The notes under the pieces: generated by a model
Told to the model about the DNA's origin: nothing
The model's database searches: none
What the model saw: the letters and a program-made list of their open reading frames with translations, nothing else
Assembly: GCF_000210915.2 (NCBI RefSeq)
Contig: NC_016620.1
Location: 1,736,001-1,800,000 of the forward strand
DNA from: Halobacteriovorax marinus SJ
Lineage (GTDB): Bacteria > Bdellovibrionota > Bacteriovoracia > Bacteriovoracales > Bacteriovoracaceae
Direction: 5' to 3'
DNA: 64,000 nucleotides
Made by a program: the position numbers and the translations under genes
Shown: positions 1 to 64,000 of the stretch, piece by piece
Layout of the letters: the number at the start of each line of letters is the position of its first letter
Numbering within the stretch: position 1 is the stretch's first letter

Positions 1-1004
1 GCTGGTTTTAATTTTTTTAAAAGTGGATGCTTAAATAAGTAGTCCTTACTAAGGGGATGAATAATGAAAGCAAATTTATCTGTACTTTGAATACTCTTTG
101 AGTCTTCACTCAATTGGTGGTGCTCTACTTTTAAATCAAGTTCACTTATCCACCAAAGGATATCATCAGCACTAAGACTATCGGGCTGAAGTGCCTGCAT
201 TAGGGCCTCTAGAACTGAGAAATTCACGTAGCGTCCCTTAACCACTTTTGGCATACAGCTAATACAATCTTTAACTCCCGCTTTAATGAGTCTCTCTTTC
301 ATCAACGTGCCCATGAAATCGAGAACGACGGTTTTTCCCTTCAGGTGATCTTTGTCAATAATCTGAATTGTTCCCTCATTGCCAACAAAAATCTCCCCCT
401 TAAAGAACTCTTTTAAGCCTTTATAGATCTTTTGATCTTCAAGTCTAAATGTGGCCACAGTAGATTCTTTAAATTTCATCTTACTCATAACTGGAAAGAG
501 TGTTCTAAGAAATTTCTCTAGACCATTATTAGAGTGCAGATTATAAGGCATACGTAGAAAGAAGTATGGATCGGCCAGGCAGAGATTCCCACCCAACTCT
601 TCAATAATATCAACTAAATTCTTTTGGAGAGCACCGGTATACATACTTACACTCTTATTTTCTAGAGTCGATTTATTGGTTAGATAATACTGTCTAAATG
701 CCCATGGGATATAGATATTCTTTAGTAATTGTCCATCAACTAGAGGTGTAACCTTGGCCAGTGATTTTAATTTTTGAGAAGAAGGATGTTCTATAACTCC
801 AGACTTCGTTTGAATTCTTGGAGGAACACCACTGAGGCAAATCACATCACAGATCCCGTCGTACTTTTCAATAAGAGTTCTCGCTAGAGAGTAATTAAAT
901 CCAATTGCATATTGAGTAAGCCTTACTTTTTCACCACGAAACTCGACGATTTCATCATAGTTTTTATTCTCTTGTGCAAAGGCAATTGAGATCACTTGCT
1001 TCAT
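1..1004 (-). CDS. Unrecognised protein, C-terminus cut by window edge
   Basis: An open frame starts at the ATG at 1002-1004 and is still open at base 1, giving at least 334 residues. The start overlaps the stop of the upstream SDR gene by four bases (ATGA), so it is the third gene of a coupled operon with the lipid kinase and the reductase-like protein. I do not recognise the family. There is no signal peptide and no clear membrane segment. Near residue 220-250 a stretch reading GKTVVLDFMGT and then KDCISCMPKVV looks like the strand-loop-helix rhythm of a Rossmann-type fold, but no classical GxGxxG is seen. From its neighbours it may act in lipid or acyl-chain metabolism; this is inference only. 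Confidence 0.8.
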   Translation of the reverse strand, partial: MKQVISIAFAQENKNYDEIVEFRGEKVRLTQYAIGFNYSLARTLIEKYDGICDVICLSGVPPRIQTKSGVIEHPSSQKLKSLAKVTPLVDGQLLKNIYIPWAFRQYYLTNKSTLENKSVSMYTGALQKNLVDIIEELGGNLCLADPYFFLRMPYNLHSNNGLEKFLRTLFPVMSKMKFKESTVATFRLEDQKIYKGLKEFFKGEIFVGNEGTIQIIDKDHLKGKTVVLDFMGTLMKERLIKAGVKDCISCMPKVVKGRYVNFSVLEALMQALQPDSLSADDILWWISELDLKVEHHQLSEDSKSIQSTDKFAFIIHPLSKDYLFKHPLLKKLKP

Positions 1005-2038
1005 TTAGATCCCCCAAATACAGTCTTTGCTTTTTTAAATATTATGTCTTTGTAACTCTCAAAACCACTTTGTTCATTAAGCCCTAGATACTCCATAGAG
1101 TTTTTGACCGAATACTCAACAGGAGTCACCATATAGTGGATAATCTCTTTTGGCAGACCAAGAAGAGAGAAGCTCTTTTCAATCAGAAGATGATTCTTAA
1201 TTGACTTCACTCTCGTCTTAATTGAAAACTCTCTTAGGCTACTATCAATCAACTCTAAAGTGTTGGGACAAATATGTTCAACTAAATTAAAGCAAAGAGT
1301 CTTGTCTTCTTCATCTAGAAGAATCCCATTTCTAATCATTCTTGCAACATTATCAACGCTGATAATAGGAAGAGTTGAGGACTCGTCTATTGGCATTGGC
1401 AGAAACGGAAGTTTTTCAATTATCGGAGAAAGGCTCTTAACATTGGCGAGTGTTTTCCAAAAGTAATAGGGGCCATCCACTTTTTCAAAGTTCCCAGTTA
1501 TTGAATTCCCAATGATAATACCGGGACGATATATTCTAACCTTTGCTTCACCCTTCCAGGTTCTCACCAAACGCTCGGCCTCCCATTTACTCTTAGAGTA
1601 ATCGTTAGAGAAACTCTGCCCAAGAGAGAAATCGTCTTCTTTAAACTTGCCTGTACTATTGCCACTAATAGCGACTGTACTTACATAGTGAAAAGATTTG
1701 AGGTTCTTGCATAAACTAGCAAAGAAGAGCATATTCATAGTTCCAAGAATATTCTGTAGAAAGCAAGTCTCATAGTCACCTTCTAGGTCGTAGAAAGCAC
1801 CCATATGAAGTATAGAATCAACTTGCTCTAAAAGCTCCCCATACTCACCTTCAATTAAATCCGGATGTGTTAAATCACCGACAACAAAAGAGATATTTGA
1901 GTAATCTGCGAAGTATTTCTTTGCACGAACTAAACTCTTCTTTCTCACTAAGAGATAGAGATGGTCACAATCCTCTGCGAGAATAGGAATTATTTCTTTA
2001 CCCAGAAAGCCACTGGCCCCGGTGATAAAGAGCTTCAT
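1001..2038 (-). CDS. Extended SDR / thioester-reductase-like NAD(P)-dependent protein
   Basis: This 345-residue protein has an N-terminal nucleotide-binding motif TGASGFLG (residues 6-13), typical of extended short-chain dehydrogenases, and the YSKSK active-site motif (YxxxK) near residue 147. It resembles the NAD-binding domain used by thioester reductases and fatty acyl reductases (NAD_binding_4 type), which reduce acyl thioesters or act on nucleotide-linked sugars. The substrate cannot be read from the sequence. It overlaps the lipid kinase stop by four bases upstream and the next gene by four bases downstream, so all three are probably translationally coupled. The kinase partner favours a lipid or acyl-chain role; a sugar epimerase remains the alternative. 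Confidence 0.8.
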   Translation of the reverse strand: MKLFITGASGFLGKEIIPILAEDCDHLYLLVRKKSLVRAKKYFADYSNISFVVGDLTHPDLIEGEYGELLEQVDSILHMGAFYDLEGDYETCFLQNILGTMNMLFFASLCKNLKSFHYVSTVAISGNSTGKFKEDDFSLGQSFSNDYSKSKWEAERLVRTWKGEAKVRIYRPGIIIGNSITGNFEKVDGPYYFWKTLANVKSLSPIIEKLPFLPMPIDESSTLPIISVDNVARMIRNGILLDEEDKTLCFNLVEHICPNTLELIDSSLREFSIKTRVKSIKNHLLIEKSFSLLGLPKEIIHYMVTPVEYSVKNSMEYLGLNEQSGFESYKDIIFKKAKTVFGGSK

Positions 2039-3006
2039 GATAGGTTGACCTCGTTACTAAGACTTACGAGAGACTTTTCGTCATCTTGTGTGTAAACCTT
2101 TAATAAACGAGGACATAGTTGGATATTCCAGATATGTGGGTTCTGACTTTTTAGTATTTCTCCGTCACCAAAGAAAGGTAACTCTTCACTAGGATTAAGA
2201 TTCTCCACTTCTATCTGATCAGTTTCAAATGTAATGATATTTGGATCAGAATATGGATATTCACCTATTCCCATTTTATAACAGCATTGGATAAATTCTC
2301 TATGCGTTCTATGTTTAAGAATAGTCACATTAAATTTTCCATCATCGTGACTTGTGTCTGGGGCAATATTAAAAGTACCCGCCAAATGTGATTGGTTATT
2401 AACCATCAAAAGAGGTGTTTCAACTACACCAGTAAATTCTTTTGAAGTGACTTTTAATTTATAAGTAGGAAACTTCAGCGACGTTAGTTCGTTAAGGATA
2501 AAGAATGAATAAACAGACTTTCCACCAATTTTCATGAATTTCTTAAATGTCGGAAAGTTCTTTCTTATTTCATTTATATTTTGAGCAACTTTAGCGCCCA
2601 TTCCGATTCCACCATTGGTGGCCATGTAATTATCATTAACTTTAATCAAGTCGATATACTTATATTCATTATTTCTTATAAAATGTGTGACTTTCTTAAC
2701 TGACTGCTTATGTCCTAATTCACGGGCCAGATCATTTGCCGTTCCTCCAGGCATAACAAGAAGACCAATATCACTACCGGCCAACGATTGAATAAGAGTA
2801 TTCACCGTTCCGTCCCCACCTACTGATACAATGGCGTCACAACGATTCTCTATATCAAAATCTAAATTTGTTTTAAGTTCTTTAAGATCTTTTGGAGTTC
2901 TATAGGTAATAGTGCTTCGAAAGAGCGACTTATCAATTTGCTCCTTCCAATGCCCAAAGCGCGTGTGGCTTGCCCTTTGATTGAGATAAACACTAATATT
3001 TTGCAT
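2035..3006 (-). CDS. Diacylglycerol/lipid kinase family protein (YegS/DgkB-like)
   Basis: The sequence carries the two hallmark motifs of the diacylglycerol kinase catalytic domain: SVGGDGTVN near residues 60-68 and MPGGTANDLARELG shortly after. These proteins phosphorylate diacylglycerol, sphingosine or related lipids with ATP at the inner membrane face. I place the start at the ATG at 3004-3006, because GGAAAGG lies just upstream at good spacing. A TTG five codons earlier also keeps the frame open but lacks a ribosome binding site. The resulting 323 residues fit the family. It is the first gene of a three-gene overlapping operon with the SDR and an unknown protein. Confidence 0.88.
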   Translation of the reverse strand: MQNISVYLNQRASHTRFGHWKEQIDKSLFRSTITYRTPKDLKELKTNLDFDIENRCDAIVSVGGDGTVNTLIQSLAGSDIGLLVMPGGTANDLARELGHKQSVKKVTHFIRNNEYKYIDLIKVNDNYMATNGGIGMGAKVAQNINEIRKNFPTFKKFMKIGGKSVYSFFILNELTSLKFPTYKLKVTSKEFTGVVETPLLMVNNQSHLAGTFNIAPDTSHDDGKFNVTILKHRTHREFIQCCYKMGIGEYPYSDPNIITFETDQIEVENLNPSEELPFFGDGEILKSQNPHIWNIQLCPRLLKVYTQDDEKSLVSLSNEVNLS

Positions 3007-3225
3007 CGAATACCTTTCCAAAAGTGATTTTCTACTATTATAGACTTAACAAGACTTTATTGGGCCTAGATTGGATATTTTTCATAGGGTGTATAGTTTC
3101 TAGACGATTTTTCTCATTTCAAGCAGAAATACCGAAGTCCTTGAAATTCCATATACATATTTGATCCATACAATGTTACGAAACAAAGTGTGTATTAATA
3201 GATCTATAACTATCAACCCTTCTAG

Positions 3226-4212
3226 TTACTTTGTTTTTTGCAATCTATAATTATCTCCAAAAGATATATAACATTTTTTCAAAAGACCCCTGTAGGAAAT
3301 ATTTAGTCTTACTGATTCTCTTACAGACGTAACAAGATTTGCTCTAAACACTTGATTATTCTTCTCTTTGGATTCTGCACTTTCAAAGCTATAATGAATG
3401 GGTGGCATTATATCCAAGGCAAACAACTTATTTACTCCAGACAATAACTTACCCTCTTCAAGCTTACCCATTTTCCCAATTCTATTACTATAGGTATCTA
3501 GATTACACACTTTCTTAATACATTCTAGACTCTTCTTAAGTGTACAATCTTTCAAAGATTGATACATTTCAGAGATGACTGGATGCTTACTTAAGAACCT
3601 ATCACGAAGTACCTCTCCAGGCGGAGTATAGTAAAACTTCGAAACATCAGAAGGTCTAAAGTAAAAATCTCTTTTTAGGGGAATGTCCACTATCTTATCT
3701 AAAGAAAACTCCTTCGTAAATTTAGAAATCTTTGCTACACCATTCTTAAACTCGTCGGCGTAAATATATTGTACAAAACCTCCCTTAATATCTCCTGCAT
3801 GAACATTAAGATATGGAACCTCTGCTTCTTTACCATCACTCCAAGGTCCCGGAAAAGATCGGTAATAACATCCTTTACAATGTCTAAAGTATTTATCAGA
3901 AGTATAGACAACTTCCCCACCTAACTTTATTGAATATTTATCAATCGTTGCAATGGGCTCCCCTTTAAGCTCGGGGTTATCATAGAATTTAATACTTTTT
4001 GGCTGAACAATAAGCTTTAGAATCTCTTCATTAGGACCCAGTTCAAGTTCATCATACTGCTCAAAGAAGAAAGTATATCTCGCTGGGTGAACTCGATCTC
4101 TAAGAACAACTCCCTCTCCTCCATCAAACCCAACATCAACTTGAGCAAAAGAAGAGATAGAAAAGAACAATAGAAAAACTAGCGTAAATACACTTTTAAA
4201 TAAAGGCGTCAT
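3226..4212 (-). CDS. Secreted hypothetical protein, paralog of the next gene upstream
   Basis: A signal peptide with a long hydrophobic core ends in SISSFAQ, so the protein is probably exported to the periplasm or beyond. I recognise no domain. It shares order and short motifs with the protein at 4323-5330: an early segment with FYDNPELKGEPI here against LFNNRDLKGKPV there, then a Tyr-Phe-Arg-containing segment followed by PGEV, then a C-terminal half with a Cys pair. The two are likely tandem duplicates. The ATG at 4212 is preferred; an in-frame GTG at 4224 is possible. It follows the PKD-peptidase operon with a gap of about 110 bases and may be co-transcribed. Confidence 0.8.
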   Translation of the reverse strand: MTPLFKSVFTLVFLLFFSISSFAQVDVGFDGGEGVVLRDRVHPARYTFFFEQYDELELGPNEEILKLIVQPKSIKFYDNPELKGEPIATIDKYSIKLGGEVVYTSDKYFRHCKGCYYRSFPGPWSDGKEAEVPYLNVHAGDIKGGFVQYIYADEFKNGVAKISKFTKEFSLDKIVDIPLKRDFYFRPSDVSKFYYTPPGEVLRDRFLSKHPVISEMYQSLKDCTLKKSLECIKKVCNLDTYSNRIGKMGKLEEGKLLSGVNKLFALDIMPPIHYSFESAESKEKNNQVFRANLVTSVRESVRLNISYRGLLKKCYISFGDNYRLQKTK

Positions 4213-4322
4213 GGTAATACTCACAAATGAACTAAATTATATAAAATGAAAATATACTAAATCAGTATAGCTGATTAGTGAGCTGGAATGGCTTTATTAA
4301 GAAAACTAAGGGTAAAAATGAA

Positions 4323-5330
4323 CTATCTCCATAATTCATCATCAAATGACCATGGTGCGAAATACGAAATGTAAAAACAAGACTCATCCTTCCTACTTAC
4401 TTCAAGGTTAGCACCAGCACTCATCTTCAAACTCAGAGATACACTATGAATTCTATTTTTCTTAAAATATATATACACTTCCAGATTCTTTGAATCTGCC
4501 TTAAATAAATTTAAAACTCTCTCCTCTTCCTTATTTAGAAAATCTTGAAAAGATGTATAATTCACACCTTCAGGTATAGCAGAGGATACCTCCTCTCGAT
4601 TCTTTGTTGTTGGAAAACGCTCATTTAGAAGTTTTCTATTTGCCTCTAGATCATTTTCTCTTCTTCTCTTATCAGAAATACATCTACTCATTTCCTTAAG
4701 TATTAGTTCACTATTTTTCTGCTTAATTATCTTCTTCAACCTATCCATATAAGAAACAATACTCTCATCTTTTAAAATAAATTTCTCAAAAACCTCTTTA
4801 GCTGATGGTCTAATTACAGCAAGCCTCTTACCTTTATAAATAACTTCGGACTCAACGCTATCTGTAATCGCCTTAACTTCTCCAGGAAGTCTAAAGTAAT
4901 AAGTATCTTCACCTTTAACTAAAGAAGATTTAAAGCCGTAGATATCTCCTTTATTCTCTGAGAAATATATCTTTAACTTTCCACTTGTCATTCTTCCTTT
5001 GTGAATATTGTAATCACAGAAGTGACTTTTACCGTATCGGTGAAAATTCATACTATACGGGTCGATATCTTTCTCTTTTAAATGCTCCTTACTTAGCTTG
5101 CAAACTGTATCATTTCCAAGCTTTAGATCTCGACTTGAAAAGGAGCCAACAGGCTTCCCTTTTAGATCTCTATTATTAAAAAGAGAGATTCGTCCCTCAA
5201 AGCCCCAAATAAAAGAAAGCGAAGGTCCTAACCTATCTTTTATAATAAAATGTCGTACAATTTCGCCAGGGTCTCGATTATCTCCGTGGCTGCTAAAACT
5301 AAATAATAATGTTATCAAAAAATATTTCAT
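4323..5330 (-). CDS. Secreted hypothetical protein directly downstream of the PKD/peptidase gene
   Basis: The 335-residue protein starts with a short signal peptide (MKYFLITLLFSFSSHG). No family is recognised. The middle region contains the FNNRDLKGKPV and FRLPGEVK elements shared with its neighbour at 3226-4212, and the C-terminal half is rich in charged helices (KKIIKQKNSELILKEM). Its ATG lies one base after the stop of the giant PKD protein, so the two are almost certainly translated from one mRNA. That arrangement suggests work with, or protection from, the peptidase, but this is inference. Tandem duplication with the next gene is supported by shared motifs only. Confidence 0.8.
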   Translation of the reverse strand: MKYFLITLLFSFSSHGDNRDPGEIVRHFIIKDRLGPSLSFIWGFEGRISLFNNRDLKGKPVGSFSSRDLKLGNDTVCKLSKEHLKEKDIDPYSMNFHRYGKSHFCDYNIHKGRMTSGKLKIYFSENKGDIYGFKSSLVKGEDTYYFRLPGEVKAITDSVESEVIYKGKRLAVIRPSAKEVFEKFILKDESIVSYMDRLKKIIKQKNSELILKEMSRCISDKRRRENDLEANRKLLNERFPTTKNREEVSSAIPEGVNYTSFQDFLNKEEERVLNLFKADSKNLEVYIYFKKNRIHSVSLSLKMSAGANLEVSRKDESCFYISYFAPWSFDDELWR

Positions 5331-5331
5331 A

Positions 5332-8300
5332 CTATAAGTTCTCCAAACACGCAGGAATTGATACTGATTGCAAACCAGACCTATTCCCCTCAGGGTCTAC
5401 AACATAATAATACATTATAGAACTATTTTTAACAGCTCCATAGGTGACTCTTTTTCTATTTGATAAAGTTCCCGTGATTTCTTGTTCAGGAGCATCCTGA
5501 TGGGAGCCTACACTAGGTAACTGCCCTAGAGCTTCATAGAGAACTTTTCCATCACTACTTGCTCTCAAGTGCCCTACCCTTCGACTATCAACATCTGAAA
5601 ATTCACACACTAACCTAGTCCAAACATTTCCTTCATAGACACTACCTCCTGAGACACAATCACTAAAGCAACTACCACTTGGAGGTAGTCCCCTAATGAA
5701 AGACTCAATATATTTGACAGTGCTATTTCCAAAGACGTCGGTAATCGTAACTTGAAAATTGAATCTTCCAGGGTACTTAGAAGTAAATTGAGTTCTTATC
5801 CCTGAAACTTCATGCTCTTCCACTCTACCATCAACCACTTCTGACCACTGCCAAAGTACGTTATCTATACCACGACCAGGTGTACTCTCAAAACCTTCGA
5901 CATAAATATTCTCGGCATTAAGAGTATATTCGTTAGTAGAAAGCTCTCCAAGCACAGTAAACCTCTCCTCAGGATTGAGTATTAACTCTTTGGAAGAGCA
6001 AGTGTTTTTTGAATCAATATTTTCTATCGCTAGAATTTTAAGTTTATCTATTGACAATCCCTCTTCAACTTCTACTCGGTACTCAGCACCAATCCTCTCT
6101 AAAATAACAGGACTATTTTCTCTATTAATATCGACATACTCATCTTCAACATAAGGCTCTGAATCTAAAGGAAACCTTCCATCTCGATGGAAATAAACTT
6201 CCACCTTTTCTACATCTAAATTCAGTATATTATAAACTAGATATCTTTTCCCATTTCTCTCTACTGCTTCATTTGGCCCCTCATTTACTACCTCATCAAG
6301 ATTAGGAGTTTTTGATAAGAAATCACTAGAGGGACTCCAGTAGTCAGAAGTTACGACTTTAGGATTTATATAATCTCTAAATGATAAATGAAGATGATCA
6401 GAATGTCCTCTCCATTGATATAAAACATCTCTAAAAAGTTCGCCTTTACTAGTACATAAGTGACGAGAATGAGCGAGAAATGGTGTTCTCAAGTCACTAC
6501 TATTAGATTTACTAAAAAAAGTAACTAACCTACTTTTGTTAAAATCAAATTCATTATCAAAAAAAACCCCTAGCTGACTAACCTCTCCAAAATCAAATCG
6601 ATTCACAATCTTAAATAAGTCGATAGCCGACTCTTTAGAGAGAATTAAGTCAGAATAACCATAGCTAAATTCTCCATTTTGAGGTCTATTGCCGTCTTCA
6701 TTGGCCAGAACTAAATCAAAATGCAGACCTTGTTTGTGTCCAGAATGACCAAAGAAATAACCACCATTTATATTGCTTATTTCTCCAAAAAGGACATTAC
6801 TACTTTCAAGTTTAGAAACCAACCTCTCTATATTTTCTCTAAAATACTGACTACCATAATGAAACCTCTCACCAAATCCCGCTCCAGTATAAGTACCTTC
6901 CGCGCTTCTCCATTTTAGAACATTAAAAAAAGAGGTTATAAGACTCTTTGACTCCCCTAATGTTCTCACTCGTCTAATAGGACCTGAACAACAATAACTT
7001 TTTAAATTATAAAAAGCATTATTTTCATCAATCCCTGTTGAAGCAATAGATAAGTAAACCTTATCACCTAGGAAGATTCCCGAAGGCACTCTAAAGTACG
7101 CTTTATCAAAATAAGTCATAAAAGGCTCAATATCATAACTATTGGAAATAGAATCGGCACTTGATATTCTTAACTTAATTTTTGGGATGATATTTAATGG
7201 GTAAGAATTGTACTTTAGAATCAAAGGATTGTACTTAACCGTCGCCCCCGATTTATCAACGTACTCTAGCTCATGTTGTTCAGGAAATGTCCCAAGACTT
7301 ATGCCCTGCAACTTATCCCCTGAAAGCTCGTAAATTTCAACGTTAGATAGTCTTGACCTTAGATATAGAGTTTCATATATATAACCTAAACTCAAATTGC
7401 TATTATTAGCTAACACATTTTCTATAAAAAGAGATTTAAAGAATGAGAAATCTTCAATACTTTTTCTCTCAAATTTCTTTATAAAAATTTGAATACTTAA
7501 AATTTCATTTGGATCTCCTTCAAAGTGGAGTTGCATTTGATTCTTTGTTTCCCTTAACTCACTAACTGACCATGCATTAAATTTTCGAACAACACCACTT
7601 TCCTCTCTCACAACAAACACTAGAAAGTCATTCCCTTCTAAGCTTTGATCCAACTCAAAAGGAACGACCCCTCCATACATTTGAGAAGGAATCTTAACCT
7701 TTGTCTCTAAAAATAGCTCTCCTATACTATCAGAAGTCAAAGACGTACTATTTAAATGTGTATCTAAAGAACCTTTAATTATGTGCCAATCCACAAGCTC
7801 CTTTACTCTATTCGTATCGGGATTCAAAGATAAATTTAAATTTTCTCTATAAATTAAAGGAGGTGTAAATATTTCTCCCGAATTTAGATAAGAAAATGCA
7901 AAAAGATTTCCTATCTCTCCTCTCAGAATTAAGGTCTTATTAGAAGGAATATTTTCTAGTAGGACTTCACCATTTTCAAAACTCTTAACAAAAGAAACGC
8001 CATCCAGCACTTCAACTAGAACCTCTCCTCGATCAATTGTATCTCCATTGAGGTTACGAGCTAGGACCTTTCTGCTCAATCCACCAGCCCATATATCAAA
8101 AGAGTAGACAACTTCTCGACCAAGATCATCAATCCCCTCAACTTCTAGAACATTCAAACCGTCATTCCATGGCCCATCAATTGAAATCGCACCAGAGTTA
8201 CGGTCATAGATAAAATTATCTATATAATTATCATTCTTCTTTATACCTATTATAGGTTCATCTTTTGTATTTACACCAAATGACCTTTCAGCAACCTTTA

Positions 8301-9711
8301 AAAAGACTTTCTCGTTCAAAGAGAAGAAACGAAATTCTTCTTCATCAAAAAGAAGTAGCTTTAATTTTGAAGGCTCAGAGGGAAGATTTGGTATATAAAT
8401 TCGCTCAGTCTTCTCGATTTTTTCGCCTAGAGATGTTTTAACTGACAGCTTAACATCAAGCTCTCCCGCATCCATATTTTCATGTAAGATAACATTCCCG
8501 TAATAAGTTTTATCTTCAATTGTCCATTTAAACTCTTCAATAGTTCCGCTATCAACATCGGTAAAGTTACCATCACATTTTAAAACTTTATCTTCCAAAT
8601 TTGGATTACAGAACATCATTATTTTTGTTGGGAGGGGCTGTTTCGGAGAGAACTCTTTCGAGTAGCTAGAAAAAGAGTTATTATCATCTCCTACAACAAG
8701 TCTAACAACAGAGCTTCCCAATTTATTTTGCTTATATATTAAGTCCTGATTGCTAGAAACCTCTACCTCATCAACTAACCATAAATAATTAACAATCTGT
8801 CCATCCTCATCATAAGAAGTAGAAGAACAATTAATTTCGAGTGTGTTGTTACTATTACATTCAAAACTAGAAACTGGGCCTATATTATTTACGACACTCA
8901 CCATTGACTTCTGAATAGAAGTATTTCCATCCAAATCGGTAACCACTAGAGAAACCTCATACTCTCCACCTGAAATATTAGACTCTTCTAAATTTAAGGT
9001 GTTATAAATCGTATCATTCAGACGCCATTTAAATATAAGTTCATCAGAGTCCTCATCATTTGATTCATTCACACATTTTATTTTTTCAATTAAGTTATTA
9101 CTGCATGAGAAACTAGCAACAGGTGCAATACTTTCAAGCACATTGACAAAAATAAACTTCTCACTTGTTAAGCCTTCATTATCTGTGACACGAACTATAA
9201 TTTGTTTGAAGCCACCAGAATTTAACGTTGTAGAAAAATATGTTTCTTGACCTGATATACTTCCTTCATCCCAGATGAATTCTGTATTTACAATATAACC
9301 ATCAACATCATAGGAAAATGATTCGCAGGATAGATCATTAAAACTATAACTTAGGCAATTAGCCTCCACTACAGGCATTTGATTTATAAACTCTAATGAA
9401 TGACTTGACTCACCGGTTGCACCGTCATTATCTTCAACGATTAAATTAATTTCGTAAACGCCATTTTGAACATAACTGTGATAGATACTTTGTGGATTAT
9501 CAACCTCAATTGAATTTCCATCGCCAAAGCTAATCATATACCTGATGATCTCACCATCAATATCTCTTGAGTTGGAAATATTACACTTAACTTCTCTTAA
9601 AGCACCTGTTTCATTACAATTCAATTCAGCTATAGGGGGCATATTTTCACCACCAAGGGCTATATTAGTACTTGTACTAGAAGTTGCACTCTCTCCTCTA
9701 TTTGTTCTCAC
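5332..9711 (-). CDS. C-terminal part of giant PKD-repeat protein with MepA-like (LAS) murein endopeptidase domain
   Basis: The 1459 codons from a GTG at 9709-9711 are the continuation, in the same reading frame, of the gene at 9784-11793. The frame is open back to the TAA at 9784-9786, and the 24 codons between read like the end of a PKD repeat (HEYSQDGEYNISFTV). About five PKD-type repeats follow, most with a Cys pair, then a long beta-rich region. Around residues 985-1110 comes a LAS metallopeptidase signature: HKQGLHFD (HxxGxxxD) and GHSDHLHL (HxxHxH), as in penicillin-insensitive murein endopeptidase MepA. A further PKD-like domain follows. This part has no signal peptide and no ribosome binding site at the GTG, so independent translation is doubtful. 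It is followed at once by the secreted protein at 4323-5330. Confidence 0.75.
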   Translation of the reverse strand: MRTNRGESATSSTSTNIALGGENMPPIAELNCNETGALREVKCNISNSRDIDGEIIRYMISFGDGNSIEVDNPQSIYHSYVQNGVYEINLIVEDNDGATGESSHSLEFINQMPVVEANCLSYSFNDLSCESFSYDVDGYIVNTEFIWDEGSISGQETYFSTTLNSGGFKQIIVRVTDNEGLTSEKFIFVNVLESIAPVASFSCSNNLIEKIKCVNESNDEDSDELIFKWRLNDTIYNTLNLEESNISGGEYEVSLVVTDLDGNTSIQKSMVSVVNNIGPVSSFECNSNNTLEINCSSTSYDEDGQIVNYLWLVDEVEVSSNQDLIYKQNKLGSSVVRLVVGDDNNSFSSYSKEFSPKQPLPTKIMMFCNPNLEDKVLKCDGNFTDVDSGTIEEFKWTIEDKTYYGNVILHENMDAGELDVKLSVKTSLGEKIEKTERIYIPNLPSEPSKLKLLLFDEEEFRFFSLNEKVFLKVAERSFGVNTKDEPIIGIKKNDNYIDNFIYDRNSGAISIDGPWNDGLNVLEVEGIDDLGREVVYSFDIWAGGLSRKVLARNLNGDTIDRGEVLVEVLDGVSFVKSFENGEVLLENIPSNKTLILRGEIGNLFAFSYLNSGEIFTPPLIYRENLNLSLNPDTNRVKELVDWHIIKGSLDTHLNSTSLTSDSIGELFLETKVKIPSQMYGGVVPFELDQSLEGNDFLVFVVREESGVVRKFNAWSVSELRETKNQMQLHFEGDPNEILSIQIFIKKFERKSIEDFSFFKSLFIENVLANNSNLSLGYIYETLYLRSRLSNVEIYELSGDKLQGISLGTFPEQHELEYVDKSGATVKYNPLILKYNSYPLNIIPKIKLRISSADSISNSYDIEPFMTYFDKAYFRVPSGIFLGDKVYLSIASTGIDENNAFYNLKSYCCSGPIRRVRTLGESKSLITSFFNVLKWRSAEGTYTGAGFGERFHYGSQYFRENIERLVSKLESSNVLFGEISNINGGYFFGHSGHKQGLHFDLVLANEDGNRPQNGEFSYGYSDLILSKESAIDLFKIVNRFDFGEVSQLGVFFDNEFDFNKSRLVTFFSKSNSSDLRTPFLAHSRHLCTSKGELFRDVLYQWRGHSDHLHLSFRDYINPKVVTSDYWSPSSDFLSKTPNLDEVVNEGPNEAVERNGKRYLVYNILNLDVEKVEVYFHRDGRFPLDSEPYVEDEYVDINRENSPVILERIGAEYRVEVEEGLSIDKLKILAIENIDSKNTCSSKELILNPEERFTVLGELSTNEYTLNAENIYVEGFESTPGRGIDNVLWQWSEVVDGRVEEHEVSGIRTQFTSKYPGRFNFQVTITDVFGNSTVKYIESFIRGLPPSGSCFSDCVSGGSVYEGNVWTRLVCEFSDVDSRRVGHLRASSDGKVLYEALGQLPSVGSHQDAPEQEITGTLSNRKRVTYGAVKNSSIMYYYVVDPEGNRSGLQSVSIPACLENL

Positions 9712-9783
9712 GGTAAATGAGATATTATACTCACCATCTTGTGAATACTCGTGTCTTCTATCTGTCCAAAGATAGCGCTCTCC

Positions 9784-9786
9784 TTA
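9784..9786 (-). other. In-frame TAA stop inside a PKD repeat
   Basis: The TAA falls between the two halves of a single PKD repeat and the reading frame is the same on both sides, so this is a nonsense codon and not a frameshift. TAAGGAG, which includes the stop, would be a perfect Shine-Dalgarno match. However, no ATG, GTG or TTG occurs in frame at a usable distance; the first in-frame one is the GTG at 9711, about 75 bases on. Restart by that site therefore looks unlikely. One base change would restore the full gene. Confidence 0.85.
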
Positions 9787-11793
9787 ATCCATATTAAAGA
9801 TTTCAGCTTCTCCGTCGCCCCAACTTATCTCCAATTCTGTTATTTCATCTTCTTTATCTACTGCTATAATTTCACACTCCACCCATCTCTCATCTTGATT
9901 CCAACAATCAATAGAAGAAATGACTGGTGGTCCAGGTTCACTTACTACAACCTTCATTGTTAACTTAGATATTAAACCGTTACTATCAACGACCGTTAAG
10001 GAAGGTAGATACACTCCTGGAGTATAAAAATGAATATGTTCTTTATCTGAACCACTATAGCTCGTTCCATCACCATGATCCCAAACTGTTGATACAATTT
10101 CACTTGTTGGTGAAACAGAGAAGTTACTAGAGAAAGTTACGTGTGGTGCGAACTCTTCAACATCAGCTTTAAAGTCTGCAATAGGTGGCATTGAAGGGAC
10201 ATCGCTATCTGTAACAACAACTGTCTTAATTGCTTCTTTCTGTATCCATTCGTCATCACCAATTTCTTTATTCACGAGCAGAGTAACTTCATACTCACCG
10301 ACATTACTGTAAGTATGAAAGAAGCTTGTTAAACTCTCGGCATCAACTTCTGATGTCGTTCCATCTCCCCAATCGATTTCGACTTCTTCAATACCATCGT
10401 AGGGCTCAAAAGATTTTCTAAAATCAAGAAATGCCTTTTTAGGTGCCACTTGATAAATATCAAAATCAACTACAGGGAGGACCTGTCTCATCACCTCTTC
10501 TGGCCCAACAGTTACAATTCTTGAAAATATATATTTTACATTATTAATATCTACTAACTCTAGAGTTACTTTATGATTGCCTTCACTAAGTCCCGCAACC
10601 TCTGTACTTGTAAGATGATAAAACTCTGATACGTTCACTTCAGTGCTATCATTGATAATATACTTCATAGAAATAACATCTTCTATTGGAAGTCCCTGAT
10701 GATAAACTAAACTTAGTTCACCATCCTCTACTTCATAATGAAAGAAGGCCTCCATATCTGAATCTAGTGAATTATTAACAGTAATTTTCTTAACTGCTGA
10801 ATCTATATAACCACTAGCATCTCTAACAAGGAGTTGAACTTTATAGATCCCTTCACTATCAAAGCTCTTTTTAAATATTGGGTTACTTCCACTTTGAGAG
10901 ACTTCTCCATTCACAATAAATTCATAATTTTCAATACCAATATTGTCACTGGACCTATTAGCGTTAAAAGTGACCTCTTCTAAAACTGAGACTTCTCTAC
11001 TTGAAACTCTGAGCTTTGCACTAGGTCTATCTGAAGAGAAGCAATTACCACTCATGCTTTCATTTTGAACAAGTGTATTCAACTTACACTCTGGAGCTTC
11101 AAGAGAAATTTGTGCTGAATTGATTTGAACATTTTTTGAAACGACTACTTTTCTCTCGGATTCAATCTCTAGAGATGGTGTTGTAACGACAGTATCTCTC
11201 CAAATTGAAGCAAACTCATTTATAGACTTCATATAGATATCACTACTAACCTCGTAGTTAGAAGAGTGTCCAAGAGTAGCTCTATATTCACCAAAGAGCT
11301 CAAGGCTATCTGCTTTTATAGTGGAATGATGTCTGATATGGACTCTGGCCTCTGGAGTGGCCCCTAAGCTTTGTAAGACCAATTTCCTAACTTCAACATC
11401 AGCATTATTTCTTATAACGACTCGCTTAGTTGAATGTAAGGCAACTTCATTAGCTCTAAGAGTAAAGTAAGGATTAAAATAAACACCCTCTTTAGCATTA
11501 ACACATAAATTTCCAGTTGATGTGAAGCTTCTATTCTTTGCAAACCTCACTTTACATGGGCTAAAGATATTTAAGTCAGTATCTAAATTGATATCAAAAT
11601 CAATAATAAGATTCTTTGCGACACCAGAGACGCTATTGTAATCGACTAAGTAGTTATTAAGCTCCGTTAAACTCTTAACTCTCTTATTCTTATTACAAGT
11701 AATCCCCTCTAGGCCACTTGGTAACTGGCACTCTAGAGCATAACTAGAGTTAATAAAAAACAATGCGATAAATAGAAGACGTCCAACATTCAT
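9784..11793 (-). CDS. N-terminal part of giant secreted PKD-repeat protein, ends at in-frame TAA
   Basis: A signal peptide (LLFIALFFINSSYA) opens a 669-residue reading frame. Residues of roughly 60-250 form a beta-rich segment with repeated short strands, like adhesin or filamentous passenger stretches. Then come about four PKD-type repeats, with DWGDGTTSEV and HTYSNVGEYEVTLLV in one of them. The last repeat breaks off after ISWGDGEAEIFNMD, where TAA appears, and its expected second half (HEYSQDGEYNI) continues in frame behind the stop. The intact gene would run from 11793 to 5332 and encode about 2150 residues. A nonsense mutation, a sequencing error, or stop read-through could each explain it. 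Confidence 0.8.
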   Translation of the reverse strand: MNVGRLLFIALFFINSSYALECQLPSGLEGITCNKNKRVKSLTELNNYLVDYNSVSGVAKNLIIDFDINLDTDLNIFSPCKVRFAKNRSFTSTGNLCVNAKEGVYFNPYFTLRANEVALHSTKRVVIRNNADVEVRKLVLQSLGATPEARVHIRHHSTIKADSLELFGEYRATLGHSSNYEVSSDIYMKSINEFASIWRDTVVTTPSLEIESERKVVVSKNVQINSAQISLEAPECKLNTLVQNESMSGNCFSSDRPSAKLRVSSREVSVLEEVTFNANRSSDNIGIENYEFIVNGEVSQSGSNPIFKKSFDSEGIYKVQLLVRDASGYIDSAVKKITVNNSLDSDMEAFFHYEVEDGELSLVYHQGLPIEDVISMKYIINDSTEVNVSEFYHLTSTEVAGLSEGNHKVTLELVDINNVKYIFSRIVTVGPEEVMRQVLPVVDFDIYQVAPKKAFLDFRKSFEPYDGIEEVEIDWGDGTTSEVDAESLTSFFHTYSNVGEYEVTLLVNKEIGDDEWIQKEAIKTVVVTDSDVPSMPPIADFKADVEEFAPHVTFSSNFSVSPTSEIVSTVWDHGDGTSYSGSDKEHIHFYTPGVYLPSLTVVDSNGLISKLTMKVVVSEPGPPVISSIDCWNQDERWVECEIIAVDKEDEITELEISWGDGEAEIFNMD

Positions 11794-12152
11794 AGATCAT
11801 TCCTAAGTTTTAGCAGCGCAATTGTTTCTAAAAGAATTAAATTTAAAACTAAGTATCGCCTTCTTTTACTCAGATATTTAAAAGAATATTTAATTAAAAC
11901 TTAAATTTTAAAGATATGGGGGTGTTAGTAAAATGATCATCAAGATTTCTAAAGGAATGAGTTTTGAACTTTAAGTTACTGAATTTAAGAAAAGAAATCA
12001 CCAACATCACCATTAACAAAGGATTTCAGAGGGTGGCAATAATTTGTGGAATAAAAATCTTCTTTAAAGAAATCTTAAGAAACAACTGAACAAATGGGGA
12101 CATGCTGCTAATCATTTGATACAAATATAGGGTCAACTTAAAGGGAAAAATT
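11794..12152. other. Divergent intergenic region (359 bases)
   Basis: This AT-rich gap separates the giant PKD gene from the methyltransferase and must hold both promoters. A near-palindromic stretch centred on TCTTTAAAGA lies around 12060-12080. The methyltransferase start is preceded by AAAGGGA. I see no open frame with a ribosome binding site and no confident promoter hexamers. Confidence 0.5.
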
Positions 12153-12809
12153 ATGGAAAGAGAATTTTGGGAAAATGCTTGGGATGAAAATAATATTGGA
12201 TTTCATATGAGTGAAACAAATCAATTCTTAAAATATACATTTGATGAAGGTATTGTGTGCGACATTAAAACAGCGCTTATCCCTCTTTGTGGAAAGAGCC
12301 TAGATCTACTCTATCTAAGGGAGATGGGAATTGAGGTCTTTGGTGTTGAGATAGCGACAAAAGCTGTAGAGCAATTCTTCGAAGAAAATTCTCTTGATTT
12401 TGAAATAGAAGAAAAAGGCAATTACAAGATCTACAAAACAAGTGGTATCACAATCTTTTGTGGCGACTTTTTCTCTCTAAAGAGAGATGATCTTCCTAAA
12501 ATTGATTTTATCTATGATAGAGCTTCTAACGTCGCCCTCCCTCCACAGATGAGAGAGAGCTACTATGATCAAATACGAAATTTAAGTTCCGACAATACTC
12601 AGATGCTTCTTCTAACAGCACATTCCGAGGAGGAAGATCAATTTGGTCCTCCCTTTAGTATCAGTAAAGAAGAAATTGAGATGGCCTATAAAGAGAAAGC
12701 GAAGGAATTTAAACTCCTTCACGAGCAGAAGAAGAAAGTCACAAGCAAGAGACTCATTAAGGCCGGACTCAAATCAAGGATAATGGTTGCCCACTACCTT
12801 AAGTTTTGA
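12153..12809 (+). CDS. tpm: Thiopurine S-methyltransferase family protein
   Basis: The 218-residue protein has the length and layout of bacterial thiopurine methyltransferases: a start with FWENAWDENNIGFH, the SAM-binding motif LIPLCGKSLDLLYL near residues 42-55, then GIEVFGVEI and FDFIYDRA-type strands. The family moves a methyl group from S-adenosylmethionine to thiol, selenium or tellurium compounds in the cytoplasm. AAAGGGA precedes the ATG. The gene converges on the copper efflux operon and its last 16 bases overlap the end of cusA, so the two mRNAs are antisense at their 3' ends. Confidence 0.9.
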   Translation: MEREFWENAWDENNIGFHMSETNQFLKYTFDEGIVCDIKTALIPLCGKSLDLLYLREMGIEVFGVEIATKAVEQFFEENSLDFEIEEKGNYKIYKTSGITIFCGDFFSLKRDDLPKIDFIYDRASNVALPPQMRESYYDQIRNLSSDNTQMLLLTAHSEEEDQFGPPFSISKEEIEMAYKEKAKEFKLLHEQKKKVTSKRLIKAGLKSRIMVAHYLKF

Positions 12810-15800
12810 ATTCTTCTTTGCTCGAAGTATGAAAAAACCACTGGAACAATAAAGAGAGTTATAAACTCTACTAGCATCCCCCCAAGAGTGGGGATTGCCA
12901 TGGGCTTCATCACTTCACTACCAGTACTTGTAGACCACATGATAGGAAGCAGAGCGATTACAGTAGTGGTTGTTGTCATCACTAAGGGTCTAATTCTTCT
13001 GGTACCTGCATGAACGATACACTCCTTCAACTCACTCCAATTCGATGGGCAATTCTTTTTAATTGCCTCTTGGAGATAAGTCATCATGACAACTCCGTCA
13101 TCGACAGCGATTCCAAAGAGAGCAATAAAGCCAACCCATACGGCGACAGAGGAGTTAAAACCTCCAACCCATAGGAGTATTAGCCCTCCAGCGAAGGCCA
13201 CAGGGACAGCACTAAAGACGATAGCAGCATTTCTTAAATTCTTGATTCCAAGATAGATAAGGAAAATATTTATAAGAAGAGCAAATGGAATTAATATGAG
13301 AAGTCTATTATTTGATCTCACTTGATTTTCATACTGACCGGCCCACACAATGGAATAACCATGAGGAAGTTCTATATTCTTAGAGACTAATTCCTTGGCC
13401 TCTTCTACAAAACCAATAAGGTCTCTGCCCTGTACATTTAGAAGAACAAGGGACCTGAGCATACCATTTTCAGACTGAATCATCGCAGGCCCTGTAACGA
13501 TATTGATCTTGGCCAACTCAGAAAGTGGAACATGCTGTCCAAGAGGACTAGGAACTAGAACCTTCTTGAGTTCATCAATACGATCTCTAAGCTCTTTCTT
13601 ATAACGTACACGAATAGGATAGCGTTCACGCCCTTCAAAGAATTGCCCAATACTCATTCCCCCAACAGCTGTCTGTAGGATCTTATTAATAGTTCCAGTA
13701 TTTATACCATAGCGAGAAGCGGCCACCCGATCAATATCGAATTCAATATAAGGTTTACCCGAAATCTTCTCCGCGTAAATTCCATAGCTCCCCTCAACCT
13801 TCTCTATCTCTTTTCCTATCTTCGCAGCAAGAGACTCAAGTACTTTTAAATCATCACCAAATATTTTAATTCCTATTTGAGTCTTAATACCAGTGGAAAT
13901 CATAGCGATACGATTTTCAATGGGAAAGAGCCATGCATTAACCAAACCAGGGACTTGAAGTTTTGAGTCAAGTTCATTCATGATGTCATAAATTGAAACA
14001 CCACTTGGCCATTCTTCCTTAGGTTTTAATTTAACAATAGTCTCAAACATCGCCACTGGTGCAGGATCAATTGCAGTACTCGCCCGCCCAAGTTTTCCAA
14101 TAGCATCACTGACTAGTGGATGCTTAATCAGCTCCCTATCCGTATAGGCCAATAACTCTCTGGCCTTAGTCATACTAACGTCAGGTGTTGTCACAGGCAT
14201 GTAGAGAATCTCTCCTTCATTGAGTGAAGGCATAAATTCCTTTCCAATTTGAGTATAGGAATATCCTCCTACTAATAAGAGAACGAGCGGCAGAATCAAA
14301 AACTTAAGTCTATTAGATAGCGTCCAATTTAAAATAGGCTTATAAGTCCTAACAATAAAGGAGCTAACAATATTTTTCTTAATTTCTTTAAGCTCCCCTT
14401 TTAAAAAGAAAGCACTAAGAGCAGGGACGAGAATAATTGCCACAACAACAGAGCCAAACATTGCAAGTGTCTTCGCCCATGCCAAAGGACCAAATAGCTT
14501 TCCTTCACTTCCACTTAGAGCAAAGACAGGCAAGAAGGTAACGATAGTTGTTAATACGGCCGTTAGAATAGCAGGGCCAACTTCTCTAGCAGACTTTACA
14601 ATAATTTCAACTCGCTCAGCTTGGGATATATTACCTTTTCTTTGGGCCAGTGAAGAATAGATATTCTCAGTCATTATAATACCCATATCCACCATTGAAC
14701 CAATGGCGATGACTAATCCCGATAGACTCATAACGTTTGAGTCGATACCTAGGACTTTCATGAGAATAAAACTAATACCTACGCCAAAAGGAAGAGTGAG
14801 AGTGACCAGAATTGAAGATTTAAAATGTAGAAGAAAAATTAAAATTACAATAATTGTTATAATGATCTCTTGAGCAAGAGCACTATAGACGGTTCCAATG
14901 GTGCGCTCAATAACTTCAGTTCGATCATAGAATGGTACAAGTCTAACTCCTCTAGGGAGACCCTGTTCAACGATAGCAATTTTCTTTTTTACATTGTCGA
15001 TTACTTCCTTAGGGTTTTCACCAAAGCGCATCGTGACCACTCCCCCAACAGCTTCGCTTCCATTCTTATCGAGTGCTCCTCTTCTAAAAGAGGGCCCAGT
15101 CTGAACGCTAGCGAGATCACTTACTCTTATAGGAGTTTTATTTCTTACGGACACAACGACGTTTTCAATATCGCCAATGGATTTAAAAAATCCTTTACCT
15201 CTAACTATAAACTCCCTGTCTCCATCTTCAATGACCTCAGCACCAACGTCGATATTACTTTCCTGTATGGCCTTAATAAGCGCAGAAAAATGAATATCGA
15301 AGGCCATTAATTTATTGGGATCAACGTCTATTTGATACTCTTTTACAAAGCCACCAATACTTGCGACTTCACTTACACCGCTCACACTTTGTAGTGAGTA
15401 CTTAACAAAGAAATCCTGTAACGAGCGAAGTTCAACCAAAGACTTTGGATGGGGGTTATCGGGTGTATTCTCTAAAGTATACCAAAAGACTTGTCCTAGA
15501 CCTGTAGCATCTGGACCCATCTTAGGAGTTACTCCAGGAGGAAGCTCTTTTGTTGCTATTGATATTTTAGAGAGTACTCGTGAGCGACTCCAATAGAAGT
15601 CAACATCATCTTTAAAAATAATATAGACAATAGAAAAGCCAAAAGCTGAAGTGGCCCTAATACTTTTTACGCCAGGAAGCCCTTGCATAATAACACTCAG
15701 AGGGTAAGTAACTTGCTCTTCAATATCCTTTGGAGAGCGTCCCGCCCACTCTGTAAAAACGATTTGCTGATTTTCACCTATATCAGGAATAGCATCAATA

Positions 15801-15904
15801 CGCGCTGTCTTTAATGAAAATACAGACAAGAGGGCCACAAAACAAAAGAGAATAACTACTATAGCTCTCTTTCTAATCGAAAATTCAATAAGGTTTTGAA
15901 TCAT
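12794..15904 (-). CDS. cusA: CusA-type heavy-metal RND efflux pump (inner-membrane transporter)
   Basis: At 1036 residues with RND topology, this is the proton-driven pump of a tripartite metal exporter. It starts MIQNLIEFSIRKRAIVV, typical of the family, and keeps the acidic membrane motif VDMGIIMTEN. The three methionines that bind Cu(I)/Ag(I) in E. coli CusA (573, 623, 672) have likely matches near 567 (LYMP), 618 (AMFET) and 667 (NRIAM), with nearly identical spacing. This points to monovalent copper or silver, as opposed to zinc or cobalt. It lies eight bases behind the cusB-like gene, third in the operon. No regulator gene sits beside it. Confidence 0.93.
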   Translation of the reverse strand: MIQNLIEFSIRKRAIVVILFCFVALLSVFSLKTARIDAIPDIGENQQIVFTEWAGRSPKDIEEQVTYPLSVIMQGLPGVKSIRATSAFGFSIVYIIFKDDVDFYWSRSRVLSKISIATKELPPGVTPKMGPDATGLGQVFWYTLENTPDNPHPKSLVELRSLQDFFVKYSLQSVSGVSEVASIGGFVKEYQIDVDPNKLMAFDIHFSALIKAIQESNIDVGAEVIEDGDREFIVRGKGFFKSIGDIENVVVSVRNKTPIRVSDLASVQTGPSFRRGALDKNGSEAVGGVVTMRFGENPKEVIDNVKKKIAIVEQGLPRGVRLVPFYDRTEVIERTIGTVYSALAQEIIITIIVILIFLLHFKSSILVTLTLPFGVGISFILMKVLGIDSNVMSLSGLVIAIGSMVDMGIIMTENIYSSLAQRKGNISQAERVEIIVKSAREVGPAILTAVLTTIVTFLPVFALSGSEGKLFGPLAWAKTLAMFGSVVVAIILVPALSAFFLKGELKEIKKNIVSSFIVRTYKPILNWTLSNRLKFLILPLVLLLVGGYSYTQIGKEFMPSLNEGEILYMPVTTPDVSMTKARELLAYTDRELIKHPLVSDAIGKLGRASTAIDPAPVAMFETIVKLKPKEEWPSGVSIYDIMNELDSKLQVPGLVNAWLFPIENRIAMISTGIKTQIGIKIFGDDLKVLESLAAKIGKEIEKVEGSYGIYAEKISGKPYIEFDIDRVAASRYGINTGTINKILQTAVGGMSIGQFFEGRERYPIRVRYKKELRDRIDELKKVLVPSPLGQHVPLSELAKINIVTGPAMIQSENGMLRSLVLLNVQGRDLIGFVEEAKELVSKNIELPHGYSIVWAGQYENQVRSNNRLLILIPFALLINIFLIYLGIKNLRNAAIVFSAVPVAFAGGLILLWVGGFNSSVAVWVGFIALFGIAVDDGVVMMTYLQEAIKKNCPSNWSELKECIVHAGTRRIRPLVMTTTTTVIALLPIMWSTSTGSEVMKPMAIPTLGGMLVEFITLFIVPVVFSYFEQRRIQNLR

Positions 15905-15911
15905 AACTTAC

Positions 15912-17285
15912 CTAGTGATTATGTCCTTCCATTGCTGGAGAACTTTCCATGTCTTCATAGCCACCAAAGAGCTGCGCCTGTGCATCTAGAAGAAAATTCC
16001 CTTCTATAACAACTTGATCACCTTCTTTAAGTCCAGTGACTACTTCTACATAACCGTCAGACTCAAACCCAGTTTGAATTGATAGCGCCCTAAAGTCTTT
16101 ATCAGAAACTTTGAGCCAAACAACTTTTCTCTTACCTGTATCGATGATGGCCGAGCGTGGTACGACTAGAGGGAGTCCATCAAATTTAATTTCAAGTACA
16201 GCGTTAGCAATCATTCCAGGGCGAAGTTTGCCCGATTCATTCTTTATTGTCGCCCTAACTTTAAGGGTGCGAGACTGTGAATCAAGAACAGGGTTAATGA
16301 AATCAATGACACCATTTATCTTCACACCAGGAAGAGCACTAAACTCTAGCTCTACCCGTTGACCTAATTGGACAAGCGAGGAATCTTGTTCATAGACATC
16401 CATCTCCACCCAAACATCAGAGAGATCTGAGAGTTCGAAGAAATTCTGTCCCTCCTTAAAATAGGCACCAACAAAGGCGTTCTTCTTTCTAACAACACCC
16501 GTTGTATTGGAATAGATAATAATATTCTTTGGAATAGTTTTGTCTTTATACCACTTCTCTATCTGTTTGCTCCTAATTCCTAGGAGCCTAAGCTTTTCTT
16601 TGGATTGCTCAAGCATCTCTTTAAATTCACGCTTCTTTGTCTTAGAAAAACTCTCTCTTGCAACAAGGTACTCTTCTCCTGCAGTAATGAGCTTAGGGCT
16701 ATAGATTTCAACAACGGGATCCCCAACGCGTATAAAACTACCACTTGATTTAACATAGACCTTCTCTACACGACCACCGATTCTAGCGGGAATATTACTC
16801 TCCTTTTCCTCAGATTGAAGTACAGACCCAAGTAAGCGAATCCTCTTTGTCATTCGCATTGAAGTTACGGGAAAGTAGTCTGGTTTAAAGTGAGAGAGTT
16901 GTGAGCTTCGAAGTTTTACCTTCGCTACAATTTTAGAAGCTTCAAAAAGTGAATCGTTAATCATCATCGTTCCATCAATGGGGCACTCTTCTTTCACTTC
17001 ACTTGTGACTTCAGGATAATCTTTACATCTATAGATAACTTTAGGAGTATTGGACACTTGATCTTTACTCTCGATACTGTCATCAACTTCTACTTTAGTT
17101 AAATTCATATGACATATAGGACACTTTCCTGGAGCATCCTCTTTTACACTAGGGTGCATGGAACAAGTATAATAAGTCTTTACACTCCCTGACTTAGAGT
17201 CTGAATCATGAACGTGATTCGAGTGCCCGGACTTGTCGCAACCAAAGCTTAGAAATAGTAGAATTATAATTAGGTATCTATTCAC
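15912..17285 (-). CDS. cusB: CusB-like periplasmic adaptor lipoprotein with metal-binding N-terminus
   Basis: This is the membrane fusion partner of the CusA-like pump. An N-terminal hydrophobic segment ends in a lipobox (LSFGC), so it is probably a lipoprotein anchored in the periplasm. Next comes a heavy-metal-binding domain (YTCSMHPSV and CPICHMNL), followed by a second degenerate Cys pair, then the barrel-sandwich and hairpin parts (GGRVEKVYVKSSG and VVRKKNAFVGAYFKEGQ). I place the start at the GTG at 17285, because GTGAATAG overlaps the stop of the tolC-like gene and GGGGA lies upstream. A GTG at 17300 is the alternative. It probably passes Cu(I)/Ag(I) to CusA. Confidence 0.9.
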   Translation of the reverse strand: MNRYLIIILLFLSFGCDKSGHSNHVHDSDSKSGSVKTYYTCSMHPSVKEDAPGKCPICHMNLTKVEVDDSIESKDQVSNTPKVIYRCKDYPEVTSEVKEECPIDGTMMINDSLFEASKIVAKVKLRSSQLSHFKPDYFPVTSMRMTKRIRLLGSVLQSEEKESNIPARIGGRVEKVYVKSSGSFIRVGDPVVEIYSPKLITAGEEYLVARESFSKTKKREFKEMLEQSKEKLRLLGIRSKQIEKWYKDKTIPKNIIIYSNTTGVVRKKNAFVGAYFKEGQNFFELSDLSDVWVEMDVYEQDSSLVQLGQRVELEFSALPGVKINGVIDFINPVLDSQSRTLKVRATIKNESGKLRPGMIANAVLEIKFDGLPLVVPRSAIIDTGKRKVVWLKVSDKDFRALSIQTGFESDGYVEVVTGLKEGDQVVIEGNFLLDAQAQLFGGYEDMESSPAMEGHNH

Positions 17286-18477
17286 TGAGTTTTTCCCCAC
17301 GTTTATATTTGAGTTGAACCTTTATGCTATCTCGCTTAGAGAGGAGGTCAGATTTAAGCATCAAGAGTTCTTGTAATTTTAGTTCCGATTGTAGTAGTTC
17401 AACATAACTAGAGTTTCCTAGTCCATATGATTTAGATGTTATGGCCCTAGAGTCTTTGGCAAAGTTAATAGTCTTAGAACTTAAAATCTCTAGATCTTTT
17501 TTTATTTTCTTATACTCAATCTCTAACTGATCACTGTCTCGTCTCTTTGAATCTTGATAATTTCTATACTCAAAAAGTGCAGACTGATGTAAGGATGATT
17601 GCTCTCTCTTGTAAGCGTACATCTTAGATGAAATAGGAATAGAGAAGCTAATCGCTCCTGAAACAAAGTCTCCCTTTCCATCAATATTGGAGCGTTTAGT
17701 ATGACCAACAGAAATGGTAACATCTGGGATAAAGTTCTTTCTTGAAGCTGATAGAGCAAGCTTCTGCGCACTGAGTTTTTCTTTTAGGGCGAGGGCCTTA
17801 TAGTCGAAGTCAACTTCAGAAGTTGTCTTTAGAATTTTCCACGGTATTGTCTGTGCATCGATTTCCCCATTTCCTTCTCCTAGTAGATATTCAAGGGATT
17901 TAGTTAACTTTAAGAGATCGTAATCGACTTTACTTAATTTCATCTCCACTTCTGATTTTCTAATCTGGATTTCAAGTAGGGCCTGCCCTGAAACTTTACC
18001 ATTCACATATAATTTCTTAGTGACTTTAATAATTTTATTTAGCCAGTCGAAATTCTCTTTTAGTATTTCTCTCTCTTCTTTTAACTTCCTCTCTAAGATA
18101 ACTATATTCCACAGAGAAACCTTTAACTCTCTAAAAGCGTCTAGAGCACTATATTCTAGGGCCTTTGCCTTGGCCCTTATTGAGTCCCCCATATTGGAAT
18201 ACTTCGTAGTGAGGGCAATCTTCTGACTAATAGAAGTTTCGATACCAGACATTGGAGACTGATCCCTTTTTAAACTATCTTCAGGAAGATTCTTTGCTGC
18301 TATTTTAAGCACGGGATCTCCCCATGAATTTTGACCATCTCCCTTGGCATAGCTCGATTTTGAGAGTGATAGCATTGACTTAACACTTTGATGCTCACTT
18401 AGCATCTCTAGCGCCTCATTAAAGGAAGTGCCATAGGCGTTGAGGGTAAAGAGTAGAATTAAAGCGTATTTATACAT
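17278..18477 (-). CDS. TolC-family outer-membrane efflux protein (CusC-like)
   Basis: The 399-residue protein has a signal peptide (MYKYALILLFTLNAYG), then long alternating helices of the outer-membrane efflux protein fold, including the VSGQALLEIQIRKSEVEMKLSK region and ILSSKTINFAKDSRAITSKSYGLG near the C-terminus. It is the first gene of the operon, and its stop overlaps the cusB start, which fits an exit duct for the metal pump. It is shorter than E. coli CusC (about 460) and shows no lipobox. A 9-base tandem repeat lies just upstream and may belong to its promoter. Confidence 0.88.
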   Translation of the reverse strand: MYKYALILLFTLNAYGTSFNEALEMLSEHQSVKSMLSLSKSSYAKGDGQNSWGDPVLKIAAKNLPEDSLKRDQSPMSGIETSISQKIALTTKYSNMGDSIRAKAKALEYSALDAFRELKVSLWNIVILERKLKEEREILKENFDWLNKIIKVTKKLYVNGKVSGQALLEIQIRKSEVEMKLSKVDYDLLKLTKSLEYLLGEGNGEIDAQTIPWKILKTTSEVDFDYKALALKEKLSAQKLALSASRKNFIPDVTISVGHTKRSNIDGKGDFVSGAISFSIPISSKMYAYKREQSSLHQSALFEYRNYQDSKRRDSDQLEIEYKKIKKDLEILSSKTINFAKDSRAITSKSYGLGNSSYVELLQSELKLQELLMLKSDLLSKRDSIKVQLKYKRGEKLSE

Positions 18478-18506
18478 AGTTAGAGTCTCATATTTGCGTT
18501 CTTCTT

Positions 18507-18533
18507 TGTATTCAATGTATTCAATGTATTCAA
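18507..18533. repeat. Three tandem copies of TGTATTCAA upstream of the copper efflux operon
   Basis: Three perfect 9-base units (TGTATTCAA) run head to tail and are followed by TGCATAC, so the block ends in GTATTCAATGCATAC with outer GTAT/ATAC symmetry. It sits 30-56 bases upstream of the tolC-like start, where a promoter or operator would be. It could be a multi-site regulator target or a slippage-prone promoter spacer; the sequence alone does not decide. Confidence 0.6.
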
Positions 18534-18603
18534 TGCATACATCAATCTCTACGATGAGAACTCACAAATTGTGACAAAACTAGTAATTTTAATGGAATTA
18601 GAG

Positions 18604-18629
18604 AAAAAAAGGGAGGATACTCTCCTCCC
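18604..18629 (-). terminator. Intrinsic terminator of the subtilisin gene
   Basis: Read on the minus strand, a 7-base-pair GC-rich stem (GGGAGGA paired with TCCTCCC, five-base loop) is followed directly by seven T residues. It lies 14 bases after the stop of the S8 peptidase. Confidence 0.9.
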
Positions 18630-18642
18630 CATAGAATTTATT

Positions 18643-19983
18643 TTAGAATTTAAACATTGATGGAAGTGGGATAACAAATCCGCTTCCCATTAATGGAAGA
18701 GACTTTGCCTCACCTTCAACAACAACATCTGCTACTTGTTCTCTAGCAGCTGAAATTGAATCTTCAACGCTTCTTGTTCCCGAAAGGATACCTGCCTGAA
18801 CAGCTCTTCCAGGGTTTACAAGACCACCTGTTAAAACTTTATCAGTAAGGTAGTTCTTATAGTCAACTGTTCCCATAATAATTTTCTTAATATCAACAGG
18901 AGAAAGAGATGGGTTAGCATCTTTTACTCTCGCTGCAATATTTGCAACAAATGGAGCAGCTTGAGAAGTTCCAGAAACCTTTACGTACTCATCACCTGGA
19001 GCAGCTGAAAGAATTCCTACACCCGGAGCGGCTACATCAACCATTTCCTTACCGTAATTTGAAAAAGGAGCGATGGCCATTCTTCCCATAGTTGCTGCAA
19101 CAGAGATTACGTTGTCAGCTTGGATATTTGTTGGAGAAGTTGGGAATTTATCATTATCTAATCCATCATTACCTGCGGCGAAAACAAAGAGAGTATTTGG
19201 TGCAACTTCTACAAGTCTTGCATTCTCTCTAACTGCTGCATTTAAAAATACTAAACTCAATTCATGATTAAGCTCTGGAGTTGGATCTTTTCTAAAAAGC
19301 GTCTTATAAAGCATAGCTGTAATTTGCTGAGCTTGTGGGTAACCAGTACCAAAAGAACCGTTGGCAACATCAGCCTTATGTCCGTCAACATAGTAACCAA
19401 TCTCTTCCATCATGGTTGCTTGTTGCTTGGCCAAAAGTTCTAGACCTTTCTTAAACATCTTAAGAGCAAATCCATCTTTCTTAGAAATCTTGTCTTGACC
19501 CGGTAGCTTTACTTCCGTTGGAATTAATTTAACGGCCATGATTTTTGCGTTATTGGCCTTCTTTGCAGCGATACCAGCAACGTGTGTTCCGTGCATGAAG
19601 TTACCATAAATAGAGATTCTCTTGATGAATGCCTCATCCTTTAAGATTTCTCTGGCCCATTCAATTTCTTCTTGAGTAGCCGTTTGTCTCATCATCTTTT
19701 CTTGAACGATGAAGAACTTTCTTACGTCTTCGTTAAGAGTTCCAAGATACTTATAGTCAATAACTTGGTTATTGCTCTCAGCAAAGTTCCATCCATAGAT
19801 ATCATCTTGGTATCCATTGCGGTCTTCGTCTCTATTATTATCTGGAATTTCTACAGAGTTGATCCATGCTTTAGGAGCAATATCTTTGTGTTTCATATCT
19901 GTACCAGAATCAATAATGGCTACAGTAGAAGCTAGTGTGCTAGCTGAGAATAATAGTCCAAGTCCTAGGGCCATCTTTTTCAT
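18643..19983 (-). CDS. Subtilisin-like (S8) serine peptidase, secreted
   Basis: A signal peptide (MKKMALGLGLLFSASTLAS) leads straight into the catalytic domain. The triad is visible as Asp25 (VAIIDSGTD), His131 (HGTHVAG) and Ser340 (GTSQAAP), with Asn272 in AAGND as the likely oxyanion residue. There is no room for an I9-type propeptide before Asp25, which is unusual for a secreted subtilase. A roughly 70-residue insertion rich in acidic and aromatic residues separates the Asp and His blocks. The C-terminus (residues 400-446) ends in a hydrophobic SGFVIPLPSMFKF. The gene has its own terminator and GGAGGT ribosome binding site, so it is probably a single-gene unit. Confidence 0.93.
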   Translation of the reverse strand: MKKMALGLGLLFSASTLASTVAIIDSGTDMKHKDIAPKAWINSVEIPDNNRDEDRNGYQDDIYGWNFAESNNQVIDYKYLGTLNEDVRKFFIVQEKMMRQTATQEEIEWAREILKDEAFIKRISIYGNFMHGTHVAGIAAKKANNAKIMAVKLIPTEVKLPGQDKISKKDGFALKMFKKGLELLAKQQATMMEEIGYYVDGHKADVANGSFGTGYPQAQQITAMLYKTLFRKDPTPELNHELSLVFLNAAVRENARLVEVAPNTLFVFAAGNDGLDNDKFPTSPTNIQADNVISVAATMGRMAIAPFSNYGKEMVDVAAPGVGILSAAPGDEYVKVSGTSQAAPFVANIAARVKDANPSLSPVDIKKIIMGTVDYKNYLTDKVLTGGLVNPGRAVQAGILSGTRSVEDSISAAREQVADVVVEGEAKSLPLMGSGFVIPLPSMFKF

Positions 19984-20113
19984 GGGTACCTCCTTGTTGG
20001 GACTTAAATGTTTAGTCTTTAAAAAATAAATTTATGTAGTTAATATTATGGAAAATTAATAGGTTTGAGTCTTTTGAAAAAACCTTTCATTTACTGTCAT
20101 ATAGGGTGAAAAC

Positions 20114-21061
20114 ATGCGAATTTTTATTACAAAGCCAATAATTGAGTCAGGAATAGAGATTCTACGCAGTGCGGGTCACGAAGTGAACGTCCACCAAGGT
20201 GAAAAAGGTATCACCAAAGAAGAACTATACAGCGCTGCAAAAGAGTCCGATGCTCTAATCACTATGCTAAGCGATAAAATAGATGAAGAATTCTTAGAGA
20301 AAAACTCGCACTTACTTGTCATCGCCAACTATGCTGTAGGGTTTAATAATATAGATATTGAAGCGGCCAAGAGGCTTGCAATCCCCGTGGCCAATACTCC
20401 CGATGTTCTCACCCATGCAACGGCAGAATTGGCCTTTGCACTCTTGCTCTCAAGTGCAAGAAGAATCACTGAGGCCCACAACTCCATTGCTTCCAATAAT
20501 TGGAAGGGATGGGAGCCGATGGGATTTCTAGGACAAAGTCTGGCCAATAAGACTTTGGGAATTTTTGGTGCCGGCAGAATCGGACAAAGTTTCGCCAAAA
20601 TGTGCCAAGGGGCATTTGATATGGAAGTGCTCTATACTTCTCGAACTGAAAAGAATGACTTTCCTGCAAAGAGAGTAAGCTTTGATGAGCTTGTAGAAAA
20701 GAGTGATATTATCAGCGTTCACTGTGACCTTAATGCTACAACAATGGGAAAGTTCAATAGAGATATTTTCAAGAAAATGAAGTCCAGCTCGATATTTATC
20801 AATACGGCCCGCGGTGAAATACACAACGAAGTTGATCTTCACTGGGCCCTTACTCATGGTGAAGTTTGGGGAGCTGGTCTTGATGTCACAAACCCAGAAC
20901 CTATGAGCGCAGACTCTCCCCTTTTGAAACTTCCAAATGTGACGATAACTCCACATATCGGATCCGCCACACTTAAGGCCAGATCTGAGATGAGTGATTT
21001 AGTGGCAACAAATATCCTCAAAGGCCTAATAAAAGAGAAATTATTGACCCCAGTCTATTAA
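20114..21061 (+). CDS. D-isomer-specific 2-hydroxyacid dehydrogenase (glyoxylate/hydroxypyruvate reductase type)
   Basis: The 315-residue protein shows the two-domain layout of the family: an N-terminal substrate domain with NYAVGFNNID, the NAD(P)-binding FGAGRIGQ near residue 155, the catalytic arginine in NTARGE near 235, and the catalytic histidine in PHIGSAT near 285. Such enzymes reduce glyoxylate, hydroxypyruvate or related 2-oxoacids. The closest resemblance is to glyoxylate reductases, but substrate cannot be fixed. AGGGTG precedes the ATG. A second, more divergent family member lies at 36882-37784. Confidence 0.9.
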   Translation: MRIFITKPIIESGIEILRSAGHEVNVHQGEKGITKEELYSAAKESDALITMLSDKIDEEFLEKNSHLLVIANYAVGFNNIDIEAAKRLAIPVANTPDVLTHATAELAFALLLSSARRITEAHNSIASNNWKGWEPMGFLGQSLANKTLGIFGAGRIGQSFAKMCQGAFDMEVLYTSRTEKNDFPAKRVSFDELVEKSDIISVHCDLNATTMGKFNRDIFKKMKSSSIFINTARGEIHNEVDLHWALTHGEVWGAGLDVTNPEPMSADSPLLKLPNVTITPHIGSATLKARSEMSDLVATNILKGLIKEKLLTPVY

Positions 21062-21188
21062 TATGCCATGGTTAAATACACGAATTTCTGGATAGTTATA
21101 GGTTCTTCAAATCTTTAGAAAATCTATAGGTTGAAATACTTCATTCAGGAATAAAATATATTTAATATCAATAAATAGTGAGGCAATT

Positions 21189-21872
21189 ATGATGAAATCT
21201 AAAATACTAGTCGTTGATGACAGTGAAGACATCAGAATCCTAGTGCAAAAAGTTTTAGGTGATAAGTATATTTTAGAGATGGCCCAAAATAGTGAAGAGG
21301 CCCTAACTAAGGCCATAGAGTTTAGTCCAGACCTCATTCTACTAGATATCATGATGCCCGATACAAGTGGCTATGAGATTTGCTCACAAATAAAATCAAG
21401 AGACGAGATGAAGAATACTCCTATTATTTTTCTCTCATCTAAAACCGGAAGTAATAGTCGTGTAACAGGCTATAAACTAGGTGCAATTCAATATATAGAG
21501 AAACCTTTTGAGACTGAAGAGTTAAAAGAAGTTGTTAACTCCGTTCTTAGAAATGTCTCTAGAACTGATCAAAATGAAATTCAAAACTATGAAGACATCA
21601 CTCTCAACATCCCCTCTCAAGAGGTGGTCGTCATTGGAGAGCGCGTACACTTTACAAGTAGTGAATTCAAAATCATTCACTTACTTTTAAAGAATACTAA
21701 TCGTGTTCTTAGTAGAGAGAAGATATTAAATCATATAGCTCCCGGAAATTTTTCGGCCAATGATCGCATGATAGATACCTATATCTCAGCTCTACGAAGA
21801 AAAATTAAGAAATCGAATTTTCAAATTAAGTCCGTCTACGGCGAGGGTTACAAGATTATTGCCTCAGCATAA
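21189..21872 (+). CDS. OmpR/PhoB-type response regulator
   Basis: The N-terminal receiver domain has the acidic pair in VVDDSED, the phospho-acceptor Asp53 (LLDIMMPD) and the Lys in YIEKPF. The C-terminal part (about residues 135-227) is a winged-helix DNA-binding domain with FTSSEFKIIHLLLKN, LSREKIL and the closing VYGEGYKI. It probably binds promoter DNA after phosphorylation. No histidine kinase is adjacent; the next gene is another receiver protein, 85 bases on, perhaps in the same transcript. Confidence 0.92.
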   Translation: MMKSKILVVDDSEDIRILVQKVLGDKYILEMAQNSEEALTKAIEFSPDLILLDIMMPDTSGYEICSQIKSRDEMKNTPIIFLSSKTGSNSRVTGYKLGAIQYIEKPFETEELKEVVNSVLRNVSRTDQNEIQNYEDITLNIPSQEVVVIGERVHFTSSEFKIIHLLLKNTNRVLSREKILNHIAPGNFSANDRMIDTYISALRRKIKKSNFQIKSVYGEGYKIIASA

Positions 21873-21957
21873 ATGATGAATAGAAATTAATTTTTGCTTC
21901 ATATTTTTGCTAGGGAGTTACGCTTAAATAGTATTAATGCTTCGAAAGGGAGTTGAT

Positions 21958-22614
21958 ATGCTTGGTAAGAACGTTGTAATAGTAGATGACTGCAAAGATT
22001 ATACAGAACTTATAGCGAAGAAATTAAAGCGCGAAGGCTTTTCAATAAAGTCTTTCACCGCTCCCGATAAAGCATTTGACTACATCATTAAAAATGGACA
22101 AGAAGTTGATCTCATTATTCTAGATTTAATGATGCCTAAATTAAATGGTCTCGAGTTTCTCGCGACTCTAAGTGAGAGACAAGTTAAAACGAGACCCCAA
22201 TATAAAGTTTGCGTCCTTAGCGATAAGCACGATCTCCTAGAAATAGAAACTGCATTTAAACTTGGTGCGAGTGAATATTTTCTAAAGTCAGAACCACTAG
22301 AGATTTTAGTGGAGAAAATATATGAGTTCATGGAAGTTTCATCTCACCCAACACCAGATCAGAAAAAAGAATTTATCTCTCTTTTAGAGATCACAAATAT
22401 TATTCACGATTTTCAATTAGTAAATTTTGACGAAAATAATGTCACTCTCTATTCGCGCGAAGAATTACCTATACATTCAACGATTCAGATAAATAGTGAG
22501 AAGCTTAAAAAGTTCAAGCAGACCACCATGCCAATCAATTGCATAGTAGATAATTGTGAAATTCTAGACGAGAGAATTCTCATTACTTGCCAATACCTAG
22601 ACCAAGCTGCCTAA
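21958..22614 (+). CDS. Response regulator receiver protein with a C-terminal domain that may be PilZ-like
   Basis: The receiver domain begins VVIVDDCKD and carries the phospho-acceptor Asp56 (IILDLMMP); the conserved Lys appears in YFLKSEP. The C-terminal 90 residues hold no helix-turn-helix. A beta-strand pattern (VTLYSREELPIHSTIQI and ILITCQYLD) resembles a small barrel such as PilZ, but the arginine motif for cyclic-di-GMP is missing, so this is tentative. The start is taken at the ATG at 21958 because GGGAG sits upstream; an ATG at 21937 lacks this. It may form a signalling pair with the regulator before it. Confidence 0.82.
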   Translation: MLGKNVVIVDDCKDYTELIAKKLKREGFSIKSFTAPDKAFDYIIKNGQEVDLIILDLMMPKLNGLEFLATLSERQVKTRPQYKVCVLSDKHDLLEIETAFKLGASEYFLKSEPLEILVEKIYEFMEVSSHPTPDQKKEFISLLEITNIIHDFQLVNFDENNVTLYSREELPIHSTIQINSEKLKKFKQTTMPINCIVDNCEILDERILITCQYLDQAA

Positions 22615-22721
22615 GTATCCGTTTTCTTATCCTGAAAAAATCACATAGTCCTATACGGCCCTTTTCTATTTGTGAAAAATTTCATAAGATCATCAAAAGT
22701 TTTTATTCATAGGAGAAAGCG

Positions 22722-23354
22722 ATGAAACACTTGATGTTACTTATGACTCTAATCGGGTTCGTATCTTGTAATGACCTTGACGGTACATTTACAGCAAAAC
22801 AAGACCTCGTCTTTAAAACAAAGAAGAGCATTATCTCTAGCAAATATGTGAGCGTAAAAGTTCCAGCAGGAAATTATAAAGCAGAATTTGATTTTACAAG
22901 CTTTGATAATTTAAAAATCGATCTGTCAGGAATTGATAAGAAAATCAAAATTAAACTTCCAGATGATTTAGACATCAATGATAGAAACGATGAGTTCTAC
23001 ATTCAAGGTGCTGACGTAAGACAGAAGTATGACTTTGAAGGAAGAATTCACACTGATTACTCAAGATCAGAAACAAGAAGAGAAACTGAGTCTTGTTCAT
23101 ACACAAGATATGAAACTAGATGTAGACAAGTTTGTCACGTTAACAATAGAGGACGTCAAATTTGTAGATCTGAATGTTCTCAATTTCCTGTGACTCACTA
23201 TGGATATAGAAGAATTGAGTACTACTACTCAACTAGAGTTACAAATATGTCTTTAAACGTTCTTGAGCCATCGACATCAGAAAATGTTGGTAGCTTCACA
23301 GGAAGAGACTCAAGCACAAATAGAGTTGTGACTTGGGAAACTCCTTGTAGATAA
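22722..23354 (+). CDS. Hypothetical lipoprotein with Cys/Arg-rich loop
   Basis: A lipoprotein signal (MTLIGFVSC) places this 210-residue protein in the outer or inner membrane leaflet. Residues 25-100 are beta-rich with KIKIKLPDDLDI. Residues 120-170 form an unusual loop of tyrosine, arginine and six or more cysteines (CSYTRYETRCRQVCH), likely disulfide-bonded. I recognise no family. AGGAGA precedes the start, and a 9-base-pair stem after the stop is shared with the convergent subtilisin gene. Confidence 0.85.
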   Translation: MKHLMLLMTLIGFVSCNDLDGTFTAKQDLVFKTKKSIISSKYVSVKVPAGNYKAEFDFTSFDNLKIDLSGIDKKIKIKLPDDLDINDRNDEFYIQGADVRQKYDFEGRIHTDYSRSETRRETESCSYTRYETRCRQVCHVNNRGRQICRSECSQFPVTHYGYRRIEYYYSTRVTNMSLNVLEPSTSENVGSFTGRDSSTNRVVTWETPCR

Positions 23355-23367
23355 TTTGATCCATCCA

Positions 23368-23390
23368 TGGCCTAAGTCTCTCTTAGGCCA
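23368..23390. terminator. Shared hairpin between convergent genes
   Basis: A perfect 9-base-pair stem (TGGCCTAAG with CTTAGGCCA, five-base loop) lies between the lipoprotein gene and the subtilisin gene and contains the subtilisin stop codon. The run after it on the plus strand is CTATTTTCTT, which is moderately T-rich. On the minus strand there is no T run, so termination in that direction is less sure. Confidence 0.65.
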
Positions 23391-24903
23391 CTATTTTCTT
23401 CTTAAGTAATGATATAGATATTAGAGCAAAGGCAATAACCATAAAGAGTGAGCCACCTGCTGAGTTATTCTTTGACTCGTCTTTATAGATAACGCTTCCA
23501 CAAAGTCCTCCAGAGTCCCCTGAAGTACTCATAGTCGGCGATTGCGAAATAGGAGCTGTCCCCGCTCTAGTCTCTTCCGTATCTCTAAAAGTAGAGTCTG
23601 GTGATTCAACTTGGGCCAACTCAATCGCTCTCCACGCTAGAGCAATTCCACTACCACACTCTCCATCTTCACATCCACTTGACCAAGGAAAACTCTTTGC
23701 GGCCTCTTTTACTAGGGCCATTAATTGATCTGGATAAAGTCCAGGGTTAACTCCTTTCATGAGTGAAACAATTCCTGCGACGTGAGGTGCCGACATACTC
23801 GTTCCACTTTGATAGACATAGCTCTCGCTACTAGGAGTAGTGCTTCCTGTATTTCCTAAACTCAATACACTTGAACCATTTCCACCTCCAGGTGCCGATA
23901 CATCAACAACCTTTCCGTAATTAGAGAAATAACTCTTGTATCCATTCTGAGTACTAGAGCCAACCACAAGAACTCCCTGACAATTTGCAGGTGTAAAATC
24001 AGTTGTATCTAAATTGGCGCTGCTATTTCCGGCAGCAACGACAACCACTGCTCCCTTAGACTTCGCTTGATTAATCGCATCTTGCATATAAGCACTACAA
24101 GGACCACTTCCCCCAAGGGAGAGATTAATCACTGAGGCAGGATTTTGATTTGTAGGCGTACCAGCAACTGAAACACCGGCCGCCCATTTAACTGCATCGG
24201 CGATATCAGTCGTATAACCGCCACACTTTCCAAGGGCCCTTACAGGAAGTATTTTTGCATTCCAATTAACTCCAGCAATTCCTTTAGAATTATTAGAAGA
24301 GGCAGCGATAATTCCCGCCACATGAGTTCCATGCCAAGTAGAGTTTCGACTCTGACCTTGGTAACAACTATCCCCAAAGGAGATCCAATCTCCTGGATCA
24401 CTTGGATCGTTATCACGACCATTTCCATCATTTGCAAAACTTAGGTCACTCACCATATCGTAACCTGGAAGCAACTTAGAATTTAAATCACTATGACTAA
24501 CCACTCCCGTATCAATAACGGCAACCACAGTGCTAGAACTTCCCTTAGTGATATCCCATGCCTCTTGGGCCTCGATACCACCATCACTTCTCCCTAGCGA
24601 CCATTGCTCAGAAAAGCGCGAGTCACTAGAGTTTGCCTCAGCATGAATCTGCTGTGTTGTAAGAAGAGCATCAACCTCTACGGACTCGACCATAGAGGAG
24701 TTCTTGAGCGCTTCATACTCTTTTTGCATCTCTTCTTTAGAGGCGAATTTCTTTTTTACGAATTCAGATTTTGATTTAAATTGGCTAGTTTCAATAACAG
24801 GTCTGTACTTGATAATAAGTCTATTCTTAGCGCTAGCTGAAGTGGTAAGAACCAACACTGCTGCGCCAAGAATCAACTTGGCTTTTGAGTCTCTCACAAT
24901 CAT
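23383..24903 (-). CDS. Subtilisin-like (S8) peptidase with propeptide and C-terminal membrane anchor
   Basis: The order is signal peptide (to about residue 25), an I9-like propeptide (about 27-85), the catalytic domain with Asp131 (AVIDTGV), His191 (HGTHVAG), Asn293 (AAGNS) and Ser369 (SGTSMSAPH), a Ser/Thr-rich linker, and a tail at about 475-506. The tail reads SAGGSLF, then a hydrophobic stretch, then LLKKK. This resembles GlyGly-CTERM or similar sorting signals that hold secreted proteases at the envelope before release. A Cys in GLCGS just before the tail is also typical of such signals. The protease probably digests protein outside the cell or in prey. Confidence 0.93.
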   Translation of the reverse strand: MIVRDSKAKLILGAAVLVLTTSASAKNRLIIKYRPVIETSQFKSKSEFVKKKFASKEEMQKEYEALKNSSMVESVEVDALLTTQQIHAEANSSDSRFSEQWSLGRSDGGIEAQEAWDITKGSSSTVVAVIDTGVVSHSDLNSKLLPGYDMVSDLSFANDGNGRDNDPSDPGDWISFGDSCYQGQSRNSTWHGTHVAGIIAASSNNSKGIAGVNWNAKILPVRALGKCGGYTTDIADAVKWAAGVSVAGTPTNQNPASVINLSLGGSGPCSAYMQDAINQAKSKGAVVVVAAGNSSANLDTTDFTPANCQGVLVVGSSTQNGYKSYFSNYGKVVDVSAPGGGNGSSVLSLGNTGSTTPSSESYVYQSGTSMSAPHVAGIVSLMKGVNPGLYPDQLMALVKEAAKSFPWSSGCEDGECGSGIALAWRAIELAQVESPDSTFRDTEETRAGTAPISQSPTMSTSGDSGGLCGSVIYKDESKNNSAGGSLFMVIAFALISISLLKKKIVA

Positions 24904-25159
24904 CTTCCTTGATGAAATTTATCTCTTTCTCTAGACCCCCATCCTAGGAGTCTACATATATATAAGCATATTCTGTGCCACTTTTTACCACCCAATTTCA
25001 AGGCCATACATTTAAGAAAACGTCCCTGGTGTCAAAGTAGATGGTGGTTTTTTGACGCACATACCCGACTAAATTGATTGATGCACTCACTAAACTTTCT
25101 TGTTGCTGGCCATGAGAAATCCATTAAACTTATAAGTAACTATTTAAAAAGGATTTTAA

Positions 25160-26509
25160 ATGAATTGGACTATACTTCTTGGTTTTTCAGCACTTATGTT
25201 TGCCATCTCACCAGCACTCAAACCAGGTAATCAATTAGCACAATTCTTCGGCGCAAAAAGAGAAGATGGATCAGAGATAGGACTAAAGACATTAACTTCC
25301 TCTCTTCTTATATCGTGGATCTTTGCAAAATCAATCTACAATACCGCGGCCCTTGGTTCTTCGTTTTCCATGGTTGGCGGCATCGCTTATGCTACCTATT
25401 GGCTCTCTTTCATTGTGGCCGGCTTTACTATTTATAGACTAAAAAAAGCTGGCTTTAGAAGTATCCATGAATTTTTAAATACAAAGTATGGGCAAGGGGC
25501 CACTTGGCTTTTCTCTTTTATTTTAGTCTTTAGGCTTTGGAATGAGATTTGGTCTAACACAATGGTAGTTGGACAATTCTTTGGAAGTAATGGCTCCTCT
25601 TCATTTATTATGGCCACTTGGGCCACAACGGGACTAGTGCTTCTCTATTCATTAAAGTCAGGACTAAGAAGTAGTATTCTTACAGATGTTATTCAAATGG
25701 GACTAACAACTTTTCTCCTCTTACTTCTACTGGGATTCATACTTCCAAAGACGGATATGACTATGGCCATGGCCAATAATAATTGGTCTCTAAGCGGTGG
25801 TGTAGATTTAATCTTAGTGGCAATGATACAAATTTGGAGTTACCCCTTCCACGACCCTGTCATGACAGATAGAGGATTTATCACTGAAGAAAGTAAAATG
25901 CTTAAGGGCTTCATTCTCTCCGGAGTCCTTGGTTTTATTTTTATTTTCATCTTTAGCTTCATAGGTATTTATTTTAAAACGGCGAACCTTGAGGGCAATG
26001 TCATTATAGAGACGGCCAAAAGTTTTGGAGTAATCGTAGTAATCATTATGAATGTAATCATGCTAAGTAGTGCAAGCTCTACCATTGATTCAACTTTCAC
26101 CTCTATTGGTAAACTCATCTCAATTGATCTCTTTTCCAATATAAAAATGGATAAAATTCTTCTGGCCCGCATCTCCATGATCACTTTGGCGATTCTTGGA
26201 AATATAATGATTCACGCGGGACCTTCAATTCTTAGTGCGACAACTGTTAGTGGAACTATGGTAGTAGGTCTTGCCCCAATCTTTATATTTTCTAATTGGA
26301 GCAGACCCCACAAAGCATCCTACTACGCTAGTATTCTCACTGGGCTTGTCTTTGGAGTTCTTCTTGCCACGAAATCTATTGGAGGTACGATAGGGACTGG
26401 TAAGTATGGATCACTTCTCTATACAAATATTTGGGCCACTCTCATCTCTTTTGCTCTCTTTGTTCTTCTGGCCTTTATTTTCCCAAAGAGAAAAAGTGAA
26501 AAGAGCTAG
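25160..26509 (+). CDS. Sodium:solute symporter family (SSS-like) transporter
   Basis: The 449-residue protein has about 12 hydrophobic segments. Blocks such as SISSTIDSTFTSIGKLIS-like (seen as SASSTIDSTFTS near residue 310) and YATYWLSF fit the sodium/solute symporter family, where the SS/ST pair in the helix after the middle loop takes part in sodium binding. The substrate is unknown. Its stop lies three bases from the start of the metallophosphoesterase, so the two are an operon. AAAGGA precedes the ATG. Confidence 0.8.
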   Translation: MNWTILLGFSALMFAISPALKPGNQLAQFFGAKREDGSEIGLKTLTSSLLISWIFAKSIYNTAALGSSFSMVGGIAYATYWLSFIVAGFTIYRLKKAGFRSIHEFLNTKYGQGATWLFSFILVFRLWNEIWSNTMVVGQFFGSNGSSSFIMATWATTGLVLLYSLKSGLRSSILTDVIQMGLTTFLLLLLLGFILPKTDMTMAMANNNWSLSGGVDLILVAMIQIWSYPFHDPVMTDRGFITEESKMLKGFILSGVLGFIFIFIFSFIGIYFKTANLEGNVIIETAKSFGVIVVIIMNVIMLSSASSTIDSTFTSIGKLISIDLFSNIKMDKILLARISMITLAILGNIMIHAGPSILSATTVSGTMVVGLAPIFIFSNWSRPHKASYYASILTGLVFGVLLATKSIGGTIGTGKYGSLLYTNIWATLISFALFVLLAFIFPKRKSEKS

Positions 26510-26512
26510 AGT

Positions 26513-27346
26513 ATGAAATTAGAGAGAAGAGATTCTAAGAAACTTATATTCTTTGGTGGAGCCTATAGTAATCTTGAAGCCACTATAGAGTTAAAAAACA
26601 TTCTAGACTCGAAGAGAATCTCACCTAAAGATATTTTCTGCACTGGTGATATCTTAGCTTATTGTGCTGATCCTAATGAGACGATCGAAGTATTCAAAGA
26701 GTGGGGCATTAACTCTATCTATGGAAATGTTGAAGAACAACTTGTAGGTGATCAGGAAAATTGCGGGTGTAATTTCAAAGAGGGCACAGAGTGCGATATC
26801 CTCTCAAGAAATTGGTACGAGTATATTAGAAGTAATGTTACAGAAGAATCCATGAACTATCTAAGAACTCTGCCTGCGAGCTTTAGTATTAAATTTGGAG
26901 ACCACTCACTTCGCATCATCCACGGAGGAGTAAACGATATATCTAAATTCTTTTTTAAAGAAACTTCGATAGAGATCTTTGAGAAAGAGGTTGCTCCACT
27001 TGCAGATGAGCAAATCGTTATCGCAGGCCATAGCGGTATCCCATTTCTAAAAGAGCTAAAGAACCACTACTGGATTAATGCTGGAGTAATAGGTATGCCA
27101 GCAAATGATGGAACAACTAGAGCGTGGTATCTAGAACTCACCCTAGAGGATGGACTTTGGGCTTCTTTGCACTCATTTAGCTATAACTCTAAGAGCACAT
27201 CAGAGAAAATGAATAAGAAGAATCTTCCAAGTGAGTATGCGAGTACTCTCAAAAGTGGGATTTGGCCCAATCAAGACATTATACCAATCGCTCAGCGTGA
27301 TAATCAGGGTATTGCACTAAAAGAAGAAAAGAGAAAAATAAAATAA
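26513..27346 (+). CDS. Metallophosphoesterase family protein with atypical first metal motif
   Basis: The 277-residue protein aligns by eye with the calcineurin-like phosphoesterases. FGGAYSNLEA stands where SDIHSNLEA is usual, followed by CTGDILAYC, IYGNVEEQL, IIHGG and AGHSG. The first Asp and His ligands are therefore replaced by Gly and Tyr, while the later ligands remain. A conserved subfamily with FGGxYSN and the Cys motif CGCNFKEGTECDILSRNWY is known to me from other proteobacteria, so this is a family trait and not decay. It is in an operon with the symporter. Confidence 0.82.
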   Translation: MKLERRDSKKLIFFGGAYSNLEATIELKNILDSKRISPKDIFCTGDILAYCADPNETIEVFKEWGINSIYGNVEEQLVGDQENCGCNFKEGTECDILSRNWYEYIRSNVTEESMNYLRTLPASFSIKFGDHSLRIIHGGVNDISKFFFKETSIEIFEKEVAPLADEQIVIAGHSGIPFLKELKNHYWINAGVIGMPANDGTTRAWYLELTLEDGLWASLHSFSYNSKSTSEKMNKKNLPSEYASTLKSGIWPNQDIIPIAQRDNQGIALKEEKRKIK

Positions 27347-27376
27347 AAAAAGCCTATCCGAAGATAGGCTTAAATT
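27341..27376. terminator. Bidirectional intrinsic terminator with tetraloop
   Basis: An 8-base-pair stem (AGCCTATC with GATAGGCT, 27351-27370) has a UUCG loop when read on the minus strand and is followed there by seven T residues. On the plus strand TTAAATTT follows. It serves the trypsin-like protease gene on the minus strand and probably the phosphoesterase gene on the plus strand. Confidence 0.92.
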
Positions 27377-27399
27377 TATAAGTGTTAAGAAACTATTTC

Positions 27400-28275
27400 T
27401 TATTGGAAGAATTCGATTGAAGTTGTTCTTGTAACATCTTCTCCTCTACAACCGTCCATTGAACAGTACTCAGGAGCTTTACAGCTACGTCCATCTGGAC
27501 CAGTTCTGTAAGTGTAGTCGTTGTGACCTCTAACTAGGATCCCTTCAACTTCACCAGTTCTTGCATTAAATACTGCTGAACCAGAGTTTCCACCAAAAGT
27601 GTCAAGGTTTGTAGCAAAGTACTTAGAAGGACCATTGTCTCTTACGTAAGCGTCACCAGCAACTTTAGTTGGAAGTCCTGAAGGGTGACCGATAACAAGA
27701 ATTTCTTCTCCGTCATTTACTTTACCAGTTGTTCTGAAAGAAAGAGCATCTCTATCAGTTACAACTCTATCAAGCTCAACTACAGCGTAGTCATTGCTAT
27801 CAAATCTATTTAATTGTCTATCAACAAGTGTCTTACAAGAGTAAACGCTTGAAGTTGCAACGTTGTGCTCAGTTTGACCAGCTTCAGAAACAGCGTAATC
27901 AAATACAAACTTAATTCCTTCACAAGCTGATTGGTTAGAAATACAGTGACCTGCTGTAACCATATATTGCTTACCTTCGTGGTTTACTAGGAAACCTGAA
28001 CAGAAAGCTGCTGTTAATTGTCCGTCAAATTTTTCGTCAGAACAAACGTTTAAATTACCACCGCTAAGCTTTGACTCTCCGCTTCTCATATCTTGAACAT
28101 TGTAAGACTTAACAAGTGCTGCTGTTGCCTTAGCAAGTTTTAAGTGAGTTGGGTTAGTTACTTCAAAGATATCTAATCTATTGTCATCACCATAGACTAC
28201 TTTGTCTACCGATGCATTTGCGCAAAGCGCAGATAATGCAAGTGCTGCTGTCGCTGCGATCATCCTTAATTTCAT
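27400..28275 (-). CDS. Trypsin-like (S1/V8-type) serine peptidase, secreted
   Basis: After a signal peptide (ALALSALCANA) and a short pro-region, the catalytic triad can be read as His110 (VTAGHC), Asp162 (NDYAVVELD) and Ser231 (GGNSGSAV). GHPSGLPTK fits the fold before the serine. The domain is closer to V8/glutamyl endopeptidase types than to classical trypsin. Eight or so cysteines suggest disulfide bonds. It is a close paralog of the protein at 28888-29931: both share the VDKVVYGDDNR or IDKVVYGDDNR segment after the signal peptide. AAGGAAG precedes the ATG, and a strong terminator follows, so it is a single-gene unit. Confidence 0.93.
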   Translation of the reverse strand: MKLRMIAATAALALSALCANASVDKVVYGDDNRLDIFEVTNPTHLKLAKATAALVKSYNVQDMRSGESKLSGGNLNVCSDEKFDGQLTAAFCSGFLVNHEGKQYMVTAGHCISNQSACEGIKFVFDYAVSEAGQTEHNVATSSVYSCKTLVDRQLNRFDSNDYAVVELDRVVTDRDALSFRTTGKVNDGEEILVIGHPSGLPTKVAGDAYVRDNGPSKYFATNLDTFGGNSGSAVFNARTGEVEGILVRGHNDYTYRTGPDGRSCKAPEYCSMDGCRGEDVTRTTSIEFFQ

Positions 28276-28363
28276 AAAACCTTCCTTTTATAAATTGCCA
28301 TTCAATTGGGTGAAAGCATTAAACCGAGTGAAAGACTCAATGTACACTAACAACTTCTTACAT

Positions 28364-28783
28364 CTATTTTACAAAAGGATTGACAACGGGCGTCTTGTTC
28401 TCGCGATAAGAGAACTTCCATCGTCTACCATCAGTGTCTGACAGGAAGAAATAGTGGAGATGACCGACGTTGTGGATCTTTACTTCTTCAAGAACTTTTC
28501 CCTCATCAGTGACAAAAGTTATGCGGTAGCGGTATTTGATAAACTCAATTTTTTGAATAAGCCCTTGCAACTCTTCAAAAGAATCGGTGAAAAAATCAAT
28601 AACCATAGAGCTCTTTGGGGACATGTCAGGGTCTTCAATAATGACGAGAGAGAACTCTTCACTAGTAAGTCTTACGGCCTCTCCACTAAATGAAATTTCC
28701 ATATCTAATAGCTCGCTAAGAAATGAAGCTAGCGTTTTATTATCTTTTGAATGGAGCGCAATTTGTCCGATTCTTAAACTCAT
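28364..28783 (-). CDS. VOC/glyoxalase superfamily protein
   Basis: The 139-residue protein has the babbab rhythm of vicinal-oxygen-chelate proteins: RIGQIALHSKDNKTLASFLSELLDMEISF at the start and YFFLSDTDGRRWKF at the end, where DPDG-type motifs usually sit. A single VOC domain of this size normally dimerises. Metal ligands are not clearly conserved, so it could be an enzyme or a binding protein. It sits between the two trypsin-like protease genes but has no evident link with them. Confidence 0.75.
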   Translation of the reverse strand: MSLRIGQIALHSKDNKTLASFLSELLDMEISFSGEAVRLTSEEFSLVIIEDPDMSPKSSMVIDFFTDSFEELQGLIQKIEFIKYRYRITFVTDEGKVLEEVKIHNVGHLHYFFLSDTDGRRWKFSYRENKTPVVNPFVK

Positions 28784-28842
28784 AACTATATTTTAAAAGA
28801 ATTTAGACTGCTAGGAAAGTGGTATTGGAAAAGAAAGTAAGA

Positions 28843-28878
28843 AATAAAAAACGCTCTCTAAGATTAACCTAAAGAGCG
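28843..28878 (-). terminator. Intrinsic terminator of the second trypsin-like gene
   Basis: On the minus strand CGCTCTTTAGG pairs with CTTAGAGAGCG (11 pairs, two of them G-T), with a five-base loop, and is followed by TTTTTTATTT. It lies just after the stop at 28888. Confidence 0.9.
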
Positions 28879-28887
28879 CATATTGAA

Positions 28888-29931
28888 TTAATCAACTAAG
28901 AAATCATACTCATCGTAGTCATCATACCAGTGATCAGGATCTGTCCACGGTGTATAGTTACGATAGTCAGTACTATCATTTGTGCTAGGAGTGTAAGTCG
29001 GTCCTGGCTTATCTGTTAGAAGTTCAATATTAGTGATTCTTGTAACGTCCTCACCTCTACATTCACCTTCTTCACATTCCATGACAACTCTACAACCACC
29101 ATTTACATCGTCGCGTGATTCGTAAGCATAATCCGTTTCACCACGAACAAGAATACCTTCAACTAATCCAGTTCTAACGTTGATTACGGCCGAACCAGAG
29201 TTTCCACCGAAAGTATCTAAGTTTGCTTCAAAGAAGAAGTCGTGATCATTCTTTCTAATACTTCCCTTATCATCAATTATTGTTGGAAGTCCTGAAGGGT
29301 GCCCAATAACAACCATCTCATCATTAGCATCAACTTTTCCATCAACTCTAAACTCTAAAGGAGTCACACCTTCAACCTTACGATCAAGCTTTAAAACCGC
29401 GTAGTCATTCTCAGAGCTGTACTCTAGAACTTGATCAACAACCTCTACACAATTATAAACATTCTTGGCCGCTACAAATGCGCGATCATTATATTTGTCG
29501 GAGATAGTATCTGACGTAAAACCAAAGACCCATGAACTTCCTTCACAACTCTGCTTAGTTTCAACACAATGTCCTGCTGTTACAAGATATTGCTGTCCAT
29601 TTTTTTCCACTAAGAAACCACTACAATTAGCAGGGTTTAGAAGTTCAGAAAATGTTTCCCCCTCACATAATCCATACTCCTCACCTAGTGGCGACTTATC
29701 GTAGATAGTCGCTGTATCAGGATAGAGGTCTCCCTCTTTTGGCATTCTGATATCAGACTTTGATATCATCGCCGCAGTGGCCTGTGACCAGCTTCTAAAC
29801 TCTGCATTCGCAGACTCTTGGGCCAAGACACGGTTATCATCCCCATAAACAACTTTATCTATAAAAGCACTGGCATTAAACGCCGACAACATTAGCAAAG
29901 CAGATATTACTGCCTTTGATGAACAGGTCAT
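28888..29931 (-). CDS. Trypsin-like (S1/V8-type) serine peptidase with acidic Tyr/Asp tail
   Basis: The signal peptide is followed by IDKVVYGDDNR, the same block seen in the paralog at 27400-28275. The triad is His121 (VTAGHC), Asp176 (NDYAVLKLD) and Ser245 (GGNSGSAV). The protein is 56 residues longer than its paralog. The last 40 residues form a tail rich in Thr, Pro, Asp and Tyr (DPDHWYDDYDEYDF), which has no counterpart in the paralog and may bind calcium or act as a sorting or attachment tail. AGGAGAATAT precedes the ATG. Confidence 0.92.
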   Translation of the reverse strand: MTCSSKAVISALLMLSAFNASAFIDKVVYGDDNRVLAQESANAEFRSWSQATAAMISKSDIRMPKEGDLYPDTATIYDKSPLGEEYGLCEGETFSELLNPANCSGFLVEKNGQQYLVTAGHCVETKQSCEGSSWVFGFTSDTISDKYNDRAFVAAKNVYNCVEVVDQVLEYSSENDYAVLKLDRKVEGVTPLEFRVDGKVDANDEMVVIGHPSGLPTIIDDKGSIRKNDHDFFFEANLDTFGGNSGSAVINVRTGLVEGILVRGETDYAYESRDDVNGGCRVVMECEEGECRGEDVTRITNIELLTDKPGPTYTPSTNDSTDYRNYTPWTDPDHWYDDYDEYDFLVD

Positions 29932-30031
29932 ATATTCTCCTATTTTTTGAATAGAGAGGTTCTACGGTACGCGTCAGAATTGCGCAAGGCGTTTTTTAAA
30001 TACAATAATTAATATAGTGAAAACAGGGGAA

Positions 30032-30925
30032 TTATTTCATTAATTGAGCGAAGTGAAAGATTTGTGGGTCATGTAACCTAATTAGGACTTCCGCCTCTGT
30101 AATATCTCTCATCCAATTTTTAAGGACTTGCCCATGGAGTAATTCACTAAAGAAGAATTGCTCACTTCGATCCTTTGAGTTAGAAAGCCCTCTAAGAAAC
30201 GATTTTCTAGAAATCCCTAAGAGCCACTTCTGTGATAAATCAGTATAATTTTTAATACTCTCTAGTAACCTTAAATTCTGATCTGCTGTTTTAGAAAAAC
30301 CAAAACAAGGGTCAAAGGCCACACGCTCTAGTAAACCACGTTTAGAGAACTCATCCCTAGCAGTGAGAAAGTAATTTCTAAGATCTAGCTCATCACTAAG
30401 GTAGTCCATATGAGATGAAGCTTGAGATCTTGTTGAAACTAAGGAATGTGAATAAATATAGTCAAAACTATAGTCGTTAAAAAGATTGAATAGCTCTGGA
30501 TCGAGGGCACCAGATACGTCATTGAAAATAATTTTATTTCTAAGATTAGATTTAGCAACAAGGGCTGCAAACTCTCTAAAGACTTCTATCTTATAAGTGT
30601 CTAGAGATAGAACTTCATCTTCTTTGAAAGAGTTATTTCTTACTAAATCAAAGAGAATTTCTAGGCGCGAAAGTTCTTCTTCCAGAGAAATTGCATCGTT
30701 AAAAGGTGCTGTAGACTCGGCCCCAAAGTCAAAGACCTTGCAACCATACTCTCTAAATTTATCTAATTGCTTTTGAACATCTAGATGATCGTTAAAGCGA
30801 CCACCATCTGAAAAAGAATTGGGAGTGAGGTTAATCACTCCCATCATTTGAAAATTTGAATATTGATCTAAATTAGACTGGAACAGCTCCGCCGTCCTTA
30901 GAAGACTCTTCGTTTGTGTCTTCAT
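30032..30925 (-). CDS. folP: Dihydropteroate synthase
   Basis: The enzyme joins p-aminobenzoate to the pterin pyrophosphate in folate synthesis. [40 protein letters not shown] and GISRKSFL are the successive pterin, pyrophosphate and active-site motifs of the TIM-barrel family. At 297 residues it is a normal length. The gene order ftsH-folP is common in bacteria. The start overlaps the end of ftsH by 53 bases, a longer overlap than usual; the next ATG would remove the first 26 residues. Confidence 0.94.
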
Positions 30926-32810
30926 CTAATTTTACTTCTTCAGTCTTTGGAGCTTCTTCATCACTACTTGGCGTTGGCTTCTTCTTATCTGAGATAAGTG
31001 GAACACCAATATCTTTACCAGCAATAAGGGCCTCTACTTGTTTAAGATCAAGAGTTTCCCAAAGAATAAGCCCTTCAGATAGACGATCAAGTGCATCTCT
31101 ATTTTCGTTAAGAATTTTAAGAGCTAACTTATAATTATCGTCGATAATTCTGTGGATCTCAGCATCGATTTCATTAGATGTCTCATCAGAGTAACCAATT
31201 GAATCTGAGCTTGGTCCACCAAATGGTGAAGCACCTGGCTTAGAGAAATTTCTAGGTCCTAATTTATCTGACATCCCCCAAGAACAAACCATGCTATGAG
31301 CAAGTTGAGTTGCTCTTTCAATATCGTTTGAAGCACCATTAGTAATCTCATTGAAAGCAATTTCTTCAGCACAACGACCACCCATTAAAAAGGCGATGAG
31401 GTTTTCAGATTTTGATCTCGTTAGATTGTGCATATCTTCACTTGGAAGAGTTTGAGTAACACCTAAAGCTCCGCCTCTTGGCATGATTGATACTTTATGA
31501 ATTGGATCAGTATGAGGAAGATTAATTCCAACTAAAGTGTGACCTGCTTCATGATAAGCAGTAACACGCTTTTCCTTATCAGAGATAACCATAGACTTTC
31601 TCTCTGGCCCCATAAGAACTTTATCTTTTGCAGACTCAAAGTCACCCATTTCAAGTTTCTTCTTCCCTAGACGTGCAGCAGTTAGCGCGGCCTCATTAAC
31701 TAGGTTCGCAAGATCAGCACCAGTAAATCCTGGAGTCCCTTTAGCGATAACTTCTAAATCTACTTCTTCATTTAAAGGAGTTTTTCTTGCGTGAACCTTT
31801 AAGATTCCAAGACGTCCTCTTACATCTGGAGGTCCAACCATAACTCTTCTATCGAAACGACCTGGACGCAGTAGCGCTGGATCAAGAACATCAAGTCTAT
31901 TGGTTGCGGCCATGATGATAACACCTTCATTTGACTCAAACCCATCCATCTCTACAAGAAGTTGGTTAAGTGTCTGCTCACGCTCATCGTGACCACCGCC
32001 CATACCGTGTCCACGGTGGCGTCCAACGGCATCAATTTCATCAATAAAGATAATACAAGGAGCTTGCTTCTTTCCTTGCTCAAATAGGTCTCTCACTCTT
32101 GAAGCACCAACACCTACAAACATCTCAACAAAGTCAGAACCTGAAATTGAGAAGAATGGAACATCGGCTTCACCAGCAACGGCCCTTGCAAGAAGAGTTT
32201 TACCAGTACCTGGAGGACCAACGAGTAAACAACCCTTAGGGATTTTTCCACCTAGGCCTGTATACTTCTTTGGATCTTTTAAAAAGTCTACCACTTCAAA
32301 GAGCTCTTCTTTTGCTTCTTGAACACCACTAACATCGTCGAAAGTAACTTTCTTATCTTGTGAGCTAAGAAGTTTTGCTTTTGACTTACCAAAGCTCATG
32401 GCCTTTCCACCACCTGCTTGTAGCTGCTTTAAGAAGAACCAGAAAAGAACAAAGAGAATGAGCATTGGAGCCCATTGAATGAGAAGTGTTGTAAATAAGC
32501 TTCCCGATTGCTCTTTCTTATATTTAAGATTCACTCCATTATCTAGGAGGAATTTCTTTGTGTACTCGTCAGTCTTAGCTGTCACAGTGAAGTGAGAACC
32601 GTTTTCATAGCTGTCTTTATATTTACCTTTAATTGTGAGGTCACCTAGGAAAGTCACATCATCAACAAATTTCCCTTGAACTTGAGTCAAGAAAGTTGAG
32701 TAATCTACAATTTTCTCTTTATTAAGTGATTGGTTCGTGGCTTGCCAAATTAAGACCATGGCCAAGAAAAGAAAAATCCAAAGTGTCCAAGTTTTCTGTT
32801 GTTGTTTCAT
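30873..32810 (-). CDS. ftsH: ATP-dependent zinc metalloprotease FtsH
   Basis: This inner-membrane AAA+ protease removes unassembled membrane proteins and short-lived regulators. Visible parts are two N-terminal membrane segments (about 9-24 and 108-128) around a periplasmic domain, Walker A GPPGTGKT (198-205), Walker B FIDEID (255-260), the SRH-type RPGRFDR (315-321), and the zinc motif HEAGH (420-424). The C-terminal 40 residues are acidic and low in complexity. It lies between tilS upstream and folP downstream on the same strand, a common bacterial neighbourhood. Confidence 0.97.
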
Positions 32811-32970
32811 TATCTTCCTTAAAAGTTTTAAAATATTCTCTTCTTCTGAGATTCTTTATTTAAAGTTATGTATTTTAGTTATCTATTTACAATCATTCAA
32901 GTCATACAACTTTAAATAATTACAATTAGTGTAACAAAATAAAGCTCATGGCACATAGCAATTTAGAAAA

Positions 32971-34263
32971 TTAAAGGTAAAATTTTAGGTTTTTGTGCGA
33001 AATATCAAGGATTTTACTCAGACTTTGAAACCATATCCCATGATCCAAACAATATTGTGTGCTTAAAGGTAAAAGCGGATGGGCCTTTTTAAGAGATTTT
33101 AGCGTCTTTTCATTAGCTACCGGTCCAAAGGCCAAGAATGGCCAAAAAGAGTCTGTTGCATAAAAGATCTTATTTCTTAAGCCACCATCAGGAATCTGCG
33201 TAGCTTTGTTATTATTCTTTAACTTATTTAATAATTCGAGATCATATTCTTTGTAGAATTTGAGCCCTTCTTCTCCCAGTAGAAAGAGACAGCCCTTAGA
33301 GCTATACCCCCTAACACCGCCAGAAAATATAAGAGGCCCTGACTTACCATTCTTACCAAGAGCGAGAAATTTATCTACTTGATCGTGTAAGCTTCCCCTA
33401 CTATTTTTAGAGAGAGAGTAAATTGCTTTTAAAATCTCGGAGCGATCAACTTCAAAAGATGATTTAAAGTCTGTATTAATAAAACAGACTCCTCTTCCCT
33501 TCCAAGACTTCTTTAAAATTTTCTTCGAACTCTTCTTAGGTTTAAAAACGCTTAGCCCTAAAGTCTTGGCCAGAGAATTCGAGCGATTCACATAGTGCTT
33601 TAAATACTTTGGGTAGCGATCAGCTATGGAAGTAGTAATATTTTTTCTTATATAATTTCGATCAAAGCGCACATTATCGTTGCTATGATCTTCATACCAA
33701 GTAAGCTCTAACTTCTTAGCAAGGGTTTTAATTTGATCTTTAGTTAAGCACATAAAAGGTCTGATAAAAGATCCATTGCAAACGGGAATTCCTAGAGAAG
33801 TACTTGGTGTAGCACTTCTAAAACTTTGCATTAAACTCCACTCATATGAGTCATCAATATGCTGACCCAGGGCCATGAATGAATGAGGTGCCAATTCATT
33901 CTTAAATTCAGCATAGCGAAGCTCGCGCGCCTTCATTTCAAAATTTGTGGACAATAGATCGAGCGACACTTTTGATACCTTAAGTGGTACCTTTAATTCA
34001 CGACAAAGCTCACGACAGAAATCTTCTTCTCGAATATTCTCCCTTCGAGTTCCGTGATTAATATGATGAGCACTAATTCGAGGTCCATTGAAGTTTTGCT
34101 CAATCCACTTAAGGCAATAGAGCAATGTCACAGAGTCCACTCCCCCTGAGAGCGCGACACAAATTGACTCCCCCTCAAGGTGGCCAGTGCTATTCATAAA
34201 TTTATAGAGGTGGGAAAAGACACTTCGGCAATATCTCTCACGCACTGAATCTAGTGATTTCAT
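32971..34263 (-). CDS. tilS: tRNA(Ile)-lysidine synthase
   Basis: The PP-loop motif SGGVDS (residues 39-44) and the following HINHGTRRENIREEDFC segment mark TilS, which changes C34 of the CAU-anticodon isoleucine tRNA to lysidine so that it reads AUA. The 430 residues include the C-terminal substrate domain. It stands upstream of ftsH on the same strand, and a CAU-anticodon tRNA gene lies 100 bases away on the opposite strand, facing outwards. Confidence 0.93.
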   Translation of the reverse strand: MKSLDSVRERYCRSVFSHLYKFMNSTGHLEGESICVALSGGVDSVTLLYCLKWIEQNFNGPRISAHHINHGTRRENIREEDFCRELCRELKVPLKVSKVSLDLLSTNFEMKARELRYAEFKNELAPHSFMALGQHIDDSYEWSLMQSFRSATPSTSLGIPVCNGSFIRPFMCLTKDQIKTLAKKLELTWYEDHSNDNVRFDRNYIRKNITTSIADRYPKYLKHYVNRSNSLAKTLGLSVFKPKKSSKKILKKSWKGRGVCFINTDFKSSFEVDRSEILKAIYSLSKNSRGSLHDQVDKFLALGKNGKSGPLIFSGGVRGYSSKGCLFLLGEEGLKFYKEYDLELLNKLKNNNKATQIPDGGLRNKIFYATDSFWPFLAFGPVANEKTLKSLKKAHPLLPLSTQYCLDHGIWFQSLSKILDISHKNLKFYL

Positions 34264-34308
34264 ATTTATAACTTATAGAAAAAAGGGAGAATTTTCTACA
34301 ATTATCTG

Positions 34309-34337
34309 TTGACGGTGCTAAATTGCTCCATTAGTAT
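34309..34337 (+). promoter_or_regulatory. Sigma70-type promoter of the tRNA gene
   Basis: TTGACG (34309-34314) and TAGTAT (34332-34337) are separated by 17 bases. A start near 34344 would give a leader of about 20 bases before the tRNA. This is a good match for housekeeping promoters. Confidence 0.75.
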
Positions 34338-34362
34338 GGCTCTCACTTCAAGATGAAATTGT

Positions 34363-34439
34363 GGCCAGGTAGCTCAGTTGGTGAGAGCGCCGGATTCATA
34401 ACCCGGAGGTCGGCAGTTCAAATCTGCCTCTGGCTACCA
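34363..34439 (+). tRNA. tRNA-Met (anticodon CAU), CCA encoded
   Basis: The 77-base sequence folds as a cloverleaf: D-arm with AGCTCAGTTGGT, anticodon loop TTCATAA, T-arm GGCAG TTCAAAT CTGCC, and a 3' end ACCA. The loop and the variable region fit elongator methionine tRNA. The acceptor stem starts GGCCAGG and ends TCTGGCT, giving G-T pairs at positions 1-72 and 7-66. The anticodon stem has an A-C mismatch next to the loop. Because the anticodon is CAU and tilS is adjacent, an AUA-reading isoleucine tRNA is the alternative, and initiator tRNA is unlikely from the G1-U72 pair. Confidence 0.92.
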
Positions 34440-34473
34440 TTCATTTTGACTTCCTCCACTAAGAAAATCAGAC

Positions 34474-34762
34474 TCAACCCTTAAAACTAACCCTATAAAT
34501 ACTAAAAACATAGCGATAAAGTGCCCAGATAAACGGATAGCTCAAGCATATGGTCACGATTTTCCAATCTAGAAAAATAAATTCTCTCATACTTACAAAA
34601 TAATCAAAGAAGTAAGATAGAATTAAAACAAGTATTGCAATAGCAGGCAGAACAAAGGCAGCTTTTAAATCTGTCTTCAAGTTTGAAATAGCATTTTGCT
34701 GATGCTCTATATGTTTTTTTATAGTTAATATTTTAATAAAAATAACCCCCTGCTAATGCCAT
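34474..34762 (-). pseudogene. Small two-helix membrane protein gene, apparently frameshifted near its 5' end
   Basis: A good frame with two hydrophobic segments (AAFVLPAIAILVLILSYFF and KIVTICLSYPFIWALYRY) ends at 34474. Its only canonical start, a TTG at 34680, has no ribosome binding site, yet the frame is open further upstream and reads like protein (KKHIEHQQNAISN). An ATG at 34762 begins a second frame, MALAGGYFY, that stops after a run of five T. Taking one T out of that run (34738-34742) joins both into one coherent protein of about 95 residues. The gene may be frameshifted, wrongly sequenced at a homopolymer, or translated from the TTG only. Confidence 0.5.
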
Positions 34763-35026
34763 AACCGTATCTAATTTGAAATAAAGTTAACATTTACAAC
34801 CTAGAGTTTGCTTTAAAGTTTACTAATTTGCTAGTGCTGCAATGTCTATATAACTTATGAGAATAAACTTAAGCAGTATTTATGAGCAATTTGTACTAAT
34901 TAGACTTTCAACATTGAATTAAATATTTTGCTTCTATTTTCATAATCACCTGAAATTACTTTAAAAAGCTGCATATATACGAATAAGGTATATACAACTT
35001 GCGTACACATCCTCAAAAGGTTTATA
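34763..35026. other. Intergenic region before the toxin-antitoxin pair
   Basis: About 260 very AT-rich bases with no coding potential visible apart from the operator described separately. It may mark the edge of an acquired unit. No direct repeat that would suggest an integration site was seen next to the tRNA 3' end. Confidence 0.4.
34974..34994. promoter_or_regulatory. Inverted repeat, likely operator of the TumE/TumA-like pair
   Basis: TATATAC (34974-34980) and GTATATA (34988-34994) are perfect inverted arms around a 7-base spacer. They lie 32 bases upstream of the toxin start, where an autoregulating antitoxin would bind. Confidence 0.55.
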
Positions 35027-35362
35027 ATGAGAATTGGAAGAAGCCCAAAGTTACCCATTAATAGGAACTGGATAGCAACTGGCAAAGATGGAGAGACCTA
35101 CCTTATAGATGTCTCCATTAAACAGACAGATGATAAAAATAAATATCCTCCAATCGGTGTAAAGTCAGTTTTTAGGGTACTTCAAATTGATAGCAATGGT
35201 GAGCAAAAGCTTGTGATTTTAATTGATAATCATAAACCTTTTGGCTTTCATGAGCATGACAAGCTCCCAGAAGTGCATGACTCAAGAGAAGAAATTCATA
35301 CAGATGACTGGCAAGGAGCCTGGACTATCTTTGAGGAACGAATAAAGGAGTTACTCACATGA
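35027..35362 (+). CDS. TumE-like toxin (DUF6516 family) of a type II toxin-antitoxin pair
   Basis: The 111-residue protein ends in a block typical of TumE-like proteins: LVILIDNHKPFGFHEHDKLP, then VHDSREEIHTDDWQGAWTIFEE. This family is known as the toxin partner of small winged-helix antitoxins; the target of the toxin is not established for this case. AAAAGG precedes the ATG. The stop overlaps the start of the next gene by four bases (ATGA), so toxin comes first and antitoxin second, the reverse of the more usual order. Confidence 0.8.
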   Translation: MRIGRSPKLPINRNWIATGKDGETYLIDVSIKQTDDKNKYPPIGVKSVFRVLQIDSNGEQKLVILIDNHKPFGFHEHDKLPEVHDSREEIHTDDWQGAWTIFEERIKELLT

Positions 35363-35805
35363 GTTTAGAAGTGTTAAACATTAACTTTCAAAATAAAGAT
35401 GAATTCTTAAATGAAATAAACGGAGCTCTTTTCCATGGAAAAGAAGTTAAATTTCATAAAAAGGAACTGTCTTTTGACTCAATTGAAACTTTCAAAAGGG
35501 TAATGAGTCAAAATAAGTTACAAATACTGATGGCCATATCTCGCTTAAAGCCAGAGTCCGTCTACCAACTGGAAAAGAGTCTTCTCAATAGGAAATATCC
35601 TCACATTCTTAAGGATTGCAGGCAGCTTGAAAGCTTAGGCTTTATTAGATTGGTGGAAAGTAAAGGTTCAAAGAGACAACTTCGACCAGAACTGACATTT
35701 GCTTATGATATCATCAAAGTTAACTCTAAGAATCCTGAGCTCATAGAGATTTTCAACATATCTCTAAGGTCAAATCGTGTGCTCCTTGAGGCAAATGCCG
35801 GTTAA
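35359..35805 (+). CDS. TumA-like winged-helix antitoxin
   Basis: The 148-residue protein has a MarR/ArsR-like winged helix in the middle: LQILMAISRLKPESVYQLEKSL, then HILKDCRQLESLGFIRLVESKG. The N-terminal 45 residues resemble the dimer/toxin-binding arm seen in proteins of the HVO_A0114 type. It overlaps the toxin gene by four bases and would be expected to neutralise the toxin and to bind the inverted repeat at 34974-34994. Both genes appear intact. Confidence 0.78.
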   Translation: MSLEVLNINFQNKDEFLNEINGALFHGKEVKFHKKELSFDSIETFKRVMSQNKLQILMAISRLKPESVYQLEKSLLNRKYPHILKDCRQLESLGFIRLVESKGSKRQLRPELTFAYDIIKVNSKNPELIEIFNISLRSNRVLLEANAG

Positions 35806-35969
35806 TTAATAATGGAGATCTTTGAATAGCTCCTAGTACTTCTATAAATTTGGTCAAGCTGAACACTGTCAATAAATTCTACACCTCTAAAATTATTTCA
35901 TTTAACCACCGCTATCTTAAGACTTATGTGAAAATAAAGACATAAACCCTAGATCTCACTGGAGCAGAT

Positions 35970-36257
35970 ATGAAGAAACTATTTCTAGCCGGATTATTAC
36001 TTATTAGTTTTACTTCCGCGGCCAACACAATCTCAACTTTCTACTCCCCGGTAGTTGGAGTAAATTCTGCTAAGAAAGGAATCAAACTCTACCCAGAGCG
36101 TGCGATCGAGAATATGGAAGAGAGCTGTAGGGCCCTAAACGGAGAAATAGTTAGATATCAATGTGCTACCGAATCCAAAGAGAGCTTCAAAGTAGTTGCA
36201 TGCTCTGGCATTTGTAAAATACATGCAGAGGATGAAGTAAATATCTTAATCCAATAA
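35970..36257 (+). CDS. Small secreted hypothetical protein
   Basis: A signal peptide (LFLAGLLLISFTSAANT) leads to a mature part of about 75 residues with four cysteines (CRALNGEIVRYQCATE and ACSGICK), probably two disulfides. No family is recognised. GGAGC precedes the ATG. It is followed by another small secreted protein 46 bases on, possibly in the same transcript. Confidence 0.72.
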   Translation: MKKLFLAGLLLISFTSAANTISTFYSPVVGVNSAKKGIKLYPERAIENMEESCRALNGEIVRYQCATESKESFKVVACSGICKIHAEDEVNILIQ

Positions 36258-36303
36258 CTAAGTACTAAGAATAAATATTCATATATCTTTACGGAGAATT
36301 TCA

Positions 36304-36885
36304 ATGAAGACTTTTTTAGCATTTTTAATTCTAATAACCTCTTTTAGCTCAAGCGCCTATGAGCCCTCATATAGTCAGCGTCGTACTATGGCCAATTACT
36401 ATAACTATAGTGAGTATAACAAGATGGCCAAGTTGCTAAAGGAAGGATACGACCCGAATGATATTATAGAGTCACCACTAGTACCTATGTCAGAAGAGTT
36501 TAGATATATTCATGGAATGTCATCTTCGAAAGTCGACTATGATATTGAAGAAGAAGTACTGGAAGTTCTAAACCTTCTTATCGAAAAAGGTGCGTATCTT
36601 GAAGCCTCCACTAAGAGTGGTGAGTTTCCAGTCTATCTTGCTTCGACTGGTAAGAAGTTGAAGATCTTACATAAAGCAGGTGCTGATATTTTTAGAAAGT
36701 TTATCGATAAAGAAGGAGTAGTCCTTCGTGCTAGAGAATACGTACGATCAGCAGAGGGACTAGATTATATGTATGAGCAGGGCTTGAAGCCTGACTGTGA
36801 TTACATTCATAAGAAGTTTAGCGAAATAGAAAATAAGTGGTACAAGCACCACTACGGAGTTGGATACAAAGAGCGTTGTCGCTAA
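36304..36885 (+). CDS. Secreted ankyrin-repeat-like protein
   Basis: After a signal peptide (TFLAFLILITSFSSSA), residues 35-140 show the helix-turn-helix pattern of ankyrin repeats: MAKLLKEGYDPNDI, VLNLLIEKGAYLEASTKSGEFPVYLAS and LKILHKAGADIF. About three repeats can be counted. Periplasmic ankyrin proteins are rare but include the self-protection protein Bd3460 of Bdellovibrio, which shields the predator from its own peptidoglycan enzymes; a similar role here is speculation. GGAG precedes the ATG. Its end overlaps the convergent dehydrogenase gene by four bases. Confidence 0.75.
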   Translation: MKTFLAFLILITSFSSSAYEPSYSQRRTMANYYNYSEYNKMAKLLKEGYDPNDIIESPLVPMSEEFRYIHGMSSSKVDYDIEEEVLEVLNLLIEKGAYLEASTKSGEFPVYLASTGKKLKILHKAGADIFRKFIDKEGVVLRAREYVRSAEGLDYMYEQGLKPDCDYIHKKFSEIENKWYKHHYGVGYKERCR

Positions 36886-37784
36886 TTTTGTAAGAAGACT
36901 TCTTCTACTTGCCTTAAGGTGTCGAGGTATCTCATGCGCTCGGCCCCTATGGCAAAACCACCACAATGAGGCGTCATCACAACTCTCTCATTCTGGATTG
37001 GAAAACGGCTCGGCATTGCCTCATCACTCTCTCTATCAGGATAATTAAACCAAACATCTGAACCATAACCCAAGAGGCTTTTCTCTTTAAGGGAATTAAA
37101 GAGATCTTCTTCGTTAACGATTGATCCTCTTGCAATATTGATTAAAATCTTATCTCTCATGAGGTCTAAAATACTTTTATCAATCACTCCCCTAGTCTCA
37201 TCAGTTAGAGGCACACAAATAAAAATAATATCAGAACTCTCCACTAACTCAGTTAGTGAGCTAGTATTTATAACGTTCTCTTTCGTACTTCTTGAAAGTG
37301 CGCGTACCTCACAATTAAATGGAGCAACTAAATTTGCAATACACTTTCCAATCTCTCCATAGCCAAATATTCCGACTCTCTTATTAAACATCGAGTCCCA
37401 TGAAGTACGATCATCAAAGTTTCTTCGAGACCACCTTCCCTCTCTAAGCTTTTGATCATATTCAACAATTCGTCCAAGCAGGGATAATCCGAGAGAGAGC
37501 GCTCTCTCAGCGACAAACTTAGCGTGGATACTAGTAGAGTGAATATTTATTCCCCTCTCATTTATAAAGTTTTCATCAAAACCATTGCGCCCAGTAAAAG
37601 GGATAAATATATCTTCTAGTTTAGCGCACTTTTCTACGACATCATTCTTAAGAGAGCCAACAATTAGAGAGTTCATCTCAGTAATTCGCTCATCTTCCAC
37701 TCCATCAAGTTTGATAGCATCAAAAGAAAAGCTTCCCTCTCTATATAAATTCATTATTTTTTCTGAAAAAATTCCAACTTTCAT
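36882..37784 (-). CDS. 2-hydroxyacid dehydrogenase family protein
   Basis: The 300-residue protein has the NAD-binding motif GYGEIGK near residue 145, catalytic Arg in NIARGS near 225 and a late PHCGG with the catalytic His near 280. The N-terminal substrate domain is short and divergent, which hinders a substrate call. Candidates are reductases of glyoxylate or hydroxypyruvate, or a phosphonate/2-oxoacid enzyme. It is followed 10 bases upstream by a small membrane protein on the same strand, with which it forms an operon. Confidence 0.85.
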   Translation of the reverse strand: MKVGIFSEKIMNLYREGSFSFDAIKLDGVEDERITEMNSLIVGSLKNDVVEKCAKLEDIFIPFTGRNGFDENFINERGINIHSTSIHAKFVAERALSLGLSLLGRIVEYDQKLREGRWSRRNFDDRTSWDSMFNKRVGIFGYGEIGKCIANLVAPFNCEVRALSRSTKENVINTSSLTELVESSDIIFICVPLTDETRGVIDKSILDLMRDKILINIARGSIVNEEDLFNSLKEKSLLGYGSDVWFNYPDRESDEAMPSRFPIQNERVVMTPHCGGFAIGAERMRYLDTLRQVEEVFLQN

Positions 37785-37793
37785 TACTAGGAC

Positions 37794-38189
37794 CTACTTA
37801 AAAAACTTCATAAAAAGAGAAACACCAATTCCCCACGCTCCATTTAAGATCAATGCAAAGGGAATCATAATTAAAGAAACTTCCACTCCCTTTAGAGGGA
37901 AGACAATGAGAAGGGCCACTGCACTTGGGCCAATAGCGCCAAAGATCAAACTTCTAAACCAGTGCTTTGCACCAGTATGACTAGAAATCAAACGCCAAAT
38001 AATAATCCCCCACAAGCCACCAAAGAAAGAGAGAGAAATAATACTTGGTACACCAAGAGGTGGCACTGCTGTCATATTAAATGGAGCTCTAGGAACAAGA
38101 CCTGCCAAATAAAAAAGTCCAAAGAGACCTTGATGAAAAACTAATGTGGATAAGAAACCTGCTGCAAATGCTTTTATATAAGTCAACAT
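37794..38189 (-). CDS. Small four-helix membrane protein
   Basis: The 131-residue protein has four hydrophobic segments and short loops: FAAGFLSTLVFHQGLFGLFYLAG, IISLSFFGGLWGIIIW, SLIFGAIGPSAVALLIVF and IMIPFALILNGAWGIGVS. I recognise no named family, though similar small inner-membrane proteins are widespread. It is upstream of the dehydrogenase on the same strand, with 10 bases between them. Confidence 0.75.
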   Translation of the reverse strand: MLTYIKAFAAGFLSTLVFHQGLFGLFYLAGLVPRAPFNMTAVPPLGVPSIISLSFFGGLWGIIIWRLISSHTGAKHWFRSLIFGAIGPSAVALLIVFPLKGVEVSLIMIPFALILNGAWGIGVSLFMKFFK

Positions 38190-38347
38190 ATAGATAAACC
38201 CCTTCTTCAGACTAATTTACTTCTTATAAGACTTAAGATCAATTCTTGTATAATTTTCATACCTAGTGCTGTCTAAGATTATTCTCTTAGCAATTGGTGA
38301 TCCCCTTGCTACTTAGTCATTAAACATTTAACAAATAGGATTTATTA

Positions 38348-39154
38348 ATGGCCCATCGTTTTACTCTTGCAACTTATGCAGTGGTTTTATTCGCCCTTTC
38401 AGACTCTTCTTTAGCACTCTTTTCAAATTATAGATTTGGTCTCACTCCAAAATGGATCAGACAATGTGAAAAGGCCCAGAAAAAAGAGGTCGATCACCTA
38501 CTTGGCGATTTAAACGGATGTAACTCTAAAGGCTATATGGGCTACAAAGACGATCTGTCTTATTACTCAGTAATGGATGAAGACGGAACATATACATTCA
38601 ATGGTATTAGGAGCGTTCACGTTGTTGTTACGGATGTAAAGCTAGATAGAAAAGCTCCTGACTACGGTTCTTGTACATCTAAAATGTGCTATAGGGCCTA
38701 TGTTTATATAAATGGTGATGAGAATACTGGTAACCATATCGCAACTTGGGTCACGAGCCCAGGTAGACCATGGTACGATGGTTCAGGCGGAAACTACACA
38801 CCTGAGTCTCTCTATGTTTATCAAAATAATCCAATGGAAAATCAAAATGAGAATGGATACTTCCACCTCCAACAAGATGGAGAGATGGGACTTGGTGGAG
38901 ATGTAACTGATCGTATTCCAGGCTACTTTGTTATGGATCACTATAGAAATACAGAGAATGAAGATATGCCTTGGGCCACTTTCTATCACTTGGGAATTGC
39001 TTTTCACTCTTCAAAGTATGTGAGTGGAAGCATTGACTCTCACGGCTGTACACGCCTTAAGCATATAGAAGCAAAGAAGATGAATTTCTTAGCAAGACAC
39101 GTAAAGAGAAACTTCACTGTTGAAACACGCTATACTGATAGAAGTCGTTTCTAG
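38348..39154 (+). CDS. L,D-transpeptidase (YkuD-type) with signal peptide
   Basis: The C-terminal half holds the YkuD active-site motif SHGCTRL, with catalytic Cys234 and the preceding His220. The N-terminus is a signal peptide (YAVVLFALSDSSLA). Such enzymes form 3-3 crosslinks in peptidoglycan or attach proteins or D-amino acids to it in the periplasm. A family expansion of L,D-transpeptidases is known in Bdellovibrio, where they remodel prey and self walls. There is no LysM or peptidoglycan-binding domain; residues 85-135 contain a CxxxxC pair. AGGATT precedes the ATG. Confidence 0.9.
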   Translation: MAHRFTLATYAVVLFALSDSSLALFSNYRFGLTPKWIRQCEKAQKKEVDHLLGDLNGCNSKGYMGYKDDLSYYSVMDEDGTYTFNGIRSVHVVVTDVKLDRKAPDYGSCTSKMCYRAYVYINGDENTGNHIATWVTSPGRPWYDGSGGNYTPESLYVYQNNPMENQNENGYFHLQQDGEMGLGGDVTDRIPGYFVMDHYRNTENEDMPWATFYHLGIAFHSSKYVSGSIDSHGCTRLKHIEAKKMNFLARHVKRNFTVETRYTDRSRF

Positions 39155-39168
39155 CTTGGAGAAGAAAA

Positions 39169-39576
39169 TTGAAAGAGCCAAATATATCTATAGAGCTACG
39201 TGAATTAATGCAAAAGTATGAGGATCAATATCCTCATGGAATGATTTGCACAGGAGTACATGCTCCGACAACTCCCCACAAAACTGTCCATACAACTTTT
39301 GGAGGTTTTAATTCCCGTGACGTTCTTGAAAGCTCACTTGCCAATCCCCAGGCCATAGATAATTTTCTAGAATTGATAAAAGTATTTTCTAATAAAGAAA
39401 TCATTCAAGTCATGAATAAACTTATTCTTGAAGACAGAGTGCCTAAATCACTTATTCAAAGTGAAACGCTAGATAGCCTCATTATGCACGATCTTCTACA
39501 GGTAGAAGAAGAGGAAGTCCTCATTACAGGTAAAGGGCGAATCTTCATGCTAAGTATCTTCTCCATTGTGAGTTAA
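39169..39576 (+). CDS. Hypothetical cytoplasmic protein
   Basis: The 135 residues start at a TTG that has GGAGAAG just upstream. No signal peptide, membrane segment or known motif is visible. It has a conserved-looking middle (GMICTGVHAPTTPHKTVHTTFGG) and a helical C-terminal half. It lies 14 bases after the L,D-transpeptidase and one base before the ASCH gene, so all three are probably one operon. Confidence 0.72.
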   Translation: MKEPNISIELRELMQKYEDQYPHGMICTGVHAPTTPHKTVHTTFGGFNSRDVLESSLANPQAIDNFLELIKVFSNKEIIQVMNKLILEDRVPKSLIQSETLDSLIMHDLLQVEEEEVLITGKGRIFMLSIFSIVS

Positions 39577-39577
39577 A

Positions 39578-39931
39578 ATGAAGAAGTACCCTGCGATCTC
39601 TATCGTCTCACCTAATGGAGAAAATATTGCCAGAGGAATCAAGACTATTGAAGTTAGATCATGGAAACCAACAATTGATCTAAATACTGATCTCGTCATT
39701 GTTGAGAATGAAATCTTTCTTCGAGGTCTTGGTCAAACAGATCCAAATGCAAGGGCTGTCGCCATCGTAAAGATTAGGAATATTAGAGAATTTACTGAAG
39801 ACGATATTCAAGCGGCCTGTGCCTCATATTGGCAAGAGGGATATTACTCTTGGGAGCTCTATGATATCCGCCCCCTTAGCACTAAACCAAAGGTTATGGC
39901 CAAGAGAGGGATATACGAGGTCTCAATCTAA
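39578..39931 (+). CDS. ASCH-domain protein
   Basis: The 117-residue protein matches the ASCH fold in outline: an early KTIEVRSWKP strand (the family's GxKxxExRxw block), then a beta-barrel rhythm with ARAVAIVKIRNI, and a late WELYDIRPL. ASCH proteins are thought to bind or act on RNA or modified nucleosides. The ATG lies one base after the stop of the preceding gene, which indicates coupled translation. Confidence 0.8.
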   Translation: MKKYPAISIVSPNGENIARGIKTIEVRSWKPTIDLNTDLVIVENEIFLRGLGQTDPNARAVAIVKIRNIREFTEDDIQAACASYWQEGYYSWELYDIRPLSTKPKVMAKRGIYEVSI

Positions 39932-39935
39932 ATTC

Positions 39936-40982
39936 TTAGAGATTAAGTGAATTCATATCAATAACATAACGGTGTGCTGGATTACTCTTTTGTAAACTCT
40001 CCCACGCCTTATTAATTTCCAAAGCAGTGATGGTCTCAACTTCAGGAAGGATTCCATGTTCTGCACAGAAGTCCAAGACTTCTTGAGTTTCTTTAACTCC
40101 TCCAATAAGAGAGCCTGAAATTCTTCTTCTTCCAAAGATCAGAGGTAGAGTCTGAGGCTCTTCCATTGCACCAATTTGCCCAACAACAACTAGAGAGCCA
40201 TCAATATCTAAAAGAGGTGTATAGATATTGAAGTCATGCTTTACAGGAACTGTATCTAAAATAAAATCAAAGCTATTTGAGGCCTTCTCCATTGCAGAGG
40301 CATCTGTTGAGACAAGTATTCCTTTTGCTCCAATTGCCTTTGCACTCTCAAGCTTATCCTTTGACCTTGTGATTACTGTTACCTCAGCACCCATGGCCAC
40401 TGCAAGCTTTACTCCCATGTGTCCAAGTCCACCAAGACCAATAACTCCCACTCTTGTTCCCTTAGTCACATTCCACTTCTTTAGTGGCGAGTACGTTGTA
40501 ATTCCTGCACATAGAATTGGAGCGGCCTTAGAGATATCTAACTGCTTTGGAACGTTTACAACAAACTCTTCTCTTACAACGATATGCTTGGAGTAACCAC
40601 CTTGAGTGATGCTTCCATCGACTCTATCCTTTGAACCGTAGGTCGCAGTAAAGCCATTACTACAGAATTGCTCTTCATGGCCCTTACACTGCTTACACTC
40701 TTGGCAACTATCTACCATACAGCCAACACCAACGTGATCACCAACTTTAAAAGTCTTCACATCAGCGCCAACTCCAACAACTTTTCCTATAATTTCATGC
40801 CCAGGAATGAGCGGATAAGGCTGCTCTCCCCAGTCACCATTTATTGTGTGTAAGTCAGAATGACAAATTCCACTAAATAGGATTTCAATACTGACATCAT
40901 TTGAGCGCAGCTCTCTTCTTTCAAAATGGTATGGAACTAACTCTTCACTCACTCCGTGAGCAGCGTAGCCGATTGTCTTCAT
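39936..40982 (-). CDS. Zinc-dependent NAD(P) alcohol dehydrogenase (cinnamyl/aldehyde reductase type)
   Basis: The 348-residue medium-chain dehydrogenase has the catalytic zinc Cys in GICHSDLH, the following PGHEIIG, the structural zinc cluster in CQECKQCKGHEEQFC, and the cofactor motif GLGGLGHMG. It resembles the YjgB/AdhA/CAD group, which reduces aldehydes such as cinnamaldehyde or short-chain aldehydes with NADPH. The cofactor and true substrate cannot be fixed by eye. It converges on the ASCH gene with four bases between the ends. AAAGGAGA precedes the ATG. Confidence 0.92.
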   Translation of the reverse strand: MKTIGYAAHGVSEELVPYHFERRELRSNDVSIEILFSGICHSDLHTINGDWGEQPYPLIPGHEIIGKVVGVGADVKTFKVGDHVGVGCMVDSCQECKQCKGHEEQFCSNGFTATYGSKDRVDGSITQGGYSKHIVVREEFVVNVPKQLDISKAAPILCAGITTYSPLKKWNVTKGTRVGVIGLGGLGHMGVKLAVAMGAEVTVITRSKDKLESAKAIGAKGILVSTDASAMEKASNSFDFILDTVPVKHDFNIYTPLLDIDGSLVVVGQIGAMEEPQTLPLIFGRRRISGSLIGGVKETQEVLDFCAEHGILPEVETITALEINKAWESLQKSNPAHRYVIDMNSLNL

Positions 40983-41142
40983 GCTATCTCCTTTCTTTTA
41001 ATTTCTTATTTCCCTCACTATACACCCTCCACAAAATATTGCAGGGTTTTCTTATTCTTGTCTGGCCTTGCCATTCAACTTTTACGTCCATTCTTTAAAT
41101 TTTCACTCGACTCAAAATTATCTATTCCCTTACTTTAGTAAG

Positions 41143-41171
41143 TTGCCATATTTGGCAACAGATGATATAAT
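41143..41171 (+). promoter_or_regulatory. Promoter and overlapping operator of the XRE regulator
   Basis: TTGCCA (41143-41148) and TATAAT (41166-41171) stand 17 bases apart. The palindrome TTGCCATATTTGGCAA (41143-41158) overlaps the -35 hexamer and the spacer, so a bound repressor would block polymerase. Autoregulation by the downstream helix-turn-helix protein is likely. Confidence 0.7.
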
Positions 41172-41225
41172 GACCGATGAAAGACTCTTATGTTGGCGTT
41201 ATCAATGCATATAGAAGGAGTTAAG

Positions 41226-41528
41226 ATGGTCATCCCTAAAGAGAAAGAATTAAAAAGTATTTCTAAGAAACTCACTCGCACCCAAGGGACATTGATGCTC
41301 CCAAATAACCCTACTCCACTTGAAAAATTTAGATGGGATATTTGCCAGATGTTTTTGAAGTACAAAATCGAGCACAACTTAACTCAAAAAGAATTGGCCG
41401 AAAGGATTGGCATAGATAAAGCGAAGATGAGTAAGATTTTAAGACATAGGATAGATGAGTTTTCAACAGATAGACTGATTAAACTTTTCTTTATAGTTGA
41501 ACCAAACTTAACTTTAGAGGTTTGCTAA
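41226..41528 (+). CDS. XRE-family helix-turn-helix protein, antitoxin-like
   Basis: The 100-residue protein has a clear helix-turn-helix: LTQKELAERIGIDKAKMSKIL near residues 58-80. Its size and single domain resemble HigA-type antitoxins, but no toxin gene is adjacent: the upstream 240 bases hold no plausible frame and the downstream gene is on the other strand. The ATG at 41226 with AAGGAG is chosen over an earlier ATG in frame. It is probably a stand-alone regulator or orphan antitoxin under its own palindromic promoter. Confidence 0.83.
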   Translation: MVIPKEKELKSISKKLTRTQGTLMLPNNPTPLEKFRWDICQMFLKYKIEHNLTQKELAERIGIDKAKMSKILRHRIDEFSTDRLIKLFFIVEPNLTLEVC

Positions 41529-41529
41529 T

Positions 41530-42261
41530 CTAACCTGCCCACTCGTATTCATAATGTGGGCGGTGTGCTTTTCCAAGAATTTGATAAATCTCTTCTCTTG
41601 ATTTTCTCTCTGGGCTTAGCCAAGCATCTATCATATTCTCTTCAAGAAATATTGGACAACGGTCGTGTCCCATTTGCTCTATTTCTTTAGGGGGATCATC
41701 TGTGATAAGGGCAAAAGAATGAAAGAAAATATTCTTATCTTCACTCTGCCAAAAATCGTAGAGGCAAGGTGCCCACATGATTTCATAATCCTCTGGCGAG
41801 AAGTTGATTAATCTCTTATCTCCTTTATCACTTACCCACTCAAAGAATTTGATAAAGGGAAAGAGTCCGTGACTTCTCATGAAAAGTCCTTCCCAAGTTT
41901 TCCTCTTCTCTAGGGAGTCAACTCTTGCATTGAAGACATTGTACTTAGAAGGAATCTCCTCCTTACTGTGTGCTGGTCGAACACGGTAGCGCATGGGTCT
42001 AATCACTCGTTTATTATTTTCTAAAACGATCACCGGTGCAAATACTCCAGGATAAACTCTTCCATCGTCTTCAGGTGTTTTAAATAACTCTCCCTTGGGC
42101 ACTCTCTTTAATCCCATCACTTTTTTGAACTCATCTGGCCCTAGAGCGTTTGCATACTCTCTCATATTCTTTAATTGATGGAAGGCGGCCACATCGATTT
42201 GGGAGTGAAATCTTGCAGCAAGATTCTTTATATTTTTATCAATTTGAACGCTAAAGCACAT
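41530..42261 (-). CDS. SOS response-associated peptidase (SRAP/YedK/HMCES family)
   Basis: The protein starts with Met-Cys, and Cys2 is the residue that crosslinks to abasic sites in single-stranded DNA. Further family marks are FNARVDSL, FFEW and HDRCPIFL followed by WL near the C-terminus. At 243 residues it is slightly longer than typical YedK (222). It is divergent from umuDC across an 84-base gap and so is likely part of the same DNA-damage response. A linear start is set by Cys2: any other start would lose function. Confidence 0.87.
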   Translation of the reverse strand: MCFSVQIDKNIKNLAARFHSQIDVAAFHQLKNMREYANALGPDEFKKVMGLKRVPKGELFKTPEDDGRVYPGVFAPVIVLENNKRVIRPMRYRVRPAHSKEEIPSKYNVFNARVDSLEKRKTWEGLFMRSHGLFPFIKFFEWVSDKGDKRLINFSPEDYEIMWAPCLYDFWQSEDKNIFFHSFALITDDPPKEIEQMGHDRCPIFLEENMIDAWLSPERKSREEIYQILGKAHRPHYEYEWAG

Positions 42262-42308
42262 CTTTAAGTCTCCGAATTCATAGGAATTAATTACCTAACG
42301 CGTCACAG

Positions 42309-42338
42309 AGTTACGCATAACTTACGCACGTGTATAAT
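42309..42338 (+). promoter_or_regulatory. Candidate SOS operator and promoter of umuDC
   Basis: AGTTACGCATAACT (42309-42322) is an inverted repeat with arms AGTTA/TAACT. It overlaps the -35 position for the perfect -10 TATAAT at 42333-42338. The site is between the divergent SRAP and umuDC genes. A LexA-type repressor site is inferred from position; it is not an exact copy of any operator I can name. Confidence 0.5.
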
Positions 42339-42345
42339 AGAGCTT

Positions 42346-42777
42346 GTGAATATTATCCAAGTTTTTAAACCTAAATTCAATGAACAGCAAAAAGGCCTCC
42401 CCCTTTACTGTGGAGAGCTCTCCTGTGGCCTCTTTGGAATTAGTGACGACTTTGTCGAGAGCTATCTCTCCTTGGATGAGCTCTTTATGCGCAACCGAGA
42501 GTCAACTTTCTTTGTGCGCGCAAGCGGGGACTCCATGCTTCCTGAGATAAAGAATGGAGATATTCTCATAGTGGATCGATCCTATAAGGTTTTGGATCAA
42601 TCCATTGTCGCCGTTTTTCACAATGGCAATCCACTATGTAAGAAGTTTTTGCAAAGAGAGAATCATATTCTCCTTCGATCACTTAATAAGAAGTACTCAG
42701 ATATCCAAATTTGTGATGATGACGAGCTTCAGGTTTTTGGAGTTGTGATCGGAGTGGCAAGGGACTTTAGAAAATGA
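42346..42777 (+). CDS. umuD: UmuD-like mutagenesis protein (S24 self-cleaving)
   Basis: The 143-residue protein has the self-cleavage site Cys27-Gly28, aligned with E. coli C24-G25, catalytic Ser63 in ASGDSM and Lys99 in LCKKF. After cleavage it would activate DNA polymerase V for translesion synthesis. The start is a GTG just 7 bases after the -10 box at 42333-42338, so the mRNA may be leaderless. The stop overlaps the umuC start by four bases. Confidence 0.92.
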   Translation: MNIIQVFKPKFNEQQKGLPLYCGELSCGLFGISDDFVESYLSLDELFMRNRESTFFVRASGDSMLPEIKNGDILIVDRSYKVLDQSIVAVFHNGNPLCKKFLQRENHILLRSLNKKYSDIQICDDDELQVFGVVIGVARDFRK

Positions 42778-44042
42778 AAGAGCTCTCCTTTGCTCTTATC
42801 GATTGCAATTCTTTCTACTGCTCCTGCGAGCGCATCTTTCGCCCGGAGCTAGAGGGTAGGCCAGTGATTGTTCTCTCCAATAATGATGGTTGTGCCATTG
42901 CCAGAACTCCTGAAGCCAAGGCACTTGGAATAAAAATGGGAGACCCCTTTTTTAAAATAAAGAAGTTCTGCGAAGAAAATGAAGTTAGTGTATTTTCTTC
43001 CAATTTTGCTCTCTATACAAATATCTCCTCCAGAGTGATGAATACGATCATCAAAGAGTGCGCCAAGGTTCAAGTCTATTCTGTAGATGAAGCCTTTGCC
43101 GACTTTTCAGGAATAGAGAATAAGAGGGAGTTTGGCCTTCACTTAAAGACAATCATTAAAGAGAATATTGGTATTCCAGTTGGAGTAGGCATTGGCCCAA
43201 CTAAGGTTCTGGCAAAGCTTGCTAATCATATTGCAAAGAAGTCTACTAAAGCAGGGGGCGTTGTAGATTTAAGTGAGCAGAAGTGGCAAGATGTCGCTCT
43301 CAAGATGACTCCTATTGAAGATGTTTGGGGCATTGGACGGGCCAGTGCAAGCAAACTCTCCTCTCTAGGAATACGCAGTGCCTATGATTTTAAAGTCTTC
43401 AAGGATGAAAAACTAATTAAGCGTGTCTTTACCAAGGTAGGACTTCAGATAAAGCATGAGTTGATGGGTATTCCATGCTTTGACTTTGAAATGGATATTG
43501 CAGCTAAAAAAGAGATTATGTGCTCTCGAACTTTTGGCAATAATTTGCAAACACTCAAAGATCTAAAAGAGTCTATGGCAAATTATATTAGTAGTGCAGC
43601 TCAAAAAATGAGAGGACAAAATTCCATGTGCACAGAGCTCTCTATCTTTGCGCGAACAAATCCCCACACTAACGCCCCTCAATTCTATCTCTATCAACGA
43701 GCCAAACTTGTAAATCCAACGAGTGATACGAGAAAGCTTATTGCCGAGGCCTTTGAACTCTTAGAGAGAAGCTTTAAAGAGGGTTATCAGTACCGAAAAG
43801 CAGGAGTAAAACTATCTAATTTTCACTCTAGCGATGAACTTCAAATTGATCTCTTCTCTCCCGCAGACTCTCTACTAGATATTAAACTCATGAATACTAT
43901 TGATCATATCAATTCACTAGAGGGAGATGGAGCAATTAAGCTTGGGGCCTGTGGTATTAGCGATAGAGCGTGGCGAATGAATCGAGAGTATAAGTCTCCT
44001 CGCTACACAACTTCATGGGATGAGCTTCCTAAATTTATGTAG
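42774..44042 (+). CDS. umuC: UmuC-like translesion DNA polymerase V subunit
   Basis: The Y-family polymerase begins ALIDCNSFYCSCER with Asp10 as a metal ligand and carries Asp105-Glu106 in YSVDEAFADFS. Helix-hairpin-helix residues (WGIGRASASKLSSLGI) and the C-terminal little-finger part are complete. At 422 residues it equals the E. coli enzyme (422). It forms an operon with umuD. Its final codons run close to a tiny convergent membrane protein gene. Confidence 0.95.
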   Translation: MKELSFALIDCNSFYCSCERIFRPELEGRPVIVLSNNDGCAIARTPEAKALGIKMGDPFFKIKKFCEENEVSVFSSNFALYTNISSRVMNTIIKECAKVQVYSVDEAFADFSGIENKREFGLHLKTIIKENIGIPVGVGIGPTKVLAKLANHIAKKSTKAGGVVDLSEQKWQDVALKMTPIEDVWGIGRASASKLSSLGIRSAYDFKVFKDEKLIKRVFTKVGLQIKHELMGIPCFDFEMDIAAKKEIMCSRTFGNNLQTLKDLKESMANYISSAAQKMRGQNSMCTELSIFARTNPHTNAPQFYLYQRAKLVNPTSDTRKLIAEAFELLERSFKEGYQYRKAGVKLSNFHSSDELQIDLFSPADSLLDIKLMNTIDHINSLEGDGAIKLGACGISDRAWRMNREYKSPRYTTSWDELPKFM

Positions 44043-44048
44043 GAGAGC

Positions 44049-44180
44049 CTATTGCTCTTCTGTCGTAATATCTACAGCAGGTGAAGGGCGGTACTTATAA
44101 TAGGCACTAATGCCAAAGAGGATGATTGTTATTCCCACTAAGAATTTAAGAATTAATTTTAGAGTTTCATTAGTGTCCAT
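44049..44180 (-). CDS. Tiny single-helix membrane protein
   Basis: A 43-codon frame starts at the ATG at 44180 behind AAAGG. It encodes a single membrane segment (LKFLVGITIILFGISAYY) followed by a short polar tail. No family is recognised. It lies six bases from the end of umuC on the opposite strand and 17 bases after the start side of the HAD lipoprotein gene's end, on the same strand as that gene. Confidence 0.5.
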   Translation of the reverse strand: MDTNETLKLILKFLVGITIILFGISAYYKYRPSPAVDITTEEQ

Positions 44181-44197
44181 AACAACCTTTAATCAAC

Positions 44198-44980
44198 TTA
44201 TAAAACAGAAAGAAATGCGTTCATACTAGTATGACAGCTCATCTCTTTTCTAGAAAGATTATATTCAAAATTATACTTCTCTCTTTCAAATCTAACTGCC
44301 CATAGGAAATTTTCTCTCTTCTCTAAAGACTTCTCTAAAATATCTTTTATAAAATATAACTTTCTTCTATCGTATTGCCATTGTTCTTGTGAGAGAGGCA
44401 CATATTGGTCACTAAAGTTAGTTATATCAGTGAAGCTTTCAAAGTGCTTATAAGTCTCACCCATCCAGAGAAGATTCTTCCTATAGCTTTCGCTCAAAAG
44501 AAAGCGCTGATCATCATCTATGAGAAGCGTATTAGATACATCTTGAGTAACCAAGCGAATATCTTTCTTAAACCTCTTAGAAAAAGATAGCCCTTCATCA
44601 GAGGAGACTTTAGTGAGGTCCTCATAGCTCAAAACCCTATAGGCCAAGTCAAAAGCATTACCGTGTCGGGTCTTAATTTTCTTTAAGAGCTCACTATTTC
44701 TGGAAAACTTTCCGCCGCTAAAGAAGCTCACTCTTATGCCTTGCTTACTAAAGAGAAAATCTAGAAGCTCTACCGCACCATCTCCAAGACGATAGATCTC
44801 ATCTCCCACATGAATATAATTAGAATCATCTCCAACCACTGCATCCACTTGCTTAACAAGAGTCCAATCTAAATCAAAGATTATATCAATCTGAGAATTC
44901 ACGCTGGAAGGAGCTCTTAGAGATAGAGAACAACTATAGAGAAGAGCAATAAATAGTATAGAAGTAAATCTAAGCATCAA
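44198..44980 (-). CDS. Exported HAD-superfamily phosphatase-like lipoprotein
   Basis: A lipoprotein signal (FIALLYSCS) precedes a HAD fold. The nucleophile motif reads FDLDWTLV near residue 37, followed by motif II-like SFFSGG and motif III/IV-like NTLLIDDD near residue 175. This order resembles NLI-interacting/CTD-phosphatase-like or acid phosphatase HADs. The catalytic aspartates of the first motif (DxD) are intact. The protein is 260 residues and probably acts in the periplasm on an unknown phosphoester. Confidence 0.78.
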   Translation of the reverse strand: MMLRFTSILFIALLYSCSLSLRAPSSVNSQIDIIFDLDWTLVKQVDAVVGDDSNYIHVGDEIYRLGDGAVELLDFLFSKQGIRVSFFSGGKFSRNSELLKKIKTRHGNAFDLAYRVLSYEDLTKVSSDEGLSFSKRFKKDIRLVTQDVSNTLLIDDDQRFLLSESYRKNLLWMGETYKHFESFTDITNFSDQYVPLSQEQWQYDRRKLYFIKDILEKSLEKRENFLWAVRFEREKYNFEYNLSRKEMSCHTSMNAFLSVL

Positions 44981-45083
44981 TATATTTTCGGTAATTTAGT
45001 CTATATCTTGAGATCAATTATCCGACAAAAACAATAAAGTTTTCTTAAAAAAGAGACGATAAGAGTAAAAAGGAAACATTTAA

Positions 45084-46280
45084 ATGAGAAAGAAGCTCTA
45101 TCAAAGAGAACACAATACCTTGGCCGAGGATAAACTCACGGTCAAAAAACTTGAGTTCAATCATAGAAAGAATAAAGAACAGGATCACACTGAGCTACTA
45201 GATAGTAGCGCAAAGAGTTTTAATTATCAGGACTGCAAAGGTGAGTACTGGAACCCAGAGAAATTCTCTCTACTCTATGGCACTCCCCTGTGGGATCAGG
45301 CCAGTGCAAATGAGAGGGTTCTTCTCAATCAAATATACTGGGTGGCCTATTACGCGCAAATTATTTCAGCAGAAATAGCAACAATCTTCTTTAATCAAAC
45401 TGCGGCAGCAGGACTCTTTGGACTCGAAGACTTTAGACTTGTTTGTGAAACCTTAGATTTTGAATCTATGCAGGAGAGGGCCCATATCGATGCCTTCAAA
45501 GTTATAGGAGAACAATTTGAAGAGGAAGTCTTTGGAGAGAGAATATTTACTTATCCAATGAGGCCATATTTCTATGAAACAATGATTTTTCAAAAGACAA
45601 ATATGATCAAGAAATTTTGGAAATCAATTCAGCTTAGAAGTTATTCCCTACTCTCTTCAGGTAATGCCTTTATAGGCTGCCAATACTTAACAGTAAGAGG
45701 ACTTAGAACACTTAATGGTAAAATTGTTCAACACCAATTGAGTAAATACTATACAGACCATGAAGACAAAGAGAATGCACCAATTCCCTCTAAGGTGAGT
45801 TACTATCACTTTATGGATGAATCCTATCATTTCAATAGTTCAAATATAATTGGTAGCGATATCATTAAGAATTTAAAAAAGCCTACCGCCTTTGAGAGTT
45901 TCATTGCCAATCTAGGAATCAAAGGAACTCTTAAAGACCACTCAAACTTTAATATTAGTGTGAATGGGATTTTTTGGTATGAACCAGCAATTTTTGAAAC
46001 TCTTTTAAAACTACTTACTACAAAAGTCTTTGGTATGAGTGAGAAAGATGCCATTCATATTCTTAAGGAGTGCTTCACTAAAGAGAACCAAGGAATTGTA
46101 GAAGCTTTTGAGACCCATCAAACGGCACTTGAGAGTTATAGAAATTACCTCTCCAATATAGAGTATGTTTCAAAGTCTAATAAGAATGGAGGCGCCATGA
46201 ATAAGACCTCTATTGAGAATTACCTAACTGAAAATAGAAGGCAATTCTTTGAATTTGAGAGGAAGAAAAATGTCGCTTAA
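45084..46280 (+). CDS. AurF-like diiron oxygenase
   Basis: The 398-residue protein carries the pattern of the AurF/CmlI family of amine oxygenases: Glu97 (ISAEIAT), Glu131 and His134 (QERAH), and His242-Glu246-His249 (HFMDESYH). The spacing matches AurF E101, E136-H139 and H223-E227-H230. The ligand matching AurF E196 has no glutamate in the expected stretch (about 190-225), so the site may be altered. Known members oxidise aryl amines to nitro groups; the substrate here is unknown. The ferredoxin that follows, overlapping by 11 bases, could supply electrons. First gene of the plus-strand operon; AAAGGA is upstream. Confidence 0.75.
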   Translation: MRKKLYQREHNTLAEDKLTVKKLEFNHRKNKEQDHTELLDSSAKSFNYQDCKGEYWNPEKFSLLYGTPLWDQASANERVLLNQIYWVAYYAQIISAEIATIFFNQTAAAGLFGLEDFRLVCETLDFESMQERAHIDAFKVIGEQFEEEVFGERIFTYPMRPYFYETMIFQKTNMIKKFWKSIQLRSYSLLSSGNAFIGCQYLTVRGLRTLNGKIVQHQLSKYYTDHEDKENAPIPSKVSYYHFMDESYHFNSSNIIGSDIIKNLKKPTAFESFIANLGIKGTLKDHSNFNISVNGIFWYEPAIFETLLKLLTTKVFGMSEKDAIHILKECFTKENQGIVEAFETHQTALESYRNYLSNIEYVSKSNKNGGAMNKTSIENYLTENRRQFFEFERKKNVA

Positions 46281-46563
46281 TAAAGTAGAGATCGATGGAC
46301 AGGCAAACTCTGTCGAAGTAGAGGACGGCAAGCACTTGAGTGAAGTACTTGATGCTACCAACTCACCTATCCTCTTTGGTTGTAGAACGGGAATTTGTGG
46401 GACTTGTCTAATTCAAGTGCAAGAGGGAATGGAAAATACTTCTGCTCCCTGTGAAGATGAGCGAGAGTTCTTAGAGATTGTGGCCGAAGGTGACTCGACA
46501 ATGAGACTTGCCTGCAAAGTAAAAACAAGCGGCAATATAAAAATCAAATATATTGGAAAGTAG
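46270..46563 (+). CDS. Plant-type [2Fe-2S] ferredoxin
   Basis: From the ATG at 46270 (GAGGAAG upstream) the 97-residue protein has the cluster cysteines Cys38, Cys43, Cys46 (CRTGICGTC) and Cys82 (LACK), as in plant-type ferredoxins. An in-frame TTG at 46249 is possible but less likely. It is probably the electron donor for the AurF-like and Rieske oxygenases of this operon. No ferredoxin reductase gene is seen in the cluster. Confidence 0.92.
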   Translation: MSLNKVEIDGQANSVEVEDGKHLSEVLDATNSPILFGCRTGICGTCLIQVQEGMENTSAPCEDEREFLEIVAEGDSTMRLACKVKTSGNIKIKYIGK

Positions 46564-46572
46564 GATTATAGT

Positions 46573-47610
46573 TTGGAAAGTGAGAAGAAAATTAACTTTA
46601 AGAATTTTTGGTATATCGCCTGCGAATCAAAAGAGCTTGGAAAAAATCAAGTACTAGCTAGAACAATTCTAGATGAATGGATAGCTCTTTTTAGAGGAGA
46701 TGACGGCGCACCAGTGGCGCTGCAAGACCGCTGTATCCATAGAAATAGTCAGCTCTCAAAGGGCTGGGTAAAAGATGGACAACTACAATGTAGTTATCAT
46801 GGTTGGACATTTGATAAAGTTGGTAAATTAACAGGAATCCCATCTGAGGGTCCCAATCAAAAAAAAGTAGGATCTCGCTGTGCTAAGTCCTATGAGTGTA
46901 TAGAGCAAGATGGATTTATATTCATCCGATTAGAGAAGAATGAAAACCTCGACATTCCACCCCACAGAATGCCTCACTATGGAGAGAAAGGCTGGCAGAC
47001 GGTCAGACTTTTCAATGTCTTTAAAAATAGCGTTATTAACTGCGCAGAAAATTACATTGATGTCCCTCACACGGTATTTGTTCACGACAAAATATTTAGA
47101 GACGCACTAGATGAAAAGGTCACAACAAAAGTGCAAAGAAAAGACGGTGCAGTTCATATTGAATATATTGGAGAAACGGATAATCTAGGTTGGTTCTCTT
47201 GGTTTTTAAATCCTAAGAAAGAGCCAATTACTCACATAGATCACTACTACATGCCAAATATAACTTCAGTACAATACATCTTTGGAAAGAAAGAATTTTG
47301 GATCACAAGCCAATGTATTCCAATTAATGATGAATTAACTTGGGTATGGACAGATTTAACTTATAAGTTTGGCCCTATTGGAGTTTTAGCAAAGCCTATT
47401 GTCGCCTTTCAAGGGCAGAAAGTAATAGAACAAGATATCGTGGCCCTTGATAATCAAATGGAAGTCATCAAGAAATATGGAGAGAACTTCTCAAACGCTA
47501 CAGCAGATATTATCCATGTCTTTATTGAGTCCATTTACAATGCCATAAAAGAGGGAAAAGACCCTAGAGAGTTGGCGGAAAAGAATAATGAGGTTACCTT
47601 TTGGATATAA
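46573..47610 (+). CDS. Rieske non-heme iron oxygenase, alpha-subunit type (1)
   Basis: The Rieske cluster ligands are Cys54, His56, Cys73 and His76 (CIHRN and CSYHGW). The mononuclear iron facial triad appears as Asp163, His166 and His171 in YIDVPHTVFVH. At 345 residues it resembles stand-alone oxygenases that hydroxylate or demethylate single substrates, not three-component dioxygenases. TTG is used as start. The next gene starts within its last ten bases. It differs in sequence from the two Rieske proteins on the opposite strand. Confidence 0.93.
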   Translation: MESEKKINFKNFWYIACESKELGKNQVLARTILDEWIALFRGDDGAPVALQDRCIHRNSQLSKGWVKDGQLQCSYHGWTFDKVGKLTGIPSEGPNQKKVGSRCAKSYECIEQDGFIFIRLEKNENLDIPPHRMPHYGEKGWQTVRLFNVFKNSVINCAENYIDVPHTVFVHDKIFRDALDEKVTTKVQRKDGAVHIEYIGETDNLGWFSWFLNPKKEPITHIDHYYMPNITSVQYIFGKKEFWITSQCIPINDELTWVWTDLTYKFGPIGVLAKPIVAFQGQKVIEQDIVALDNQMEVIKKYGENFSNATADIIHVFIESIYNAIKEGKDPRELAEKNNEVTFWI

Positions 47611-48362
47611 AGTGGTGGATTGAGCTCAGCATTTTTTCTTCATTAGTCCTCTTCACCGCTTATGATAGTGAGAGAAGGGAGAGATTGTTAAAGAAGAAAT
47701 TCGATGACTGGTTTTGCGATCTAATCAATTTAACAATCCAAGGAACCATTGTTCCCTTAATTCAAGTATACTTTATCGTTAAAGTACTAAAGCTCACACT
47801 TCCAAACTTTGAAAGCACATGGCAAATAGGTATCACTGGTGCCATATTCTTAAATTTAATAATTGTAGACTATGTCTATTATCTCACTCACAAAGCTCTA
47901 CACAAAGATCGCTGGTGGGGCCTCCATCTACTCCACCACTCAGTTACTGACTTTGATATCTTTGCTAGTGCTAGAAATACAATTTGGACTACGTTTATAT
48001 TTCCTTATGTATGGCTAAATTCAATATTCTACTTCTTTATTGATAATAAGAAAGCTTATCTTGTGTGTGCATCAATTACAGCGATGCTAGATCTGTGGAG
48101 GCATTCTAAGTTAGCTCCAAAAATAAAGGGGCCTATCTTTAATTTCCTCTCGCTAATTCTTATTACTCCCCATGAACATAGTTGGCATCACTCTAAAGGA
48201 GTCTCAAAGAAGAACTTTGGCGCGAACCTATGTATTTGGGATAAGCTTCACGGAACCTATCACAATAATCCACGCTTTCCTAAAGAGATGGGTTATCCAA
48301 TAAAATCGGACTTAAAAACTAAGCTTCTAAATCCTTTTAAGCTAAAGAGAGAAAATTCATGA
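47601..48362 (+). CDS. Membrane fatty-acid-hydroxylase / sterol-desaturase superfamily protein
   Basis: Three histidine clusters of the family are visible: HKALH, HLLHH and HSWHHS, each near a membrane segment. These metal-binding clusters form a diiron site at the membrane surface that hydroxylates or desaturates lipids, sterols or carotenoids. At 253 residues it is a normal length. The start is a TTG overlapping the stop of the Rieske gene, with GAGGT upstream. The substrate is unknown, but the presence of GH3 and acyl-type enzymes beside it favours a fatty acyl chain. Confidence 0.9.
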   Translation: MDIKWWIELSIFSSLVLFTAYDSERRERLLKKKFDDWFCDLINLTIQGTIVPLIQVYFIVKVLKLTLPNFESTWQIGITGAIFLNLIIVDYVYYLTHKALHKDRWWGLHLLHHSVTDFDIFASARNTIWTTFIFPYVWLNSIFYFFIDNKKAYLVCASITAMLDLWRHSKLAPKIKGPIFNFLSLILITPHEHSWHHSKGVSKKNFGANLCIWDKLHGTYHNNPRFPKEMGYPIKSDLKTKLLNPFKLKRENS

Positions 48363-48994
48363 CTATGTGGAGTAGAATATTCGCACTCTTTCCCCTCTGT
48401 CATATGGCCATTATCTTGGGCTCTATTTATTACTTTGTCCTATGCCCAAGCTTCTTTGCCCCAGCACTGGTTTTTAGTGCTATCTACTTATTCCCTCTTC
48501 TATGCTTTAGAGTTCTTAATTTCATCACTCCAATAGAAGAAGGTGTAAGTGATATATTAAATGATCGCTTTTCGCCGTGGTGGGCCTCACACCAGATTCA
48601 GACACTCTTTATTGCAGTGCCTTCACTAGAGGCCATTCTAAAAATAATACCTGGGGCCTTTTCACTTTGGCTCCGAATGTGGGGCTCAAAAGTAGGAAGA
48701 GGTATCTACTGGACACCCGGTTCGTGTCACTACGATAGAAACCTACTTGAAATTGAAGATGGTGTCATTTTTGGGGAGAGATCCACAACTGTTTGCCATG
48801 TCATCACTCCTAAAGATGGAAAAGGACTCCTTAGAATTAAGAAAATTAAAATTGGAAAGAGGGCCTTTATTGGAGCAGGCAGTGTCCTAAGTCCAGGAGT
48901 TGAAGTTGATGAAGCAGTCATGATTAGAGCGGGAAGTGAGATCTATCCAATGAGAAGAGTGACTAAAGACGGGGAAGTTAAAATTAATGATTAG
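48359..48994 (+). CDS. Hexapeptide-repeat (left-handed beta-helix) acyltransferase-like protein
   Basis: The first 110 residues carry two membrane segments. The C-terminal half has hexapeptide-repeat rungs (LEIEDGVIFGERST, IKIGKRAFIGAGSVLSPGVEV). This layout resembles acetyl/acyltransferases that modify lipids or sugars, and also the C-terminal region of some NRPS-associated proteins. The start overlaps the previous stop by four bases and its stop overlaps the GH3 gene by eight. Confidence 0.75.
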   Translation: MTMWSRIFALFPLCHMAIILGSIYYFVLCPSFFAPALVFSAIYLFPLLCFRVLNFITPIEEGVSDILNDRFSPWWASHQIQTLFIAVPSLEAILKIIPGAFSLWLRMWGSKVGRGIYWTPGSCHYDRNLLEIEDGVIFGERSTTVCHVITPKDGKGLLRIKKIKIGKRAFIGAGSVLSPGVEVDEAVMIRAGSEIYPMRRVTKDGEVKIND

Positions 48995-50477
48995 ATCTTT
49001 TCTAAGTTCACTCTTTCAATATCTCTATATATTACTCTTTAGTAGTAAGTACGAAAATTTTCTTAAGTCATTAAAAAATCCAAAAGAAACACAATTAAAT
49101 ACTCTAGAAGATATTCTTGAAATTTATAATCACTCTCCTATTTCTAAAGACTGTAAAGTTAAAACTCTAGAAGAGTTTAAAGCTCTTCCCATTAGAGATT
49201 ATAACGAAATGGAAAGTGAGATTAAAAATAATCTTCTCTACCCAAGGCCATTTACAAAGTTTGAAAAGACTTCAGGTAGTTCAGGCAAGAATAAAATGAT
49301 TCCCTATCCTGAGTCACTACTTAGAAGTTTTAGAAATTTATTTATCATATGGTCAATTGATATACTTAAGAATATAAAATTTAAGACTCTGGTGTTCTAC
49401 TTCTCCATCTCTCCGCAGTTTAAAGAAAGTCCAGACGATGGGGCCATGAGTACAGATAGAGAGTATCTTGGAGCATTTCTAAGTACAATTGGTCACTCCT
49501 TCTTTATAGAAATTCCAAATCTAGAGAGAGTTAAAGACTCTTTAGAATTTAAAATGTTACTCTCCCTCCATCTCATATCAAATAGAAAACTAGAGATTAT
49601 CTCTATATGGTCTCCAAGTTTTATGACAGAACTATGGTCATTTATTCTAGAGAATCAAGATGAGATCTCTCGCGCACTATCTAAAGGTAAGTACGAATCG
49701 TGGAGCTTTACTCCTATACAATTAAAAGAATTCTCTCCTAAAAGTTGCTTTCCAAGTCTTAAGTTTATTTCTACATGGGGAAGTCAAAATGCAATCTATC
49801 ACTATGATAAATTGAAGACCATATTTAAAGATATTACCATTCAAAAGAAGGGCCTATTAGCGACAGAGGCCCCTATTACAATCCCAATTTTTGAAGCAAA
49901 GGGATTTACTCCCCTATTAAATGAAGTATTCATGGAGTTTAGAACAAAGGAAGGTCATGTCTTTAACCTTTGGGAGATTGAAAAAGGAGAAGTCTATGAA
50001 ATCATCATCTCTCAAAAGGGTGGTCTTTACAGATACTGCTTGAAAGATCTCGTCATAGTCACTCACTTCTATAAGAAAACTCCCTGCATAGACTTTTATG
50101 GACGAAGAGATGCCCTAAGTGATCTTGTAGGTGAGAAACTTCATGAGCTAGATATAAGAGATGCCTTTAAAGGAACAAGCGCACAATTTGCAATCCCAGA
50201 TCAAAGAGATTCTCGCTATATAATAATCAGCGAAGAAATACTCACACAAACGGAGTTACAAAGAATAGAAAAGAGGCTTAGAGAGAATTACCACTATAAT
50301 AACGCTAGAGAACTAGATCAGCTAAAACCTCTAAAAAGTATTTCTATTCAAAACGGTGAGAAGAAACTAAGTGAGTATATGGAAAATATAAGAGGGATAA
50401 AAAAAGGTGATCAAAAGCTTGGACAACTCCTCTACCGTGAGAGCGACGGAAAGTTACTCGCCGCTCTTAGTTTGTGA
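48987..50477 (+). CDS. GH3-family acyl-adenylating enzyme
   Basis: The 496-residue protein contains the GH3 motif FEKTSGSSGKNKMIPYP near residues 90-108 and the later FYGRRDALSDLVGEKLHEL. GH3 enzymes activate a carboxylic acid with ATP and join it to an amino acid or amine; the plant ones act on auxin and jasmonate. The acid here is unknown. It is last in the plus-strand operon and overlaps the end of the convergent Rieske gene by 24 bases. GH3 proteins occur in scattered bacteria, but I know of no fixed pairing with AurF-like oxygenases. Confidence 0.9.
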   Translation: MIRSFLSSLFQYLYILLFSSKYENFLKSLKNPKETQLNTLEDILEIYNHSPISKDCKVKTLEEFKALPIRDYNEMESEIKNNLLYPRPFTKFEKTSGSSGKNKMIPYPESLLRSFRNLFIIWSIDILKNIKFKTLVFYFSISPQFKESPDDGAMSTDREYLGAFLSTIGHSFFIEIPNLERVKDSLEFKMLLSLHLISNRKLEIISIWSPSFMTELWSFILENQDEISRALSKGKYESWSFTPIQLKEFSPKSCFPSLKFISTWGSQNAIYHYDKLKTIFKDITIQKKGLLATEAPITIPIFEAKGFTPLLNEVFMEFRTKEGHVFNLWEIEKGEVYEIIISQKGGLYRYCLKDLVIVTHFYKKTPCIDFYGRRDALSDLVGEKLHELDIRDAFKGTSAQFAIPDQRDSRYIIISEEILTQTELQRIEKRLRENYHYNNARELDQLKPLKSISIQNGEKKLSEYMENIRGIKKGDQKLGQLLYRESDGKLLAALSL

Positions 50478-51521
50478 CCATATAGAATCTTCTAATTTAT
50501 TTAAATAACCAATATATTTAACAACTGGTGCATCCAGCTTTAAAAAAGAAGTAGAATTGAATCTAATATTCTCATAGACCATACCATCTTCTCCCTGAAG
50601 CATTTTAAAAAACCTCTTTGTCATAAAGAGTTTTAAGAAATTAGAAAAGGGAGCAAATAGCCCAGTGGATCTCTTATTTACAAATATAGGTCTAACCAAT
50701 ATTCTCCCTTCCTCTATTAAAGAGTATGCGAAGATCATTTTAAGCTCAGGCAAAGTAAAGCGGTTAAAGAGCTTCGCTCCCTTGAGCATCGTAAGCGCGG
50801 CCAAACAGCCATCTGCGTATTTCATAGAATAAGAATACTCTTCTCCAAGTAAGAACTTCCCCATTCTCTCCTGTAGAGTTGCAGTAGGGAATTTTCCACT
50901 TAATGTGAACTCAATATGATTGCTCTTAGTCTCATCGATATCAATATCCATATCGATACTTATATTGTGAACTGTTCTAAGGTGTTGTGGGTCAATTCCA
51001 TTGATCATAGTAATATGATAGTGACAACTTCTCTCGTAGGTCTTATCAAAGCTATAGATGAGATCACAATTTTCTAAGCCTGGTATATCTAGGACTTCTT
51101 CATCTGTTTGTGATTCAGGCCAAACCCAGATATGGCCATATTTCTCTCTTGTAGCATAGCTATTAAATTTTAAATTCTTTGGTGGATCTTCACCGCACGG
51201 GATGTGCACACACTTGGCCTCTTTATCGAATTGCCAGTGGTGGAAGAAGCATTGTAGTTTTTCATCTACAACTTTTCCAATTGCTAAATCAACACCCATA
51301 TGTGGACAAAATCCATCTGTGCATGCAACACCATCTTTGGTTCTCCAAAGAACTAATTTTTGTCCATTTAAGTCTATGCTTAGAACTTTATCTTTACCAA
51401 GGTCTTTAGACCGGCATGCGATATACCAACCCTTAGTAACGACATTCCAATTATTAAAAATTCTATGCTTTCTCATGGGTTGAGTTCTTGTGTTGAACTC
51501 ACTTGTTAATTTCTTAGTCAT
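50454..51521 (-). CDS. Rieske non-heme iron oxygenase, alpha-subunit type (2)
   Basis: Rieske ligands Cys72, His74, Cys91 and His94 (FCPHMG and CFFHHW) and the iron triad Asp177, His180 and His185 (IDPQHLRTVH) are intact. It is more like the Rieske protein at 53282-54391 than the one at 46573-47610; both share CPHMG and CFFHHW and the MING/MINA-ID motif, so gene duplication within the cluster is likely. It is the last gene of the minus-strand operon. An ATG 15 codons later could also be the start. Confidence 0.93.
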   Translation of the reverse strand: MTKKLTSEFNTRTQPMRKHRIFNNWNVVTKGWYIACRSKDLGKDKVLSIDLNGQKLVLWRTKDGVACTDGFCPHMGVDLAIGKVVDEKLQCFFHHWQFDKEAKCVHIPCGEDPPKNLKFNSYATREKYGHIWVWPESQTDEEVLDIPGLENCDLIYSFDKTYERSCHYHITMINGIDPQHLRTVHNISIDMDIDIDETKSNHIEFTLSGKFPTATLQERMGKFLLGEEYSYSMKYADGCLAALTMLKGAKLFNRFTLPELKMIFAYSLIEEGRILVRPIFVNKRSTGLFAPFSNFLKLFMTKRFFKMLQGEDGMVYENIRFNSTSFLKLDAPVVKYIGYLNKLEDSIWSQTKSGE

Positions 51522-51574
51522 AATTAATTTTAACTCTAAGTGAATACCTAGAGTAAGAGGAAAAATTGACTCTT

Positions 51575-52486
51575 CTAGGCAATTGATAGCATTTGATCAA
51601 TATCAAAGCTCTTAAGCTTACCAGAACTCTCCATTTCTCCTAAGAGTGTATGAGCACCTGATTTCTTCATTAGTGCAGATAATTGATCAAGCTTTCTTTG
51701 TGTTGTCTCCATGGCATTCATTTGAGAGAGAATATCTCTCTTATTAGATCTAGAAAGAGAATCAACTGATGAAATTAGTCTTGAGTAAACACTCAGTGGA
51801 CCACACTGAACCATAGAGAAGAAAGTTTCTAGAGATACTCTCACATACTCTAGGTCTTCACGTGATAATTCACTTTCATTAAAAAGAATTAATCCACTTC
51901 CGTGATGAGAAGCTTCATCAGCAAGAATCGATGAGAGATCTTCCTTTAATGAATCATTTAGACAACTCTTTGCCATAGTATTGTAGTGATCCATCCCCCA
52001 TCCTTCTAGGAGAACTTGAATCATAAAAACCAGAGACTTCTTAGGTGCAGTCTCAATCATTTGCGCCAAGAGCTGCAGGAATGGATTACACTCAGGCGTT
52101 AGATTTGTATTATTGATATATTTTGAGACAAGCTGAAAGTGCCTCGCCTCATCTCCAGTAAAAGTTCCATAGAGAAGTCTCTCTTCTAAGTTCTCACTTA
52201 AAAGAGTCATCTTAGCTCCATAGGCAATACCGGACTTTTCAATATGATATGCTTCTTCTACTCGGTCACTAGAGTTTTGAGTAAGTAAGAGACTTTGCTC
52301 TTCGATTGATAAATTTTTAAATACTTCTACATTTTGTAAGTCAAAGGCCTCTTCGTCCCAGAATACACCAGTAGTAAGAAACTCGCCTCTTTGCTTATAG
52401 CGAGTTTTCAATATCCTCTTCAAAGATTCATTACTTCTTTGGTGAAGATTATTCATATAAACTGATACATCTAGACTCTTGCTCAT
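51575..52486 (-). CDS. Ferritin-like diiron protein
   Basis: The 303-residue helical protein has a full diiron ligand set: a first-helix Glu (Glu78 or Glu83), Glu113-x-x-His116 (DEARH), Glu161, and Glu191-x-x-His194 (DEASH). This is the arrangement of ferritin-like oxygenases and acyl-ACP desaturase relatives. The function is unknown. The gene sits between the GNAT-like and Rieske (2) genes in the minus-strand operon, with two bases to the former. Confidence 0.82.
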   Translation of the reverse strand: MSKSLDVSVYMNNLHQRSNESLKRILKTRYKQRGEFLTTGVFWDEEAFDLQNVEVFKNLSIEEQSLLLTQNSSDRVEEAYHIEKSGIAYGAKMTLLSENLEERLLYGTFTGDEARHFQLVSKYINNTNLTPECNPFLQLLAQMIETAPKKSLVFMIQVLLEGWGMDHYNTMAKSCLNDSLKEDLSSILADEASHHGSGLILFNESELSREDLEYVRVSLETFFSMVQCGPLSVYSRLISSVDSLSRSNKRDILSQMNAMETTQRKLDQLSALMKKSGAHTLLGEMESSGKLKSFDIDQMLSIA

Positions 52487-52488
52487 GA

Positions 52489-53292
52489 TTAATCCCGACT
52501 AATATTAGAGACACCAAATAGAGAGAGGAGTCTTTGTTTATATGATATAGATATTTTCTTATAACTCTTTTTTATAATCTTTAGTTGATATTTAAGTGGC
52601 ATTGAAAGAGTCATCACGGCCAGACAACATAACTCGTCACCCTTTTGCCAATTTGGATTAACTCTATCAAAGAAATCAACTCTTTTATTAGAAGATTTTA
52701 ATTTTTCTGTAATTGGAGCAACTCCAAATTTTAAGGCATCTTTAGAACAGCCCTCAAACTTTATGAGACCACTAGCTCTATCAAAGTACTCTGGGTACAT
52801 AATAGTTGAAAAACCATTAAGAATCTCTTGTTGATACTCTGGAGTTTTCACCTCATGTCTAGGCCAGTGTTCATCGAAGTTATTGGCCATAAGTAAATAA
52901 GTCTTAAATCCCTTGGAGATCAAGTACCAATAGAGAGGAGAGAAAGGTCTCTTTAATTTCTCTATGAAGAGATACTTTAAAAAGGCAACACCCAGTGTTC
53001 CTTGCCCCCAATATTCTTTTTCAATAATAGTATCACCACTAAAAACACCGCGGTGAATTTTACCTCCCAGGGAGACATAAGTTAAATTTACGATAGTAGA
53101 GAAACCTCTAATCTTGTTCTCTTTCTTATCCATTAAAAGAAAGACACTATCTTTTGAATTTAAGTCTAGACAGAATGTATTAAAACAAGAGTTTTCATAG
53201 TATTTAGAGAATACCTCAAACATACTCTCGCGTTGCTCTGGAGTGATCTCACTTACGTGAACTGTCTTAGAATATAACTTATTACCCTTCAT
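52489..53292 (-). CDS. GNAT-like acyltransferase
   Basis: The 267-residue protein has GNAT-type features: FSGDTIIEKEYWGQGT fits the beta4-alpha3 acetyl-CoA motif, and the preceding RGFSTIVNLTYVSLGG gives the expected strands. Past residue 190 the sequence is unusual. The substrate is unknown; an acyl-CoA or acyl-ACP donor is plausible given the cluster. Its start overlaps the end of Rieske (3) by 11 bases. Confidence 0.7.
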   Translation of the reverse strand: MKGNKLYSKTVHVSEITPEQRESMFEVFSKYYENSCFNTFCLDLNSKDSVFLLMDKKENKIRGFSTIVNLTYVSLGGKIHRGVFSGDTIIEKEYWGQGTLGVAFLKYLFIEKLKRPFSPLYWYLISKGFKTYLLMANNFDEHWPRHEVKTPEYQQEILNGFSTIMYPEYFDRASGLIKFEGCSKDALKFGVAPITEKLKSSNKRVDFFDRVNPNWQKGDELCCLAVMTLSMPLKYQLKIIKKSYKKISISYKQRLLSLFGVSNISRD

Positions 53293-54391
53293 GACTCATC
53301 TCCATAACTTCTTTAGAGCTATTAACTTTCTTAGACGCAACCAGAGGACCGTTGTGTAAATCAATCATATCTTCTACGTCATTATCAATTTTCTTAGCAT
53401 AACCCCAATCACAGGTTTGTTGCTTTTCTGCGTGTTGAATAAATTTTATTATTGCGTGGTCTTCATTTAATGGGTGCTTGAAATCAAATTTTATCGTTTT
53501 AAAAACTTCCGTATCTCCAGCAGCAAAGTAATTACCTACAACTTTAGTAGCTGCCAAAAGAACTTTATTTACAAGCTTACCAATAAGACCTTTTCTCTTT
53601 TTAGTTATGAGTACTGTCTGTCCCTCGGCCTTTCCTTGTTCATTACTTCGAATAGCAAACATTATATGAAAGTGGAGAAAATCTGGTCCAATTGTGACCG
53701 TTCCAGTAGAAGCGTTAAAATAGCACATAGAATAAGTAAGTGCTCCAGCATAGAATCTTCCAATAAAGCGTGTGAAGATATTAGTGTCAGGAACTTTGGT
53801 CTCATTATTAAATTGAATCGTATTTGAGTTAATCACTCTTGGTCTTAGAAATAATTTAACTGGAAGATTGTGAACACTATAAAAGTGATGAGCATCAATT
53901 GCATTGATCATCATTACATTTGGATGACACTCTTTTACAAATGGTGTTCCGAGAGTTGAGTCAACTTCTTGATCTTCTAACTCAGGGACAAAAGGTAGCT
54001 TCCTCTTGGCCTGCTCCCCAGTCCAAATCCAAATAAGTCCGTAGCGCTCTTCAACTGGATAAGTTGCTTGCTTTACTTTAAGACCTAGCTTTTCCCTACA
54101 AGGGATATCGTTTAAATTTCCTTCACTATCGAATTTCCAATGGTGAAAGAAGCATCTAACTTCATTACCTTCTACTTTTCCTTCGGCCAAATGAGCGCCC
54201 ATATGTGGACAATGGGCCTTAAGAGCTCGAACGATACCATCTTCTCCGCGGTACACGGCCAAGTCCTCACCCATAAGCTTAAGATGCTTAATCTTTCCCT
54301 TCTTGAGCTCCTTTGAGCGCAGTCCCCAGTACCATCCTTCGATGATGGCATGAGTATTATTAAAGATCTTCGTCTTAGATAGATTGGACAT
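53282..54391 (-). CDS. Rieske non-heme iron oxygenase, alpha-subunit type (3)
   Basis: Rieske ligands Cys61, His63, Cys80 and His83 (CPHMG and CFFHHW) are followed by the iron triad Asp166, His169 and His174 (IDAHHFYSVH). At 369 residues it is full length. It is the first gene of the minus-strand operon and related to Rieske (2). Its start is upstream of the 356-base gap shared with the barrel gene. The ferredoxin at 46270 is the only electron carrier seen in the region. Confidence 0.93.
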   Translation of the reverse strand: MSNLSKTKIFNNTHAIIEGWYWGLRSKELKKGKIKHLKLMGEDLAVYRGEDGIVRALKAHCPHMGAHLAEGKVEGNEVRCFFHHWKFDSEGNLNDIPCREKLGLKVKQATYPVEERYGLIWIWTGEQAKRKLPFVPELEDQEVDSTLGTPFVKECHPNVMMINAIDAHHFYSVHNLPVKLFLRPRVINSNTIQFNNETKVPDTNIFTRFIGRFYAGALTYSMCYFNASTGTVTIGPDFLHFHIMFAIRSNEQGKAEGQTVLITKKRKGLIGKLVNKVLLAATKVVGNYFAAGDTEVFKTIKFDFKHPLNEDHAIIKFIQHAEKQQTCDWGYAKKIDNDVEDMIDLHNGPLVASKKVNSSKEVMEMSHEG

Positions 54392-54747
54392 TATTCTTAC
54401 CCTTTTAAAATTATATAAGTGAATTAATAAGCAGAAATCGTGCCAAGAATTAGTATTTAGAATTAACTAGTTAGAGAAAAATGGGAGTTGAATAATTAGA
54501 CAGTGTTTAAAGCTTAAACAATTTACATGGATAGGAGAAAATCGTTCAAAGTTTAAACACTAGCAAAAGAGTAGACAGTATAGGGCCTTGTCAATTCTTT
54601 AATTACAGACACTTAACCAGCACAACAGAAGAAATAAGTTGGAATGGATATTGCTACATATATATGTATATAAAATAAATACAGCATATTGCAGAGCATG
54701 ACGCGATATGTTAGAAAATCTTATAAAAGATATTAGAGCAGGTTAAT
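54392..54747. other. Divergent promoter region (356 bases)
   Basis: This gap holds the start regions of the minus-strand oxygenase operon and the plus-strand barrel/lipoprotein pair. It contains the inverted 18-base repeat pair listed separately and a 14-base palindrome TACATATATATGTA (54655-54668) about 80 bases before the barrel gene. No open frame with a ribosome binding site is visible. Confidence 0.5.
54502..54561. repeat. Pair of inverted 18-base operator-like repeats
   Basis: AGTGTTTAAAGCTTAAAC (54502-54519) and GTTCAAAGTTTAAACACT (54544-54561) are inverted copies; read on the other strand the second is AGTGTTTAAACTTTGAAC. The first also contains TGTTTAA/TTAAACA arms around a three-base spacer. 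The centres are 42 bases apart, about four helical turns, so two repressor dimers could sit on one DNA face. The region controls the divergent oxygenase and barrel operons. Confidence 0.6.
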
Positions 54748-55893
54748 ATGATCAATTTTTCGAAAACATTTCTCACGATGACTGGAGCCTTGGCCCTAGC
54801 AACAATGCCTGCATTTGCGCAGCAAGCGGAGAAAAGTATTCAATCAGATAAAGACCTACATAAGAATACATCTATAAAGATAAGCTTTGGTCTTGGTGGC
54901 GTGAAGGCCGACAGTAGTCTTAATAAAGCTTCTGTTATGGGAGTTAATATTGGTGCAGATGCAGAACATAAATTAAGTGAGAACTTAAATGTAAAAATCT
55001 CTGGTGGAATGAATGTTCAAACAGGATCAAGCACAACTGCTAGAGAAAATAATATCTATAAGCCAGGAAATAGTAATTATCTAAAGGAAGCTAAGATTAG
55101 CTACACACCTTTTAATATCATTGATCTTGAAGCTGGTGTTATCAATCAAAGCAATCTTGATGCTCCCCTACTAGTAAGCTCTAAAGGTTTCATTGCTGCT
55201 AAAGAGGGACTTAACTATAAAATACTTGATACAAAGATTAGCCTCTTTGCAATGCAATCAATTCCAAATAATAGAAACCTTTCTCAAAGAATTGATGTAG
55301 AAGAAGATGGAGATCCAAGATTCTTCACTGAGACATTAAAGATAGATCAAATCCTCTATATTGGAGAACTAAGCCTATCAGCAACTCACTTTGCTTATAG
55401 TGATATTTCAAATGCTGTTGCCTATGAATCAATCCTACTAGGTAACTCTGGTTCACCTATTAACAAAGGTAATGGTGTTTTAAATAGCGAATATCAAGGT
55501 TGGCACTTAGGAGCAAACTATCAAGTTTCTTTAAATAAGAATCTTGTTCTAAAGACAAAGTTTAACCACTTAAGCAATACAGCAATTAAAGAAAATAACA
55601 CAGGTCATATTGCGGCACTAGGACTTAGCTACACTAGCGGAGCACATAATTACTACGGTGAATTAGCTAATTTTAAAATTGAATCAGACGCTTCAATTGC
55701 CTATTACAACTCATCAAAATATGGGCTAGCAAATAAGAAGGGAAACAAAGTTTTATTGGGATACGCAAATTCAGAGTCAAACTTAAATGTTACTGCTGAG
55801 GCGATCCAAAATAAAGAAATAAACGAAAATATTTATCAATCAGACGAAACAATATTCATTTTAAGCTTAAGGAAACTCTATGATCTTTTCTAA
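54748..55893 (+). CDS. Outer-membrane beta-barrel protein (porin-like)
   Basis: A signal peptide (ALALATMPAFAQ) is followed by alternating beta-strand stretches and a C-terminal Phe (LRKLYDLF), the usual BAM signal. The 381-residue size fits a 14-16-strand barrel. No family is recognised. The stop overlaps the start of the 926-residue lipoprotein by 14 bases, so the two are made together. It may be a specific channel or a surface protein. Its promoter region is shared with the oxygenase cluster. Confidence 0.8.
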   Translation: MINFSKTFLTMTGALALATMPAFAQQAEKSIQSDKDLHKNTSIKISFGLGGVKADSSLNKASVMGVNIGADAEHKLSENLNVKISGGMNVQTGSSTTARENNIYKPGNSNYLKEAKISYTPFNIIDLEAGVINQSNLDAPLLVSSKGFIAAKEGLNYKILDTKISLFAMQSIPNNRNLSQRIDVEEDGDPRFFTETLKIDQILYIGELSLSATHFAYSDISNAVAYESILLGNSGSPINKGNGVLNSEYQGWHLGANYQVSLNKNLVLKTKFNHLSNTAIKENNTGHIAALGLSYTSGAHNYYGELANFKIESDASIAYYNSSKYGLANKKGNKVLLGYANSESNLNVTAEAIQNKEINENIYQSDETIFILSLRKLYDLF

Positions 55894-58660
55894 GAGAATC
55901 TATTCTCTAATTCTTGTCGCAACTCTAACTGCGAGTTGTTCTTTCGGGGTTAAAGACAAGAAAGAAAATTCAAACACTAACGCTCTACAATTGAGTTCGT
56001 TCTCTAAAGTGAGTTCTCAGAATCTTATCTCTGCAAGCAGTGGTATTAACCAAGCAGCAGAAGATGTACGATTCACACTAAGGGCCTGCTTAAAAGATCC
56101 TACTGGAGTTAGAAACTTAAATGCGAAGACAGTAACAATTAGTGGAATTGGTGGATCTCTTCAGACTGATGCGAGCGGTTGTGTAACGTGGTCAGAAGTT
56201 AAGAAGATTGATTATTCTAAAGTAGTGAACTGTAAAGAAGAGACAAGAACACTATCAATTCCTGAAGAGGGAACAAGTGTTGTATTAAAGTATGCAATCG
56301 ACCCTACAGAGAATACGTTTACAGATTTAACAAAAGTTGGAGCTAAGGGATGTCAAAATGAGAATAACTCTGCTCTAACTAAGAACGATATGGAATCAAA
56401 GCTTATTCTTGATGAAGTTAAGCTTGCTATTAAAGCGAATTCAACGATTCATAAGAGAAGTGATACAAAGTATCAAGAGTACCAAATGGAATTCTCTTCA
56501 TGTCTCTACGCGAGAAGAACTGAAGCAGCAATTAAGAATAGAAATATTGAAGTAACGTTCTACGTTCCAGAAATTGAAGAAACGAATAAAATTAATGTAG
56601 AAACGAATCATAAGGGATGTTTTAAGTATAGAACAAATACAAAGTATGAGCAGCATAACTACTCACATTGGATGAACGCGAAATTTACTGCAAAGGTATT
56701 AGAAGGTCCATTAGCTGAGGAAGAAGTTGAAACGGGACTACTCTTAAACCCATGGGATAACGATCTTGTTGACCAGCGTTTTGGTAAAGCACAAGAGAAC
56801 CCATTAAAAGAGACAAGTAGATTTCAAATTAATGGTGTGATGTATATCTTAATTGGTAATAATGTTAATAACTTTAGTGTAAATGAGCACTTAAACTTAA
56901 CTGTATCAAAGACCTATCAAATTGTTCTTAACCCAAGAATTGATAGAGGACATAGATTTAACACTCCAAGATTTGCTGATGTTGAGGGTGGACGATTTAA
57001 GTTAAAGTTTATGATTCTTGCACCTAATAATGCTGAGATGGAAATTGATAAGAATAACTTTGAAAACTTCACATATATCACTGGTGCAGAGAAAGAAGTT
57101 GAAGTTGTAAATGGAACAATTAACACGCTTATTGATCTTCCAATTAAAGTATCAGATATGCCGAGAATGGCACTTAGAACAGTATCTGTTTTTAAATTAG
57201 AGCCAATTGATAAGGAAATTGGACTTAGACAAAGAGTTGTTACAGGTTTCTTTAAGGCGAAGATTCCTTGGATTAAGACAAATGTTATGAGTAACGACGC
57301 ACTTAATGAGAGCTCAACTGACTCTCCGTCTACGAGATATACTCCAGAGGCCCACCAGACAACTACTGGTAAGGTAAATAACTCAATCCTAGAAGGTGAA
57401 GTTAGCGCGAGTGATTTCTTTGATGTTGAGAATCTAACTGATGTAGAAAAGAATGAAACTGATATTCAAGCAAAGCAATTTAAGAATTATATTGAATATC
57501 TCTTTGATAACTTAAACCTCTTCACTGAAGAGAGAGCTTTTACAAGTAAATTTAAGCAGAGTTCAAAAGACATTTATATAGCTCAAAAGCAAGCGACTAC
57601 TGAGAAGTTTAAAATGCTAAGTATTTCTGAAGCACAAGAGCTCTTGAAAACTAAGAAGCTTGAAAATAGATTGATCTATATTGCTAAAGAATTTAAGAAG
57701 ACAGGTAAGTTCAATCTACTAAGCAGTGGAAAGACAAGCGAAGAGATCAATGCTTTTAAGAAGAGTCTATGTACACTTGCACTAGGCGAGAAAAACTCTG
57801 TTCAACCAGCATTTCTTGGAGGAACAAAGCCTTCTGTACATATGAATAGCTGTATGAAAGATCCACAAGCTTATATGAACTTAGAAGTTAAGAGACACGT
57901 TGATACTGTAGAAAAAGTTAATCCAAAGTATTCAAACGGATTTAACTTCTCAGTAGGATCTAGATTTTCAATTTATGAAGGTCAAAGTACTTCTGAATAC
58001 ACAAGTATTAGATCGGGTATCGATGCTGCCGTAAAGATTCCATTTGGTGAATTCTTTGGACTTGGTATTAGATTATTTGATATCTCCAAGGGAGTAAATT
58101 ACTCAACAAATGAAAATCAATCATTTGGTGATGATGTATCAGAGAGTAAGTCCATTGGAGTAGAGAAATTTGCAGTAGACGTAACAGCAAAGTACAACCA
58201 CTGTTTATTAATTTCTCCAAAGACGTATACGACCACTTCATACTCTAACTATTCATATAGATATGGTGGAAGCTATGGTGGAGTAAAGAATACGACTTTT
58301 GACGGAAATACTTACTATATGTGCTCTAGGCCATACGAAGATACTCTTGAAGAGAGCTGGTACTACCTACAGTCATTTACTTCGGGAACAAGTTACTTTA
58401 GAGACTCGTTTGGGCCAACAGAGATCAAGTTGATCAAAGTTATCAGAGGGTACAAGAACTACTTAAAGTTTAGAGATGCACTTAGAGATGAAACAAAGCA
58501 ATACCTCTATGTTGACTCTACAGGAATTGAAACTCCTGACAATAAAGTCTATGACAACTGGAAACATCTTATCAATGAAGATGAAGGACAGACAAAGGGT
58601 GATGTAGTTAATCTCGTCATAGATAATACAGAAGGTTCACTACCTGGAACAATTGAATAA
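55880..58660 (+). CDS. Large lipoprotein of unknown function (926 residues)
   Basis: The lipobox reads TLTASC after a short hydrophobic signal. The N-terminal half consists of beta-rich modules with paired cysteines (for example RACLKDPTGVRNLN and FSSCLYARR, each followed some 40 residues later by another Cys), suggesting Ig-like or carboxypeptidase-regulatory-like folds. The C-terminal part, with YSNGFNFSVGSRFS, may be barrel- or strand-rich. I recognise no family. The gene overlaps the barrel gene by 14 bases, and the two likely form an outer-membrane complex. A terminator follows. Confidence 0.82.
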   Translation: MIFSKRIYSLILVATLTASCSFGVKDKKENSNTNALQLSSFSKVSSQNLISASSGINQAAEDVRFTLRACLKDPTGVRNLNAKTVTISGIGGSLQTDASGCVTWSEVKKIDYSKVVNCKEETRTLSIPEEGTSVVLKYAIDPTENTFTDLTKVGAKGCQNENNSALTKNDMESKLILDEVKLAIKANSTIHKRSDTKYQEYQMEFSSCLYARRTEAAIKNRNIEVTFYVPEIEETNKINVETNHKGCFKYRTNTKYEQHNYSHWMNAKFTAKVLEGPLAEEEVETGLLLNPWDNDLVDQRFGKAQENPLKETSRFQINGVMYILIGNNVNNFSVNEHLNLTVSKTYQIVLNPRIDRGHRFNTPRFADVEGGRFKLKFMILAPNNAEMEIDKNNFENFTYITGAEKEVEVVNGTINTLIDLPIKVSDMPRMALRTVSVFKLEPIDKEIGLRQRVVTGFFKAKIPWIKTNVMSNDALNESSTDSPSTRYTPEAHQTTTGKVNNSILEGEVSASDFFDVENLTDVEKNETDIQAKQFKNYIEYLFDNLNLFTEERAFTSKFKQSSKDIYIAQKQATTEKFKMLSISEAQELLKTKKLENRLIYIAKEFKKTGKFNLLSSGKTSEEINAFKKSLCTLALGEKNSVQPAFLGGTKPSVHMNSCMKDPQAYMNLEVKRHVDTVEKVNPKYSNGFNFSVGSRFSIYEGQSTSEYTSIRSGIDAAVKIPFGEFFGLGIRLFDISKGVNYSTNENQSFGDDVSESKSIGVEKFAVDVTAKYNHCLLISPKTYTTTSYSNYSYRYGGSYGGVKNTTFDGNTYYMCSRPYEDTLEESWYYLQSFTSGTSYFRDSFGPTEIKLIKVIRGYKNYLKFRDALRDETKQYLYVDSTGIETPDNKVYDNWKHLINEDEGQTKGDVVNLVIDNTEGSLPGTIE

Positions 58661-58674
58661 AATTAAACATAATG

Positions 58675-58709
58675 CCTCTAAGTTTGTTATACTTACTTAG
58701 AGGTTTTTT
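58675..58709 (+). terminator. Intrinsic terminator of the barrel-lipoprotein operon
   Basis: CCTCTAAGT pairs with ACTTAGAGG (nine base pairs, 11-base loop) and is followed by six T residues that abut the next start codon. The loop contains an extended -10 motif and the 3' arm provides a ribosome binding site for the next gene. Confidence 0.88.
58685..58703 (+). promoter_or_regulatory. Extended -10 promoter and SD of the Kazal gene nested in the terminator
   Basis: TGTTATACT (58685-58693) fits an extended -10 (TGn plus TATACT), which can work without a -35 box; no good -35 is present. AGAGG at 58699-58703 lies 6 bases before the ATG at 58710 and serves as ribosome binding site. A start near 58700 would leave the hairpin unable to form in the new transcript, while read-through RNA would hide the site in the stem. 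Confidence 0.5.
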
Positions 58710-58931
58710 ATGAAAGTACTTAAATATATCGCTCCCCTATTTATCCTAATTTCTTGCTCAAGCAATAATATCCAAGAAGAAAAAGTCCTAAAGAAAGATA
58801 AAGAGGAAATCAATTCATGTATCTGCATGGAGATCTATAGTCCAGTCTGCGGCCGAGACGGTAAGACCTATTCTAATTCGTGCGTGGCCATGTGCCATAA
58901 GGTCTCTTATAAAAATGGTGCTTGCAGATAG
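58710..58931 (+). CDS. Kazal-type serine protease inhibitor lipoprotein
   Basis: A lipoprotein signal (PLFILISC) is followed by a linker and a single Kazal domain with the typical C-x-C, PVCGRDGKTYSNSC and C-x3-C spacing, six cysteines in all. Kazal domains block trypsin- or subtilisin-like proteases in a substrate-like way; the residue before the scissile bond cannot be assigned by eye. Anchored in the envelope, it may protect the cell from its own secreted proteases or from those of prey. Confidence 0.92.
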   Translation: MKVLKYIAPLFILISCSSNNIQEEKVLKKDKEEINSCICMEIYSPVCGRDGKTYSNSCVAMCHKVSYKNGACR

Positions 58932-58932
58932 C

Positions 58933-59946
58933 TTAGAGTTCAAAGTCTCTAATAAATTGATTCGCCATATAGAATGAGAAGGTAAAACCATTTTTATAGA
59001 CGCCGTGAAAGGAGTAAATGCCACTGCTAATCTCTCCAAGAAACGGCATTCTCTTTCTACCTTTGTGCCTAAGCCCTTTTCTTATCTCTCCACTCATAAG
59101 TTTAGGAATATCATCAATAAACTTTGAAAAATACTGATACAATTCATCTAGAGGCATAAACTCAGTGGCGCTCAAATCATTCTTTAGCGTCGTTCCACCG
59201 ATGAGGACTTCTTTTGAAAAGGAGCGGTACACTAAATTATAGTGCCCCTTAGTTAAGACAAAACACTCTTTTCCAAGATCAAGATTAGTAAAACTCACAT
59301 AATCTCCTGGCACTTTCTTAGAGTAGCTCAAGTGCGCGTGCTCAATTGAAGGAAGAAAATGATTTGAGTAAGCTCCCATTGCCAGGATTACTTTCTTAGC
59401 GGAAATCTTCTTACCACTGGCCAGATGAATGACTCTTGAATCATCTATGTGAACGAGGGTGTCTTGAATCTTATTTAAATTTAGAGATGAATTTAGCTCC
59501 TCTAAATATTTTAAAAGAGATGTATTATCTACAACAAAACATTCGTCCTTATGAGCAAGAAACTCTCTCTCTAAAAGTTGGTGCTTTCTAGGTAAATCAT
59601 AGCGCTTATTAAATTGATCGCTATTAGTGTCGTCTTCGAAAATATGATACTGAGAAGCACTATGAAAATAATCACTTAATTCTAAGCGAGCAAGCTGTGC
59701 TGTATAATCATAGGAGTCATAGATCAGATCACCCAAAGGACTGACCCCTTTACTCACTCCAGATAAGCTTACGACACTAGTAGTATTTTCTGAGCACGGA
59801 GATAGAAGTTTATCGTTGAAAACATGGGCGATTTTTAAAGTGTCAAGATTAAATCGAGGCGATTTTCTTATTTCAAATAAGATAGATTGAGCACAAATTC
59901 CGTTACCCACAATAATTAGATCATAATTTTCAATATCTTCTATCAT
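58933..59946 (-). CDS. FAD-dependent oxidoreductase (D-amino-acid-oxidase-like, DAO fold)
   Basis: The N-terminal dinucleotide motif LIIVGNGICAQS and the later KKVILAMGAYSN fit the DAO/glycine-oxidase superfamily, in which FAD-bound enzymes oxidise amines, amino acids or glycerol phosphate. The motif GNGICA departs slightly from GxGxxG. The C-terminal region (residues 250-310, with LRHKGRKRMPFLGEI) carries the conserved second half. The substrate is unknown. It converges on the Kazal gene with one base between the ends. Confidence 0.82.
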   Translation of the reverse strand: MIEDIENYDLIIVGNGICAQSILFEIRKSPRFNLDTLKIAHVFNDKLLSPCSENTTSVVSLSGVSKGVSPLGDLIYDSYDYTAQLARLELSDYFHSASQYHIFEDDTNSDQFNKRYDLPRKHQLLEREFLAHKDECFVVDNTSLLKYLEELNSSLNLNKIQDTLVHIDDSRVIHLASGKKISAKKVILAMGAYSNHFLPSIEHAHLSYSKKVPGDYVSFTNLDLGKECFVLTKGHYNLVYRSFSKEVLIGGTTLKNDLSATEFMPLDELYQYFSKFIDDIPKLMSGEIRKGLRHKGRKRMPFLGEISSGIYSFHGVYKNGFTFSFYMANQFIRDFEL

Positions 59947-60066
59947 TTCTTAGCTTTACCATTGTCAAATGAGGGTGGTCTATTTATCGTATATTGCTAT
60001 TAAATTACAGTAAATAACACACGGTTTCAAGATGAGACTGACACATACTTTAAGGAGACCAATAAA

Positions 60067-62376
60067 ATGGCAATTGATTCACAAGCAGTTGTATACGCCT
60101 CTACCAACACAGAAATAACTGCAAAACAAGTTATCGCTGTTCTCACAATGCTCATTGATGAAGAATGTACTATTCCCTTCATCACTCGATATAGAAAAGA
60201 GGCCACTGGTGGACTTGATGAAGTACAAATTAGAGATATTCAATCATCTTATGAAGAGTACCTAGAAAGAGAAAAGAGAAGACAATTCATTCTTGATACG
60301 ATTAAAAAACAAGAGCAACTCACACCTGAGTTAGAGAAGAAGATCTTAGCTGCGCAAACACTTAATCAGCTAGAAGATATCTACGCTCCTTATAAAGTTA
60401 AGAAAAAGACCAAGGGAATGATCGCAACAGAAGCTGGTCTGGCCCCATTTGCTGATCTTATTCTCTCAACTAAAGGCTCTATGCAAGACCTAGCAAAGGA
60501 AGCCGTTAAATTTATAAACCCAGATAAGAAAGTGCAAAACTTTGATGATGCCGTAAAAGGTGCCTGTGATATCATCATTGAAAAATTTGCTCACGATACT
60601 GAAATCAAAGAACAATTAAGAGCAGACTACTGGAAAGAGGCCATCTTAAAATCTACGAAGAGAGATAAGGCCGAAGCAGTAAAAGATTTTGAAAAGTATA
60701 AAGACTACTTTGAATTTGAACAAAGAGTTTCAGAACTTAAAGACCCAAAAGCGTCACATAGATTCCTCGCAATGAGAAGAGGAATGACTCAGAAAGTTTT
60801 AAAAGTAGAAGTTAGCTTTCCTGAAGAGGTGGCCACAGGTCTCATCAAGAAGAAGTATTTTGACGATGAAGCCCTAACACTTGTTAATGTTCTCATGGAC
60901 TGTTCAAAGAAAGCATTTAATAACTATATCCACGGCTCTCTAGATCTAGAGATGAAAACAGATTTAAAGAAATTATCTGATGAATCTGCCATTAATGTAT
61001 TTGGTGTAAACCTTAAGAACCTTCTACTACAACCTTACCTTGGGGCCAAGGCAGTTCTTGGAATGGACCCTGGAGTTAGAACAGGTGTTAAGCTTGCAGT
61101 AGTAGATAATACAGGAAAATTCCTAGTTGATACTGTTGTTTATCCACACCCACCTAAGAATCATGTTGTAGAATCGGCAAAGATTATTGAAGCAATTATT
61201 GATCAATTTGGAATTGAATATATTGCAATTGGAAACGGAACTTATGGTAGAGAGACACTCGCCATAGTAGAGAAGCATGTTGAACAAGTTAAAGAAGGAA
61301 AAGTTAAGGCAACAATGATTTCAGAAGCTGGTGCCTCAATTTATTCTGCTTCAGAAATTGCTAGAAAAGAATTTCCTGACAAAGACCCTACAGTAAGAGG
61401 GGCCATCTCAATTGCAAGAAGATTTCAAGATCCGCTTGCAGAACTAGTGAAGATTGACCCTAAATCAATTGGTGTTGGTCAATATCAACACGATGTAAAC
61501 CAAACAAGACTTAAGAAGTCACTTGATGGTGTTGTTGAGAGTTGTGTGAACTTTGTTGGTGTTGATATCAATACTGCATCGGCTCCACTTCTATCATTTA
61601 TCTCTGGAATCGGACCTAGTGTTGCTAAGAATGTTGTAAAATATAGAGAAGAGAACCAAGGTTTCTCAAATAGAGAAGAGTTATTAAAAGTATCTCGCTT
61701 CTCAAATAAAGTTTTTCAACAAGCCGCAGGATTTCTTAGAGTTTACGGTGGGGAGAATCCACTAGACTCAACGTTTATCCACCCAGAGAGCTATGAGGCC
61801 ATAAAGAATTGGTGTGATGGTAATGGGCTAGCAGTTAATGACCTCATTCAAAATAACGAACAAATTCTAAAAATGGAAAAAGATAGCAGCTTTAGAGATC
61901 AAGTGGGTGAATATACTCATAACGATATTATCAAGTCTCTAAGAGCGCCATCACAGGATCCGAGAACGGAATTTAAGACGACTGAGTTTAGAAAAGATAT
62001 CTCTAAGATCGGAGATCTAAAAGTTGATGAATGGTATCCTGGAATTGTAACTAATATCACTCAATTTGGTGCCTTCGTTGACATCGGAATCAAAGAGAAT
62101 GGTCTACTTCACGTTTCTCAGATAGCTGATAAATTCGTAGAGAATGCTCTAGATGAATTAAAAGTTGGCCAAGAGTTAAAAGTTAGAGTGAAGGATGTTG
62201 ATTTAGATAGAGGAAGAATTTCTCTTTCTTGTAAGCAAGATGATGGGAATGCGGAGTTTAAGTCTAATTACGAATCAACTCCAAGAAGAGGTGCTAAGCC
62301 AAAGTCGGCACCAAAGTCTGATGCACCACTAAAGAATAATGCCTTCGCAGGATTAAAGAACTTTAAATTTAAATAG
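60067..62376 (+). CDS. tex: Tex-family RNA-binding transcription accessory protein
   Basis: The 769-residue protein has the Tex order: N-terminal helical domain, YqgF-like RNase H fold (AVLGMDPGVRTGVKLAV near residue 335), helix-hairpin-helix pair (ISGIGPSVAKNVVKYR) and a C-terminal S1 RNA-binding domain (PGIVTNITQFGAFVDIGIKENGLLHVSQI at about 657-690). Tex acts with RNA polymerase and nucleic acids in the cytoplasm and influences transcription and stress or virulence traits. AAGGAG is upstream of the ATG, and a strong terminator follows. Confidence 0.96.
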   Translation: MAIDSQAVVYASTNTEITAKQVIAVLTMLIDEECTIPFITRYRKEATGGLDEVQIRDIQSSYEEYLEREKRRQFILDTIKKQEQLTPELEKKILAAQTLNQLEDIYAPYKVKKKTKGMIATEAGLAPFADLILSTKGSMQDLAKEAVKFINPDKKVQNFDDAVKGACDIIIEKFAHDTEIKEQLRADYWKEAILKSTKRDKAEAVKDFEKYKDYFEFEQRVSELKDPKASHRFLAMRRGMTQKVLKVEVSFPEEVATGLIKKKYFDDEALTLVNVLMDCSKKAFNNYIHGSLDLEMKTDLKKLSDESAINVFGVNLKNLLLQPYLGAKAVLGMDPGVRTGVKLAVVDNTGKFLVDTVVYPHPPKNHVVESAKIIEAIIDQFGIEYIAIGNGTYGRETLAIVEKHVEQVKEGKVKATMISEAGASIYSASEIARKEFPDKDPTVRGAISIARRFQDPLAELVKIDPKSIGVGQYQHDVNQTRLKKSLDGVVESCVNFVGVDINTASAPLLSFISGIGPSVAKNVVKYREENQGFSNREELLKVSRFSNKVFQQAAGFLRVYGGENPLDSTFIHPESYEAIKNWCDGNGLAVNDLIQNNEQILKMEKDSSFRDQVGEYTHNDIIKSLRAPSQDPRTEFKTTEFRKDISKIGDLKVDEWYPGIVTNITQFGAFVDIGIKENGLLHVSQIADKFVENALDELKVGQELKVRVKDVDLDRGRISLSCKQDDGNAEFKSNYESTPRRGAKPKSAPKSDAPLKNNAFAGLKNFKFK

Positions 62377-62383
62377 TGATTAC

Positions 62384-62410
62384 AAAGGGGAGTTTAGCTC
62401 CCCTTTTTTT
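62384..62410 (+). terminator. Intrinsic terminator of tex
   Basis: AAAGGGGAG pairs with CTCCCCTTT around a five-base loop and is followed by a run of T residues. It lies seven bases after the tex stop. Confidence 0.95.
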
Positions 62411-62447
62411 ATTGATTAATACCTTAAAGCTCATTAACATTTAGTAA

Positions 62448-64000
62448 ATGAAGAAATCCTATAATTTATTATCAATAATATTACCCGTGGCCCTTGGCCT
62501 AATTTTCTTCTTTCCACTTTACTTCCAAGGGAAACTCTTTCAAGAGATCACTCCCCTACAAATTGATTATTCACAAAAAGATTATTTCTTTAATAGCTTT
62601 AGCTGGATCTATTCTTTAAACCTCTTGGGTGAGCCTCTTCTTGCAAATCCTAATAATGGAATCGTCTCTCTACAGTCTCTAAGCTATTTATTCTTATCAC
62701 CGCATTTGGCCTATAAGATAAATTTTCTCATTGGCCTAATTATCTTCTACTACTTCTCACTTAAAACAATAAGAGAGGATAGTGAAAAGTCTCATTATAT
62801 AGATTATTTCTTGGCCCTACTCTTTCTAAGTGCGCCGCTCTTTCTCTCTACAACTCAAAGGATGAGCTTTTGGCCTTTAGTTTGGAGTGCTCCCTACTTC
62901 TTTACAATTAAAAGGGCCATTAAAAGAGATTCAACAATCTATTATATTCTTAGTGGTCTAATTCTCTCTCGAACATTTTCTCTGGGAGAGCCATTTCTCT
63001 TTTTATTTCTCTTCCTACTTCCCTATCTCTACTTATGGAAAATACCTCAGAGAAAGGCCTTCTATACCGTAGGAGTATTTATCGTTGGGATACTTCCTTT
63101 CTTAATCTATTATCAAGAATTACTACCTCTTACAGCGAGATACTACTCACAACCAGAAAGTATTGCCCTAAAGTACAGTTTGCAGATGAGAGATATTTTC
63201 TCAATTTTAACCAATAAACTCCTATCTTTTGAAAGAGCTGATAGATGGTTTGAAGAGATTTCTCTAGGGCTATTTAGCTCTATTTCATTCTTCTATCTAT
63301 TAACTAAGCATAAGAAGAAAGTGAGCATATCTCTAATTTGCTTAATTATAATTGTCTTTATTATGAGTATGGGAGCAAACTCTTCAATCTCTAAGTTTAT
63401 CTTATTAGAATTTCCAGTCTTTTCTCAATTACGCTACCCAGAGAAGTTTACGATTTATATCTTCTTGATTCTATCATCATTAATATTATGGACTCCTTTA
63501 AAAGGAGTGCATCTAAAGTTTTTAAAGACCATTATAGCAATAGCTATAGTCGAGAATTTAGTGCTTTCCCCTAATTTTAAATATATTGATCAAGACTTAA
63601 TCATCAAAAAAACTTATCTTGGCCAATTTCAAAATATCCATACAAGATTTAAAATCTGCAATGGCCCAACTAGAGCTTCTGGATCAAGAGAGAGCATAAA
63701 CCTCAGGGCCTTTGGAATTGCGACTTTAAATACAACTTCTAATATATCCTCCACTGCTTTAAAGATGGTTGATTGTAATGCTATCGTGGACACAAAAAAT
63801 GCTAGAAGACTAGGTGTATCGCATATCCTCTACCGAAATATTACAGAAGTTGAAGAAAGAAATTTAATAAAGAATGGTTGGGAACTTGTCCAAAGAGAGG
63901 GAGAACTTTCAATCTTTAAATTATTTAATTCCTCACCGAGTATCTCTTACTTTACAAGTGAATTTACAGACACTCCCCTCATCCAACACAGAGGAAGAGA
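62448..64000 (+). CDS. YfhO-like multi-pass membrane protein, cut by window edge
   Basis: An open frame starts at the ATG at 62448 and is still open at the window end, giving at least 517 residues. The first 370 residues contain about ten hydrophobic segments, and motifs such as FPLYFQG, NPNNGIVSLQ and RYPEKF resemble the YfhO family, GT-C-fold membrane proteins that glycosylate lipoteichoic or wall polymers in Gram-positive bacteria. The later part (after residue 380) is soluble. No ribosome binding site is strong here, so another start is possible. The role in this organism is unknown. Confidence 0.82.
   Translation, partial: MKKSYNLLSIILPVALGLIFFFPLYFQGKLFQEITPLQIDYSQKDYFFNSFSWIYSLNLLGEPLLANPNNGIVSLQSLSYLFLSPHLAYKINFLIGLIIFYYFSLKTIREDSEKSHYIDYFLALLFLSAPLFLSTTQRMSFWPLVWSAPYFFTIKRAIKRDSTIYYILSGLILSRTFSLGEPFLFLFLFLLPYLYLWKIPQRKAFYTVGVFIVGILPFLIYYQELLPLTARYYSQPESIALKYSLQMRDIFSILTNKLLSFERADRWFEEISLGLFSSISFFYLLTKHKKKVSISLICLIIIVFIMSMGANSSISKFILLEFPVFSQLRYPEKFTIYIFLILSSLILWTPLKGVHLKFLKTIIAIAIVENLVLSPNFKYIDQDLIIKKTYLGQFQNIHTRFKICNGPTRASGSRESINLRAFGIATLNTTSNISSTALKMVDCNAIVDTKNARRLGVSHILYRNITEVEERNLIKNGWELVQREGELSIFKLFNSSPSISYFTSEFTDTPLIQHRGR

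Follow-up and report, generated by a model that had tools for sequence, protein, structure and literature searches.

Gene content of the locus

Ten open reading frames lie side by side in the analysed window, a stretch of 64,000 nucleotides from the 3.44 Mb genome of Halobacteriovorax marinus SJ. They form two convergent arms that, with coordinates and strands checked, span exactly 45084–54391: P1, P2, P3, P4, P5 and P6 follow one another on the plus strand, and P10, P9, P8 and P7 occupy the minus strand (Table 1). A previous sequence-only reading had described two convergent operons with overlapping genes in this interval. Both points hold, the overlaps within arms running from 4 to 32 nt (P1/P2 32 nt, P3/P4 10 nt, P4/P5 4 nt, P5/P6 8 nt and P9/P10 11 nt) and the 3' ends of the two arms overlapping by 24 nt. 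No carrier protein gene is present within the cluster, and promoter- or terminator-like sites around it are in no excess over shuffled sequence.

Table 1. Genes of the cluster, with positions in the window and the basis of each assignment
Gene and product	Position	Strand	Basis
P1, CylC-clade ferritin-like diiron enzyme, 398 aa	45084..46280	+	motifs, alignment, predicted fold
P2, [2Fe-2S] ferredoxin, 104 aa, CxxxxCxxC..C	46249..46563	+	Pfam Fer2 E 5e-12; motif in 78/78
P3, Rieske oxygenase 1, 345 aa, Rieske centre and D163-x2-H-x4-H	46573..47610	+	Pfam, NCBIfam, motif
P4, membrane fatty-acid hydroxylase/sterol-desaturase family, 253 aa, three His boxes	47601..48362	+	Pfam, NCBIfam, motif
P5, 211 aa, N-terminal hydrophobic stretches, C-terminal hexapeptide repeats, acyltransferase-like	48359..48994	+	Pfam, NCBIfam
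P6, GH3 acyl-adenylating/acyl-amido synthetase family, 496 aa, TSGSSG and RYxxxD motifs	48987..50477	+	Pfam, PDB profile, motif
P7, Rieske oxygenase 2, 355 aa, D177-x2-H-x4-H	50454..51521	-	Pfam, motif
P8, second ferritin-like diiron protein, 303 aa, ligands E83, E113-x2-H116, E161, E191-x2-H194-H195	51575..52486	-	ligand pattern, predicted fold
P9, family-less protein, 267 aa, GNAT-like by eye only	52489..53292	-	profile searches; pairs with GH3 also in P1-less clusters
P10, Rieske oxygenase 3, 369 aa, D166-x2-H-x4-H	53282..54391	-	Pfam, motif

All cluster proteins except P1, P8 and P9 have Pfam support above the cut-off (Fer2, three Rieske domains, FA_hydroxylase, Hexapep, and the GH3 N-terminal and middle domains at 78.3 and 57.4 bits, respectively), which bears out the earlier labels of ferredoxin, three Rieske oxygenases, membrane hydroxylase, hexapeptide-repeat protein and GH3 enzyme. 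The oxygenases and GH3 retain their catalytic motifs. Each of P3, P7 and P10 combines a CxH-x15-20-CxxH Rieske site with a Dx2Hx4H iron site, and the Rieske, ferredoxin, FA-hydroxylase and GH3 motifs are widely kept in relatives; the adenylation motif of P6 was recovered in only 40 of 60 fragments, though not all of these were complete. P2 is likely to be an electron donor, and P4 has distant similarity to the ornithine-lipid hydroxylase OlsE. PDB profiles match P6 to plant GH3 enzymes (E 7e-20 to 3e-13). It is homologous to the synthetases JAR1, GH3.5, GH3.12 and GH3.15 and has motifs in common with them, although the plant enzymes measure ~580–620 aa and the bacterial protein ~500 aa.

P8 is sub-threshold for Pfam Ferritin_2, but it keeps ExxH...E...DExxH-type diiron ligands and has a predicted ferritin-like fold; its earlier description as a second ferritin-like diiron protein stands. 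The P8 model fits aldehyde-deformylating oxygenase best (Z 17.0, rmsd 3.4, 205 aligned), but many diiron families reach a Z of at least 15, and we therefore do not claim membership of that family. Profile searches of Pfam, NCBIfam and the PDB gave nothing notable for P9. One of its 11 homologs matches a GNAT model weakly (E 0.014) and none has a match in the PDB, and the GNAT label given to this protein was consequently not confirmed.

Conservation of the gene set in and beyond Bacteriovoracales

Homologs of P1 occur in 23 of 129 genomes of the order Bacteriovoracales, and P6, P8 and P9 are all present in each of these 23. Among the 106 genomes of the order without P1, P6 was tallied from the search results in 41, P8 in 9 and P9 in 30. 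The neighbourhoods of 22 relatives keep the order P1-P2-P3-P4-P5-P6 wherever the contig permits, with GH3 displaced in one of them (L046); the second arm is rearranged yet close by. An additional SDR gene usually lies between P8 and P9 in the relatives and has no counterpart in the window's cluster.

The P1 alignment, searched against genome contigs, matched 152 loci, of which the best 80 were retained. These best 80 come from Cyanobacteriota (47), Bdellovibrionota, Pseudomonadota, Myxococcota, Elusimicrobiota, Acidobacteriota, Planctomycetota and Melainabacteria, and place the gene set in at least seven phyla. Partner genes were counted in the 52 of these 80 loci that have ~10 kb on either side: P2 was found in 51, P3 in 47, P4 in 49, P5 in 45, P6 in 43, P7 in 41, P8 in 47, P9 in 44 and P10 in 46. 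At least eight of the nine partners were present in 42 of the 52. Clusters in separate pieces also occur, as in Accumulibacter and Halobacteriovorax. Recurrence of the same set in at least seven phyla takes the association far beyond chance.

The distance matrices of the nine partners follow that of P1 closely (r 0.88–0.96, with none of 200 permutations as high), a correlation due in part to the common ancestry of the hosts. In the P1 tree, the Bdellovibrionota rows require one change (support 88), two Sericytochromatia bins without a phylum label falling inside, and all cyanobacterial rows but one form a single group; recent transfer between phyla is therefore not the main picture. As several records are metagenome bins, isolated odd placements carry little weight. 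The ten genes are thus a real conserved unit that recurs across phyla and whose members diverge in step. The sequence-only reading had taken them for one unit and suggested searching the set for conservation; the co-occurrence in the order, the matching distances and the multi-partner loci strongly support that view, with block and first-arm order kept and the second arm rearranged.

P1 and the Rieske-containing cluster class

The ExxQExxH and HxxDExxH motifs are used to recognise dimetal-carboxylate (CylC-type) halogenases, and AurF is without the first of them (PMC12871659). P1 carries both, as E127SMQERAH134 and H242FMDESYH249, and each is found in 82 of 82 relatives; HxxDExxH is also present in AurF-type genes and so does not discriminate halogenases from that type. 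The residues at the P1 site are E97, E127-x2-Q130-E131-x2-H134 and H242-x2-D245-E246-x2-H249, with Q216 at the position of AurF E196 and NocO E252. Nine active-site residues have been named for NocO, in which the alanine mutant E252A is inactive (PMC12101540). For comparison we took CylC-type genes from the same cyanobacterial genomes, situated between genes for a fatty-acyl ligase, a carrier protein and a PKS (neighbours recognised by eye from sequence) or in resorcinol-type clusters. Eight of the nine NocO residues are invariant in all 102 sequences (92 of the Rieske clade and 10 CylC-type), whereas the ninth is Gln in 92 of 92 Rieske-clade sequences and Glu in 10 of 10 CylC-type relatives. 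One of the latter (L162) has a 30-residue spacing, counted on the alignment, to the Asp of HxxDExxH, equal to the NocO E252–D282 spacing. AurF-type genes of the sister clusters described below have Glu at the ninth position in three of three cases, and Glu also at position 130, which is Gln in the halogenases. A 2025 paper places an open, possibly chloride-binding site at the ninth position and mentions a small group of proteins with Gln there, which it counts as homologues. New here is the tie between this Gln and the Rieske cluster class.

The label ‘AurF-like’ given to P1 by the sequence-only reading holds for the fold and fails for the family. The predicted fold is closest to AurF (VIA Z 18.3 to 3chi, rmsd 3.8, 292 aligned), and the His/Glu diiron ligand pattern is that of AurF and CmlI. 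However, P1 scores 14.8 bits against a gathering cut-off of 29.6 for Pfam AurF (PF11583), a sequence search of the PDB returned no match for it, and Q130 and Q216 replace the Asp and E196 of the N-oxygenases. With the diiron radical halogenases CylC (cylindrocyclophane) and NocO (nocuolin), P1 has in common both motifs, the first Glu and an AurF-like fold; unlike them, it has Gln for the ninth-residue Glu, no FAAL, ACP or PKS partner, and a very long branch separating it in the tree. On sequence grounds, we assign P1 to the CylC-type clade of Rieske-containing clusters and not to AurF proper.

That cluster class was named ‘Rieske-containing’ in a 2021 survey of cyanobacterial CylC homologs (PMC8406957). 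Its members (n = 36) have no known product and mostly combine a single CylC homolog with two to four Rieske proteins and a member of the sterol desaturase family, in the absence of a carrier protein (PMC8406957). The network cluster of the class took in some deltaproteobacteria and Melainabacteria, and the authors propose that the class acts on fatty-acid intermediates (PMC8406957). Like that class, our cluster has the single CylC homolog (P1), several Rieske proteins (P3, P7 and P10), the sterol-desaturase/FA hydroxylase (P4) and an acyltransferase-like protein, is equally carrier-free, and is joined to the cyanobacterial clusters by the P1 tree and by gene neighbourhoods. It differs from the class as described in that the main text of the survey is without GH3, hexapeptide proteins, Bacteriovorax or Bdellovibrio (PMC8406957). 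The cluster is a member of the described class, to which the ten-gene composition and the range over at least seven phyla are new. The sequence-only reading knew of no described pathway with these genes, which is correct for the product and incorrect for the cluster class, described in cyanobacteria in 2021 (PMC8406957). In a literature search for a product or a GH3-Rieske pathway, with subscription papers mostly outside reach, only the 2021 survey was directly relevant.

Substrate, product and alternative readings

The pair P9 and GH3 also exists apart from P1. In 18 of the 30 P9-bearing, P1-less genomes of the order, P9 adjoins GH3 (hand tally; within 10 kb on one contig), and both genes are present in most of the 18 P1-less regions that were retrieved (L171–L188, for example L172, L179 and L182). 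Many of these sister clusters add genes for a Rieske protein, a secreted protein similar to c9 (see below), an MMPL transporter, fatty-acid desaturases, PAP2 and an FG-GAP/NQR2 protein. In one (L174:2829-13096), P9 and GH3 stand beside KAS III-like genes, an acyl carrier protein, an AMP-binding ligase and SDRs, possibly an acyl-condensing pathway built on the same pair.

It is chiefly because the sister clusters keep lipid-type genes (desaturases, PAP2, MMPL) that we prefer a lipid substrate. We give an even chance to the reading in which the ten genes make up a single conserved unit for oxidative biosynthesis, probably acting on a fatty-acid-derived substrate. As the cluster has no carrier protein, the substrate would be a free or lipid-bound acyl chain. 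P1 would functionalise an unactivated carbon of this chain by chlorination or a related C-H oxidation, the ferredoxin P2 supplying electrons to P1 and/or the Rieske enzymes; P3, P7 and P10 together with the membrane enzyme P4 would carry out further hydroxylation or desaturation, and P8 one more O2-dependent change. GH3 (P6), with P9 and/or P5, may then convert a carboxylate to an acyl-AMP and couple it to an amine or other nucleophile. This route would lead to an amide-type lipid or a small lipid signal that is oxidised and possibly carries chlorine. Both the enzyme set and the lipid genes of the sister clusters are compatible with the earlier proposal of an ‘oxidised, amide-linked small molecule or modified lipid’ as the putative product.

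Whether chlorine enters the product depends on P1. Since Q216 replaces a Glu that is essential in NocO, where the alanine mutant is inactive (PMC12101540), and since a very long branch separates the two clades, halogenation may not be the reaction of P1. The enzyme might instead hydroxylate, desaturate or otherwise oxidise C-H bonds to give a halogen-free product, a serious prospect that we place a little short of even and that draws on the uniform Gln of the Rieske clade against the Glu of CylC-type and AurF-type genes. Against it, the other eight residues are invariant, the halogenase-specific Gln included, and the 2025 paper puts the possible chloride site at this very position and treats the Gln subset as homologues. 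The fold similarity to AurF and CmlI, the best solved folds for P1, and the occurrence of an AurF-type gene in three of the sister clusters could instead suggest N-oxygenation, with a nitro, nitroso or azoxy compound as product. This is very improbable: P1 has the ExxQExxH motif absent from AurF (PMC12871659), and its Q130 corresponds to Asp in AurF and to Glu in the AurF-type sister genes; an AurF N-oxygenase role for P1 was rejected on these motifs.

The remaining alternatives change the role of the whole cluster. Rieske oxygenases and ferredoxins are frequent in degradation operons, and several oxygenases acting together could break down an aromatic or lipid compound. We consider catabolism improbable, as no widely recurring family among the recurring neighbours identified hints at a degradation route, the ligase appears to be of the amide-forming GH3 type, and the set is common to oxygenic phototrophs and predators. 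Modification of a sterol or hopanoid is the least probable reading of all. The top NCBIfam match of P3, P7 and P10 is indeed 4beta-methylsterol monooxygenase (SdmA-like), far below the cut-off, and P4 belongs to the FA_hydroxylase/sterol desaturase family; but the squalene-hopene/oxidosqualene cyclase family PF13243 was absent from 12 of 12 carrier genomes of the order, and present in three of four cyanobacterial carriers, so that the cluster is unlikely to act generally on a sterol or hopanoid.

That ten genes for oxidation and acyl activation stay linked in at least seven phyla implies a common molecule that has escaped notice. Gaps in the detection tools may be the reason: antiSMASH missed some CylC clusters, and CORASON the Rieske type (PMC8406957). 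P1 is related to the radical halogenases and carrier-free, and its natural Glu-to-Gln exchange at the presumed chloride-binding position would help to test what makes a diiron enzyme a halogenase. A bolder and more tentative proposal, well short of an even chance, is that P1 and its relatives constitute a third catalytic class of the AurF/CylC superfamily, carrier-free and with Q130 and Q216 at the diiron site, and that the cluster directs synthesis of an unseen oxidised, possibly chlorinated lipid amide common to predators, cyanobacteria and other phyla.

Several further genes were noted near the clusters. An amidohydrolase resembling N-acyl-D-amino-acid deacylases (by eye) lies beside the cluster in 19 loci, including L111:1-1325, other Nostoc, Accumulibacter and Elusimicrobia, and is suggestive of an amide-type product. 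A small membrane protein of Mpo1/DUF962 type, also recognised by eye, adjoins the cluster in Bacteriovoracales and Nostoc (L028:1535-2023, for which no Pfam match was found, and L113:5348-5761). The H. marinus genome has a second GH3 gene near 961,500 (L050:11390-12943), with no other cluster gene within the surrounding 20 kb. The protein c9 (L038:7379-8911; 510 aa), probably secreted and without a Pfam family, is encoded close to the cluster in nine relatives, and the sister clusters contain homologs of it.
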